Assembly: GCA_001972305.1 (NCBI GenBank)
Contig: BDDD01000435.1
Span: 656,365-720,364 of the forward strand
Reading direction: 5' to 3'
Origin: Cephalotus follicularis
Taxonomy: Eukaryota; Streptophyta; Magnoliopsida; Oxalidales; Cephalotaceae
DNA length: 64,000 nt
The position numbers and the translations under genes were made by a program. Each line of letters starts with the position of its first letter. Within the stretch, counting starts at the first letter, position 1. Shown piece by piece: positions 1 to 64,000 of the stretch. The notes below the pieces were generated by a model. It ran no database searches and was not told where the DNA came from. It saw only the letters and a program-made list of their open reading frames with translations.

Positions 1-640
1 TTAGCGTAGGCATAGTAGTAAGATATAGACTTAATTATTTATTTAGAAATTATTTGATATTTTTACATTATTTGAGGTTAATATGTCATTTTATGTTTTA
101 TGGGATACTTTGATAATTTTAGGTTTTATTAGTTTAGGGTTTTACTTGTAAAAATAGGTGTGATAAACCTATTATCATCCAGACGCGATGTTAGCGTAGG
201 CATAGTAGTAAGATATAGACTTAATTATTTATTTAGAAATTATTTGATATTTTTACATTATTTGAGGTTAATATGTCATTTTATGTTTTATGGGATACTT
301 TGATAATTTTAGGTTTTATTAGTTTAGGGTTTTACTTGTAAAAATAGGTGTGATAAACCTATTATTGTTAGCTTTGATAAATTGAATATTGAATAAAGTC
401 TTGCTCCCCTATCTTATTCCTCTAGCTTCTCATCTCCTTCGTCTAAGATCGGTACGATCTTCCCTCTCCCATTTCTTCTATATGAGATCGCTACAATCCC
501 TCTCCCATTTCTTATTCTTCTTAATATTCTCCCCTTTCTTGCTTCTCTCCTCCTAATTCTGCCTCTTCCCCCAAATCCCTAATTCTTAATCCCTAATCCC
601 TATTTTCTTACTATTTACCCTACTTCACAAAGGTTATGGA
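1..640. repeat. 190-bp tandem duplication, LTR-like sequence
   Basis: A unit starting TTAGCGTAGGCATAGTAG occurs at 1 and again at 191, almost identical for about 175 bp, so the period is 190 bp. The second copy runs on into GAATAAAGTCTTG and then a long CT-rich tract (about 400-610). That order (AT-rich, short GAATAAAG signal, CT-rich leader) looks like the end of a plant LTR and its leader, but I found no primer-binding site or coding region that would prove it. The first copy may begin before the window. Confidence 0.5.
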
Positions 641-2637
<1,997 letters not shown>

Positions 2638-2992
2638 TGATTTTAGGTACTAAGCATCGACCCTTAGTATTAGGTGTCGCCGCTTAGATGTTACCGCTAG
2701 GTGTATTTTTTAATACCCAAGGCTTGTCTATCGATGCTTAACACTCGAAGAATCCTCTGTTAACAAAGCGTCGCTGCTTAATGCGTGTTGAAAAGCTGAT
2801 ATCGGCTATTGTCTCTTTAGGCTTTGACGTTTAAGCTTTGGTGTCGTCAACTAAGCATTGCCGCTTAGACTTGAGCGTCACCACTTAAAGCATGATAAAA
2901 TGTTAAAGCAAGCTGCTGCGTCTCTAGACTTCAACGCTTTGCTCTAAGCGGCGTTTGTTAGCTAAGCGTCAACGCTTAAGCTGTCAGTTTTC
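2638..2992. repeat. Imperfect GCGTCRCCGCTTA-type repeat tract
   Basis: About ten loose copies of a word built on GCGTCGCCGCTTA or its near complement TAAGCG are spread through roughly 350 bp, such as GTCGCCGCTTAGATG, GCGTCGCTGCTTAATG, TTGCCGCTTAGACTTGAG, GCGTCACCACTTAAAG and GCGTCAACGCTTAAG. Spacing is irregular. No coding potential is apparent. The word is partly self-complementary (AAGCG/CGCTT), so local hairpins are possible. Confidence 0.45.
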
Positions 2993-3866
2993 AACATCCT
3001 TTCCGATTTAGCTTCCTATGACATTCCTTTGATTCTTTTGTGAAATCTACATATCTTGCACACTTTAATAAGCATTAATGGCAAATTTCTTATCATCACA
3101 ATTAGGATTGAGCCAAAAATGTCAACATAGGTATTAACCCTTTGTTGGCTTTTTTTTTTTTAAATTCTGAAGACAATTAAATGCCTCCGGAAATTTAAAT
3201 TGATGCACTTCTATAATAATGCTGCTTACTGGGATATAATTATACAATGTTGTGGCCAACTTCCATAAAAGTCACTGCGCGCAGCTCAAACAGGATTGTT
3301 TGAGGTTGAGTGGGGATTGATCCAGGCTTGAGCTGGAACCAAATCCATCTGAACAGATCTTATTGGCCCAAGGCTGAACTAGGTTCAGAAATTTAAACTT
3401 TTTCCTTTTGAATTTCACACCTAAGAGATAACGGTAGACATCCAATCATATAATTTGTGATACCAATTAGACATTTTAAGGAAAACTTTTTAAACACAAT
3501 AAAACGGGTGAATTCTATGACAATTGTTAATTGACTTTTGAATATGGATTAAATATCTCGGGACAGAAAAAATTGTTGGTAAGGACTAATAATAATATGG
3601 GATAAAGGGAGTCTTATAATATATTTATTAGTAACCTTTCTTCCAAAACTTATAAGCTAACGGATCTTGAGCTCAAGAGTTTTAAAAGCCTTTCCTGAGC
3701 ACTAGTTCAAGTTCACATGCTCTACATCTGTTTTGTAAATTTTAGTAGCAATTTTTGGTCACTTATATGCAGGACTGAACTGATATCATGCTAGAATACT
3801 ATAATTGTGGTTCTGAGGTATTTGCACTATCAAGAAATGATGCTCTTACTCCATGGATTTCTGTAG
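2993..3866. other. Non-coding DNA 5' of the ARID exons
   Basis: Presumably intron or unrelated flank. I searched by eye for the preceding ARID exon (family sequence around LWRAVTRLGGY) and did not find it on this strand. The last bases form a good acceptor (CTGTAG) for the exon at 3867. Confidence 0.4.
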
Positions 3867-6800
3867 GTGACAGCATCCAAGTTATGGCGGCAAGTGGGAG
3901 AGTCTTTCCACCCCCCAAAGTAAGGATAGCCAGGATTGTTGTTCTCTAGCAATCGTAATCAATCTCAATCACACTCTCTCTCTGCTAGGTAGACCATATG
4001 CTTATTGATAAAATATATGAATCAACTCACCAAAACAGTTATCTGTTTTGCTCTCTCTCAGGACTTGCACAACTGTGTCTTGGACATTTCGCATTTTCTA
4101 TGAGAAGGTATTGCCGTTATAGTTTGTGATGACGATAAACATTGTTGGCTCAAATTGAATTTCAACAATTAGCCATCTCGTTCTCTTGGCAACCCCTGGT
4201 TGTTGGGTAAAGCAATAATGATATAAGACAGGAATATTCTTGTTTCTATTTTCCTCAGAAATGGGGCGTTGTTCACTGAGGCTTGATGCCATAGGAACTA
4301 TTTGTGTATAGCTATAAATAATGTCAAATATGTTGATAATTGATATGTGGGTTTATGCTTATATTTCCAGAAGTGGAAGGTGAGTAATTTGTCTCCTTGT
4401 CATGGCAATGAACATCATTGCAATCTTTTCCTTATAACCTCTTTTTATCAGTTTTGTGTGGTATGAAGCATTGCCTCCTGAACTTTCTGTGTTTGTGCAG
4501 GCACTCTTGGAATATGAAAAGCATAAGCGTGAAAACGGTGAACTTCCCCCTTCATCCCTCGTTCAGCCTGCTAGTGTTGAAAAGGAGGTATTTTTTCATT
4601 TCTTTAGAATTTAGATCTTCAATTTCAGTTGAATTATATTTTTCTGTACGAGATTACAAAATGTCCTTACTATTGCTAATTTTCATTTGATGTGAAACTT
4701 GATTGGATGCAACTCTCTCATAGTATTGCACTCTATTTTTGTAAAATAAGAAGTCCTACAACGCATAAGTAAAGGGTCCTTTCTTCTTATGAAGAATTAT
4801 TGAATATTTGTGGGGGTTGTGCAAACCAAGTTAGATTTTAAGGTGTATTAATTATCCTTTAGAGGAAGATGAAAACCAAAGGATTAGTGGAATGCCAGTA
4901 CCAGTATATTTCCTATTATTTGTTGCCATTTCCATTTTATAGTGAGATGTATAGATAAGGAGATGCCAAAAAACCACTACAAATGTACCATTGATGGAAA
5001 CTAGTTTCTATAAGACTGAAACTGAAACCGGTCATGTGTTATCACTGTGCCTAGAGGGACAGATCTGACTACCTGACAATTTCTGTGTGGGACTTCAGAT
5101 TTCCGAATCAGTGAGGCAAAGAGTGAGTAAAATTACCAGTAGTAAGTGTACTTCAGATAGGGAATACTCTTTCATTTTGTGGTTTTTTATATGGTGTTAC
5201 TTTCTAACCAAAATGGTTGAACACTTGGATTCCTAATTCTCTAATCAGGGTTTCTAAGTATTGTCCTTGCTGAACAATTTGCATTAGGATTTCTCTCTCT
5301 CTCTCTCTTAATTAGTTCGCTGTGCAGACAAGTGGCTACCACCAAGTTACAGGATCTGGCAGGGCACGTAGGGATGCTGCAGCTCGTGCTATGCAGGGTT
5401 GGCATGCGCAGCGTCTTCTAGGATATGGTGAGGTTGGCGAGCCTATTATCAAGGTATATCGATACTCCAAGGCTTATTACTTTTAGTGTTTTGTTATGTG
5501 CTTATGCTACAGTACAATTGGTTTTTCTGTTGATAGGATAAGAGCTCAAATTCTGCTCCGAGACGTGAAAAACATCTCAAAAACATCGGTATGCTTCCCT
5601 CTGAATAAAGGTCTTTCCTGGAAATGTCTTCTCTATGAGATCTAATAATCTTACTTTTTATTTGGTTCATCTGGTCAGGTTTGCCAAAACACAAGATACC
5701 AACTAACTTTGAACTTGCTGAGAAACATGCACATACTGAAGCAGATAAGCAGTTAAGATTACTCCTTATTTTAATTGATCTGTACTTTTTCTATTATATT
5801 ATCTCGTATTAACACTGTTGGTTTCTTGATCTATGTCTACATCGTTTAAAAGTATGCATGTTTGGAGGCAATCTGAAGTTTCTGTCAATTACTTAATAAA
5901 TGATGCATTTGTTCCGTATGAAATCATCTTTAGTCTAGTGTTTGCTGAATTGCTTTGTATTCTTTCATCACATGAAAATCATTGAGTGATATTTTGTTGG
6001 TTGTGTTTATGTGTTCTTTTCGTCATATTTGAGACCAAAAAAAAAACAATACTGGAAGAAAAAAATATTCTTGTGCAATAGTTTACATGTCAAACCAAAA
6101 GTGGACGACAGATATTGTTTTTGTTTGTTTTATGTATTACTGTATGGACGACAGATTCTTGGACGACCAATAGTTTTATGTATCAAAGAAAATTGGTCAT
6201 TGAGCATATTGAAAGTCTTTAGAGAAGTTTCCATATATATGGTAAACCGTTCATTTGTTCATTGCGCATATCTGTGTCTTTAAAGATGAGAATTTCCTCT
6301 TTCATAGGACAGCTATAACTGTTGCGTTTATTAATTGCCTCACTGCCATTCTTGTAAATATTATAAAGGTTAAACTCTTGTATAGTACATTCAACCAACT
6401 TCGGTAACACCCCTCCCAAAAAAAAAAAAAAGAAGAAATCACACAGATAACAAAACAAGGCTGCATTGTGTTTTCCTTTGTATTTTCTCATAAGTAAAAC
6501 GAAGTGGTTTTCATCTGGTAGACTGATCACAGAAGTTGTTGACGTTGGCCCCCCTGCGGATTGGGTGAAGATCAATGTGCGCGAAACTGTAACTCTCTTT
6601 CATTCTCTCTCCCAATTTCCCTGCCAAATACTAGTTGTTGATATGATGAACTTTCCTAGTTCTATATCTCCAGAGATCTGACTTGCTGATCTGTTTCTGA
6701 TGCGCAGAAGGATTGCTTTGAGGTTTATGCGTTGGTCCCTGGGCTTTTACGTGAGGAGGTAATTATACTTCTCTTGAAACCCCTCTATACCCCACACTTC

Positions 6801-7498
6801 AATTTATAATTTTATATCTCACCTTGTGAGGGGGCAAGCAAACTTAACTTGCTTATAAATTTCATGGGGGTTTTTGATTTTTACTCGAGAAATGAATTAT
6901 GCATATAATTTCATTGCTTGCCATGCTTTTTGTTTCCAAATCTATCGACTTTATCGCATTGAATCTTATTTGAACAAGTTTTCGGATTCAGGTGCGAGTT
7001 CAATCAGATCCTGCTGGACGTCTGGTTATAACGGGCGAACCAGAGCAGCTTGACAATCCTTGGGGTATCACACCCTTTAAAAAGGTATTTTCCTTGACTT
7101 CTTAGAATTGACTGAAGAATTTAATGTGTCCATCAATGATAGTGCAAACAAAGTACAGCCGTATGTGCTGGAGGACATTGGTGAGTATTCTGAAAAGAGC
7201 GACCCTGTCCCTGCTAGTCATATCACCTCGCTGCTGAATGTAATAACTGCTGCAGTTTGAAAGCATGTATTAACTTTTAGCAATAATATAATAAGTGCCA
7301 TGAGTTGTTGATCCTGGTGATATATCTTTAATTAGTACATATAATTCATTACCTCGAAAATTTAGCTTCTTCTGTGTAATTACCTCTTTGCACTGTGCTT
7401 TTCAGGTTGTGAGCTTACCGGCAAAAATCAATCCGCTTCAGACATCTGCTGTTGTTAGCTTGCATGGCCGACTCTTTGTGCGTGTACCTTTTGAGTAG
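3867..7498 (+). CDS. ARID/HSP20-like domain protein (ARID3/ARID5 type), C-terminal exons
   Basis: Ten exons: 3867-3919, 4062-4107, 4501-4587, 5328-5453, 5537-5588, 5679-5751, 6522-6588, 6708-6758, 6992-7084, 7406-7498. They total 741 bp, every phase closes, and they give 246 residues plus TAG. Residues 1-45 are the C-terminal half of an ARID DNA-binding domain (SKLWRQVGESF, SWTFRIFYEK). The middle has the conserved SGRARRDAAARAMQGWH. Residues 150-246 form an alpha-crystallin/HSP20-like domain (DVGPPADWVKINV, FEVYALVPGLLREEV, TSAVVSLHGRLFVRVPF). Plant proteins with this order are nuclear and thought to act in chromatin or transcription. The ATG and first half of the ARID are not visible in the 3.9 kb upstream, so this is either a gene with a very long intron or a 5'-truncated copy. 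A 24-bp in-phase piece near 5099-5122, flanked by AG and GT, might be one extra small exon. Confidence 0.85.
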
Positions 7499-8316
7499 AG
7501 TTCAGTGTGAACTTTGGCTTAAATTTTCTGTTTAGTTATTAGAAGTTTTTGGAGAGATCAAGGCATGAAGATAAAAATAAAACCAAGACCAGGCCTTGTT
7601 TATTTAATTTTCCCTGTTGCCTTGTACCAGCTCAAACTATCTCATGTTAATCGAGGCAAACAATTGCGATGCCCATTTTACAATCTACTTTTAGAGGATG
7701 GATGAAATGTTAAAAGAGTATTTTCGAGTCAATTTCGTTAGTTTTAGAGATCTGTAGTTTTCAGTTTAATTTATGGGTAAGGTCCAAAAAAACGATTTAG
7801 GTTTTCCACTGCACCATCGACAAGACCATTGCAACACCAACATCGCAACACTCTTGCACCTATCACCTTACTGCAGCACCAACAACATTGCACAACACCA
7901 GCACCACTGCAACACCAGCGCCACCCTCACACCACCGCCCTAGCTTCACAGCTTCACTCATTTCCCTTCATCAATAATTTCATTGCATACTCAAAAAAAT
8001 TTGGCATACACGGCCCACGGGGGATGCTTTCAAAGGCTATATCAATTTTTTGTTTTAGCAAAAGCAAAATCTATTGCTAAGAAATAGATACAAACTACTG
8101 AGCACTAATCGCAACACCAAATTTATTAAATTAACTATTAAATTCAAGCAACTCTATATCAACAAAAAATAAAGGATGAAACCACAAATCTCTATCAATC
8201 CTTATTATATACCTATCAACATTGTACAACACTTAAACGGGCCTATGGATGGATTTGGATGAAAAAAATTGGGTTTGCTAGAAAGAACCTTCAATTTTAT
8301 TAACGAAGACATATCA
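7499..8316. other. 3' flank of the ARID gene with a CA-rich tract
   Basis: Probable 3' UTR and intergenic DNA. From about 7820 to 7950 there is a low-complexity CAACACCA-type tract, open in one frame only because it lacks T-initiated stops. I see no domain in it. Confidence 0.45.
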
Positions 8317-8325
8317 AAACTTAAA

Positions 8326-8612
8326 GGGTAAAATACAAAAACCCCACTGAGGTTTGAATTCGTTAATATTTTTCCTCATCTGTTTTCAAATATTACAAAA
8401 ACCCCATCATGTTTGAGTCTGTTTGACTATTAACCCTCTCAGTTTTGAGTTTGTTTAACGATTAACATCCTCAGGTTTGAGTCTCTTTAAGGATTAACTC
8501 CCTTTATTATAAGCATAAATTGTAAGTCAATAGGGTATATGTAATATTTGAAAATATAGGGGGTTAAGTGTTATCGAGTTTAAATTTTAAAAGGTTTTTT
8601 TGTATTTTACCC
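8326..8612. mobile_element. MULE-type MITE, 287 bp, 9-bp TSD
   Basis: The ends are inverted: GGGTAAAATACAAAAA at the left, and the complement of TTTTTGTATTTTACCC at the right. The element is flanked on both sides by AAACTTAAA (8317-8325 and 8613-8621), a 9-bp duplication typical of Mutator-like elements. Inside the left half are about three loose copies of a TTTGAGTCTGTTTRANNATTAAC unit. No protein is encoded, so it would move only with a transposase supplied elsewhere. Confidence 0.85.
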
Positions 8613-8621
8613 AAACTTAAA

Positions 8622-9025
8622 TATCTAATCCACGATCTGGACTTTATTTTGGGCCCTCAAAACAAGAAAACTTCATAGACCCATAAAACAAAAATTTCTC
8701 ACATACCAGCGTCCAAATAAAAAAATTGATAGTCTATTCTCTCACAAATCACAAGTAGCCCCCTGGATGCCGAATGTGTCCTTGAGGTGGTCTTGTAGTT
8801 CCTACGAAGAATGATGGGGTCGGTCTATGGATTTTTTTTTCATTTTTTTAGACAGACTTGGATTTTAGGCTAAAATCTCTGGATTGGGCCGGACTTAATC
8901 AAAACACATTGATGGCATCGTTTCGTTTGCATGCTTGTGTGAAAAAGGAAATCAAAAGGATGTTTGTTATTTGGTAAAAAAAAAGGATAAAGGAAATGTG
9001 AAATTAGTTGTTAAATGCTTGTATA
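8622..9025. other. Unassigned intergenic DNA
   Basis: AT-rich sequence between a MITE and a solo LTR. I see no gene or repeat structure. Confidence 0.4.
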
Positions 9026-9760
9026 TGTTGAGGATGAGTTGATTGTCCATCCTAGAGCTTAGCCAAGTGCATGACCAGAAGAAGGAAAGGTTGCCTTCTT
9101 GGGATGGCATGACATAAAAAAGTCAATTTCAGGTTTATTGGGATGGTCCAATCGAGATTATACATCTCATCTCAGTCGAGATTATACATTTCATTCGAGT
9201 TGAGATCATTTAGCCAAGCAGAAATCTAAGTTAAACACTTTTCTCATATCAGGTACGACTTCGCTGACATACAGAGGGCTTACCCAACCACCTCATTTAA
9301 AGGACGTAATGGCCAATCAAATGGATTTGATGACTCTGGCACAGTGATCGGCTACTAGGGTAAAGTGCATCTATATACCTCATGAGAAATTATTTGGGGA
9401 TCCCCAGTTAGAAGACGATTGGCATCCGATCATGCGACATCACCTCTCTTGCTATAAATACCTCTCTCCTACTACATTACACAGGTTGGGCTCTCTCTCT
9501 ATATCTCTCTAAAACACCTTGGCATACACCATAAATCAACTTGGCCAGCACAGCAAGAGCACCCAAACACTTGCCTAATGACTAACTCTGACTTAATCGT
9601 CGGAGGGTAGTTCTGAAGACCACTTCGGTACCACCTTTTAACCACTCTCTTTGATTTCAGGTCAATCTTGACCATAGCAGACCATCTAACAACCGATCTT
9701 AGTTCAGTTTTAGGGAAGGGTACAATACAAATCCATTGTCGACGAATCTCAGCATCAACA
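9026..9760 (+). mobile_element. Solo LTR, gypsy-like, 735 bp
   Basis: The sequence begins TGTTGAGGATG and ends GCATCAACA, so the termini are inverted (TGTTGA/TCAACA). The last nine bases match the end of the gypsy 5' LTR at 13945-13953, which suggests a related Tat-type family. A TATAAATA box lies at 9453-9460 and a CT-rich tract follows. The flanks are GTATA and ATATA, a 5-bp duplication with one mismatch. No PBS or internal region follows, so this is a solo LTR left by recombination. Confidence 0.7.
9453..9460 (+). promoter_or_regulatory. TATA box of the solo LTR
   Basis: TATAAATA sits about 300 bp before the LTR end, as expected for the U3/R promoter of a plant LTR element. A similar box is at 13693-13700 in the gypsy LTR. 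Confidence 0.5.
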
Positions 9761-10588
9761 ATATAGAATCTATAAATTGTTAGGCCAACACTTAAAGTTG
9801 GATTTATAATTGGGTTTTTGGTCTTAGATTTTATGATTTTTAAATTTGGATTTTGGACTTCTATAGTCAACATTGCGGACTTATGCTATTGGACCTTTTC
9901 AATTTTTTGGACTCGTACGCTTATATTAGACTTGTGATCATATTAAAATCATACTATTAAAGATGGGAATTTGTTTGATCTTAATGCATGTCTGAATTTG
10001 AATATTTAAGTTATTGACTGATATGTTTGAAAGGTCTAAATATATGTAATTTCTCATTTTAATCCTATGAATTGTTAAGAATAGATTGTTTGGTAAAAAT
10101 AAGAATAAATTGTAATCCATGTTTTTTTTGCATGCAAAGAACTACAGTTTTATATTAAATTTTCAATTTAAACATATTAATATATTTTAAAATCATGAAT
10201 AGATATATTTTTATATTTTTATGTATTGTTAATTGTCAAATAGACAATAAAACCAATTAAATAATTAATTGTTTGATAAATATGATAATCAACTGTAACT
10301 CTTATTTTTTTTGTTTTAGCATGCAAAAAATCTCAAATTTTTATTAATTACCAATTTAAACATAGTAATCTTGTTTATAACCATGAATAAATATTTTTTC
10401 ATATTTGTATATGTTACTACTTTTAATACTTAAACTGACAACAAAATCAATAAAACATTAAAAATATATTATTCATAAATATATGAATTAGTATACCAAA
10501 CTGAATTAAAATAAAATAAAAGTACATGAAATACCATTCTTGTGGTGTTTGTGCTGGTGGTGGGTTACTATAAGGATAACATTACTTT
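9761..10588. other. AT-rich non-coding DNA
   Basis: Very AT-rich, with loosely repeated phrases (for example TTAAACATATTAAT and TTAAACATAGTAAT near 10165 and 10355). I see no gene. Confidence 0.4.
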
Positions 10589-10597
10589 TAATGAAAA

Positions 10598-10991
10598 GAG
10601 AATATCTATTATGAGGTGACACTACACGGTGCAGTGTCACCCTAATAACCGTACTTATAAATAGTATTTTTCAAATCCAATTGTTAGATTTGATGATTTA
10701 TTTGTCTAGATTATGCATATAAATTTTTAAGTCAATTGAATATCTCTAACTATTTCAGTTCATGATGAAAATTTTAATCGTTTTATAATTTACTTATAAA
10801 CAATAAAATATTATCATATTATATATAATATCTACAGATATCTGATTGACTTGAAAATTTGTATGAGTGATCTATATTAATAAATTATCCAATCTAATGA
10901 TTGGATTTGAAAAATACTATTCTCAAGTACTGTAATTTAGGTGATACTATACCTAAATTAGGTACCATGTCATCCCATAATAGATATTCCC
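10598..10991. mobile_element. MULE-type MITE, 394 bp, 9-bp TSD
   Basis: The left end reads GAGAATATCTATTATGAGG. The right end complements as GGGAATATCTATTATGGGAT. TAATGAAAA is repeated at 10589-10597 and 10992-11000, a 9-bp target duplication. Near the left end lies a small palindrome, GGTGACACTACACGGTGCAGTGTCACC broken by its centre. The subterminal AAATCCAATNGTTAGATTTGA and its inverted partner extend the terminal repeat. It is non-coding. Confidence 0.8.
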
Positions 10992-11329
10992 TAATGAAAA
11001 TTATACACTTATTCCTCATAAAGTAAAGATTACATTATTTCATTGGTTTAGCAGAAAAAACACGCTATTCTTAGTATCTTTTATCCACAAGGTAAGGATT
11101 AATTGTGAAGAGACTATATTTCTTGCATGAGAAAGTCACTTACCGTGCGTTTACCTTATATTTTTTAGGTACAATTATAAATGCTTACCTTGTGTATGTC
11201 TTTGTTAGTAATTTATCCCTCTATTATATATCATACCTCAATTACAAGAAAAACAGGCAATTAATCCACTTGTCATTAAGCAGTTTTCTTTTTTATTAAA
11301 AAAAAGCGACATGGCTAGCCATGCCCTCG

Positions 11330-12266
11330 CTCTCACTTAAACCTAGATATCAGCTTCCCTTCTCTTTTTTTTTTTCTTTCACGACCACTTCTCTTCTTCA
11401 CTCTTTATCTTTCTCCGATCCACTCTCTCTGATTCACTGCCATTCTCTGAACGCGAAGTCTACGAAGTCCATATCGCACCACTATCATGCAGTCCATGTG
11501 ACATCCGTGTCCTTGTACGGTCTGTGTCTGTGAGCCTACGGGGCTTCTGTCTACCTGTCTGTCCGTTAGTCTGCTGTGCTCTGTCAGCTGGAGTCTGTTT
11601 GTCTGCTGAGGTGAGACCATATAAAGGGCATGCTACCAGAGTCAACATATGCATAGCATACTGCATCAATGTTTTAAATTATGCATTACTTATATATTTT
11701 ATATAAATGTTTCTGTTTTCATTTAAAAAGGGCTGAGTCCTATTTAGATTTCTGTTTTGATGATATGGTTGAGGCTGAGCCCAACCCGTTTCTTGTTTTC
11801 TGTTTTAAATTATGATCTGCTAAGGGCTGAGCCCAATTTACAAACTGTTTCCTCCTTCGGGAGTGTGATTTTTATAAACTGTATTTTTCTTTACAGGGGG
11901 CATAGTCCTATAAACGAATACTACATGCCCGATTTTCGTAAAATTTTAAGAGTTAGAATTATTTTCAAGTTTTTCAAGAAACTGTTCTCTTTTCTTTATG
12001 TTTTGAAGATATTTTTGTTATAAATGTATTTTCTGAATCTCTGTTCTGCTGAACCTACGAGGTGAGTCTCTGATGGGAGACTTGGCCTCGTAGCAGGCGC
12101 GACGGATTCCAGCGGGGCTGGGTACGGGCGTCACAGTCCAGATCACAGCAGGCATCCTCGTCGTTCGATTGAACCCAATCGCGAAGCTGAGACACCGTCA
12201 TATCGCCCCTTGAAGCGGTGCGCCACCAGATCGCAAACCAACATCGCTCCCTTCTCTCCGTTCAGG
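11330..12266 (+). other. Exon-like CT-rich sequence split by a solo LTR
   Basis: Without the inserted LTR (11497-12135) and one TSD copy, the DNA from about 11330 to 12266 reads as a CT-rich leader followed by a moderately GC-rich block that ends TTCAG before GTGTTTTTTTATTT, a good donor site and T-rich intron start. It resembles a plant 5' exon or 5' UTR. I see no credible long reading frame, no downstream exon and no homologue. It could be a non-coding first exon, a dead gene end, or chance. Confidence 0.3.
11497..12135 (+). mobile_element. Solo LTR, 639 bp, 5-bp TSD
   Basis: It begins TGTGACATCC and ends GGGCGTCACA (inverted TGTGAC/GTCACA), with GTCCA at both 11492-11496 and 12136-12140. 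Internally the phrase GGGCTGAGYCC recurs about three times (near 11731, 11770, 11825), with a degenerate fourth near 11897. No PBS, PPT or coding region is attached, so this is a solo LTR. The family is not identified. Confidence 0.8.
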
Positions 12267-12599
12267 TGTTTTTTTATTTAATTTTAATTTATGCAATTGT
12301 TTAGTATTCAATTTGCTGATGTTAGTGACTTATGTGAAGAGATTTGTAATTTAAAAATCAAGTTGATTGTTTTTTATTGACTGTAAGTTGTGAATAGAAA
12401 CTTATTGTACGTGATCGTTAATATGGAACATTTGATTATGTTACTATGGGTAATTTGGCTTTATTTTTTATAGAATGTAATAGGATGAATTTTTTTTTGA
12501 CTTAGAACCTAATCCAAGGATCCGAATCCATAAGATTCAATCCCACTTAAAATTTAAGTTTGCATTGGTTGAAACAAATTGATGTGAGGAAATTTCTAC
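12267..12599. other. AT-rich non-coding DNA
   Basis: Intron-like T-rich sequence following the putative donor at 12267. The start of the gypsy LTR is somewhere near its right edge but I could not fix it. Confidence 0.35.
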
Positions 12600-13953
12600 T
12601 TAAAGCATGGCGCCACGTGACCTCAGGAGAAGACGTCAGATGTCTTCCTAAGGCCTGGACACGTGACCAGGCGTTATAAGTTCAAACCATTAGTGCTCCA
12701 CTATCCCCGGTAGGGATGACAATTTTCTGGGACTATTAGGGTATCCGACCCGTCCCGACCCTAATAGGACCCGTTTATAAAACCCTAATAGGATTTGGGA
12801 TGGGTTTGGGATTTAAAAAAAATACCCGTTAGGGTTTGGGATGGGATTGGGATTTGACCCTAGGATACCCGCTACCCGAACCCGTTTATTTGTTATAATC
12901 ATTCTCTAATATTTTTTTCTAACTTCTGTAGGTGAAGTGCAAAAAGAAAGTTACATGAGTTGTGTAATTGGAAATTGTTGTTTATTGTATTGGACTTGTT
13001 TATGGTATTAGTGTTAAATTTGATCTTTTGTAGTTGATGTATATTGGTCACTTGGTATACTTGAATTGTTTAGAGTATTAGTATATTGAACTATGATTTG
13101 ATTTTTGTTGTTGATTAGCATTGTGATGTTGAATAGGATGTTAAATTTGTTGATGATTGAGTGAGATACTAAATTTGATGTTAATGAATAGTGTAATGTT
13201 GAATTATTATTAGGTTTATAGTGATAGATGATATTAGAGACTTATTTATTTTTTTTTCTTTTTTTTTCTCTCCAATCAACTCTTTTTAAATTTCGGGTTT
13301 CGGGTCGGGGTCGGGTCGGGTTTCGGGTATCCTGTCCGATTAAATGATAATCGGGTGGGACGAGTAATTAACGGGTATAGCGGGTTTGGGACGGGACGGG
13401 TTTGGAAAATCATTATAAAATTTAAATGGGTTTGGGACGGGTTTCGGGTTTGGGATACATAAACGGGTTCGGGAATGGGATGAGCAATTCTGCCGGGTAC
13501 CCGACCCGTTGCCACTCCTAATCCCCGGGCGTTGCCAGCCCACAACAGAGGGCACATACGTACACGGCACCACGTCCTAAAGGGAAAGAGCACCAAATCC
13601 GGCGGAGATCAGGGGAAATGCCCGGGATCCTCGGGTTCCTTAGGGGCAACCGTCAACTCCGAATTCCACGCTCTACAGTTACATCCAAGGCCTATAAATA
13701 CTAAAACCAACGACTTTATATAGGTCAGCCATTTTTACTCTCAAAAGAACCTTATTTTCTCTGTACAAGTGCCTAACTTGAGCGTCGGAGTGTCCCCAAG
13801 AGAACAACTTCCTGGACCTTCAACGAATTTGTTTATCTTGTGTTGGGATTATCAACCAACCAATCTTCTTCTCGGACATATTCTAGGGTTTCCATTAACA
13901 AATCAAAGTCTTCCACGTAGGGTACTATTGAAGGAAGGTTTTCTGCATCAACA
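12600..13953 (+). repeat. 5' LTR of the Tat gypsy element
   Basis: The LTR ends GCATCAACA at 13953, two bases before the PBS. TATAAATA at 13693-13700 is the likely promoter. CTTGAGCGTCGGAGTG near 13779 matches the GACTTAATCGTCGGAG motif of the solo LTR at 9590. The hAT element 12711-13520 and one TSD copy are foreign, so the LTR proper is about 530 bp or a little more. Its start was not resolved. Confidence 0.65.
12711..13520. mobile_element. Non-autonomous hAT element, 810 bp, 8-bp TSD
   Basis: Ends TAGGGATGACAAT and (complement of the right end) TAGGAGTGGCAAC. The 8-bp duplication ATCCCCGG stands at 12703-12710 and 13521-13528, as expected for hAT. Subterminal regions are packed with GGGTTYGGG/ACCCGACCCG words in opposite orientations, giving long imperfect foldback arms. 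The centre (12890-13260) is AT-rich and non-coding. It lies inside the gypsy 5' LTR, so it is younger than that insertion. Confidence 0.85.
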
Positions 13954-13955
13954 GT

Positions 13956-13973
13956 TGGCACCGTCTGTGGGAA
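13956..13973 (+). other. Primer-binding site of the Tat gypsy element
   Basis: TGGCACCGTCTGTGGGAA begins two bases after the LTR end. The second gypsy copy has the near-identical TGGCGCCGTCTGTGG at 60002. I do not assign the tRNA with certainty. Confidence 0.7.
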
Positions 13974-14412
13974 ACGCAGTAAAAAGCCATCAAGAATCAT
14001 GCCTCCAAGAAAGAACATCAACAACTCCGAACCTACCGGCAGCCGACAACAAGAGATTCCACCCACCGAGACTGGTCAGGTGGCGGTTCCTGAGCAGGCT
14101 CCCGTCACTGGGGAGCAATTTAATCAGTTGATCCAAGGGGTGGAACGCCTCACTAACTTGTTGGTTACCAGCTTAGCCAACCAAAACCAGGCCGGACCTG
14201 TTCAGCCAGTGGTCCGAGGATAAAGCGGTCTTGCCAGGCAAGTGGTAGAGATGGGACACCCCAGAGGTGCCAGGCGAAACCCGCTGAGGGGAAATTGGCT
14301 CCCCCCGAGGCAATCAGGGGATAATATTCCTCTAGAGAGGAGACCTGAGATCAATGCATATTAGAGGGCAGAGTCCTCCACTGCCCGGGATCAGCCCAAC
14401 GATCCCAGAAGA

Positions 14413-15681
14413 GTGCATCCTGAGCACCAGGCCATGGAGGTGGATCCCCAAGGGGAAGCCAGGGGTGCAGAGGATGCACGAGCGCGATCCAATGCCCCAC
14501 GCAGAGCAGGAATAGTCCAGGGGAGTAGGGTAGACCGCACGACCACACTGGCCGGGGAGTCACGAGACTCTGGCAGGGTCAGGAACATTGAGGATGTGGA
14601 GCAAGCAGTGAATAAAAAGCTTGCTGAGATGGAGAGAAGGTTCCGAGGAGCGGAACAACGGAGGGGACGTCTGTCCAAGGTACGCAACATTAGCGACCAC
14701 CCCTTCACATCCGAGAACATGGCGGAGCGTATTCCCAACGGATTCCGGCTCCCAAGTCTCAACAAATATGATGGGTCCACGGATCCCATTCAACATGTGC
14801 GCGCTTACATTCAAACCATGTTGGTGCACCAAGTCTCGGAAGCCACACTTTGCCGAGGATTCCTGGCAACATTGACTGGTGTAGCCCAGTCATGGTATTT
14901 CACCCTGGCTAAGGGTTCGGTGGAGAATTTCGATCAGTTTACGGAACTGTTCGTAACCAAGTTCTTCAACAGCACTACGCAGAGGAAGAACTCTACCCAT
15001 TTGATCAATGTGGTACAGGGAAGAGATGAGTCACAAAGAGATTACCTTACTAGATTTAACAGGGAGTCTCTCACAGTGAAAAACTTGGAGCCATCGTTCG
15101 CCATGACAGCATTGAATAATGGGTTGAGGAACAACTCGTCCTTCACTTTCTCCCTTTTGAAGAAACCCGCGGTGGATATCGCAGACTTGCTGAGGAGAAC
15201 GGAAAAGTATGTCAACGTAGAGGAAGAGATAGCGGCTAGGAAATAAAAAACAACCTGGTTGGGCCATCAGGAGGAGAAAGGGGAGCATTCACGAAACGCT
15301 CCCAGGAAGAAAGAGAAGAGGAAGGAGAGGTCAGAACTGTCCAAGGAAGACCTCAGGCACAAACTCTCTAGGACAGTGGACTCACCCAGGGGAGGGGCAC
15401 CTATCCCATCCTACAACAACTTCGACCCATTCTAGGACACACGCATCAGAATACTTGCTGTGGAGAAGAATAAGGTCCTCATCCAATGGCCTAAAAAGAT
15501 GAGGTCCTTAGCAGAGAAGAAGGACATAGAAAAATACTGCCGGTACCATCGTGACCATGGGCATGATACCGAGCAGTGCAGGCAATTGAAGAATCAGATT
15601 GAGGACCTGATTCGAAAAGGGCATTTACGCAAGTATGTAGACAGGGATGCTCCTCAGACAAGAAGGGAGCGAAGAGAGTAG
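14413..15681 (+). pseudogene. gag region of the Tat gypsy element
   Basis: Contains a retrotransposon gag domain (around SWYFTLAKGSVENFDQFTEL and FNRESLTVKNLEPSF) and, near its end, a CRYHRDHGHDTEQC motif that resembles a short zinc-binding knuckle. The same two blocks occur in the second copy at 60045-61868. Gag would form the virus-like particle. The region is part of a broken copy. Confidence 0.8.
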
Positions 15682-15810
15682 GCTCCTCGGCAACAGGAGG
15701 AGCAACAGCAGCAGCAGCCCAGAAGTGTTATTCACACCATTTCTGGGGGGGTCGCGTCTGGTGGCGACCAAAAGAATGCCAGAAAAGCCTATGGGAGGCA
15801 ATCCCTTGCT

Positions 15811-18800
15811 GTGCAACAAATTCATCACAACAAAAGGCTGAGAACAGGTGGAGATGAGGAGGTGATATCCTTCTCAGAGGCGGACTATGAGGGAGTACGT
15901 CTCCCTCATGATGATCCAGTGGTGGTAACTCTTCAAGTGGCACTTTTCACCATGAAGAGGATTCTCATTGATAGCGGGAGCTCGACCGATATCCTGTACA
16001 AACACGCATTTGATCAGCTGAGGATACCGACCGATCAGCCAAAGCCCGTGAAGACCCCACTGGTTGGCTTTGCAGGGGAGATGGTCCATCCTCTGGGATC
16101 CATCGACCTATCTGTGGTTACAGGCACTGCCCCACGCCAGACCTAGGTGGTGATGACGTTCCTGGTAGTGGACACACCAAGCCCTTACAATGTCATAATA
16201 GGGTGACCATGTCTGAACTTAATGGAGGCGATAATGTCCATGAGACACTTATTGATGAAGTTCCCTACGAGGTTTGGCGTGGGGGAAGCCAGAGGAGATC
16301 AACAGGCGGTAAGGCAGTGCTACAAGACTGCCATTATGGATAAAGGGAAGGAAAAGGTACTTCCTATTGCAAACGTGGAGCTCAGAGGAGACGTGGAACC
16401 TGAGCATCCACAGCCTGTTGAGGACGTGATCCAAGTGCCCTTAGAAGAGGGCAATACTGAAAGAGTCTTCCAGGTTGGCTCACAGCTTGGAGAGGTGGAG
16501 AAGGGGGAATTAATAACATTCCTCCAAAATAATAGAGATGTGTTTGCCTGGTCGGCATAGGAGGTCCCTGGAATCAACCAAAATGTAATGGTTCACAAAC
16601 TAAGCGTGGATCCAATGAGGCCTCCGGCCAGGCAAAAGAAGAGGAACTTTGCTCCGGCGAGGTAGCAGGCAATAGCCGAAAAGGTGAGAAAGCTATTGCA
16701 GACAGGGTTCATAAGAGAAGTGCATTACTCAGACTGGCTGGCGAACCCAGTACTGGTCAAAAAAGCAAATGGCAAGTGGAGGATGTGCATTGATTTCACA
16801 GACTTCAATAAAGCTTGTCCCAAGGATCACTTCCCTCTCCCAAAGATAGATCAGTTGGTGGATGCGACCTCGGGCTACAGAATGTTAAGCTTCTTGGATG
16901 CCTACTTGGGATACAACCAAATCCCTATGTACGGGCCTGACGAGAACAAGACAGCTTTCATCACGGACCGGGGGATGTATTGTTATAATGTCATGCCCTT
17001 TGGACTGAAGAATGCAGGGGCCACTTACCAATGATTGGTCAACAAAATCTTTGAGTCTCCGATTGGGAGAAACATGGAGGTCTACATAGACGACATGCTT
17101 GTCAAGACCCCAGCCAGGAGCCCCCACATCAAAGACTTGGAGGAAACTTTTGAGGTACTGAGAAGATACAAAATGAAACTCAATCCAACCAAGTGCACTT
17201 TTGGGGTCACCTCTGGTAAGTTCCTCGGGTTCATGGTCTCAAGCAGAGGAATAGAGGCCAACCCAGATAAGATCTCAGCAGTTCAGAGTATGAGGCCTCC
17301 CCAGACCATCAGGGATGTTCAAAAGCTGAATGGAAAGATAGCCGCTCTGAGCAGGTTTGTTTCAAAATCAGCAGAGAAGTGCCTCCCATTCTTTAAGGTG
17401 CTCAGGGATCCCAAGGGATTTTCCTTGCCATACGAGTGTCAAGCAGCTTTCGACAAGTTAAAGGAATACCTGGCTTTCCCTCATATGATTTCAAAACCTA
17501 AGGACGGGGAAGACTTGTATTTGTACCTTGCGGCCACCTTGGGTGCAGTGAGTGCAGTGCTAGTCAGGGAGGAGGAGAAAGTTCAAAGGCCGGTGTACTA
17601 TGTAAGCAAGGCCTTGAATGATGCTGAGGGGAGGTACCCAGAGGTAGAGAGGTTCGCCTATGCTCTGATCATAGCGGCCAGAAAATTGAGGTCATATTTT
17701 CAAGCTCATACAATCAAGGTTCTGACTGAGAAACCACTCAAACAAGTTCTTGCGAAGCCTGACACCTCAGGTAGATTAATCAAGTGGTCAGTCGAACTAG
17801 GCGAGTATGATGTGAAGTTCGAAGCCAGACCAGCCATCAATTCATAGGTCTTGGCCGACTTTATTGGAGATAATACACCTATGTAGTGTATGGAGGAGGA
17901 CACCTCCGAAAGTGAGAGGAGGTTGTGGAGGTTGTCCGTGGATGGCTCCTTCTGCATCACTGACAGTGGAGCATGGCTGGTTTTAACAAGTCCAGATGGA
18001 TGGACGTTGGAGTATGCTCTGAGGTTTGGGTTTAAATCTACTAACAACGAAGCTGAGTGGGAAGCTCTGATAGCTGTGCTGACAATTGCAAAACATTTGG
18101 AGGTACAAAAGATAGAAGCCTCCAGTGATTCTCAGCTAGTGGTTGGTCTAGAAAGTGGAGAGTATGAAGCCCGAGAAGACTCAATGGCCAAGTACTTATC
18201 CCATTTCCAGATCTTGAAGCCAGCCTTCGAAGTTCTAAGAATTTTGCAAGTATTCAGAGCAGAAAACACCCGAGCAGACAAGTTATCAAAACTAGCCACG
18301 GCAGAGGAGCTAGAGAAGAATCAAACCGTACTAGTAGAGGTGATGGACATAGATATACCACAGGAGACAAATTGGATGACTCCCTTTATCAATTGGTTGA
18401 GGAACGAGATTTTGCCTGAGGACTCCGCGGAGGCAAGGAAACTTGTGTACAGAGCAAACAGGTATCAACTCCGAGATGGGATCCTCTACAAAATGTCTTT
18501 CTCTTTTCCTTGGCTGAGATGCTTGACTCCCTTAGAGGCCGATTATGCTCTAAGAGAAGTCCATGAAGGAGTTTGTGGCAACCACACGGGGGTAGGACAT
18601 TGTCCCACAAGCTATTAAGGCAGGGTTACTACTGGCCGACCTTGCATCAAGATTCTATAGACTTGGTAAGAAAATGTGACAAGTGCCAGAGGAAAGCAAA
18701 TATAAGCAGAAGACTTTCTCAACCTCTGACGTCTATCACGCCCCCTGGCCCTTCGTACAATGGGGAATGAACTTCATCGGACCATTACCAGTGGCAGCTG

Positions 18801-19605
18801 GGCAGAGGAAGTTTCTCATTGTAGCAGTGGACTACTTCACTAAGTTGGTGGAAGCTAAACCTCTGGCCACAATCACAGAAGCAAACACGGAGAGTTTTGT
18901 ATGGAAATCCATTATCTGTAGGTTCGGAGTCCCGAGGACAATAGTCTCGGATAATGGTAAACAGTTTGATTGTCAGGCATTCCGTGACTTTTGCAAATAG
19001 TGGAGAATAGAGCATAGACTTGCCTCAGTTGCCTACCCCCAGAGCAACGATCAAGCTGAGGTGATCAACATAGAAATCATCTCGGGTTTAAAGAAGCGCC
19101 TTGAAGACAGAAAAGGAAGGTGGACAGAGTAGCTACCAAGTGTATTATGGGCATATGAACCACTCCTCGGACCACGACTGGTGAGTCCTCATACAGTCTT
19201 TGTTTTGGTGCTGAAGCTATGATACAGGTAAAGATTGGTGTACAATCGCCAAGGGATGTGCACTTCACTGAAGAGAACAATGAAGAAGGACTTAGATGCC
19301 TCATTGATTTAGTAGAAGAGCTCAAGGATAAGGCCTCCATCAGAGTTGTAGCTTACCAACAGAGGGTGAGCCATTATTATAACAAGAGGGTAAGCCCCAT
19401 ACCACTAAGGCAAGGAGATCTTGTCCTACGCAACTCAGCTATTACGGATCCAACTGGTACTAGAGGAAAACTAGCCATCACCTGGGAAGGACCATACAAG
19501 ATCAAGAGAGTGCTCCGCACAGGAACATTCAAACTTGAAACTTTGGGGGGAAGGGAGATTGCCAGAGCTTGGAATGCCGAGCATCTGAGGAAATACTATC
19601 AATAA
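15811..19605 (+). pseudogene. pol region (PR, RT, RNH, aRNH, INT) of the Tat gypsy element
   Basis: Protease: ILIDSGSSTDIL near 15960. Reverse transcriptase: MCIDFTDFNKACPKD near 16785 and YIDDMLV near 17083. First RNase H: about 17500-17800 (YYVSKALNDAEGRYPEVER). Second, archaeal-type RNase H: about 17930-18330 (LSVDGS, NNEAEWEALIA). Integrase: zinc-binding HH..CDKCQ near 18570-18710 and DDE core near 18770-18990 (SDNGKQF). It ends with the C-terminal GPYKIKRV and HLRKYYQ block. Broken in several places. Confidence 0.85.
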
Positions 19606-20705
19606 AATTTGTAAGTTGTAAAAATTCAAGGTAATGTAATTGAATTTTTTTCTCGAAAAATTCTTGCTCAAGATCATAGTTCCAAGTTTGCAAGGGATCA
19701 AAGGTCCAATGTTCATGTCCTCAAACCTCTGAACAGCTACTGATCAACTCCCTCAATTATGAAACTTTACTCTAAGCACGTCAGACCACGCTCCTAAGGG
19801 GGCATACAGAGCACACCTCAATTCTGGTTCGAAGCTTTCTAAGTTTCACAAACACAAGCCGAGGTCTCGAAGAGACTAAGGTGACAGATGCTCAAGAGCG
19901 CACTCAACCAAGACTCCTCCCAAAGAGCCCAAAAGTCTCCTTCCGAGGAGCACAAAGGACTCCTTCCGAGGAGACAAAAAGATTCCTTCTGAGGAACCCA
20001 AAGGATTCCTTCCGAGGAACCCCTAGAGACTCCCCCCGAGAAGCATCCAAAGCCATACATGTAAAAGACTTCCAAGGAAGAAATAAGACTCCCCAGGGAG
20101 CGAACACTAGTCGGCAACACCATGGGAATTTGACTGACCAGACCTAAAATCATGTCTTAAAAGGCGAATCCATGGGAACTTGCAACGATCAAGTTCGTTG
20201 TACTGAGCACTTTGAAACAAGTGTCCCTACGAGGACTACAAGCTCAGACGACCTGGTCCATAACAGATGGACCAGACGAGATCCTGCCCGGCAAACCCAT
20301 AGGAACTTGTCCGAGCAAACCAAAAACTTAGTCTACAAACACAACAGAACTCGTAAAGACTAAGTCTCATTACCTAAGCGCTTTTGAAAAAAAGTGTTCT
20401 ACGTGGATTATAAAGCTTAGGTAATCACTTATATGAGAAGTCTATAAGTTAGACAAAATTAAATTTCCTAAGGAAACTGCACGTGCCCGGGAAGAGCTCG
20501 AGCCTACCATACAATGCTTTGATAGGAAAGCAAGCCTGGGGAGGAAAAGCTTAGTCCTTTGTCTATACTTGATCATATTTCAAAGCAAAAAATAAAAAAT
20601 GAAGCATGCAAATGAGACCAGAGTTGCAAAAATACTTCTTTTCATTGATTACTAGAAGGGTTACATTGCAAAGGAAAGAAAAAACTACAAGGCAAAAGAA
20701 AATCT
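19606..20705 (+). repeat. Post-pol spacer with about 25-bp CTCC..GGAG monomers
   Basis: The stretch between integrase and the antisense frame. From about 19920 to 20045 a 24-26-bp unit of the form ACTCCTTCCGAGGAG repeats about five times. It is followed by phrases shared with the second copy near 63230-63480 (GCAACGATCAA, CTTGTCCGAGCA). Confidence 0.6.
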
Positions 20706-21250
20706 ACCCTAGTTCTTGTCCCCGGAAGGGATGTCTTGTATGACCGGAGCAGGAGGCGGAGGATCCACGGGTGTTGGATCAGTTGGTAGAGGCGGAGGAT
20801 CTTCAGACATTCGCTCAAGGGAAGGATCTTCAGCAAGGACAAGGGAGACAGGCTCCACGTCCAAAGGCTCGGGGTTATCTTCCTCAGTAGGGGTAGTGAA
20901 GGCAACTATGTCTCGGCCGTTGGATGACCACCTCGGATCCAGGGTTTGATCTTGCTCCTCCTCATAGGCTTGAAAAGCCCTCTCCTCAGCTTTATCAACC
21001 CCGTCAGGAATGAAGTCATACTCGGTCACCGAAGGCCCGCAGATGATTGACTCCAATGGGAGCTCATGATGATATTCGATCATGTTTCAGCAGGAATAAA
21101 ATCCCCGATGAAAAAGGACTGAGAACTTCTTGAGAACCTTTTTGTTGAACTCCTCGGAGACCTTGAAGTTGTCCACAGCCCTGGTCATAGCATCCTGGAA
21201 CTCCACTGAAGCTCTGAAGTTCTTCACGGCCATGTCCTGAGCTTCTCAAA
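20706..21250 (-). pseudogene. Antisense reading frame behind pol (Tat-type aORF)
   Basis: A - strand frame runs opposite to gag-pol. Its product is acidic and proline-rich toward the C-terminus (PPPLPTDPTPVDPPPPAP) and has no enzyme motif. Antisense ORFs between integrase and the 3' LTR are known in some Tat-lineage and Grande-like elements; their function is unsettled. A related C-terminal end is at 63830-64000 in the second copy, which supports a genuine family feature. Confidence 0.55.
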
Positions 21251-21294
21251 ATTCAGTGGAAGCCTTGAAATCAAGAATGACCCTCTTATAACAG

Positions 21295-22990
21295 ATTTAG
21301 GCTTCGTGGTATCTACGGTAGTATTTAGCCCTTTACTAAAAAAGGAGGCAAGTTTCATATCGTCAGTTGAGTATGATCATGCTCTTAAACATATTAAGAA
21401 GGTAGTCAAAAACATCCCCACGATGAGGCCTCCCAGGCTCCCTCTTTGCCTATACTTGGCATCTACGGACACTGCTATAGGAGCTCTCTTAGCCCAGGTT
21501 GATCCTAACGGGAAGGAATGTCCTATATATTGTGTCAATAAACTGATCAAAGATGTGAAAACATGGTATCCTAAGGCAAAGAAATCTTGTATTACACTTG
21601 TCTACGTCCTACAGGGACTACGACATTACTTCTTGGCTCATTAAATCCGCCTTATGACTTGAACATATCATATTTTTTCTTTTCTCTCTAAGCCTATATA
21701 TACTTTCAGGGCGTTTGTCCCGCTGGTTACTACAACTATCGAAATTTGATATATATTACTCCAAAGGCAATTAAAATTCATGAGGGTAGCGACAAGCGAG
21801 AGTTGTACTTAGAAGTGCCAGGCGAGGTATTGGAAACCTCTTGCTTGACTAGTTGCTCTGAAGATCCCCGGACCATGTACTTTGACAATAACTCCATTGT
21901 TACAGCCCGTGGAGCAGGATTACTACTACTCATGCCAGATTAGTGTGCTACTGCCATGTCTTTCAAACTTGACTTCCCATACACCAACAATACTGCGAAA
22001 TATGAAGCCTTTTTATAACAGGTTTCACTATCGCACTTGGATAAAGACTTTAACGATCATAGTGGACTCCAATTTGATGATTAGTCATCAGTCCCGTGGA
22101 AGACTTTGCAGTATAGGAACCCACTCTCGTACCCTACAAGGCCTTAGCTCAAAAATTTATTGCCAAGTTTAATTCGATAGTACTTTAACATACACTCCGG
22201 GCTGATATGAATAACCGTTTTGCAGATGCCCTCGCCAATCTAGTTTCGTGACTCTCTTTTGAAAGTCGAACTACAAGTATGATAGTCATTAGAAAGGAAG
22301 TCCCAGTAGTAGTGTTTCCCGCATTACAATAGGAGGACCCTTTTTGACGCAGGCAAATTGGTGTATTCTTATTAAGCAAGCATTATTGGACCTATATAGC
22401 ATGTGGAACTCATATTTTTCAAGATTATATATTGCTCTAAAGTAATCTGTAAGTACTGCCGTATGTCAGAAGGCGCCTTATCTCGTTGTTTGTGCACTGC
22501 AGAATCAAAAAAGCTCTTCCACGAAGTTCATAATCTAGTATGTGGCTCAGACAACATTGTTCGTTTGTATAGACAACTCCAAACGCAAGGGTACAACTGG
22601 CCAAAAATGAAGCAACAGCCTGGGACAGTGCATGCAGCTTGTTCTCTTTGTACCACAACAACATTTATGGAGGAAATTCACGTTATTAAAAACTTATAAG
22701 ACTGGTGCGTTCCCTTCCTTGAATACATTATTTGCGAAACCCTACCTTCGATCTCTTCAAAAGCACATAAGATCAAAAGATTCTTCAAAAGGTACTTTGT
22801 TGAAGGGAATTTATTATTTAAGACGGGGAACTGCGGTAACCCCCGTTGGTAGAAGGGTAGAATGTATTGAAAGAGATTCATTCCAGAGGATGTGGGGAAC
22901 ATCAAAGGAAGAATAAGACATACCACCAATTGATAAGTCTTGGATACTATTGGTCTTCCATGACAGAAGCTATAGTAGTACAAGTGCAGA
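21295..22990 (+). mobile_element. Second, heavily decayed gypsy fragment
   Basis: Shows gypsy RNase H remnants (LYLASTDTAIGALLAQ near 21450), a second archaeal-like RNase H remnant (YFDNNSIVT near 21880) and an integrase zinc-binding piece (VCGSDNIVRLYR near 22540, CSLC near 22640). The dual RNase H again points to Tat/Ogre. The sequence is clearly different from the element at 12600-21290 and much older looking, with many breaks. No LTRs were recognised. Confidence 0.65.
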
Positions 22991-22999
22991 ACTGCCACA

Positions 23000-25900
23000 C
23001 CTATCAAGTATTGGATACTTAGGTATCTAACTAATATGTTTTAATATAAGCCCAATAAGTGAAGACTTAAGAGTTGGGTCTATGTGGACTAGATCTCATA
23101 ATAAGGTAAAACCCTAGTATAAATATAAGTGTGCTAGCTGGAGGCAACACTACAGAGTATTCCAAACTTGATATGAATAGTATATCGCTTTAAGCCATAC
23201 ACACTTATGTCTCAATACCAAAAACCTAACAATCTTATAGCAATATTTTACTTTCTTATCTGAATTTGAGAGGTTATCGGTGATAGGTGGAAGTCTGATT
23301 TTGCGTGCAATTTGGTCGTTTCACCACAAGGACAGTTTGGTAATTATTCACGTTAGGGACAAAACGTTAAAAAAAAGTAACTTTTTGTTCCTGCCACCGT
23401 TTGAGGCAAACGAGGTATGGATCTGGTGCGTCTTGACGAGAGGAATCTGCTGGTGTTGTTGGATTTCCAATCTGGTGCCAGAATCCCCCGGAACGGCGTC
23501 CTAAAGCGTCGGTGTTCCGAAAGCTTGCAGACCTATTCCGGCAGCCAGAGTTGATGTTAGAGGTTCGGACCGATCGCGTTCGATTCGTCTATTCACAGTG
23601 GTTCTTTTGCTGGTGGTGCGGCGTCGAACCGTTTTTGGACGGAAGAGATTCATTTGATTCATTTTTCTGGCCATTGGTGACGTCGGTTTAGGCAGAGGAG
23701 TGACGCGGTCGACTCCTGGAGGTCCGCTGGTCCATTTGCGAGGTCGGTGTAGTCTGTTATAGTCGAAATCATCATCTTCCTCCAACGGCCGTACCTGCTG
23801 CGTCACTGAAGCTTGGCACGTGGCTTCCACGCCCACGAAGCTTGGCCTGGTTTCCGGCGCGTGTGGCACACCCGCGTACAGTGAGAATGAGGTTGTTTTT
23901 GTTGTTTTTTAGACTTTGAGGCTCCTTGGTTGCTGTTTCTGCTGAAAATTCAGTTGTACTCATTTTAATTATTATTTAATTTATTTATTTACTGAAATGG
24001 ATAAATATATTCCTCTTGATATGGTTAAATTACAATCGTTTTGTGGGTCAGAGTACAACGCTTGGAGGCTTAAGACTCAATTCGGGTTGAAATCCCATAT
24101 GATATTCTATACTGTTTTGAGTAATTTTTCTGACTCTACTGAAGATGTTTCTGAATCTCAATGGTTAAATGATGAGGACTACTGTAGAGACTACTTGTTG
24201 AATTGTTTATAAGACCGTCTTGCAGAAACCTATAGTAAGTTTAAGACTGCTAAGGAAATCTGGGACAACTTAGACGCTCAATTCTAAAAAGAGGATGAGC
24301 TATCTAAATCTCACTTGGTGGATAAGTTCTTAGATTTCAAGTTCCATGAGGACATGGAAATCACTCCTCAAGTTATTGATCTCGAGAACTTGAGGTTTAA
24401 GATGAACAACGAGAACATTGGTGTGAGGCTACCTAAGAAGCCTAATGTTGACACACCACAGAAGGAAGCTCACTTGCTAGTGGGCAAGCCTGAGCCTCGC
24501 AACTTTATAGCAATGATGACGGATGGCAGGGCCAGCACTTCTTCAGAGTGGTGGTTTGACACTGGAGCTACATGTTATGCAACAAATAACAAGAGTCTAT
24601 TGACAAAGGTCAATGCTACAAAAAAGACTGTTACAGTGGCTAGTGGGGCTGAGGCACTCGTGACTCTTACAGGTACTGCAAACCTGGTCTTTTCTTCAGG
24701 TAACATACTTACTTTAAAAGATGTTAAATTTGTTCCTCTGCTTAATAAGAATTTAATTTCTATTAGTCTTTTAGACAAAGATGGCACACACTTCTTTTAT
24801 GAACAGAATCTGTTAATTCTGCTTATTTTGGATGTGCATTTCTGATTGATGGTATGTATAGGTTGATTTTAGCTAATGAGACTATTTGCCATGTGAATTC
24901 AACATTAATTGATCCTAAGTTATTACACAATAGACTTGAACATGTGAATTACAGATTAATGCTTCAATTGACTAAAACTCATAATATACCATTAAATACT
25001 TCCATTCGATTTAACAGATGTGAAGTGTGTACTCAGACTAAGATCACTAGAAAACCTTTTCAGTCAGTTTCTAGAAGTACACAACTTCTTGAATTGATAC
25101 ATTCTGACTTATGTGATTTCAAAAGTTTCACAACCTGTGAAGGTCGGAAGTATCTAATTACTTTCATAGACGATTTTTCAAGATATTGTCATGTTTATCT
25201 GTTGAAATTGAAGGACGAAACTTTTGAGAAGTTTAAAATTTTCAAAAATCGTGTTGAAAATCAATTACACTTGAAAATTAAAAGGTTTAGAAGTGATAGA
25301 GGAGGAGAATACACAATGACAGAGTTCATGGAATTATGTGCCTCTCAGGGTATAATACTTGAAACTATTGCTCCTTACCCCAATCAAATGGCATAGCTGA
25401 ACGTAAGAACATGACGTTAACATAAATTTTGAACTCTATGTTTTTGACAGCTGGCATGCCTACTTCCTACTGGGGGGAAGCAGTTATAACTACTAATCAC
25501 ATACTGAATAGAATGCCACACTCTAAGTTAAACTTCATTCCTTATGAATTATGGTATAAACATCCTTGTAGATATGATACTCTCAATGTATTACTTATGT
25601 AAGAATACAAGACCCTAGGAGACCTAAGGTGGGACTTCTGTGTACCTAGGTTACGCAGAAGATAGTGCTGCAAACAGGTTTTTGGATCTATCTACCAATG
25701 CAATTATAGAATCTCGAGATGCTATTTTCTTTGAGGACAAGTTCCTAAGAGACCATGGTTTGACTGTACCTGGCTATACATCGAAGGTTACCGAATCTGA
25801 AACTAGTCCTTCTGAAACTAGTTCCATATTGATTCCTGTATCCGTACCTGTGAGAGTATCTACAAGAGATAAAATACCCAAGAGTTTTGGTGAGGACTTC

Positions 25901-27800
25901 ATCACTTACCATCTAGAGGATGATCCATCTTCCTACAAGGAAGCTATGAGATTTAGGGACTCTTTATTATAGGTAGAAGTCATTGATGATGAAATGAGCT
26001 CTCTGTTGCAAAATCACACCTGACAGCTAGTTGATTTGCCAAAATGGGCTAAAACTGTGGGATGTAAGTGGGTTTTGAAGAAGAAACTCAATAATGATTT
26101 ATCAATAGCTCGGTATAAAGCACGTTTAGTAGCTAAAGGTTATACACAACAGAATAGGATATACTTTTTTTAATGTCTATTCACCTGTGTGTCATCTATC
26201 CACTATAAGGATTCTTCTTGCTTTGGCATCTATTGAGCACTATGAGGTGCATCAAATGGATGTAAAGACAACTTTCTTTAATGGAGAGTTGACTGAGGAA
26301 ATCTACATGAACCAACCTGAGGGGTTTGCCATGGAAGGTTTAGAGAACAAGGTTTGTGAACTGAACGAATCATTGTATGGTCTTAAACAAACACCTAAAT
26401 TGTGGCATCAAAAATTTGACAAAGTAGTAAAGAGCCTTGGTTTTCAGACTAGTTACTCGGATAAATGCATTTACTATCGTTTTGTGTCCAATAAGGTTAC
26501 GATTATCTGCTTATATGTAGACGATATGTTGATTCTTGATTCCGATCTCTCTTTAGTGAGTGACGTGAAAACCACTTTGGCGAAGAAATTTGCCATGACA
26601 GATCTTTGTGTGGTTAATACCATTCTTGGTATGAAAGTAAGCTTTGAAAGGCAAGTCATCTCCCTTAGCCATACTCATTACATTGAGCAACTACTTTCTA
26701 CTAGGGGATACAATGAATGCAAACCCATTGAAACACCATGTGACTATAATAAGAAACTGAGTCCTAATGACGGTGCCAGTGAATCAGTTAGAATACTTTA
26801 AACTGATTGGTAGTCTCATGTACACTATGAGTTGCACTAAACCATACATGGCCTTTACAGTTGGTATGTTGAGTCATTTCACCAGTAATCCTAGCAATAA
26901 GCATTGGGATGTCCTTACGAGGCTGATGAGATACCTTAAAGGTACTAAAGATTATGCTCTCTGCTACTCTGGTTATCCTCCTACTATGGAAGGATATTCT
27001 GATGCCTCTTGGTGTTCAGATATTAGAGACAGTAAGTCTACCAGTGGATATGTGTTCACTTTGGGTGGAGCTGCTGTTACATGGAAGTCCAAGACACAAA
27101 CTTGTATTGCATGTCGTCTATGGAGTCGGTACTTTATGCCCTAGCTTCTGCAAGAGAAGAAGTATAGTGGATAAAGAATCTAACTATGGACATTCCATTG
27201 ACTCGGCTAAATATTAACTCTTTAAGCCTGTTCTGTGATAATCGAGCTGCCATCCAAGTCGTCAAAAACTCGCTCTTTAATTGAAAGAGGAGACATGTGA
27301 GACTGAGACATGCATTATTGAATTATCTTATAGAACGTGGGGTTATCACTTTGGTCGATGTGAGATTGAAGGATAATATGGTCGATGCTCTCACAAAGGG
27401 TTTGAATAAAGATCGAATATTTAAAACAGTGGGGGAAATGGGGTTAAAGACTATGTAGACGTGTCTTAACCTACATTCTTAACTATTTTGAAATATCGAA
27501 TCTTCCTTTGTTGGCCAAATAAGATAAGCACTTGTTTATGTGTTTCATCGATGCTTAGTCAAAAATCTGAGTGAATATGTTGTCTCATTCCAAACTTGAT
27601 GAAGATAACATATCTCGCTTCAGATGTCATGTTTAGGTAGGTTGTCTCATTCCAAATTTGATGATACAACTTAAATAAATTTGGATAGTTCTTTTTGATT
27701 AAATTGTCCTATTCCAAACTTGATGTAAGACAATTTAGCCAAGAAGGACAAGATGACTGTAACATTCCAAATTGAAACATGGAAATGGTTATTTGCGAAA
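23000..27800 (+). mobile_element. Ty1/copia retrotransposon, broken
   Basis: Domain order gag - protease - integrase - reverse transcriptase - RNase H is diagnostic of copia. A TATAAATA box at 23118-23125 may be in the 5' LTR. A purine run near 27430 (AGTGGGGGAAATGGGG) is a candidate polypurine tract. I could not pair two LTRs, so the outer limits are approximate. The coding region has around ten interruptions, so this is an old copy. Confidence 0.75.
23997..27450 (+). pseudogene. copia gag-pol region
   Basis: Gag starts near 23997 (LQSFCGSEYNAWRLK). Protease: WWFDTGATCYAT near 24550. GAG-pre-integrase: LLHNRLEHVN near 24923. Integrase core: HSDLCDF near 25101, FIDDFSRYCHVYLL near 25165 and SDRGGEY near 25293. 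Reverse transcriptase: MDVKTTFFNGEL near 26260 and YVDDML near 26515. RNase H: GYSDASWCSD near 26993. The parts are in normal copia order and the frame is broken. Confidence 0.85.
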
Positions 27801-28030
27801 GAAACATGTTGGTCTTGATCTCAATTGAAACTTGACAGTAATCGATTATTTGTAAAATAAACTGTTTTGATCTTGTTCTTAATTGAAACTTGATACTGAT
27901 GCTTATGAGTTTGATATTAATGTTTTAAAGACATTGATATATATTTTCAGCCTGTTGATATGATGCTAAATTCTTCTTGGTAGAACTAGACATTATTCTG
28001 GTTAATTATACAGATCATTGAATTCAGTTT
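27480..28030. repeat. ATTCCAAACTTGAT repeat region downstream of copia
   Basis: The word ATTCCAAACTTGATG, or close variants, recurs at about 27588, 27650 and 27712, with a related AATTGAAACTTGA at 27825 and 27880. The same word stands at 23159 upstream of the copia coding region, so it may be LTR or leader sequence of this element. Confidence 0.4.
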
Positions 28031-29357
28031 ACATGAAATTCATATTTGGTGATTTACATATTATGACGAAAATGGAAGAGCAACTATAGATTGAAATCCT
28101 GAACAGGATGATCTACTTGATGAGTGATATCATCTTGAGTTGTGGATAATCTTTTATGACCGGATTGTTGCATATATAATAGGATTAATTTCTATATAAT
28201 GCAAAGGATTACTAGCTGGCTATAGATGACACACTGACACAGAGCTAGGTCAGTACTTTAAACCTTTGCACAACATGACAGCTTGGCTTTCCGTTGGGTC
28301 GTACACTATATGCATAGAGCAATTGGGTTTTAAGATCTTTATTATAGGTTTCAATGTTTCACCTCTTGTCTCCAAGTCTCTAAAAATCAGGGCAAAGTAA
28401 CGGTACTGTCGGTGGGCAATGGCCCTCTTTAGGGTTAGGGATGAGAGAGACATAAGGCTATACATAAGTGGCAGATTCTATCAATGCACAACTTGTATAC
28501 CAATGCAGATCATCTATTCCATATATTTTATTCATACTCAAATAGAATATCTTGATAACTATTCATATTCACTTTAAATACTTGAAAGACTTTCTTTACA
28601 AACATGCTTATGAAGTTAATGAAGTCTTTTTAGTTCAAATTGACTCTTACACAAAACCTTACTATGTGTCACAGCTCCAACACACAGTTACGCATCACAC
28701 CTTAATAATTCATTATCTGTAGTTTCCCTTTTCTCTATGAGAATTGCTTCTTAGCTCTTAATACATAATTATACTATTTCTATATAAGTAGAGTTAAATT
28801 TAGAGATGATGGAGGTTATTCAATGACTGGATTTTCCCTTTCTTTTTTTTTCTTTTGGAGAAAGGATACTCGAAGAATTATTCTAAAAGAGCATTACAAA
28901 TCACCAAGCATGCGTATTTACTACATTTTCAAGCAGTTGTAAGGTGTGTTATATCTTCTTTGCTCTAGTTGTAATATAAGATATTCACAATCAGTAATTG
29001 AAGTTATTTGCATTCCAATCGTTAAAGTTGTAATTTTAAGCTTTTAGAGGTATGGTGTGAAGAAACTAACTGCGTATTCCTAAGCAAGCATATGTAGGGA
29101 AAACTGATGGTGCATTACAGAGACATACATATAATGAGAGCCATGAAAGGTATTCAATTGCACTTCAACTCTATAAACTGAATTTAGAGTAGAACACCAA
29201 ACCATATTAATTGAACTTCACTGCGCTTATATAATGTCAGATTCGTGGATAATGCTACTTAGGAATTAGAGTATATAGAAACCCGTTTTATGGTAAAGAA
29301 AGAAACTATTTTAAACCCACGAGTTAAAAAATATGGAGAGAAAAAATAGGAAAATAC
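28031..29357. other. AT-rich non-coding DNA
   Basis: I see no gene. The region may include decayed copia LTR sequence at its left side. Confidence 0.35.
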
Positions 29358-29908
29358 TTGATTCCACACCGACGTGGAGGAACTTCTTCCTATTTATTGG
29401 TATTTCATCCATCTTTGATTTATATTTTACAAACCTAACCATAAGATTTCAGGTTCTTTATATGTCATTATGTATACAAATTTTCAAGACAATCATATAT
29501 CTATAAAATTTTTCATTTTATTCATGGTAATTTAACCATTATATGAGTTTCTTTTAGAAATCTATATAACAGTTGAAATTATTATGCATATATGTATTTG
29601 TTAGATTTTAGTTTCTCTATATGTACATCATGTATACAAAGTTTCAAGGCAATCGAATATTTATAAATTTTCTATTTTATTCATATAGTAATTCAACCAT
29701 TATTAGAGTTTCTTTTAGAATTATATATAACGGTTGAAATTATTATGAGTAGATGTATTTGTTAGAGATTTTCGATTGACTTGAAAATCTGTATGCATGA
29801 TTTGCATAGATATAACCTCAAATCTAACGATTAGATTTTATGAAATATAGATCATGAATGAACGAAATACCGGTGAGTAAGAGTTTTTCTACACCAGTGT
29901 GGAGTCAA
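29358..29908. mobile_element. MITE-like inverted-repeat element with internal tandem duplication
   Basis: The left end is TTGATTCCACACCGACGTGG. The right end complements as TTGACTCCACACTGGTGT. Between them a unit of about 160 bp is present twice in tandem (about 29447-29606 and 29607-29765). No TSD was clear. The interior phrase AATCTAACGATTAGATT resembles the interior of the MITE at 10598 and sequences at 32720-32850. Confidence 0.5.
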
Positions 29909-31426
29909 TTATTATCCGAAAAAATAAACTGTGAAAGGAGAAGGAAGGATAAATTAATGTGTGAATCCTAAGAAAGATACTAATCCAATTGTGCAACAAA
30001 AATGATGATTGTGTAAATTCTTAAGGAAATACTTACTGAATTTGCTTTGTCGAACATCAAAAGGATTATAAAAAGAATCTCAACAAACCAAACAATAAGT
30101 ACAACTCTCCCTTCTGCATATATAACCCACTGTAAACTTTTCCACTCGCATACAAATATTATAGTTTGTTAAATTAAATTGAGTGAACAAGAAGCTATCT
30201 AGATGATTACCATGATTCATGACGTCTTCCATGTCAATAATTTTATCGAGAAGAATCAAACTGCTTTCATGTTCATGTATTGCTGATCAGGATAAGGCTT
30301 TAAGGCGCTTGTCCACAAGTGCCAGCATATATATATGGGTTCATAATTAAGTGGTGACAAGTTATATGTTGTAATTTTCCTCATTAATTAGTTTCTATGA
30401 TTCTTGTGGCAATTAGTACATTCTTTTCTACATGAGTGTGGATCACATTGGTGTATATATATTTCCTATCTATTAAGCAAATACACAAAGAATTATTAAT
30501 GATCTTAATGCATCCCCAGGTTATATATGCTGCAGTAACACTTGTTTTCTTTAATATCATATGTTGGAAATATAAACTAATTCTAATATCATATAAAAGT
30601 TTCATGTGTGCAGTTAAATAATAAAATAGTAATAAAAAAAAACCACCATTTCAGATAAGCTATGAGCACTGATGAAGTATTTATGCAATCATTAAGCCAA
30701 GAAAACCCTATTCCAAAACACTAAATAGTGAAGTAACGAAACAGGAAAGTCATCCAGCGACACAAGAAAAGTTTTTACGTAATTTATGTACTTAATTAAT
30801 AGTGTAGTTGATTATTAATTTTATCTTCTACTTTATCAATAAATTTTATTTATCATATTTATATAATTATATAATATTAACTAAATACATTACAAAAAAA
30901 AAAACACAAAAATTACTCTATATACAAACAACTTATGCTATTTAGACATACCTCAAAAACAGCCAACCAAAAAAAAGAAACAATTCTAGAGTTCCAAGAA
31001 CTTTTTCTTCTCGAGTTTCAAAGTCACAACTTCCAACAAATATTCGTTTTTTTTCTTTTCCTTTTTTCTGTTTGTATTGGTAAAGATAATTTATTTATCT
31101 AAAAAGAAAAGAAAAATCTAGGTTAGGTTAGGTTCCGTGGGTCAAAGTCTAAGTTTGAGACAAATATTCAAATTAATAACTACCCAACAGTAGTATAATT
31201 AATTATACATGCTTTGTAACTGACAAGAGAACTTCCTTCTGTGGTTTTTAGTTTCTATGGTTGTAACGCTTAATAAGAAAAACTGTAAGTTTGCATAAGA
31301 AAGGAGCTAGAGAGCAAGAAAAAGAGTAGAGCCCTTAATTGGCAATCCATTGACATTGTTTTCCATTCTAGAACTAGGGTTTTTGCCAAATGAGAGAAAC
31401 AACCTTTTAAGTTTTACACTCTATTT

Positions 31427-31818
31427 AGAAGGGTGGATTTGGAAGTGGGAAAAAAAAAGTGAGAGGTAAAATTGATTTTTCTTTGTTTGGTAGGAAAGAT
31501 TTTTGAGAAGAAAGAAAATAGGAAAGATTCTAAACCCCTAAGCACACCATTTTACTATTTGGAGAGATTTAAGAGGAAAAAACTATTTTTATAATAAAAT
31601 TACATAACTAACTTTATAAACAAATATATTTTCTAAGCGAATAATTAATATAAAGGTATAATTATCAAATTATACAAATATATTTTATTTTTTTTTTCAA
31701 CTTTCTATCCTCGTAACCAAACAAATGGATGAAAAACTATTTAATTTTTCTAACTTTTCACTTTTCTATCCTCTATAACTTTATATCCTTTCACTTTTTC
31801 ATCCTCCCTACTAAAAGG
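31427..31818. mobile_element. Possible foldback/MITE-like element
   Basis: The left end (GAAGGGTGGATTTGGAAGTG, then TTTGTTTGGTAGGAAAG) is partly the inverted complement of the right end (CATCCTCCCTACT preceded by CCAAACAAATGGATG). Match quality is low and no clear TSD was found. Confidence 0.3.
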
Positions 31819-32663
31819 AAGTATTAAGGTTCTTTTTTGTGCTTTTACTTACACGGTAAACACAAACTGAAAATGAAGATGGCTTTCCTTCTCCATTACA
31901 AAAAATTTAAGTATCAATAAATAAAAAAGATTTCATCACGAAAACCATGTTATTAATAATCAAATTGATTGTTACTAATATTCAAAAATATCTATTTGAG
32001 GCATGTAAATTCTATGGTGCGGTTGATTATCGTGCGGGTGTCATGATAAAACAATAAAAGTAGTAGGTTAAAAAATATACAGATAAATTTATAGATCTAA
32101 TAACCTATATATATAACTTCAATTTCACAGTATAGAGATTTCAATTAATTCACAGTAGCATCTAGCTAATTTTATATACCCTTTTATAATTAATTGTTCT
32201 AAATCTACTTTGTTACTCTATATATTAGTTATTGATCATCATTGTTAGCCAGGTATATTATTAATGAGTTAATTTCTGGGGGTTTTAACTGATCATTATG
32301 TTAAATCTGTATGATTTTCTGTTTTCAATTTTATATATTGTTGGTTTTTGTTGTCAGTCATATATATTGATTAGTTGGCTACTAAAGATATTTAGTCTGC
32401 TACATAATTGATCCTTGCTAACATAGGAAATTGAAATTAAGGACTCTGTCAAGGGGATCACCTTCCCCCAAGCTAATAATAATATTTATCTTCGCATCAA
32501 TGGAAGGAGCTCCTCCTATTATTCTTTATTTTGTCAATCTTGATATGTATTGTATAAATTTATCAGTTGCGTTTTTTGTTACATCTATATAGATCATGTT
32601 TATTAAAATTTAAATCATATTGAATATCTACAACTATTACTACTATACACAATAATTCAATCG

Positions 32664-32699
32664 TTATATGAGTTTTTCGTTTTTGAAAAACTCATATAA
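32664..32699. repeat. Perfect 15-bp-stem hairpin
   Basis: TTATATGAGTTTTTC at 32664-32678 pairs with its complement at 32685-32699 across a 6-base loop. It lies in MITE-like sequence and probably marks a rearranged MITE rather than a terminator. Confidence 0.5.
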
Positions 32700-33686
32700 T
32701 AAATTAATAGTTATCTTGCATCGAATATTTATAGATATTCGACTAACCTGAAAATTTGTATAAACGTTATGCATAAATAGAATATGAAATTTAACGTTTA
32801 AATTTGTAAAATAGAAATCATAAATCGACGAAATGATGGTGGGTAAGAGGAGACAAATATTGTTCCCTGATACTACAAGTTGGATATGAAACTTACATGC
32901 TGATGCAAACATCTAGATGTCACGAACTTACTTTTAAATCCTGCATAAATTGATTTATTGTTAGTACATATGCTTCTACTTCAGTTTTTTTATTTTTGTT
33001 GAAGAAGTTCATTAAATTTTCTTCATTTCTTTTAGGATATGTATTACGAAATCGCACAAGTTGTAAGTAGTATAATAAATGCACATAGAAACATAGAGGT
33101 ATAGTATAATATTCTAACTAGCTTTGAAACAAAATTTTCGAAGAAACTATATATCTCAATTGTAGATATTTCAAGTTAGTAATTCACAAGCTAAACATAT
33201 GTTATATGAATCTAAAAAAAAACATATATATGATGTGCAATATAAGGGAACAGAATCCCTAGAGATGTGCAATATAATAGTTTTATCACAATCACAACTA
33301 TTAAAATAGATTATTATACAGGAAGAGAAAGAAGAAAAATATTCAGTGAATATAAAGGGCCAAAGGTTTGTACATAAACTTATACTAACCTCGAGAAGTC
33401 TGGGACTCAATTGCTTCAAACTGGGTTGCATCGCTTAATTTCAAATACTAACCTTGAGAATTTACCATATGAGCTCAAAACCTTCCTTGTTTATTGTCAA
33501 TAAAGTGACAAGAAAACCATTTAAGTTCTTCACCATATATAGACAAAAAGAGGTTGATCTTTACATCTTTCATTCACCTCCTCCTAGCTCCATCAATTAA
33601 TGGAAGAGAACATATGGAGATCTATATATTCTCTTGAAACCAAAGTGTATGATTACTCGTGAACCCCAATACTCCATGCCACCATT

Positions 33687-34571
33687 CTAGAAAGGAGGCC
33701 TAGCAGCGGCGCTACCAGTACCCCATCCAAACAAATCACCAGAAAAAGGATAGGTCCCCACATTATTACCTCCTAAACTAAAGAAAGCACCACCAGCACT
33801 GGCGCCACTTCCTCCGCCATCACCAATCTGTCCTCCTCCTCCTCCTCCTCCTCCTCCTCCTGTCACACCAGAAGACTGCGATGCCGTGGACTGGACCTGA
33901 ACATTAGTGCCCTCCTCCTCTTCCAAGGGTAACCTTTCAAATACTGCGTTCGCAAACGAAGCAGACATTAGAACTACCGGACCCGAAGCCACCAAGGGCC
34001 CGATGACAGTCCCCCCAACCACCTGTCCCTGCCCCCCTGACAAAAATATCGACAACCCTCCAGCTCCTGGAGGCGCCGGTGGCGGAAGAACCGTTCCTGA
34101 AAGCGAAAGAATCTCAAACCTTCCGTGCAAAGTAACCACAGTCCCTGCAGGAGCCCCAGGTTGCCTCAACGTAACGTTAGCAACCATACCACTTCCACTG
34201 AGTACACAAACGCCTCTCCCCCTCCGTCTCGCATAGTTAGCTACACTTTCCATGACGTCGGCACCAGCACAGACTTCAAGCACGTGAGATCGGAGAGCAT
34301 TGGGGGTGTCACGTGTGACGATGATGGGGGGTTTGGGTTTGTTTTTGGACCCGGGAGGGCGTCCACGTGGTCGGCGATTGGACGAGGCTGGACCACCGGA
34401 ATTGGTGGCGGCGGCTGCGGCGGCTTCGCAGTCTAATTTGTCTCGACAGTCTTCGTTAGAGGTAGAAACTGATTGTTGAGGTATGGAAGAGGGTCCTTGA
34501 AGGTGCAATTCAGGTCTGAATAGTTGGTGGATGTAGCGAGAATTTGAGCCTCCTTCATATCCTGCCATCAT
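33687..34571 (-). CDS. AHL: AT-hook motif nuclear-localized protein, AHL27/AHL29-like (clade A)
   Basis: A single uninterrupted 294-residue frame, intronless as is usual for clade A AHL genes. Residues 66-80 hold a type I AT-hook ([15 protein letters not shown]), which binds the minor groove of AT-rich DNA. Residues 93-215 are the PPC/DUF296 domain, including [11 protein letters not shown] at 150-160, which mediates AHL trimerisation and partner binding. The N-terminus ([13 protein letters not shown]) and C-terminus ([14 protein letters not shown]) match what I recall of Arabidopsis ESCAROLA/AHL27 and SOB3/AHL29, which repress hypocotyl growth and affect leaf ageing. A ten-residue glycine run (238-247) comes from a trinucleotide repeat. 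Two ATGs occur in tandem at the start; I chose the outer. The exact orthologue among AHL27-29 is not decided. Confidence 0.93.
33831..33861. repeat. (CCT)n trinucleotide run inside the AHL gene
   Basis: About ten CCT units, reading as glycine codons on the - strand. Such a run can change length without breaking the frame. Confidence 0.9.
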
Positions 34572-35531
34572 CCCTCCTTCTATTCTCTCCCACCACTTAT
34601 TTGCCAGCTTCTTCTTTCTTCTCCTTTCTTCTCTCTGTGTCTCTTGATCTTATCCTTTCAAATCTACTTGTCTTAATTGAGTTTCTGATCCTCGCACAAA
34701 CAAGGAGCTAGAAGAGCAAAATTTTGAAGATATTTGGATCTAAAGTAGTAGAAACTTTGAAGAATATATATTTTGGATCTAAAGTTGAACTTCAAAATTC
34801 TTGAGATGAAACCATAGGGTAATATTATTTGTTAAGCTTGAAGACTATTGATCATTCACCTGAATTGATAATGGGTCATTTTGTGTACTGCATATTTAGT
34901 AATAAAACTATAACACGGATACAAAATATAGCCCATGAAACATGGACAACAAGCTGTAATTCAACAACGGCTTCCTTAAGAGCAGCTTCGTACTTTCAAC
35001 AGCAAGTACAAAACAGAATCATCATGGTCTGAAGCTAATAATAATATGTATAATAATTTCCTATACCTATATATCCGGGAGCAGATCAGATAGAAAAACA
35101 AATAATTAAAAGAAAAGTACTCACTGTCAAGAAGACAAGAGAGAATTGAAGGAGTGGACCTATGAGTGAAAATTGGCACCGTTGAGCTGTGAACAAGAGA
35201 AAAAGGAAAAGAGAAGAAAGGATTATGAGAAATCCTTTGAAAGAAATAAATGAATACAGTGTTAAGATATTGGTGTTTATATATACTTTATTAGACTTTA
35301 GAGAGGAGAAAATAGTGTTTGGTAAAAAAAGCAGACTTTTCAAGCAATTACAAGACAAAGCCCTTGACATTTGAGTTGCGTTCAAACCACTAAGTTCATC
35401 CCACTCTCACTTACGGCGCGTTATTAATGCATATATCTCCTGTGTTATTTTTGTTCATAATAATAATTTATATATATATCTACTTTAACTCAAGATTTAT
35501 AATTTTATAATCTATTGTTTATTGCTATATT
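34572..35531 (-). promoter_or_regulatory. 5' UTR and promoter region of the AHL gene
   Basis: The DNA between the AHL start and the LTR element is about 960 bp. Directly upstream of the ATG (on the - strand) is a purine-rich leader complementary to CTTCTTTCTTCTCC. I could not fix a TATA box. No other gene is visible, and the upstream limit is set by the retrotransposon. Confidence 0.45.
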
Positions 35532-35536
35532 TTCAC

Positions 35537-35975
35537 TGTTGAAAATTAAAATGATCATATACGATATTAGAACACAAGAATTTATGAGTAACGATCGTAC
35601 CTGGTTGAGCCATGTTCAACTGTGCAGCAGAATATCAAAATCAGTGCAATCCTAGATCAAACAGACAGGTCTTCACCAGACAAAATGTGGTTCTTAGATG
35701 GGAATCGGAAAAAACTCTTTGTGACAGGAGAGGGGACCTAACCCGATATATATATAGTAAACACTAATGAGCCTTCCCATCATGCCCATTAGGTCACTAA
35801 AGTCCACACTAACCACAACCCACATCTACAACCTGAAGTGCGTCAGCCCATACAAAATAGATCACTAAAGGGCTATTGGGCCATAAGCCCATCTCACTGA
35901 TCATTATTCTACCAGTTTTATAAAACAAAAAATAACAATTAATGGAAGCCCAATATTTTATAAATATTTCTAACA
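35537..35975 (-). repeat. 3' LTR of the LARD-like element
   Basis: 439 bp, nearly collinear with the other LTR. In element orientation it is the 3' LTR, and its outer edge faces the AHL promoter about 965 bp from the AHL ATG, in the same transcriptional direction. Confidence 0.88.
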
Positions 35976-35990
35976 TTCTCCCACTTAGGC
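35976..35990 (-). other. Polypurine tract of the LARD-like element
   Basis: On the - strand it reads GCCTAAGTGGGAGAA directly before the LTR start. Confidence 0.6.
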
Positions 35991-38639
35991 AACATTAATT
36001 GTGGTTTTAAGAATTTGAAAAACAGTTTAGAAAACGACTCTCTGGTAGAATGACAAAATTTTAAATCATTGGCGCCATAGTTTCAAAACATGATCCCGAG
36101 ACAATCACTTCATAAATGATCCGGTCCCATAAAGCTATCAAACATAGAACCATAGCGTCTTTATGTCGCTATTAACACAAAACCATCCATGATTACACAT
36201 GCCAACAACCTTACTGACATGGATCTAGATGTGGTAGTGTGGCAATGAAATAGCATACAAAATGTGATCTCAAAACATGCTATTCATTGTCGGTCCTCGA
36301 TTTCTCTGAAACAAAATGAGAAATCTGATTTCTCTGAACAAAATGAGAAATCCCAAGACTTCCCAAGGAAGCCAGTATGTCTCGATCAAAATATCCATGG
36401 ATCACAAAAGGTGTCATCAAGAGACATACACAACATGCTTAAGACAGACACAAGTCTCAAGACTTTATGCAAATGACATGTCATAAACATAAATGTGCAC
36501 ATAATCCGGATTTTAACCAAATGATATATCATAAACACAAATGTGCACATAATCAGGATATATGATAAGCAGTAACAAAAATGATAATCATCAATTATCA
36601 TAAAATCATAAATCCAAACATAGGAGTTCACAACAGAGCATATGAAAACAACATGACATACAAACTCCAACATACATATGCTAAACTCCCACTGTTAACG
36701 TACATCAAAAAAACTTATAATGTTCATTTTATCAACATGTCTAACAAAATCAGAAGGCTCAACCCCCTTAATCAAAGGTAAGTAATCATATTCATAGTGG
36801 TAATGTGATAAAAGACAGCATACCATGCTTAACCCACTTTATAACCTTAAAAACATAAGGTTGATATACTTAGCAGCATCTAAATTCTTCATATTCTTTG
36901 TAAAGAACACTGAAACTATATTGTCACACTTAATATATAAGTTAATACCTTAAAGTCATCAACATTTGTGACAAAATAATCATGCTTAAGAAATTAAACA
37001 TTAGTACCTTAAGGATTTTCAATACGACGATATTGGCTTGCCTAGGATCTTAAGACTTTAAATGATGTGAGCTCACCAGTAAAAACAAACATTACGTGCA
37101 CAAATAACAGAATTAAGTCATCAATAACACATAAAATAGATGACTATCTACAAAGTGACTTTTATTAACAATGGTGGTATCATTACGAAAGTCACAGAAA
37201 CCTTTTATACCAGATAGGTACATGACCACCAACCATTATGGTTGTCAACAACAATATCAATGCATATGTCATCACACAGTTATGACAAATGAAATAACTC
37301 CCACAGATCAAGTGCATCATGAAAGCCCAAATTATCTCTTCAGTGAGATTCAAAATAAAACACAATTGGCTTAATTCATTGATCTAATAATCACCATAAC
37401 AAGTCTGATTAGACAACGCAATAAGAAATAAATAATATTTCTCTATTAGAGTCTATTATACAACATTGTCTAACAGTCAAGTGTTTGATTAAACTTAGTA
37501 TATGTATACTAACTTATGCCTACACATAAATCAAAAATTATCACAAAAGTGTGAAACAGTACAAATTGAAAAATATCTCAATTTTAACTCCATTGCCAAA
37601 ATAATGATTGTCAAAATAATGACAATCACGAGGTGATACATTACTCTACACTCTCACTGATTTTATGCATCACTAAAAGCATCAAGATGTTTACACACAT
37701 AGGATACACAATAAACACAAAATATACGTGAATTTTCAAAGTGTATAAACATTTTACAAAATGATTTAATTGTTATATCAACAGTTTATACACACAAATC
37801 TTAAAATGTATAAACAGTTGTTTACAAAATATTTTACCTCTAAATTGTTTCAAAATTTCATAAAGTTGATGCAATACAAAATCATTTTATTCGATCATCC
37901 TTTACAAAATAAGAGTTAAAACAAATTTGTATCAGAAGATACATCTTTATAAATTTTTTTCATATCTAAATAACAAAAGATAAATTTATAAAGTTTCAAA
38001 ATAAGGTAGATAAAAATAATTGATTTGAAAAGAACTAAGAAACAATAATTCAAAACATAGTTGACAAATTCAACTATTCATTGGTAATTATAAATCTTTA
38101 TTATTTCTTAGAACTCTTCTTTCTTAAAAAAAAAAGAATTTGAACTCTCTAATTTTACCAAAGGCTTGTAAAAGAGACAATAATCAAATGTCTTTATGTA
38201 CGAAAATGGTTGATCAAATAAATGATAATAACTAATACTAGATTAGTACCGCTGAAAGTTTGGATAACAATAAATGTTTAAAATCATAATTACTAGCACA
38301 ATCAATTCCAAAAAGATTGATGCAATACATCCAAACTTTCTCTAAAATAAATTATATAAGACCTATGGAAGTGTGAAAAAATGAGGAGTCAATTTTATTT
38401 GACACAATAACAATAAGGCACAATATTTTTATAATGTCCAAAATGAACTCATAAACCAACAATAGGCTCATGGAGCAAAACACACAAAATTACAAAGGCA
38501 ATTTTCATCCAAGAACAAATTAGACTGTAAATACATCATATATCAGACTTAAACAATCATATAATCAAAATCGGTGATGACAATCCATTGACTTTGTAAT
38601 AAGGAAATATACTCAATGAAACTCCTAACGCATTGACCA

Positions 38640-40400
38640 CAATCTCACATTTGGGCAGAGAATGCAGCTTGCGGTAGAATTCTCCAACATAGGTCAACCA
38701 TAAAATCCATAACATTAATATCCAATGCTTTGGTTAAAATCTCACCTTTGGGCAGAGATTGTAACATGCAGTAGGATATCAGAAAAATAGGTTAACCTAA
38801 AATCTCATAATAATGCTTCAAATATTCTCATGGACAGAAAAGAATAAAAAATATGTGTCCATAATAATTTATGCTTTAGCTTATAAACACAAAGAAGGCA
38901 CGACACACTAATGTGTCTCTATAAGTATGATGTTTACCGTAATCTCAAGCATAATCAAATAATCCAAGAAGCATTATTCAAAATAAAAACCTCATAGTTG
39001 AGCGCATATGCTATATTAACAAAATTATAGCATACTCAAAACTCTCAACTTAAGATAACTATCTATTGCACTTTATGATCATGACACAGCATCAAAACAC
39101 TTAAATGTAACAAAATATGATCATACAAAAACATATTCAAAAGAATATCATATAGGTCGTTAAGTACAAACAGAATGATAGTTATTAGCACATATAAATG
39201 AAACAATTACACAAATATGATCATTCATATTTTAAAAATTTTAGGGGATTTTCTTTTCTTACTAGTATACAATGAGAATTTAAACACAATTTTAACTAAC
39301 GATAAGTAAAACTTATCATGTTATTGAATTTTACAATAATTCATGATATATGTATCGAAACATATTTAGATATTTATGACCAGCCAAAAACTTCCAACAG
39401 AAATACAATTATTACTTTCAATAAATACTCATAATTAAGTCATCATATTATGAGTCTAAATTATAATGAAGTTTTACCAAAAGATTGTATTTATAATTTA
39501 CTGACTGATTAAAATCACAATTTCAATCACTAAATAGATGGCCTCAAAAATAATAGACGGAATGCCCAGGATTTTAGATGAAATTGAATTTCTCACTTAA
39601 TATACAATAAATATATTGTAATAGTCATGCATAAATATTAGTACATTAAATATGCATGTATGTAATAAGTTTCATTTTTAACAATTTTCTATTTTAACCA
39701 TTGCCAAACACACTCTCACACATGAACAATTACATATTCTCCCACTTTCATGTGTGAGTGACCAAATATCGCCACAATATGACCGTAAACATAATGGTCA
39801 ACTCGAATGATGTATGTATAATACTATAAGGTTAAAACATAGAAAATTGAGCATGACTAAATATTAAAAAATAATATTTTCAATATGTCATGTATCATAT
39901 AAAGAACCTATTAATATTCTCACTGAGAAAAATTAATCATGATATTTATTTACTTCATACCATAGGCTCAAACAAAGTCAAAAATCGTATACGTCATACT
40001 TATCATGCCAATTCAAGAAAACTATGCAAAAATAGCATAATAACAAAACAAAAAAACAAGGCATGTTATTCACAGATAAACAAATTGTCCAAGATAACAA
40101 TAAAAATCACAACATGTCAATAATGTGGGTAATTTTAATATGAATATGCTTGGAAACAAAATAAGCAATATTCACACGAAAATCCAGACGCATCATTATA
40201 TAATCACCTTTGAGCAGAAAATATAACATGCAAATAGGATTTCCTACATGAAACCAACAACCGAGTATACATCGATGTTCGAATAGTTTATCACCTTTGG
40301 GCAGAAAAACACTCTAAACCGATGCACACCCTAAACAAAATGTTTCATGCAAACCACCAAATTAAAACATCAAATAACCACATTTGGGCAGGAAATTTAA
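38640..40400 (-). repeat. Repeated CTGCCCAAAGGTG word inside the LARD-like element
   Basis: CTGCCCAAAGGTG or near variants (+ strand ACCTTTGGGCAG) occur at about 38648, 38745, 40207, 40291 and 40381. Most are followed by a TAACATGCANTAGGAT-type phrase. The surrounding sequence is not otherwise tandem. Confidence 0.6.
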
Positions 40401-40708
40401 TGTGATAATTCAGATTTCGTTCCGTAACGAAAGTATGAGAAAATCTCAAAAGTTCCTGAATGGTCCACTTTGGTGTAACCGTGAACAAATGGAATCAAAT
40501 CAAACCGGGACGTATAAACAATCTCACCCACAAAGTAAGTGTGCATACTATGGTCAAAATGTATGCACGTGATCCCACAAAATGAGATACAGTAATAAAA
40601 TGTACCTCGTTAGATCACCAAAATCCATGTTGTAATAGTACAAAACTCGGACATGTTTGAAGTGTTGTAGTTGGTATTTACTTCGACATATCAACAGTAC
40701 GACTATGA

Positions 40709-40807
40709 CCCTATCGCTCGGGGGTTCGGGGTTTCCGCTCCCCAGTGAGCGGACGGGGTTCCCGCTGCCCGGTCAGGGGGCGGGGGCTCTGGGGCAGCGC
40801 CCCCGAA
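40709..40807. other. GC-rich island inside the LARD-like element
   Basis: About 100 bp of very GC-rich DNA (GGGGGTTCGGGG, GGGGCAGCGCCCC) in a strongly AT-rich interior, with several small palindromes. It is close to the element's 5' end, in what would be the leader region. No coding. Confidence 0.7.
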
Positions 40808-41852
40808 AGGTCACCAGGTTTTCTTAATCAGATACAAGCCTGGTTTTTATATTAATTTTCTATTATGTGTGATTAATTGCTTGACAGAGATATCAAAATC
40901 GTACATGTAGCATACACAAAAGTTGGAGAGTACAGTAAATCAATAATTGAAATAGGGAGAGTGACTACTGTCAAAAGATTCTCTATATATAATAATAATT
41001 TTTCATAAAAATTATTTTCTAAAAAATAGTATTTAACTATTTTAAATTAATTTTTATGAAGATAATTCTTAAATAAATACTTCTGGTATCCGAAAAAATA
41101 ATTAAAAATTATCAAAAAATTTATCTCGGAGAAAAATAGGAACAACCCAAAAATTTGGGCCCAAAAGGCCCTTGGAACAAGGCCCACGCGCCAGCACGGG
41201 CCATGGGCACGCGTGGGCGTTGCCTAATGTCACTGTTCACTCGCCAGCAACCTCTAGCGGGTCGATTTCGACCCGCTAGACCAAAAACGCGACCCGGTTT
41301 GCGATCCGACGCAAACCGGTGATCCAGGCCACCAAAATCGAAACCAGAGGTATGTATTTGACGCGGACGGTCCGGTGAAGGTAAGCCCCAAGGAAATTTC
41401 TCAAAAAGTTAACCCAAACAACATGTAATCGAAGCTTTAAAAATCGGCTTAGAACCCTAATGGCCGACACGCGTTTTCTGCCAAATTCTTGGCTAAAATC
41501 GCTGTGTTAACGCTACCAAAGCGCACAGGATTGTTAAACATCATACATACAATACATATCAAGCCACAAGTAGCATTAAAACATCATGAAACAAAGATTC
41601 AATCGGGTTTTGAATGTTTTAGATCCGAAAATTTTAAACTTTAATTTCTCGGGTTATGGGGCATGAATATTTATGATCCATATATCAAATCGAAGAGTGA
41701 AAAGAGAGGAACAAAAACCCTAAGTAATAGAAACTAATTATTCACGTTTTGATCTTCAATTTTCAAGTTAAAATTTCGGGACTAAATTGAAATAATTGAA
41801 AACGTGAATTGCAATAATAATTCTACAAATTGGTCCTAATTCACATATAACC

Positions 41853-41864
41853 GCTCCGATACCA
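41853..41864 (-). other. Primer-binding site of the LARD-like element
   Basis: On the - strand TGGTATCGGAGC, two bases from the LTR end. It resembles the TGGTATCAGAGC site used with initiator tRNA-Met by plant copia-type elements. Confidence 0.75.
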
Positions 41865-41866
41865 AT

Positions 41867-42316
41867 TGTTGAAAATTAAAAGGATCATATACGATATTAG
41901 AACACAAGAATTTATGAGTAAGGATCGTACCTGGTTGAGCCATGTTCAACTGTGTAGCGGAATATCAAAATCAGTGCGATCCTAGATCAAACAGACAAGT
42001 CTTCCCCTCCTTTTCACCAGACAAAATGTGGTTCTTAGATGGGAATCGAAAAAAACTCTTGGTGACAGGAGAGGGGACCTAACCCGATATATATATAGTA
42101 AACACTAATGAGCCTTCCCATCATGCCCATTAGGTCACTAAAGCCCACACTAACCACAACCCACATCTACAACCTGAAGTGCGCCAACCCATACAAAATA
42201 TATCACTAAAGGGCTATTGGGCCATTGGCCTGTCTCACGGATCATTATTCTACCAGTTTTATAAAACAAAAAATAACAATTAATAGGAGCCCAATATTAT
42301 ATAAATATTTCTAACA
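41867..42316 (-). repeat. 5' LTR of the LARD-like element
   Basis: 450 bp. It contains a TATATATATA stretch near 42087-42099 that could act as a TATA box on the - strand. It is about 11 bp longer than its partner because of one indel. Confidence 0.88.
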
Positions 42317-42321
42317 TTCAC

Positions 42322-43332
42322 TGTCTATGCAACTTATTTTCAGCAGATTTTAGGGCTTAAATAAATTAATTTGGGTTTAAAAATTACAACTAGTTTTAAA
42401 CGCGACTACATTTTCATTTATTACCCGTTAACTCGAATTCATTGTACTCAAGAACGGATAAAAATGGGGCAGGGAGAGCCTCTTCCTAAAGAATATTATG
42501 TATTAACCAATGGTTAGACTCGTTAATTTGAACACATCATATCTATTATCAGTTGGATCCGAACCTGTTACATGTTTAATAAATCTAATTTTATGTATTC
42601 TATGTTCTTTAGAAAGGTATGATTCATTTAATAGTTTAAATGGAAAAGTTATTCTTTGCTACTATATTTAAGAATTTATAAGATTTCTTGGTAAGTTTTT
42701 ATTTACTAGATTAGATAAATTGATCAAATATAGATTCAATTAAGAAAGTATCCTTTAAATACATCTAATATGAATATATAAAAGTAATAGTTCATGTCTC
42801 AAAAGTTAACACCTATGATTTTAGACATCCCCATATATATATGGTCTTAAAACTAACACCTAGATTTCAACTAATTCTCACATAAGCTACGCATAAGATA
42901 TTATTAAGTAATCTTTGAATCATATTTGAATCGTAAATATAACAACAAAATTAAACTAGAAGTATAAAATCTGTTCGATATGATTTTAGTAAAATATGTA
43001 ATTTTTCTATACCCCCGCAATATTAATTTCTTTCATGTTATCGAAATCTATATGACTATATTTAAGCAATTAATATATTTTGATACCATATGTAACAAAC
43101 TATTATTACAATAAAACGCCAACCACATTAGTTCAAACAACAATGTTATTAACCACAAGTGATGTGGCATCACAAGTGAGTTGTCAAAATATCATTGTTG
43201 ATTACTTTATTAAAAGTCAAAACATCATTAATGGTGTTTTAAAAAACACTAATAATAATTGTTGGTATGATTATATACGTTAAATTATACTTAAGCATAT
43301 GATATAATAGTTAACAAATCAAGCCAATGTAC

Positions 43333-43370
<38 letters not shown>

Positions 43371-44040
43371 CTATTATACTACCTAAGAAACTAGTGTTTT
43401 TAAAATTAAATTGTGCTATTGTTTCAAAAATTATTTATAATTTAATTAATTATCGAATTGATAACATATAAACGACCGGAGCATATGCACAATATGCTTT
43501 TACAATAACATCCTACAAGGGTATTACCATCAACTCACCCTTATCTTGTCAAATTATCAACTTGCCCTTATCTTATCTATTATGAAGTCGAGAAAAACCT
43601 TAATTAGATTCTCGTTCATGATTCGTTCACTACGAGTGAATCGTGAATTGTCCAATTCGGATAATTCTCGCATACGTACGTCCACTATAGGATATATCGT
43701 TATTTTGTGTACATAGTTTTTTTCAAGAAAATTTTTGTTTCACTCCTTAAACATGTTCATCAGATGCATAATTAAACCAATTAATTCAGTTTAATTCGTG
43801 TATTCGAGAAACCGTGGGGAGATGCTGCCAAAATTTTCTCAGTGTGAACTATATACGTGGGATAACGATATTAGTAGAGGTACGTAGTCGGGAATAGGAT
43901 AGAGTTACGTAGTGTAGTATATATAGTAAAGGATGTTTGCAACATTATTCTTAATATTCTAATTTGGCATGACATTATAATTTGAAAATATATAGTAGAA
44001 CAACTATATAGAATTTGTATTTTTTTTAAATACGATAAGT
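42322..44040. other. AT-rich non-coding DNA
   Basis: No gene seen. An (AAT)n microsatellite occupies about 43335-43378. The left end of the outer CACTA element is expected in or before this stretch, but no CACTA terminus was found. Confidence 0.4.
43335..43378. repeat. (AAT)n microsatellite
   Basis: About 14 uninterrupted ATA/AAT trinucleotides. Confidence 0.9.
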
Positions 44041-44784
44041 TCTTACAGAGATGCCACGTAGGGTGACACGTTCATCTATTGCTGGAGCTTCCACCACAGC
44101 TTCCGGTTCTACGCGTCCCAAGTCGGACAACATGGAGTTAGACACACGGGAGCAAGATACCGATGTTCCCAGCGCTAGTAAGGGAATTTACTATGTCACA
44201 ATAGTTCACCTAAATTGTCTTTCGTATTATCGAAAAAAATTTGTTATATTTTGTTAACCATATTTACAGTCAAACGTAACCATGTTTTTGAATCAGACTC
44301 TCATCAGCAACGAATGAGGGGAGCTAGTAGGGGAGCGAACTTGCCCCCACAGGGGGTGGAGGATTCTCGGCTTGTTCGCCATATCAGTGCCAATGGGTAA
44401 TTAACAAGTAATTTCAATACATTTTTTTAAAACTAACCTATCATTTTTGTGTTAATATTTGTTTAATTACAACTGTTTTGAGGACATGAATGTGAAGAAC
44501 ACTATAGCAGTCATTGTCAATGACAGAATACTGCACCCTTGGACCACGTGGAGCCAGTGGCCTGATTCAAAAAAGAAACTATTGTGGGAGAAGCTACTGG
44601 TGAGTAAAACTGTTACAGTTAACAATTAATATTATTGAAGATATTGTTATTTTCGTTATTATTTGACATTTATATTTTTTAGGAGTACTTCCACTTTCTG
44701 GTAGCTGATGCACATAGCAAACTTACATTCCACAGTTACGTACAGGAGAATTACCCAAACACTACTAGAAAAAAAACATTTCCT

Positions 44785-45060
44785 GACCGCTTTTTTTGCC
44801 GGCCGCCTTAGCGGTCGGCAAATGCCATCAAGTGAAATCGTGTTGCATTCCCATTGGCAACCTCAGTATTTTGGAATTGCCGACCGCCTAAGCGGTCAGA
44901 AATTCCAAAATTACAAAAATTATTATTTATTTCATTTTAGCAACCGCAGTTTTTGTTTTACCGACCGCTAAGGCGGTCGGTCATTACCAGAAAAAGAACA
45001 TTTCCAGCGTCATTTTAGCCGACCGCCTTTGTGGTCGGCAAACACTACTAGAGCGATCGG
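44785..45060. repeat. Left subterminal repeats of the inner CACTA element
   Basis: GCCGACCGC/GCGGTCGGC words recur about every 30-60 bp, often as inverted pairs with a short loop (CCGACCGCTAAGGCGGTCGG near 44960). In CACTA elements such repeats are binding sites for the element's own DNA-binding protein. Confidence 0.8.
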
Positions 45061-45179
45061 TAAATATCTTATTTCGAATTTATGCAGATGTGTTCCTTTT
45101 ACACGGTTTCGGTTCTTTTTTGTTAATAAAACAGTAAAAGCTTTAAAAAAAAAAAAAAAAGAAAAAAAAATTAAAACTC

Positions 45180-45386
45180 TCAGTTCCTCTCTCTCTCTTC
45201 CACTTGACCTAGCCCCCAATCTCTCTCTCTCACCTCGATCCACACATCTCTTCATCTCTGGCGACATCGGAGGTAGAAAAAAAAGCTTACTGTACTCTGG
45301 TGATATTATCGTTGCTGTCTGTCTCCGGTGACTTTGTTGTTGCCATCGCTGGTGACTTAGCCCTTTCCCCAGATTCCTGTTCCAGG
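45180..45386 (+). other. Possible first exon of a chimeric transcript
   Basis: A CT-rich leader (TCTCTCTCTTCCACTTGACC) is followed by about 130 bp ending TTCCAG, directly before GTATGT, a strong donor site. It lies between the left subterminal repeats and the captured protease exons on the same strand. It may be the 5' exon of a transcript reading into the captured gene. No ATG is obvious within it. Whether it comes from the host gene or elsewhere is unknown. Confidence 0.35.
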
Positions 45387-45609
45387 TATGTCTTTTTTTT
45401 TCCTGATCATGCTCTCTTTTTTCTCTTTACTTCACTTAACAATGGTAAAAACTTCACTGCCCGTTGTTTCCGAAAGCTAATATGCATTATCAGTAAGCTT
45501 GTCTGTTTTATAACAATGGTAAAAAAAGCTTATCAGTAAACTTCATAAATCTAATATTACATGTTCGAGATTTTTATAAGAAAGAGGTTCAAGCTATCCT
45601 GTAGGCATG

Positions 45610-45903
45610 TTATGTCCTGTTGAATGCCAATAGAATTTTGGAGGGATATGGTGCATCTATATGTGTGTGTTCATAAATAAAATAAATTAAAAAAAGGAAA
45701 ATAAAATATTAAGGACATGGAATGGGTATGCCTTCAGTCAGTGACTTAAGAAATGTTTATGTCTTGTTGAATGCCAATAGAATTTTGGAGGGACATGGTG
45801 CATCTATATGTGTGTGTTCATAAATAAAATAAATTAAAAAAAAGGAAAATAAAATATCAAGGACATGGAATGGGTATGCCTTCAGTCAGTGACTTAAGAA
45901 ATG
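45610..45903. repeat. 148-bp tandem duplication in captured intron DNA
   Basis: Two nearly identical copies start TATGTCYTGTTGAATGCC at about 45610 and 45758, ending at the TCAGTGACTTAAGAAATG phrase. A third, partial start is seen at 45916 (TATGTCAATAGAATTTT). Confidence 0.8.
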
Positions 45904-45936
45904 TGTTACCCTGGGTATGTCAATAGAATTTTTTAG

Positions 45937-48900
45937 GGCAATTCCAGGATTAAATGAAGCCGGCAAGGCTCTTTTAGGTAATATAATTGAAATATCATCC
46001 AAAGAAATTTTATACATATCAAATAATATATAGAGAGTTCTATGGATTTATTTGTATTAAGAGCAGAGAATCCTACTTAATTTTTTATTTGTTCTTCTGC
46101 CAAGCTTTGATATTCTCTTGCTAATTTAGTTGTTGCTTTCTTACTTTATTGCAAGACCTTTTGTGACACATTTGGTAGAATCAATTAACTGCTTGTGCTC
46201 GGCGATGTTGAAGTCAAGCATTGTTTGTACCGCTAATATCATTGTTGTCCGCTCTTCGCCATTAGCTTGACAGGCGTAGTGATCATGGTTTTAAAAGGCC
46301 TCATTAGGGGAGTGCAGCTCCCAACATTATGAGAACCGCAAAAATTTCTTGACTTTTCCATGTTTGGATCCAGATTACCTCAACAACATGCGGCAAATTT
46401 ACTTCTTGATTATTGAACTTTCCTTATGGTTTAATTTATTGCTTTCTATTCTGTTTGATTTTATTTCCATTTCAGTTAAGTTTCAACTACCTTCTGTTCA
46501 TTCTTTGGATGCTCTTAGGGGCATCTCCCTCTGGAATATTATTGTTTGGGCTCCTTGGCCACTACGAATGACCTAACATGTGCCTTAGGAATGTTTCTTG
46601 TAATTCTTTTTGACATAGTATTGGTTACAATGTCATAAAATATACGCTTTGTAAACTGGATGTTGGCCAATCCATGTTACCTACATTAGTTGAAGCAGCT
46701 ACATGGTGATCTACAGATTAACTTGTTAACATTGAAATTGACTACCTGTGCTGCATTACCGCCTAATGCTTATTACGTCATTTAAAATCTGGCAATTGAA
46801 TGTCTACTGTTTCGGTTGTGATAAGCAGGAGTTCGTTTTGTCTAACACATTGACTTCAAGGGTGCTACATGAAATGCTCTGTACTTGTATATTTCATTTA
46901 TCTCTATTTTGAGAATATTATGTGAATTTCCTGCTTCTGAGGAGTTGTGGTGGTTAATATGTTGACTGTAAGCAGTGTCCTTAACATGTTATTGTAGGAA
47001 GTATGACGGAGCAGATCATGCTTCTTGAGAATATAGGAACTTCGGTTCTTGTTTCTAAAAACCAGGTTGGTTAAAACTCAGTGAATGACATGGTAAAGGA
47101 CGATAAATATCTTCTTTGATATTATTGATGTTAGATGTTTGATATGTATTGGTTCTTTTCATGAAAATATCACATGCTACGAATGTCTTTTTTTTTTCTC
47201 TTTGTTTTCCTATCGAGGCATATCAACAGGTATACATGAAGAGATTAAATTATCTAAGGGGCCTCGTAACACATTTTGAATATTTATTGTCAAGTTCTTT
47301 TATGTTCTGTTCAAGTTTTGGTATTCTAACACTTTTACTCAATATTTTCTGCTTTGCGAGGTTTCTATTTTTCTAACTTATATATGGAGATCATATATCT
47401 CTAGGCCTTGCAACAAGTTAGGGGGAGTTCTAGACTAGATTCTAATTGTTTCTATCATTTACCTTAAGATAACAATGCTAGTCTGCACAGTCATTAAATG
47501 TTGTTTCTTTTATATGCCGAATGTTGTAAATTTCAACATTGCTTTCGGTATTACATAAGTAATAATAAGGGTTTTCACTTGAAGAAATTGTTGTATTTTT
47601 CTCTCTGTGAGCAAGTTTGTGTTATGCATATCTGACAGGAGTTAGGATGTATGCTTGCCATCACATACTGTGACAATATCAAGTCTGAAGGATCCATTGC
47701 CAAACCACTTACCTCTTTGTTTCCTTGCTTAGGATATATTGTTGCACGCGCTATTACATACGGGTCTTTTTTTTAATACATCTTGTTATGTTATATAGAT
47801 CTCAATTTCTTATGAAATTTTGCATTTGTTCCCATTGTGAAAAGTCATATTTGTGTAGTCAATTATGTTGACATTTTTATCTACTGATGTTTTAAATGAT
47901 TGACTTCCTGCACCAGCTTTCTGAGATTCATCAATTAATGACTGAAGCTGCGAAAATTCTGGCCATAGAGGCTCCTGATCTCTACATCCGTCAAAGTCCT
48001 GTTCCAAACGCATATACATTGACCATAAGTGGTAAAAAGACATTTGTTGTTGTTCATACCAGCCTTGTGGAGCTTCTGACACGAAAGGAGTTGCAGGTCT
48101 TTTATTTTTTCCTTGTTACCAACATTTTTGTCGTTATATGTTATCCCATCTTTTCACCCCTTCCCCTATGGCATTTTTTTCACCCCTTCCACTGTTCATA
48201 GTTTCTGTGCTTTAACACTTAAAGGTGCAACTGCATTGGTTATTGTTTGGTTTGTGTTTTCATCTTCTGTTAATATTTCTGCTTTTTTAAGTTTCATAGA
48301 TCATATATTTTTAAATAATCGTGCTATCTTTCAAATGATGATATGCTATCAACTTTCCACTATTCATTCGTAAATAGGCTGTTCTGGCTCACGAGCTGGG
48401 GCATCTAAAATGTGATCATGGTGTATGGCTTACATTTGCAAACATTCTTATGCTTGAAGCCTACCGGTAGGTGTTTTGTTGTTCTTTCATTTACTAAAGT
48501 CAAATTGAACACTCTCATTATCTTATGTTTTGTTCATTAAAAATATAAATATTGGAAAGTGGGAGCTAAGACGCAAAGCTCATATTGTATATGCCTTCAA
48601 CAAGAAAACGTTTTTTTTTTTGGAGAAAAATGATATTTCTAATTTCCATTCTGTTAAAAAATACACAGTTTTATTTTATGCCATGTAGTTTTGGAGTCAT
48701 ATGCTAACGATAAGAGACCTTTGTATATGTTTAAGAAGGTTTGCTTATATCACCATGACTATAGATGAAAATGAAAATTTTAAAAATTTCAATCCATGAC
48801 TCTGCGGACCTGTTAAGCACCATAATCTGAAAGGAGAAAGTTTGCCTGGGGACTGTTAGATCACGGATATGAACACCGTGTGTCAATGCATCTTCAGCAC

Positions 48901-49681
48901 TCTTGTTATAAATTCAATCTTGTCAAATAGTTTGGTATCCAGATTACAGGTTTAAATTATAATCTCTCCTGAGGTTATAAATGCCTGTTTGTTCATAGGA
49001 CTTGGTGGGTTTATAGCTCAGAGCTTAGAAGAGAACTTATTCCATTGGTTCCGAGCAGCAGAGCTAACATGTGATCGTGCAGCTCTTCTTGTTGCCCAGG
49101 ACCCAAAGGTATGCAAAATTGAAATTTCAAAAGTACCAATCCTTATATTAGCAATCGTTAGGCAAAATTGAAATTTCAGAACTACCATCGTCAGATTAGC
49201 GTCCCCAAAATTTTCAGCGATTAGCATCCATAATGTTTGTCATTTAATTTGATTATTTGATTTTCATTCTGATGCTCCTACAAGAGGTGGTCATATCCGT
49301 TTTGATGAAACTAGCTGGAGGCTGCCCATCTATGGCTGATCAACTAAATGTTGATGCTTTTTTGGAGCAAGCTCGCTCGTATGATATAGCTTCTTCAAGT
49401 CTAGTGGGTTGGTATATAAAGTGAGGTACACGCAGAGGACCAGAAAGCTGGGTATCAGTTTCATTTTCCACTTTTTTTTGTCTAATTGACTCATGCTGTT
49501 TAGAAATGCTCAAACGAGGCAACTGTCACACCCTCTGCCTGTTCTACGTGCTCGTGAGATTGATGAATGGTCAAAAAGTCAAGACTACACAAGTCTTTTA
49601 AGACGTGCAATACAGATGAATGATCTGCCAAGGTCTAATACTGATCTGGAGTTGGTCGAAATCTCAAACAGCCTTAAATAG
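45937..49681 (+). pseudogene. Captured M48 metallopeptidase gene, PGM48-like, C-terminal exons
   Basis: Seven exons: 45937-45977, 46998-47065, 47917-48096, 48378-48466, 48999-49108, 49287-49420, 49504-49681 (stop). Plant PGM48 is a zinc protease of plastid plastoglobules linked to leaf senescence; assignment here is from memory of the family. Visible motifs: AIPGLNEAGKALL, MTEQIMLLENIGTSVLVS, RQSPVPNAYTL, zinc site AHELGH in exon 4, third-ligand region AELTCDRAALL in exon 5, ADQLNVDAFLEQARSYD, LSHPLPVLRAREIDEW. All zinc ligands are present. Phases close at every junction except exon 4/5, where the simple splice is out of phase by one, so one small coding change or a different splice site is needed. 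The N-terminal and transit-peptide exons are absent. The whole gene lies inside the inner CACTA element. Confidence 0.8.
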
Positions 49682-50379
49682 GTATGAGCTAAATGTTTAA
49701 CTAATCTTTTCTTTTCTTGTCTTCTCAAGGGAAATTGACTGGTAAATTTACCTTGTAGCATGAATGTAACTATTATCATTGTGATTCGACAAATCTATCT
49801 CCTTGCATAGTCTACCAGTATAAATTACTAGAATAGAATATTAATGACTCGGCCCTAAATGTGAGTAATTCTACAGCTGGCCGTATAAAATGACAGGTCA
49901 TGCATCTGCAGAGCAGGTTATTCTTCACTCGATTTGTTTGCCATTCGTTACATTTATAAAGGGCAGCTCAGTGAAAGAGGCTCCCGCCACTGAGGGTTCT
50001 GGCGATGGTTAGGTGTAAATTTGTAATATTTCTATAAATCTTGGCGATGGTTTAGTGTACATTTGTAACATTTCTATAAATCTTGTACATTTATAGAAAA
50101 CATTTTCTCTTGAAAGTTCAACCATAGTATATTATATCCTGATAAGAATCATATTTCTGTATAGATTTTGTTTACTCTGCTATTAAACACATTAACATTT
50201 ATGTATCTATACTAACAGAGTAAACTTATTCATTTTGTGGATCTATACTTGAAGGAATTTAAGTATCAGTCCTTCCTGTTTTAATAATAATCTAGAGTTA
50301 CATATTATGTGATGTTCTGAGTATATCTGATGATCATCTTTATTAGTGTGGGACAAGCTTTGATTTGCAAACTTGTCAG

Positions 50380-50975
50380 CGCGATCGGCAAGTTTAAATA
50401 TTCCCCGACCGTCAGCGCGGTTGGCAAATCCTTATAAAATTCATTTTATTTAAAAAAATATTGATAATTACTGACCGCTTAAATATTCTCCGACCGCTTT
50501 GGCGGTCGGCCAATCCTTATAAAATTAATTTAATTTAAAAATTATGTTAATTGCCGACCGCTTAAAGATTTACCGACTGCCATTGGTCGTCGGGGAACCA
50601 TTATAAAACTACTTTAATTTCGAAAATCATGGTTAATTGCCGACCGCTAATTGATTTCCCGACCGTTTATAGCGGTCGGCAAACATTATAAAATTAAATT
50701 AATTTCACAAATTTCTTTTATTTCCCGACCACTGACAACATTCGCCGACCGCTTGAGCGGTCGGTAAACGTTCATAAAATTTAATTTCTGACATCGATCA
50801 ACAGCAACCACTTCCCTTCCCGACCGTTTTCACGGTCGGCAAATGAAAAAGGCGGTCTGGGAAACGGTCGGGCTATAATCAGTGACCCAATTATAAGCGA
50901 CCGCCATTGCGGTCGGGGAAAACTTTCGCCGACTGCTTTTAAGGTTTTCCGGACCGCTTTGGCGGTCGGGAAATG
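50380..50975. repeat. Right subterminal repeats of the inner CACTA element
   Basis: At least a dozen CCGACCGC or GCGGTCGG words, in about 70-110-bp units with an AT-rich spacer (CATTATAAAATTAAATTAATTT type). The unit order suggests local tandem amplification. Confidence 0.8.
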
Positions 50976-52398
50976 GTCTTTTTCTAGTAGTGAAAGTGGA
51001 TGCGTAAATTTAGAAATAAGTCGATGACCAATGTTGGTATGCATCATATGAGTCTTGAGTGGTCCTGAGTGCAAGCGGCATCGCCCAACAGAGATACCAA
51101 AGCCAGTGTGGGATCAGATGGTGGACATCTGGATGTCAGAGGATTTTCAGAAGAGGGAAAGAACAAATGCCACCAACAAGGAGAACGAATTGCAGACCAC
51201 CTACACTAGCTGTAGCTACACGATGGAGAGAGAGGCAACTTAAGATTGGGGTAAAGAATATTGCACCATTGTAATTATGGTGATTAATAAACTTAATTTG
51301 TGTTACAGACATCTCACGAAATAACGTTTAACTTGTAAGAAGCCAAGGGAAAAAAGATGGAGGATGTATACTACGACACTCATTGGAGCGTGAAGGAGGA
51401 CACACTTCCACCTCCTATTGTAGTGGAAATGGTGGTGAGTCACAAACTATAATAAATATGTCAATTACCATTTGTATGTTAATTACTTAACTGATTAAAT
51501 TTGTATTTTTTGAGGCTGCTAGTGGGTCAGATACTGCAGAGGGGCCCTTCAACGTCGTGGCATGGACGAAGGCGGCTGGAGGTACAAGAAAGGGCAAGAT
51601 CTGTGGCTTGGAGAACTACATGATTTCCACGAATATGCTACCACAAGCACTTTGTAATCCATTAGCAATGGGCAGTCAAAGTCACTCTTTCACTTCACAA
51701 CCATCAGAGGTTGGACCTAGAACGGACAAGGCCACAGACCTCGACTACAGATGTCTCATATTCAGACCACGTTGCAGGTTTAGATGCCTCAAATAAGTCA
51801 GCTGACTCAGATGGTTGCCAGTCAATTTGCATCATCATTGGGACGATCTAGATCTGACCATAGTACGTCGCAGAATCAATCATCTCTGGATTCCAACCAT
51901 AGCGATTCTGAATCATAGTTTGATTACAATTGTTGATTTTGATACAGTTTATAATTGTTTATTTGTAAATATATTACACTTTTTATAAGTATGATATAAA
52001 GTTCAGTTGTAATGTTTTGTTACTTCAATGTGAATTAAATGTTTTATTGAGCATTTATGAATTGAGTCCATAGGACAATTGAAATATGAACTGTTATTGT
52101 GGTTGTTGATAAGAATTACAGGTTTTACTTGGATGAGGAATAGATCATACTGCTAGAACTAACAGTAGGATGTGCAGAATGGCGAGGGCATGACGAGGGG
52201 ATTTGCCCTCGTCATATTGCTGATTCAACATGGCAAGGGGATGCGCGAGTTATTGGTGCAGCGTGCAACGGGCACTCAACGGCGAGGGGACGGTACCCTC
52301 ACTAAGTCTTCGCAATACCCTCGCTTAGAAGATTGTGAGGAGATAAACGGCGATGGGATATGCCCACACCATTGATTGTTTTTTTTTTTTTTGTAGTG

Positions 52399-53287
52399 CA
52401 AGCTCTCCTAGTAATATCCAATAAAAAAATCATATGCAATACGCATGACATATTTCAAGAAATAAAAACTAAATTATAATAAAAATATGATAAGTTTATC
52501 ATGTACATTGTACATACTTTTTTAAATAGATGTTAATACGAAAGCTTGCTATATCAGTGGGTTGGAAGAACCACCTCCACATTAGTGTGGAGGAAAATAA
52601 TTAATACTCATTTTTTCTAACATAAGCATCGAGCATATATACTAGGAACTTATATTTATTACTTATTTTTTTAATCAAATTAAATTATGTTTTTTTTTTA
52701 TTTTCCTTAAGAGTTTTTTTTAGTTTTATTGAATCAAATTCTCGTGCTTTGCACGGGCATGAAAACTAGTATATGACATCCAACTAATTTGGATACCCTT
52801 TCATATCATATTACTAGGTTTCACTTTCTTAAGTTTATCCCCAAGCAAATCAAAGGCGAGTAGCATTTAGCCTTATATATATATATATATTCAAACGACT
52901 TGATAGTTATAACATGGTAATTAAAGTAGAAGTAATGATCTATTTCCCGAATCTGTAAAGAGATGAATGATATTAATAACATTTGTGATATCTTCCCATT
53001 TGGATGATAAAATATGAGAGTTTTTTGAAATATCATTAATAATATTTTTTTATTTTTAATATTAAACTATTAATAATATTTTATCAACTCAAAAATTGTT
53101 TATAGTATTACTCAATTCGAATAAAAAACTAATCTTTGTTTTTTCTCTTTTTCTAAAAATCAGATATTGTTGTTGCGAAAATCGATAGATCTCCTAACAA
53201 CTGTTGATCTGGTGGACCTACAAAAAAGAATGAAGATCGAAAAAGAGTGAATGAAATGGACTCAGAGCAAAGGATATGAGAGGAAAG
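52399..53287. other. AT-rich non-coding DNA
   Basis: No gene. It contains the palindrome at 52574-52593 and CTCGTGCTTTGCACGGGCATG near 52741, a self-complementary GTGCNNNGCAC phrase of the kind often seen at plant repeat ends. Confidence 0.4.
52574..52593. repeat. Perfect palindrome, MITE-end-like
   Basis: CCTCCACATTAGTGTGGAGG has 8-bp arms and a TTAG loop. The arms resemble the CTCCACAC terminal repeat of the 29358 MITE, as if both ends of a copy were joined with the middle lost. Confidence 0.5.
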
Positions 53288-53474
53288 TAGGATGTCAATT
53301 TTCTCCACCCCCGCTGCCCCCGCTCCGCTCCGCTTCAAGTGGGGTGGGGAATCCCCGCCCCGTTTAAGGATTGGGATAGGGATGGAGAAAAAATATGCTC
53401 CACAGATGTGGGTGGGGAGGGGGCAAAGCAAGTGTTTTCTCCGCTCTGCCCCGCTCTGCCCCGCCTTTATATAT

Positions 53475-56072
53475 TGTCACTCCCCGAACCGTGGGATGGG
53501 CCCCACAGCGCGAGATATGACAATCCGTATATTCATCATAATCATTAACCATAAAAATTTAAAACTTAAATAATCATAAACATAAACCATTTATTTAATG
53601 TATGGATATACAGACCCGGTTAGATACATTTAAAATACACTGCTACAAACCATCAGATAAAATAAATACATATTTATTCCTTACAAGCCTGATCATAAAA
53701 CGTACCGTCAAGGAGGAGGAACTTCCTATAACTTTATCTTTTGTGCTGTTGCGATGTGCCTCCACTACTTGTTCTTGTACCTGGCACATTCAAAAGAATG
53801 GGTCAGTAACCCTGGGGGTTGTGTAGGTTACTACATATACAGGCACATACCAGAGGAAACAACCAATACAAGCAGAGGAGAAAATATAATACATGCGTGC
53901 ATACCATAAAACATCATATAAAAGTCATCTTTTGTCCTCGGACTGCTCTACTCAACCATACATATCAATCACATTACAGAGGAGTCTAGTCCAGTCATCC
54001 TATGATCTGGTCAGTGTGTAAGGTTCACCTTTAGGCTCACTAGCCCGCGGAATTCTCCTCCAGGTTCACCTGCCGAGAGGAATTCATCCTTTGCTCACCT
54101 GCTCTGGCGGTTCACCCTTTGGATCACCGGCTTGGCGGAATTTACCTTTAGGTTCACCATTAGGCAGATTCGCCCGGGATCACCTGCCTCGCAGAGTTCA
54201 CCCCTGTTGGGTTCACCTGCTCAGCGGAGTTCTCTCCTGTTGGGCTCACCTACCTGGAATCATCCTTATACTTCCTTTACTATTCATTTCTTTCCTTTAA
54301 CGTTCATATTCTATTCATTAAGCCTGACCAGGGCATAAAAGTGTGCATGGTCTCGTTCCATGCACATAGCCACGGCCATGTTACTTTCATGGCGCCCGAA
54401 GATGATCGTTCACTACTTACACTCGTGCCAGGGACGCATATATGTTAACCTTCCATTTACTTTCCTTGTGGGTGCATGCAGGGGCCATAATCCATTAATT
54501 AAGTGCATGTCAGGGGACACATGTAGCGCTATTGGAACGATTCCCATGCAGAGGACGTGGGTGTGTTCCCACGCAGTGGCCTTCTCTTCATGGAGCATAC
54601 GGGGGATACAGGGCAGGGGAAAACAATGCATGCATGGCAGGGAAGAGCTACTATGAACGCATGGAAGGAAGGCCAGGGTTGGTACCTCTGGCATAGGCAT
54701 CTCAGTGCGTGGCATCCCCCGGCATTACCACCTCTGCCATGTAACTTCCCAGGCGTCCTTATATCGGGCTCATGCCTCCCCAGGCGCCACCACCTCAGCT
54801 CATACCTCCCCAGGTGCCATCATCTCAGCACCCCGTCTCCTCTGGCGCATGGCTTCCCCGGCACTTCTGGCTTATCTCCTCGGCATCTCTGGCATACCTC
54901 CCCAGCACCTCTGTCATGTCGCCACCTCGGGTTCCTGGCTCCTCAGGCATTAGCAGGGAGGCTCGACACTCCACCTTCTCGGGCGTGAATGCTCTATTCT
55001 CCTGTACATGTCTGCTTGGTAAGAAGCCTTGCCCGGGCATAACAGTGGAGCCCAGCGTCATGTACTACATGGTTTGGACACATGCTCCACGTATGTCGGC
55101 GATGGTGGGACCTCGACGTTGGCCGGCGAAGATCTCGGGTGTCTCACCATGCATGGATGCATGGACAGGGGAGCTCACTCCACCACGGCATCTCTGTTCG
55201 TGGCATTCTCGTGCGAGCGCACTGTTTATACAACAGTAACGCACGGAATTGGTAGGGGAAGGCAACCACGTGATAAGCCTACTGTTAAGTGAGAGGCGCA
55301 CCAGGGAACAACATATATGTATATATTCTACTTACAATTGCTAATATAAACCCAAACCATAATACATCAACAGCAAGCAATAAAATGCATACAACAGACA
55401 ACAAATAAATAAAACACGCATAACAGTCATTCATATACACACACAAGCTGGTAGGCACTCAGACATGGAGTAACCTACCTGGGGAAAGGTTGAAAATGGA
55501 GATCGCCTAATTGCTCCTTAAATTCTGGGTTTCCTTGAAGCTGGGGACTGCTACACTTTTAGCTTTGCCAATTTCTCCTTCTCCCTTGCACAATTCTTGC
55601 TCCCAGGGAAAGAGTATTTATAATTAGAAGAGTAGGGGGCATGGGGCTCACTTGGACAACACCCACTTTGTCTTCATCTTCTCCCTCTCTCATTCTCTCG
55701 ATTTTTCTAGAACAAGGCATGAAAGAAAATGGCTAAAAGTGTGTCTCTAGGATCCCTTCCTCATTTTATATTCACCATTGGAAAAGTCTAAAATTTCCTA
55801 GACTAAAACCAACGGGTGCAGGCCTTGTCAGGCTTGGGCCAACCTCCCTCCTTTGGGCCTATTTATACTTTATACATTAGAGCCCAAGAAACCACATATT
55901 ACATTAAATCCGGCCCAAGGAGAATAAAATAATCTCTTTAGCCCAAAGTCATAAATTATGTTCCATTAAGGCCCAAATAAGTACTTCTTAAAATCCGGAC
56001 CCAGCCCAATATGAATGAAAATATTTACAAAGCCCGGTAATAATACTTTATATAATATTTAGGGCTCTTACA
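53475..56072. mobile_element. Large solo LTR, 2,598 bp, inside the hAT element
   Basis: It begins TGTCACTCCCCGAACC and ends GGGCTCTTACA, flanked by TATAT (53470-53474 and 56073-56077). No PBS, PPT or coding region is present, so a solo LTR is the simplest reading. It contains GC-rich tandem repeats (54029-54960). The length fits long-LTR gypsy families; the family is not proven. A short, entire non-coding element with unseen ends is the alternative. Confidence 0.72.
54029..54960. repeat. Approximately 30-bp GC-rich tandem repeats in the solo LTR
   Basis: At 54029-54255, about eight units follow the pattern GGTTCACCTGCYNNGCGGAATTC. At about 54765-54935 a different unit, CCTCCCCAGGCGCCACC with TCAGC, repeats about six times. 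Frames through these tracts are open but are proline- and histidine-rich repeat translations, not genes. Confidence 0.7.
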
Positions 56073-56490
56073 TATATTGTATCACATATATGATATATCA
56101 ATAAATGAAATTCTCAAAATATTATTGTAATATTATATCTAAGATTTATTATAATATGTATTTCTGTATAACAAATACATATAATCTTTTTTTTCTTAAA
56201 CTTTAAGTATATTAATATGTGAGTTTAAGAATAAAAGAAATTACTAGTCATGTGGTTGTGTTTAGCTTATACATCCATGAGATTAGGGATGTGGTGGATC
56301 GAGACAGATTTTGCCATCCTCGGCCCTACCCCCGCCCCCGCCCCGTCAAAAATATGACGTCCCTGCTTCCGCCTCGCCCCACCATTAGAAAAGGAAACTT
56401 CGTCTCGTCCCCGTCCCACTCTTTGACGGGGTGGGGATGGGAATGGCAAAATCGGTCATGTTCCGTATCATTGCCATCCCTAGAGGAAAG

Positions 56491-58697
56491 AATGAGAGGC
56501 GATTTATTCGTACCTAAGAGTCTTTCCTATATTTATAATGTTATGTGATAGAGTTTGTGTGTACGTCGTACCGTAGAAACTGAAAACATACGTACAAGTA
56601 TATTTTAAAGTATATAAACCCACTTTTGATTTTTTTTTTTTTTTTTGTCTTTTTTCCATGCTTACAGGAATTAGAGGAGTGCTGTAGATACTTTCTATGG
56701 TGACTCTCTAATGTGAACACTTTTCTTATTTATCCTAATGAATATTATTCTTAATAACTTAATGAATGAATTATATTTTTTTTTATATTTGATTGTTGGT
56801 TTGATATACTATTTTTATAAAAAATACATATCAATTCTCAAATCAAATATATATAATTAAGTATGTTATTAGTGATTTTTATGTATTAAGTTATCAAAGA
56901 AAAGGTTCTTCAAAACTTAAGCCCTTTTAGTTAACTGAAAACATTCATTGTTTCTAAATGCTATACATCAGAGAAAGTTGGCATACAGCGGAGAAATAAT
57001 TTCTCTGATAAGTACATTTTTCGTTTTCAATTGTCAGCGTCTGTCCCCCCCCTTTTTTTTCTCTCATTTTTTTTCTTTATCCTTTTGAGGTATATAATTT
57101 TATTAATGGCAACAATAATCCCTAAAATATCCTTTTGATATGTTTTTTTCCTTATCCTTTTGTGGTATTCACTGAAAACTTGACGATGGGGAATATATCG
57201 TGAATAAAAGCTGGAAGGTCAGGTTGCGTAATGGTTATGTGGATGTGGAGTTTTATAAACGCTAGTATTAACTGTTGGAGAAATTTTTGTATATAATTAG
57301 GATAGCACGTATTCATGTACTTAATCAATAATAACACGTAAATATAATTAGTGATATTTATTTAATAAATTAAAAATAAATATTATTAAATATATTTTTG
57401 TGACTTTTTATTATTGATTTAATGTTACATGAACTATACATTAAATGCATACAAAAATTTCTTCAGTAATACGACTGCTAAGTAAGAAATACATGCACAA
57501 AGCCTCCCATTGTGTTGGCAGATAATGTTAATCAAGTAGTAATAGCAAGTGAAGTTTTTCATGCATTAATTTGACCTGCTCGTGGGTTGTGACTTGTGAG
57601 TAGAGATGGTGACCCTATCATAGTTAGGGTGATAATTTTGGATTATTATATAAGAACATGTCATAAATTCAACAAATACGATAATAACTTAAATAATTTT
57701 AGTCTAAATTTAATTAAATTATATTAAAATTAATTCGTATAAATTGATTTAATTTCAAATTATTTTCAATTTAACCCATATCAATCCACTAAATATAATA
57801 TAAATTCGACCTAAACACCGTAAAAACACAAGAATTATCGTAGTTAACCATAGTCATTCACAATATATGCAAGTTGATCGCTGTAACGCTTGAGTAATTG
57901 AATTGATCCACACGTGCAGAAGGTCAAAACATAAGTCACGTGCGGTCAAGGTCAGAGCAGAAGTTGAGGTGTCATACAACGCAGAAGATGTCGGGACATC
58001 GGTACTTGGTCTACCTTATCTAATCTAATCTTTATATATACATAAGCTGGTTCGCATATATAGCGAGACATGAATGTATGCATTTGTACATCTATGTATC
58101 CAATATTCAGTGGAGAATGGTGAAACCTGCCATTTCATTTTTGGCGGCAACTGTGTCTTTATATCACATCATTAATGCAATATCATTTTCATTGTCTTGT
58201 CCCCAACAGTCCTCAACCACTTGTTAGACAACAGTACTGTGACCCAACGATTCCATGACCTTAATGGCTGATTGATTGACAAACTTCCATCACCCAATAT
58301 GGAAATTTTAACAGTCTCCGACATGACACTTGAATCCATTCTTAAATGACTCAAGATTAGGATGTTTTTGACTTTTGGTTTTAGTTTGCCTTATACAGAT
58401 TCGTGCAAATTAGGATCAAACTTTCACATGTACCATTTTTTAGATCATTAGCGTAGAAATATGTAATTGATATAATCACTAATTGCGCATCAACCAATTA
58501 AATATGACTCAGTCGCTTACAAATATTATAATACGAAATATATTATTTATAATATATGGTTGATATAATATATGATATATCATTTAATTAATAAAAAAAT
58601 AATATTTATATCAATTTTTTTTACTTTATTCCATTAATTAGACGATACATTATATGTTCTGTATTTATCATACCACTTCATATACTACAAATAATAA
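56491..58697. other. AT-rich non-coding DNA
   Basis: No gene recognised. Two G-box cores (CACGTG) at about 57911 and 57938 could be promoter elements, but no gene follows. The - strand frame 58172-58354 is noted under rejected items. Confidence 0.4.
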
Positions 58698-58706
58698 TAT
58701 TATTAA

Positions 58707-59951
58707 GGCTAAACTACAAATTTAGTACTTGAACTTTCATCAAATTTACAATTAGGTACTTGAACTTCATTTGTATTCAATTAGGTACAGAACTTCAAAA
58801 TCGCGTTCAATTGGATACCTGCCGTCAACATATCATAACGGCCACTAACGAAAAGCAAGCGTGGCAAGCTTTATGAAATATTAAACAAATAGAAATTTTG
58901 ACGTGGCATCTCTTCTGAAAAAATGGTCACGTGTCGACGTTTCATTGGTTGGAAAAAATAAGGAGAAATCAATACAAACACACGATGAGTATTTGATTCT
59001 TGAAAATTCATCGGCTCAACTGGCTGCCACTATGGGTGTGGAAGAAGAATCAAAGAGTAAATCGTTGAGGTACAACTCGCCAATTGTACAAGTGAGCCTT
59101 ATAGGACTAGTGTGCTTCTGCTGCCCAGGCATGTTCAATGCCTTGTCCGGTATGGGGGGCGGGGGTCAGGTGGACCCCACCGCCGCCAACACCGCCCTCT
59201 ACGCCACCTTCGTCGTCTTCGGCATCTTGGGCGGCGGCATCTACAACGTCCTCGGCCCCCACCCCACTCTCTTCGCTGGCTGCTCCACCTACGTCCTCTA
59301 CGTCGGCTCCTGCCTCTGTTACAACCACCACCACAACCAAACCTTCGTCGTCGTAGCCGGGGGCCTCCTCGAGGTCAGGGCCGGGCTTCTGTGGGCGGGG
59401 CAGGGCGCCATCATGACCTCCTATCCTCCCCCGAACCGCAAGGGCTCCTTCATCTCCCTCTTCTGGAGCATCTTCAACATGGGTGGCGTCATCGGTGGCC
59501 TCATCCCCTTCATCCTCAACTACCACCGCGCCGAGGACGCTGCCTCCGTCAATGACGCCACCTACATCGGCTTCATGTCCGCTGGCACTCTCCTCTCGCT
59601 GGGCATCCTGCCCCCCGGCCGCGTCATCCGTGACGACGGAACCCGCTGCACAAACATCAAGTACTCGAGTCATGGTGTGTTTGTATTGATTTATGCCTAT
59701 TTTTTCCAACCAATGAAACGTCGACACGTGGCCATTTTTTCAGAAGAGATGCCACGTCAAAATTTTTATTTGTTTAATATTTCATAAAGCTTGCCACGTT
59801 TGCTTTTCGTTAGTGGCCGTTATGATATGTTGACGGCAGGTATCCAATTGAACGCGATTTTGAAGTTCTGTACCTAATTGAACACAAATGAAGTTCAAGT
59901 ACCTAATTGCAAATTTGATGAAAGTTCAAGTACTAAATTTGTAGTTTAGCC
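58707..59951 (+). mobile_element. Pack-MULE, 1,245 bp, long TIRs, 9-bp TSD
   Basis: Terminal inverted repeats of about 282 bp (58707-58988 and 59670-59951) begin GGCTAAACTACAAATTTAG and differ at only about six or seven positions by eye, so the element is recent. TATTATTAA is repeated at 58698-58706 and 59952-59960, a 9-bp MULE-type duplication. Between the arms is about 680 bp of GC-rich DNA from a host UNC93-like gene; no transposase is present. It landed about 39 bp from the LTR end of the gypsy copy at 59961. Confidence 0.92.
59032..59787 (+). CDS. UNC93-like (MFS/DUF895) N-terminal half fused to MULE terminal repeat
   Basis: An open frame of 251 residues from ATG 59032; it also stays open 43 codons upstream without an ATG. 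Residues 12-212 match plant UNC93-like membrane proteins as I recall them: RYNSPIVQVSLIGLVCF, PGMFNALSGMGGGGQ, ATFVVFGILGGGIYN, LLWAGQGAIMTSYPP, SLFWSIFNMGGVIGGLIPF. About six hydrophobic segments lie near 18-38, 54-75, 79-97, 103-123, 137-163 and 176-194, half of the usual 11-12. Residues 213-251 are translated from the right terminal inverted repeat. The insert is strikingly GC-rich, almost all codons ending in C or G, unlike the host genes here. Transporter function is doubtful, as half the protein is missing. Native introns are absent across this piece. Confidence 0.75.
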   Translation: MGVEEESKSKSLRYNSPIVQVSLIGLVCFCCPGMFNALSGMGGGGQVDPTAANTALYATFVVFGILGGGIYNVLGPHPTLFAGCSTYVLYVGSCLCYNHHHNQTFVVVAGGLLEVRAGLLWAGQGAIMTSYPPPNRKGSFISLFWSIFNMGGVIGGLIPFILNYHRAEDAASVNDATYIGFMSAGTLLSLGILPPGRVIRDDGTRCTNIKYSSHGVFVLIYAYFFQPMKRRHVAIFSEEMPRQNFYLFNIS

Positions 59952-60044
59952 TATTATTAAGATACTGATAATTTTGAGGAAAAGATTTCTGCATCAACAG
60001 TTGGCGCCGTCTGTGGAAAACGCAGCAAAAACCTACGAAGAATC

Positions 60045-61868
60045 ATGCTTCTGAGAAAGAATAACAACCCTTCTGCCCTTGATGGCAGCAAGGCTGCTAC
60101 TAGAAACAACCCAGCTTCAACCAGCCAAATTGTCGTCACTATCGAGCAAGCTCCCATCACTGGGGAGCAATTCACACAGCTGCTCCAGGGAATGGAGCTC
60201 CTTACCAACCTATTGACAACTAACATAGCCAACAGTGAACAGGTCGGATCTGCCCAACAAGTCAGCCGAGGATGATCTGGTTTGAGCAGGCCGATCCGGG
60301 AGATTCAACAGCCCCAAGGGGCTAGGCGAAACCCGTCGAGCGGGGCAAGACACCTTCTAAGGCAGTCAGAGGTTCAAACATCTCTGGGAGTATAACCAAG
60401 GCGAAACCCGCCAAGGAGGGGCATGCACCCCCCAAAGCGGTCAGGGGTTGATACACCCCTGAAGAGGAGAGCTGAGATTAATACATCTCAGAGGGCAAAA
60501 TCATCAACTGCCAGAGATCACAACAATGATCCTCGACCTAGGCACCCCGAGCATGAACAAATGGAGGATTATCACCCAGCGGATGCCGAGGACGACCAGG
60601 TACATTTTCATGCATCGCGTAGGCCTGAGACGGTGCGTGGGAATAGATCAGCACGTCCAGCCTCCTTGGCTGGGCACTCACATGTTTCTAGCAAGACTAG
60701 GAACATAGAAGATGTTGAGCAAATGATGAATAAAAGGCTTACAGAGATGGAGAAAAGTCTCATAGGGCCCGAGCAGGGAAGGGGATACATGTACGAGGTG
60801 CGCAACATTAGTGCCAACCCCTTCACACTTGAGATCATGAATGAGCGTATCCCTAGTGGATTCCGGATGCTGAGTCTCCAGCAGTATAATGGATCCACGG
60901 ATCTCATCCAACATGCGCGTACATACATTCAAACCATGTTAGTGTACCAAGCCACTGACGCCACACTTTTCTGAGGATTCTCCGCAATATTGATTGGAGC
61001 TGCCTAGTCATGGTATTCTACCCTGGTGAAGGGTTCGGTGGAGAATTTTGAGCAGTTTGCGCAACTGTTCATCACCAAATTCCTCAACAGCACCACGTAG
61101 AGGAGGAATTCAACCCATTTGATTAATGTGGTGCAGGGGAAAGATGAGTCACTAAGAGACTACCTTACCAGATTCAACAAGGAGTCTCTAACAGTGAAAG
61201 ATTTGGAGCCATCATTCGCTCTAGCAGCTCTAAACAGTGGGCTGAAGAACGACTCCCCCTTCACTTTTTCTCTATTGAAGAAGCCCACGGTGGATATGGC
61301 GGACATGCTGAGAAGAGCAGAGAGGTATATCAACGCAGAGGAGGGGATGGCAGCCAGAAAACAGAAAACATCCTGGTTAGGCCATCAGGTGGAGAAAGCA
61401 GAGCATTCACGAAATGCTCCCGAGAAGAAAGAGAAGAGGAAGGAGAGGTCCAAGCTCCACAAGGATAACCTCAGACACAAGCTCTTCAAGAGGGGGGAGT
61501 CACCTAGGGGACGGGCACCCATCCTGATGTACACCAACTTTGCCCCTCTTCTGGAGACACGTACCAGGATACTTACAGTGAAGAATGACAAGGTCCCCAT
61601 CCAATGGCTTACGCCAATGAGGTCTTCGGCGGAGAAGAGGGACGTAGACAAATTATGTCGGTATCATCGTGACCACAGGCACGATACAGAGGAGTGCAAG
61701 CAGTTAAAGAATCATATTGAAGACTTGAGTCACAAAGGTCACCTCAAAAAATATGTGGACAGAGACGCTCCTCGGGAAACAAGGGAGCACAGAGAAGAAG
61801 CTCCTCAGCAGGCTGAGCAGCAACAGCAGCCCAGGGGAGTAATTCACTTCATCTCTGGAGGGGTGTAG
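60045..61868 (+). pseudogene. gag region of the pol-less gypsy element
   Basis: Same order as the first copy: N-terminal ITGEQFTQLLQGMELLTNLL, gag core (SLRDYLTRFNKESLTVKDL near 61150), and CRYHRDHRHDTEECKQL near 61655. The later part, 61119-61868, is a long uninterrupted stretch. A gag-retaining, pol-lacking layout is what a particle-donating or parasitic derivative would look like, but this copy is not intact. Confidence 0.75.
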
Positions 61869-62270
61869 AATAGAGAATATTCAAAGTTGCTTTATGGCTC
61901 AGAACGATGGTGAAAGTCTTGAAAGCCAGATACCATGATGCCATGACCAGACTACTAGGCAGAAGAACACTAGCTCCTACCAGAGAACATTCAAACTTGA
62001 AACTCCAGGGGGCAGGGAGATCCTCTAACTAAAAGCTGAGGACAAGTCCAAGGACACATATGCTACCAACTGCTTTTTCAAAGTTGTACAAATTCAAGTA
62101 TGTCAATAAGAATGAATTTTTTCTTATGATTGAATTTTTTCTCAAAAAAGTGCTTGGCAATCACAGTTCCAAGTCTGCAAGGGACCGGAGACCCAATGTT
62201 CATGTCCTTAAACTTCTGAACAGCCACCGATCAGCTCCCTCTACTAAGAAGCTTTATTATAAACATTTCT

Positions 62271-62660
62271 GAGAGGTCCTCCAGAGGACTATTCCGAGAA
62301 GCCTCCCAGGAGAGCATTCCGAGAAGTCCTTCAGAGGACTATTCTGAGAAGCCTCCCATGAGAGCATTCTGAGAATTCCTCCAGAGGACCATTCCCAGAA
62401 GCCTCCCAAGAGAGCATTTCGAGAGGTCCTCTAGAGGACTATTCCGAGAAGCCTCCCAGGAGAGCATTCCGAGAAGTACTCCAAGAGACTATTCTGAGAA
62501 GCCTCCCAGGAGAGCATTCCTAGAAGTCCTACAGAGGACCATTCTAAGAAGCCTCCTAGGAGAGCATTCCGAGAAGACCTCCAGAGGACCATTCCGAGAG
62601 GCCTCCCAGGAGAGCATTCTGAGAGGTCCTCCAGAGGACCATTCCGAGAAGCCTCCTAGA
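62271..62660 (+). repeat. 50-bp tandem array built from two alternating 25-bp monomers
   Basis: Nearly eight copies of an exact 50-bp period. Each copy is two 25-bp halves: one starts GAGAGGTCCTCCAGAGGA and the other GAGAAGCCTCCCAGGAGA. Both halves carry an inverted CCTC..GAGG core. Looser 24-27-bp relatives continue at about 62985-63130, and a similar array is at 19920-20045 in the first element. Confidence 0.9.
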
Positions 62661-63829
62661 GGAGTACCAGAGACGAAATGTAACACCTGCCCAAAAAGCA
62701 CCGCTAAAACGCATGTTCAGGTGCACTGTTGGAGAGCCCGGCCTATTGCACGGGTGCACGGCATGGCAGGACAGGATGCACTGCATGCATGTCATGGTAT
62801 GCTATAGTACATGCTTGTGGAGAGCTCAAATTCCCTGGAGAACGTATGCTTGGACGCGTGCCACGTTAGGGAGAGCTCTAGCGTTTAACGTTGTACGCCC
62901 GGGGTGCATGCATGTTCAGGAACATTACACTGGCGAATCCTCGGTACCTCGGCACCTCAGCACCAAAAGCCTCCCCATGAGGGGCAATAAAACCTCCTAC
63001 CAGAGGAGTAACGAAGACTCCCACCAGAGGAGCACTAAAGCCTCCCCCCAGGGGAGCAACAAAAGCCTCCCTCAAGAGGAGCACTAAAGCCTCCCCCCCA
63101 TCAGAGGAGCATTAAAGACTCTTTCCGAGGAGCACCTAACAGTACATAAACAAAAGACCTCTAAGGGGGAAAACTCGAAAATACTTCCAATGAAGCAATA
63201 AGACTCCCAAGGGAGCAAACACAGGTCGGCAACCCCATGGAAAATTGTCTGGCCAATTCAATATTGTGTCTTGAGACGCGAATCCATAAGAACTCGCAAC
63301 GATCAAATTCGTTGGACTGAGCGCTTTGAAACAAGTGTCCCTATATGGACTGCAAGCTCAGATAACCTGGTCTAGCATATAATGGACCAAACGAGATCCT
63401 GCTCGACAAACCCGTAAGAACTTGTCCGAGCAGACCTAAGACTTGGTCTGCGAACACATCAGAACTCGCAAAGACTAAGTGTTATTGCCTAAACATCTTT
63501 GAAATAAGATGTCCTAAGGGGACTAGGAAGTTTGCGTAATTCGGCCTGAAAATTGTAAGGCCAAAACTTAAAGTCTATGAAATAGACTAAGCTAAAATCC
63601 CCAAAGGGGACAATAACGCACAGAGGAAGCATCAATCCTATAACTTTCACTCAACTATCCTAAGGGAGTTAGAGGTACCGAAATGGAATTCAAGCATACA
63701 ACGCAGAAAATTAAAGAAGGTCCAAGGGGTCTAAATACTTCATTCATAATTAGAGAAGGTTACGAGCCACAGAGGGAAAATTACAAAAGCGCAAAAGCAA
63801 AAATCATTACAAGACAAAAGCAAAAAAGC
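62661..63829 (+). other. Spacer of the pol-less gypsy element
   Basis: Between the 50-bp array and the antisense frame. About 62690-62930 is GC-rich and not matched in the first copy. About 63230-63500 matches 20130-20400 of the first copy (GCAACGATCAA, GAACTTGTCCGAGCA). Confidence 0.5.
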
Positions 63830-64000
63830 TAAGGCTAGAGAGGATCTTCATGTTCATCCTCGGGCAAAGGAGCGCTGAAGGGATCGGTGGTTGGAGGTTG
63901 AGGAGCCGCTAGTTCCAAAGAGGAATCCAAGGCAGAATCCTAGGTTAAGACTACCAAGTCTAGTGTCCCGATGCTTGTTTCCCCGTCTTCCAGAGCAGAC
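63830..64000 (-). pseudogene. Antisense reading frame of the second gypsy copy, partial
   Basis: The - strand reads an acidic, proline-containing C-terminus (PQPPTTDPFSAPLPEDEHED) in the same place and orientation as the antisense frame at 20706 in the first copy. It runs out of the window. Confidence 0.45.

Follow-up and report, generated by a model that had tools for sequence, protein, structure and literature searches.

A CACTA transposon of Cephalotus follicularis carrying most of an M48 peptidase gene, probably captured once and multiplied as a pseudogene

The stretch of Cephalotus follicularis DNA analysed here (the window, 64,000 nucleotides) contains the exons of a metallopeptidase gene lying between two transposon ends. 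This raises the question whether a host gene was captured by the transposon, and whether the gene which was spread is a usable duplicate, as the original prediction proposed, or only its remains. Our answer, which we regard as very probable, is that a Pack-CACTA element captured an M48 gene once, that 8 nt were lost from the gene before the element multiplied in a burst, and that the copies have since decayed neutrally, the gene being carried along as a passenger pseudogene.

The element at 44760-50992 (forward strand) is a whole non-autonomous CACTA transposon of 6233 bp. The clean ends, the 3-bp target-site duplication and the subterminal repeats that had been predicted are all present: the element begins with CACTACTAG at 44760 and ends with CTAGTAGTG at 50992, its 31-nt terminal inverted repeats are 90% complementary, it is flanked by AAA/AAA, and GACCGC/GCGGTCGG repeats (repeat families D1-D3) are found at both ends. 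The CACTA inverted repeats, the 3-bp duplication, the subterminal repeats and a TNP2-encoding relative place it in the CACTA (En/Spm) superfamily. It is a Pack-CACTA in that it holds coding DNA of the host, whose parent gene lies elsewhere, and has moved as a unit in several copies. Its features are collected in Table 1. The exon-like stretch following the left repeats may be used as a leader exon; its CT-rich part is common to the TNP2 element, and its donor region is common to a sister element (L061). The 147-bp unit repeated in front of the capture junction is present as a single unit in the sister elements L050 and L061. Searching the window for known RNA families at gathering thresholds gave none.

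Table 1. Positions of the element's parts and of the captured exons in the window
Feature	Position	Strand	Remarks
Left target-site duplication AAA	44757-44759		Partner 50993-50995; empty-site relative in C2425
Left terminal inverted repeat, 31 nt	44760-44790	+	90% complementary to 50962-50992
Left subterminal repeats (CCGACCGC...GCGGTCGG)	44786-45044	+	Repeat families D1, D2
Putative transposon leader (5' UTR-like) exon	45180-45386	+	CT-rich start, no internal ATG, donor-like CCAG/GTATG at 45387
147-bp tandem unit	45610-45938	+	45610-45756, 45757-45903, partial third reaching the capture junction
Captured M48 peptidase gene block, ~4.44 kb	45939-50381 (ends approximate to a few bases)	+	One collinear match to C339
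Exon 2 remnant	45940-45977	+	Comparison with parent, whose exon 2 is 58 nt
Exon 3	46998-47065	+	In-frame ATG at 47003
Exon 4	47917-48096	+	Comparison with parent
Exon 5 with AHELGH	48378-48466	+	89 nt vs 97 nt in parent
Exon 6 with AELTCDRAALL	48999-49108	+	Wrong-frame entry, stop TGA at 49072-49074
Exon 7	49287-49420	+	Comparison with parent
Exon 8 with natural stop codon TAG	49504-49681	+	Comparison with parent
Right subterminal repeats, period ~85 bp	50394-50975	+	Repeat analysis
Right terminal inverted repeat, 31 nt	50962-50992	-	Pairs with 44760-44790
Right target-site duplication AAA	50993-50995		Partner 44757-44759

The full-length parent that the capture hypothesis calls for was found in the same genome, at C339:333001-337175. 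It has eight exons and an open frame of 343 amino acids, and in the genome search it was the only locus found with exon 1. The captured block lacks exon 1, its 5' break falls inside exon 2 of the parent, and it runs from the tail of that exon to about 700 bp beyond the stop codon, so that parts of seven of the eight parent exons were taken in one piece. The seven exons recognised earlier, with AHELGH and AELTCDRAALL among them, hold up, and they have their splice signals. A genomic capture with introns had been proposed at nearly 4 kb; the introns are there, whereas the size has to be raised to about 4.44 kb with the natural stop and the downstream sequence included. Block and parent are 93.8% identical when gaps are counted, and the K2P distance without gaps is 0.0266.

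The parent is an M48 metallopeptidase with predicted activity; its open frame matches Peptidase_M48 in Pfam (PF01435) over residues 113-307 (E=2.7e-19). It may be orthologous to PGM48/AT3G27110, and PGM48 is a plausible name for the parent and the captured gene on the strength of this resemblance. PGM48 (AT3G27110) is described as a plastoglobule metallopeptidase (PMC9725166, PMC8702529); the parent is like it in having the Peptidase_M48 match and an extra N-terminal exon.

The M48 block is present at ten insertions in the genome. The 5' junction is identical in all seven insertions that keep it and the 3' junction in all ten, and the same outer junctions at ten insertions, wherever they are retained, indicate one capture followed by amplification. 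Spreading as a unit with recurring ends had been foreseen, and within this genome the exons were not seen to continue beyond the CACTA ends as a native locus. Matching 3-bp target duplications flank eight insertions (C435, C40, C796, C2425, C3476, C1654 inner, C1654 outer and C119); they do not match at C845 (TTG/TTA) and C1403 (GAG/AAA). The flanks are unrelated, with a single match (75% over 148 bp) among 19 flank sequences. An empty site is provided by a related transposon in C2425 without the insert, where the match runs unbroken across the joined flanks. One sister copy, in C40, is full-length and 97.06% identical to the window element; over the aligned bases the copies and the parent agree at about 97%, and the tree of the copies is nearly star-like with low support values (5-90). 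The TNP2-encoding relative (L060, C2418:17170-26773) is 9.6 kb long with ends about 86% like those of the window element. It carries Transposase_21 (E=4.1e-81) and Transpos_assoc, both over the cut-off, and its target duplication is TGT/TGT; the last base of one element end is changed. It should be noted that 150 of 2659 first-look candidates were scored in the genome-wide TNP2 search, and therefore other mobilising elements may exist.

The coding status of the gene is decided where the HELGH exon ends. Compared with the parent, 8 nt are missing between 48463 and 48464, which is why exon 5 is 8 nt short, and they are missing in all eight insertions that retain the spot. The uncertain exon 4/5 junction is this frame-breaking deletion. 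The change is read as a deletion because the frame of the parent is open; among bacterial and archaeal homologues sought for polarising it, 45 pattern matches were obtained and none was confirmed. As a consequence HELGH and AELTC, the exon with the third zinc ligand, are in different frames in each of the eight insertions, and the predicted window product stops after 135 codons and lacks this ligand. A functional M48 peptidase has HExxH and the downstream Glu ligand in one frame, which the window copy does not. All stops in the window copy are due to the shared frameshift; the splice dinucleotides of exons 3-8 are intact. Since the deletion is common to every copy that can be checked, it was a dead gene that spread and not a working duplicate.

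The later changes agree with this. The 62 changes that are not fixed across the copies comprise 42 nonsynonymous, 16 synonymous and 4 stops (neutral expectation 0.698/0.263/0.039), and the copies differ from each other by 0.0229 in exons, 0.0197 in introns and 0.0237 downstream. No coding constraint is visible in the evolution of the copies, and the exons are no more conserved than the introns. We infer that the captured gene is a non-functional passenger pseudogene.

The history which we propose starts with a non-autonomous CACTA copying the 4.44-kb genomic M48 stretch between its ends; the common junctions and the intact parent show one such event. Copying may have occurred by template switching during gap repair, to which the repeats arranged in tandem at the 5' junction point. 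Relatives of the capturing lineage carry other gene pieces. The 8 nt were lost from the HELGH exon before or after capture, in either case before the element multiplied. The element then reached at least ten sites, for which a related CACTA most likely supplied the TNP2 transposase in trans, as the similar ends and the presence of a TNP2 element suggest, and the copies decayed neutrally and by internal deletion. If the gene were transcribed from the transposon leader, a truncated 135-codon peptide without the third zinc ligand would be the predicted result.

Part of the divergence from the parent could have built up in an unsampled allele or paralogue. A rival explanation, which we consider unlikely, is that the source was not the present parent but a diverged allele, or a paralogue since lost, in which the 8-nt deletion had already made a pseudogene of the gene. 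It would account for the 13 fixed exonic differences (10 nonsynonymous, 3 synonymous) that set every copy apart from the parent, whose density in exons (13/792 sites) is not below that in introns (38/2844), as if unconstrained. The same pattern is, however, predicted by a founder element that was resident before it multiplied, and a second source locus was not found in the genome search.

The ten dispersed transposon copies, with their nearly identical exons, could also be a source of small RNAs which lower the parent's expression. In favour of this idea, the expression of full-length genes in maize is reported to be linked to whether transposon-related fragments of them are transcribed or not (PMC3547793); against it, the captured gene and the element's own leader point in the same direction. 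We find such silencing rather improbable. Slightly less credit still is given to a joint reading in which the CACTA lineage traps genes serially, the CAT4-like exon in L060/L061 and the M48 gene in the line of the window element, and small RNAs from the ten M48 copies tune the parent; here the leader exon and its donor upstream of the capture site would take up successive genes.

That the leader drives expression of the window copy, yielding a cytosolic M48 protease that acts on new substrates, is very hard to believe. The leader-like exon, which lies upstream of the in-frame ATG of exon 3, has a donor and no ATG of its own, and the splice dinucleotides of exons 3-8 are intact, but the common frameshift, the truncated product, the neutral pattern of change and the lack of extra conservation in exons over introns largely refute a working duplicate, and with it the prediction of a duplicate with all zinc ligands. 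A native gene flanked by two separate CACTA insertions could by itself place exons between two CACTA ends, but it is rejected as next to impossible, given the ten sites with common junctions, unrelated flanks and mostly matching duplications, the exon 1-bearing native gene at C339, and the empty site for the whole unit.

Gene capture by CACTA elements is already known, including multi-exon and multi-copy cases in wheat, and the present element is a new, unusually complete and well documented example. On bread wheat chromosome 3B captured genes have several exons (mean 3.05), one gene recurs seven times within a single CACTA family, 46% have a structure that is likely functional while the rest were classed as pseudogenes, and most of those tested are reported to be under purifying selection (PMC4290129). 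A dead capture is therefore not the rule in that report. Like the wheat cases, the present one has a multi-exon host gene between CACTA ends; unlike them, it has parts of nearly all exons in one piece with the parent identified in the same genome, the disabling change precedes amplification, and coding constraint is not seen. It is a clean example of transduplication in which a single genome supplies the parent, a sister without the capture, a TNP2 relative and an empty site. The order of events can be recovered as capture and loss of frame, in either order, followed by the burst. A captured gene can be nearly complete, with motifs that look intact, and still be dead when it is amplified; from the motifs alone this one would have been labelled a working protease duplicate.

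Pack-CACTA and other Pack-TYPE elements are described as non-autonomous, with ends of the autonomous type and captured coding DNA, leading to transduplication (PMC8903248), and the window element is like them in all these respects. For Pack-TYPE elements a route has been proposed by which neighbouring insertions are fused by aberrant excision (PMC13317346). Matches of more than 80 nt to the CACTA parts of the window are absent among those listed in the 15.3 kb around the parent, and the fusion route therefore has no visible family trace there.

The soybean Tgm-Express1 is a 5.7-kb CACTA with five fragments of unrelated genes, which retain exons and introns and are open to splicing (PMC1947982). 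The window element differs from it in holding a single gene, nearly complete. L061, its sister without the M48 block, carries at least one further captured exon, the piece 1537-1650 matching vacuolar CAT4 in PDB. For L061 3723-3851 a PDB match was not found, the Pfam search was empty for L061 3101-3301, 3723-3851, 1537-1650 and 3412-3549 and for L060 742-891, and two other exon-like L061 pieces gave Pfam matches below the cut-off. Among further relatives, which were largely left aside in the comparisons, L053 consists of N for more than half, and L052 contains a 2.6-kb CACTA with different contents.

The Pack-CACTA element in the window, which has GACCGC/GCGGTCGG subterminal repeats at both ends, was expected to recur as a unit together with its captured M48 metallopeptidase gene. 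This turned out to be so. In the genome searched (1.58 Gb, 9746 contigs; all 12 first-look candidates scored) the gene block is found at ten insertions with common junctions and differing flanks: the one in the window (C435), those on contigs C40, C796, C1403, C2425, C845, C3476 and C119, and two on C1654. The 5' junction is identical in the 7/7 insertions which retain it, the 3' junction in 10/10. Target-site duplications match in eight of the ten (AAA for the window element), the non-matching sequences being those of C845 (TTG/TTA) and C1403 (GAG/AAA). Comparison of 19 flank sequences, taken from both sides of every insertion except for the left side of C119, gave a sole similarity of 75% over 148 bp. 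The C40 copy is full length (97.06%). The whole block is spanned by C40 and C796, and internal stretches are missing in the other seven non-window insertions, part of the gap in the outer C1654 copy being assembly Ns. One C1654 insertion sits within the span of the other; the inner copy has the target-site duplication TTT and the outer one is split by later insertions. From their order, and from TTA standing at each far end, the three outer pieces are probably one insertion.

Coordinates of the features discussed (unprefixed positions are window positions; C numbers are contigs of the same genome; the window is C435:656365-720364)
Feature	Position	Particulars
CACTA element	44760-50992	6233 bp; CACTA ends, 31-nt inverted repeats 90% complementary
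Flanks belonging to the insertion host	44314-44759 and 50996-51651	
Parent gene	C339:333001-337175	eight exons, seven GT..AG introns, 343-aa open frame
Outer M48-bearing copy	C1654:24386-58760	target-site duplication TTA
TNP2-bearing CACTA (L060)	C2418:17170-26773	target-site duplication TGT/TGT; final base of one end altered
Sister CACTA on C6804 (L061)	L061:101-4643	4.54 kb; target-site duplication TAA/TAA
42-bp tandem duplication	50000-50083	3' of captured gene
190-bp unit, perfect tandem duplication	1-365	window start
PCC-domain frame and UNC-93-like transporter frame	33687-34571 (-) and 58903-59787 (+)	

The insertion host of the window element is itself a CACTA-like transposon, and the C2425 copy contains an empty-site relative of this host. 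A query made by fusing the two window flanks at the target site (joint at 700) matches the relative without interruption over query positions 255-1356, at 73%. The relative has the ends CACTACTAAAAAACAGGG...CCCTTTTCTGTAGTG and one open frame that matches Transposase_24 below the cut-off (E=0.0074).

The native parent predicted to exist elsewhere in the genome was located on C339, where exon 1 is retained; window 45932-50382 gives a single collinear match to it, 93.8% including gaps. The parent product is a member of Peptidase_M48 (PF01435, E=2.7e-19) and weakly similar to 3cqb, the structure of an HtpX-type protease (E=8.9e-5). When the entire genome was searched at the protein level, with 56/56 candidates scored, 48 exon-sized matches came up; on C339 they account for exon 1 and for every exon from 3 to 8, exon 2 being too short to show alone, and all remaining matches are at transposon copies. 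The 5' junction of the captured block falls within parent exon 2, and exon 1 with its presumed transit peptide was therefore left behind; the 3' junction lies ~700 bp downstream of the stop codon. Beyond the gene block no match of more than 80 nt to window 44400-51400 is among those listed for the 15.3 kb around the parent. The parent already has the 42-bp tandem duplication.

The original prediction of a usable M48 duplicate does not hold; the captured gene is a pseudogene. Exon 5 measures 97 nt in the parent but 89 nt in the window, where 8 nt are deleted directly after ...LMLEAY. The deletion is present in 8/8 insertions which retain the site (C435, C40, C796, C1403, C2425, C845, C119 and the outer C1654 copy), the site itself being lost from C3476 and the inner C1654 copy, and it is taken as derived because the parent frame is open. 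Spliced and read from the in-frame exon 3 ATG (47003), the window gene has 135 codons, ends at TGA 49072-49074 and leaves the zinc-ligand motif AELTC out of frame. The exon-4 acceptor AG is changed to AA in C40 and C1403, and C1403 has also lost the donors of exons 3 and 5. By the parental frame there are two stop codons in C796, one in C1403, and one common to C845, C3476 and the outer C1654 copy; none of this splice-site or stop damage is seen in the window copy. A CT-rich stretch from ~45180 is common to the window element and the TNP2 element, and a donor-like CCAG|GTATG at 45387 to the window element and L061. ATG is absent from 45091-45387, and two ATGs lie slightly upstream (45082 and 45088). 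Judged from the sequence, if transcription began in the CT-rich stretch and the RNA were joined to exon 3 by splicing, translation would begin at the in-frame ATG and yield the truncated peptide.

The 62 non-fixed differences among the copies are 42 nonsynonymous, 16 synonymous and 4 stop, the expectation with no selection being 0.698, 0.263 and 0.039 (changes classed by the parental reading frame; gap columns and the 20 nt that open exon 2 do not enter the count). Computed over non-independent pairs, the mean differences for exons, introns and downstream sequence are 0.0229, 0.0197 and 0.0237 between copies and 0.0286, 0.0248 and 0.0270 between copy and parent. The parent is separated from all copies by fixed differences at 13/792 exonic, 38/2844 intronic and 5/699 downstream sites; the exonic and intronic densities, together with the split of the 13 into 10 nonsynonymous and 3 synonymous, argue that the exons were not conserved before the burst to ten insertions either. 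Pairwise K2P is 0.017-0.026 between copies and 0.022-0.029 between copy and parent. At about 7e-9 substitutions per site per year, these values translate to roughly one to two million years, an upper guide since methylated transposons mutate faster.

Both ends of L060 are ~86% identical to those of the window element, and a 741-aa stop-to-stop frame in it matches Transposase_21 (E=4.1e-81) and Transpos_assoc (E=5.3e-21). L061, which lacks the M48 block, has most of the window 5' part as far as 45912 and then diverges into other sequence. One of its exons, tested on L061, matches vacuolar cationic amino acid transporter 4 (CAT4; 9hjk, E=6.5e-11); the sister element L050 on C1726 likewise carries the CAT4-like exon, and the stretch is also mostly present in L060 (90%; L060:742-891). 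Related elements had thus taken up a piece of a different gene, and a captured exon is present even in the form that encodes the transposase; the ancestor of the window element itself probably bore the CAT4-like piece before M48 capture. A 147-bp unit, single copy in L061 and L050, is found twice and a bit in the window directly before the M48 junction, which would fit repeated template switching during repair without proving it. Exon-like open stretches at L061:3101-3301 and 3723-3851, which we take to resemble SEC14/CRAL-TRIO and kinesin-4 sequences, gave no match in Pfam, nor did 3723-3851 in PDB. C1726 and C6804 have a common CACTA insertion and a ~98% identical flank over 1.3 kb, either by segmental duplication or as two assembly haplotypes.

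Gene capture by CACTA elements is already established. Published cases include 140 captures on chromosome 3B of wheat, where a captured gene has a mean of 3.05 exons and seven copies of one CACTA family hold one captured gene (PMC4290129), five gene fragments with spliced exons in soybean Tgm-Express1 (PMC1947982), coding sequence captured along with the 3' UTR in grapevine CACTAs (PMC2528002), and Pack-TYPE elements in several plants (PMC8903248). The window element is therefore a further case, on the complete side, holding a pseudogene; it is unlike most of the captured genes tested on wheat 3B, which are reported to be under purifying selection (PMC4290129).

Elsewhere in the window, a 190-bp unit is duplicated in tandem at the very start. 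The PCC-domain frame, presumably of the AT-hook type, and the UNC-93-like transporter frame sit amid retrotransposon gag and reverse-transcriptase remains.
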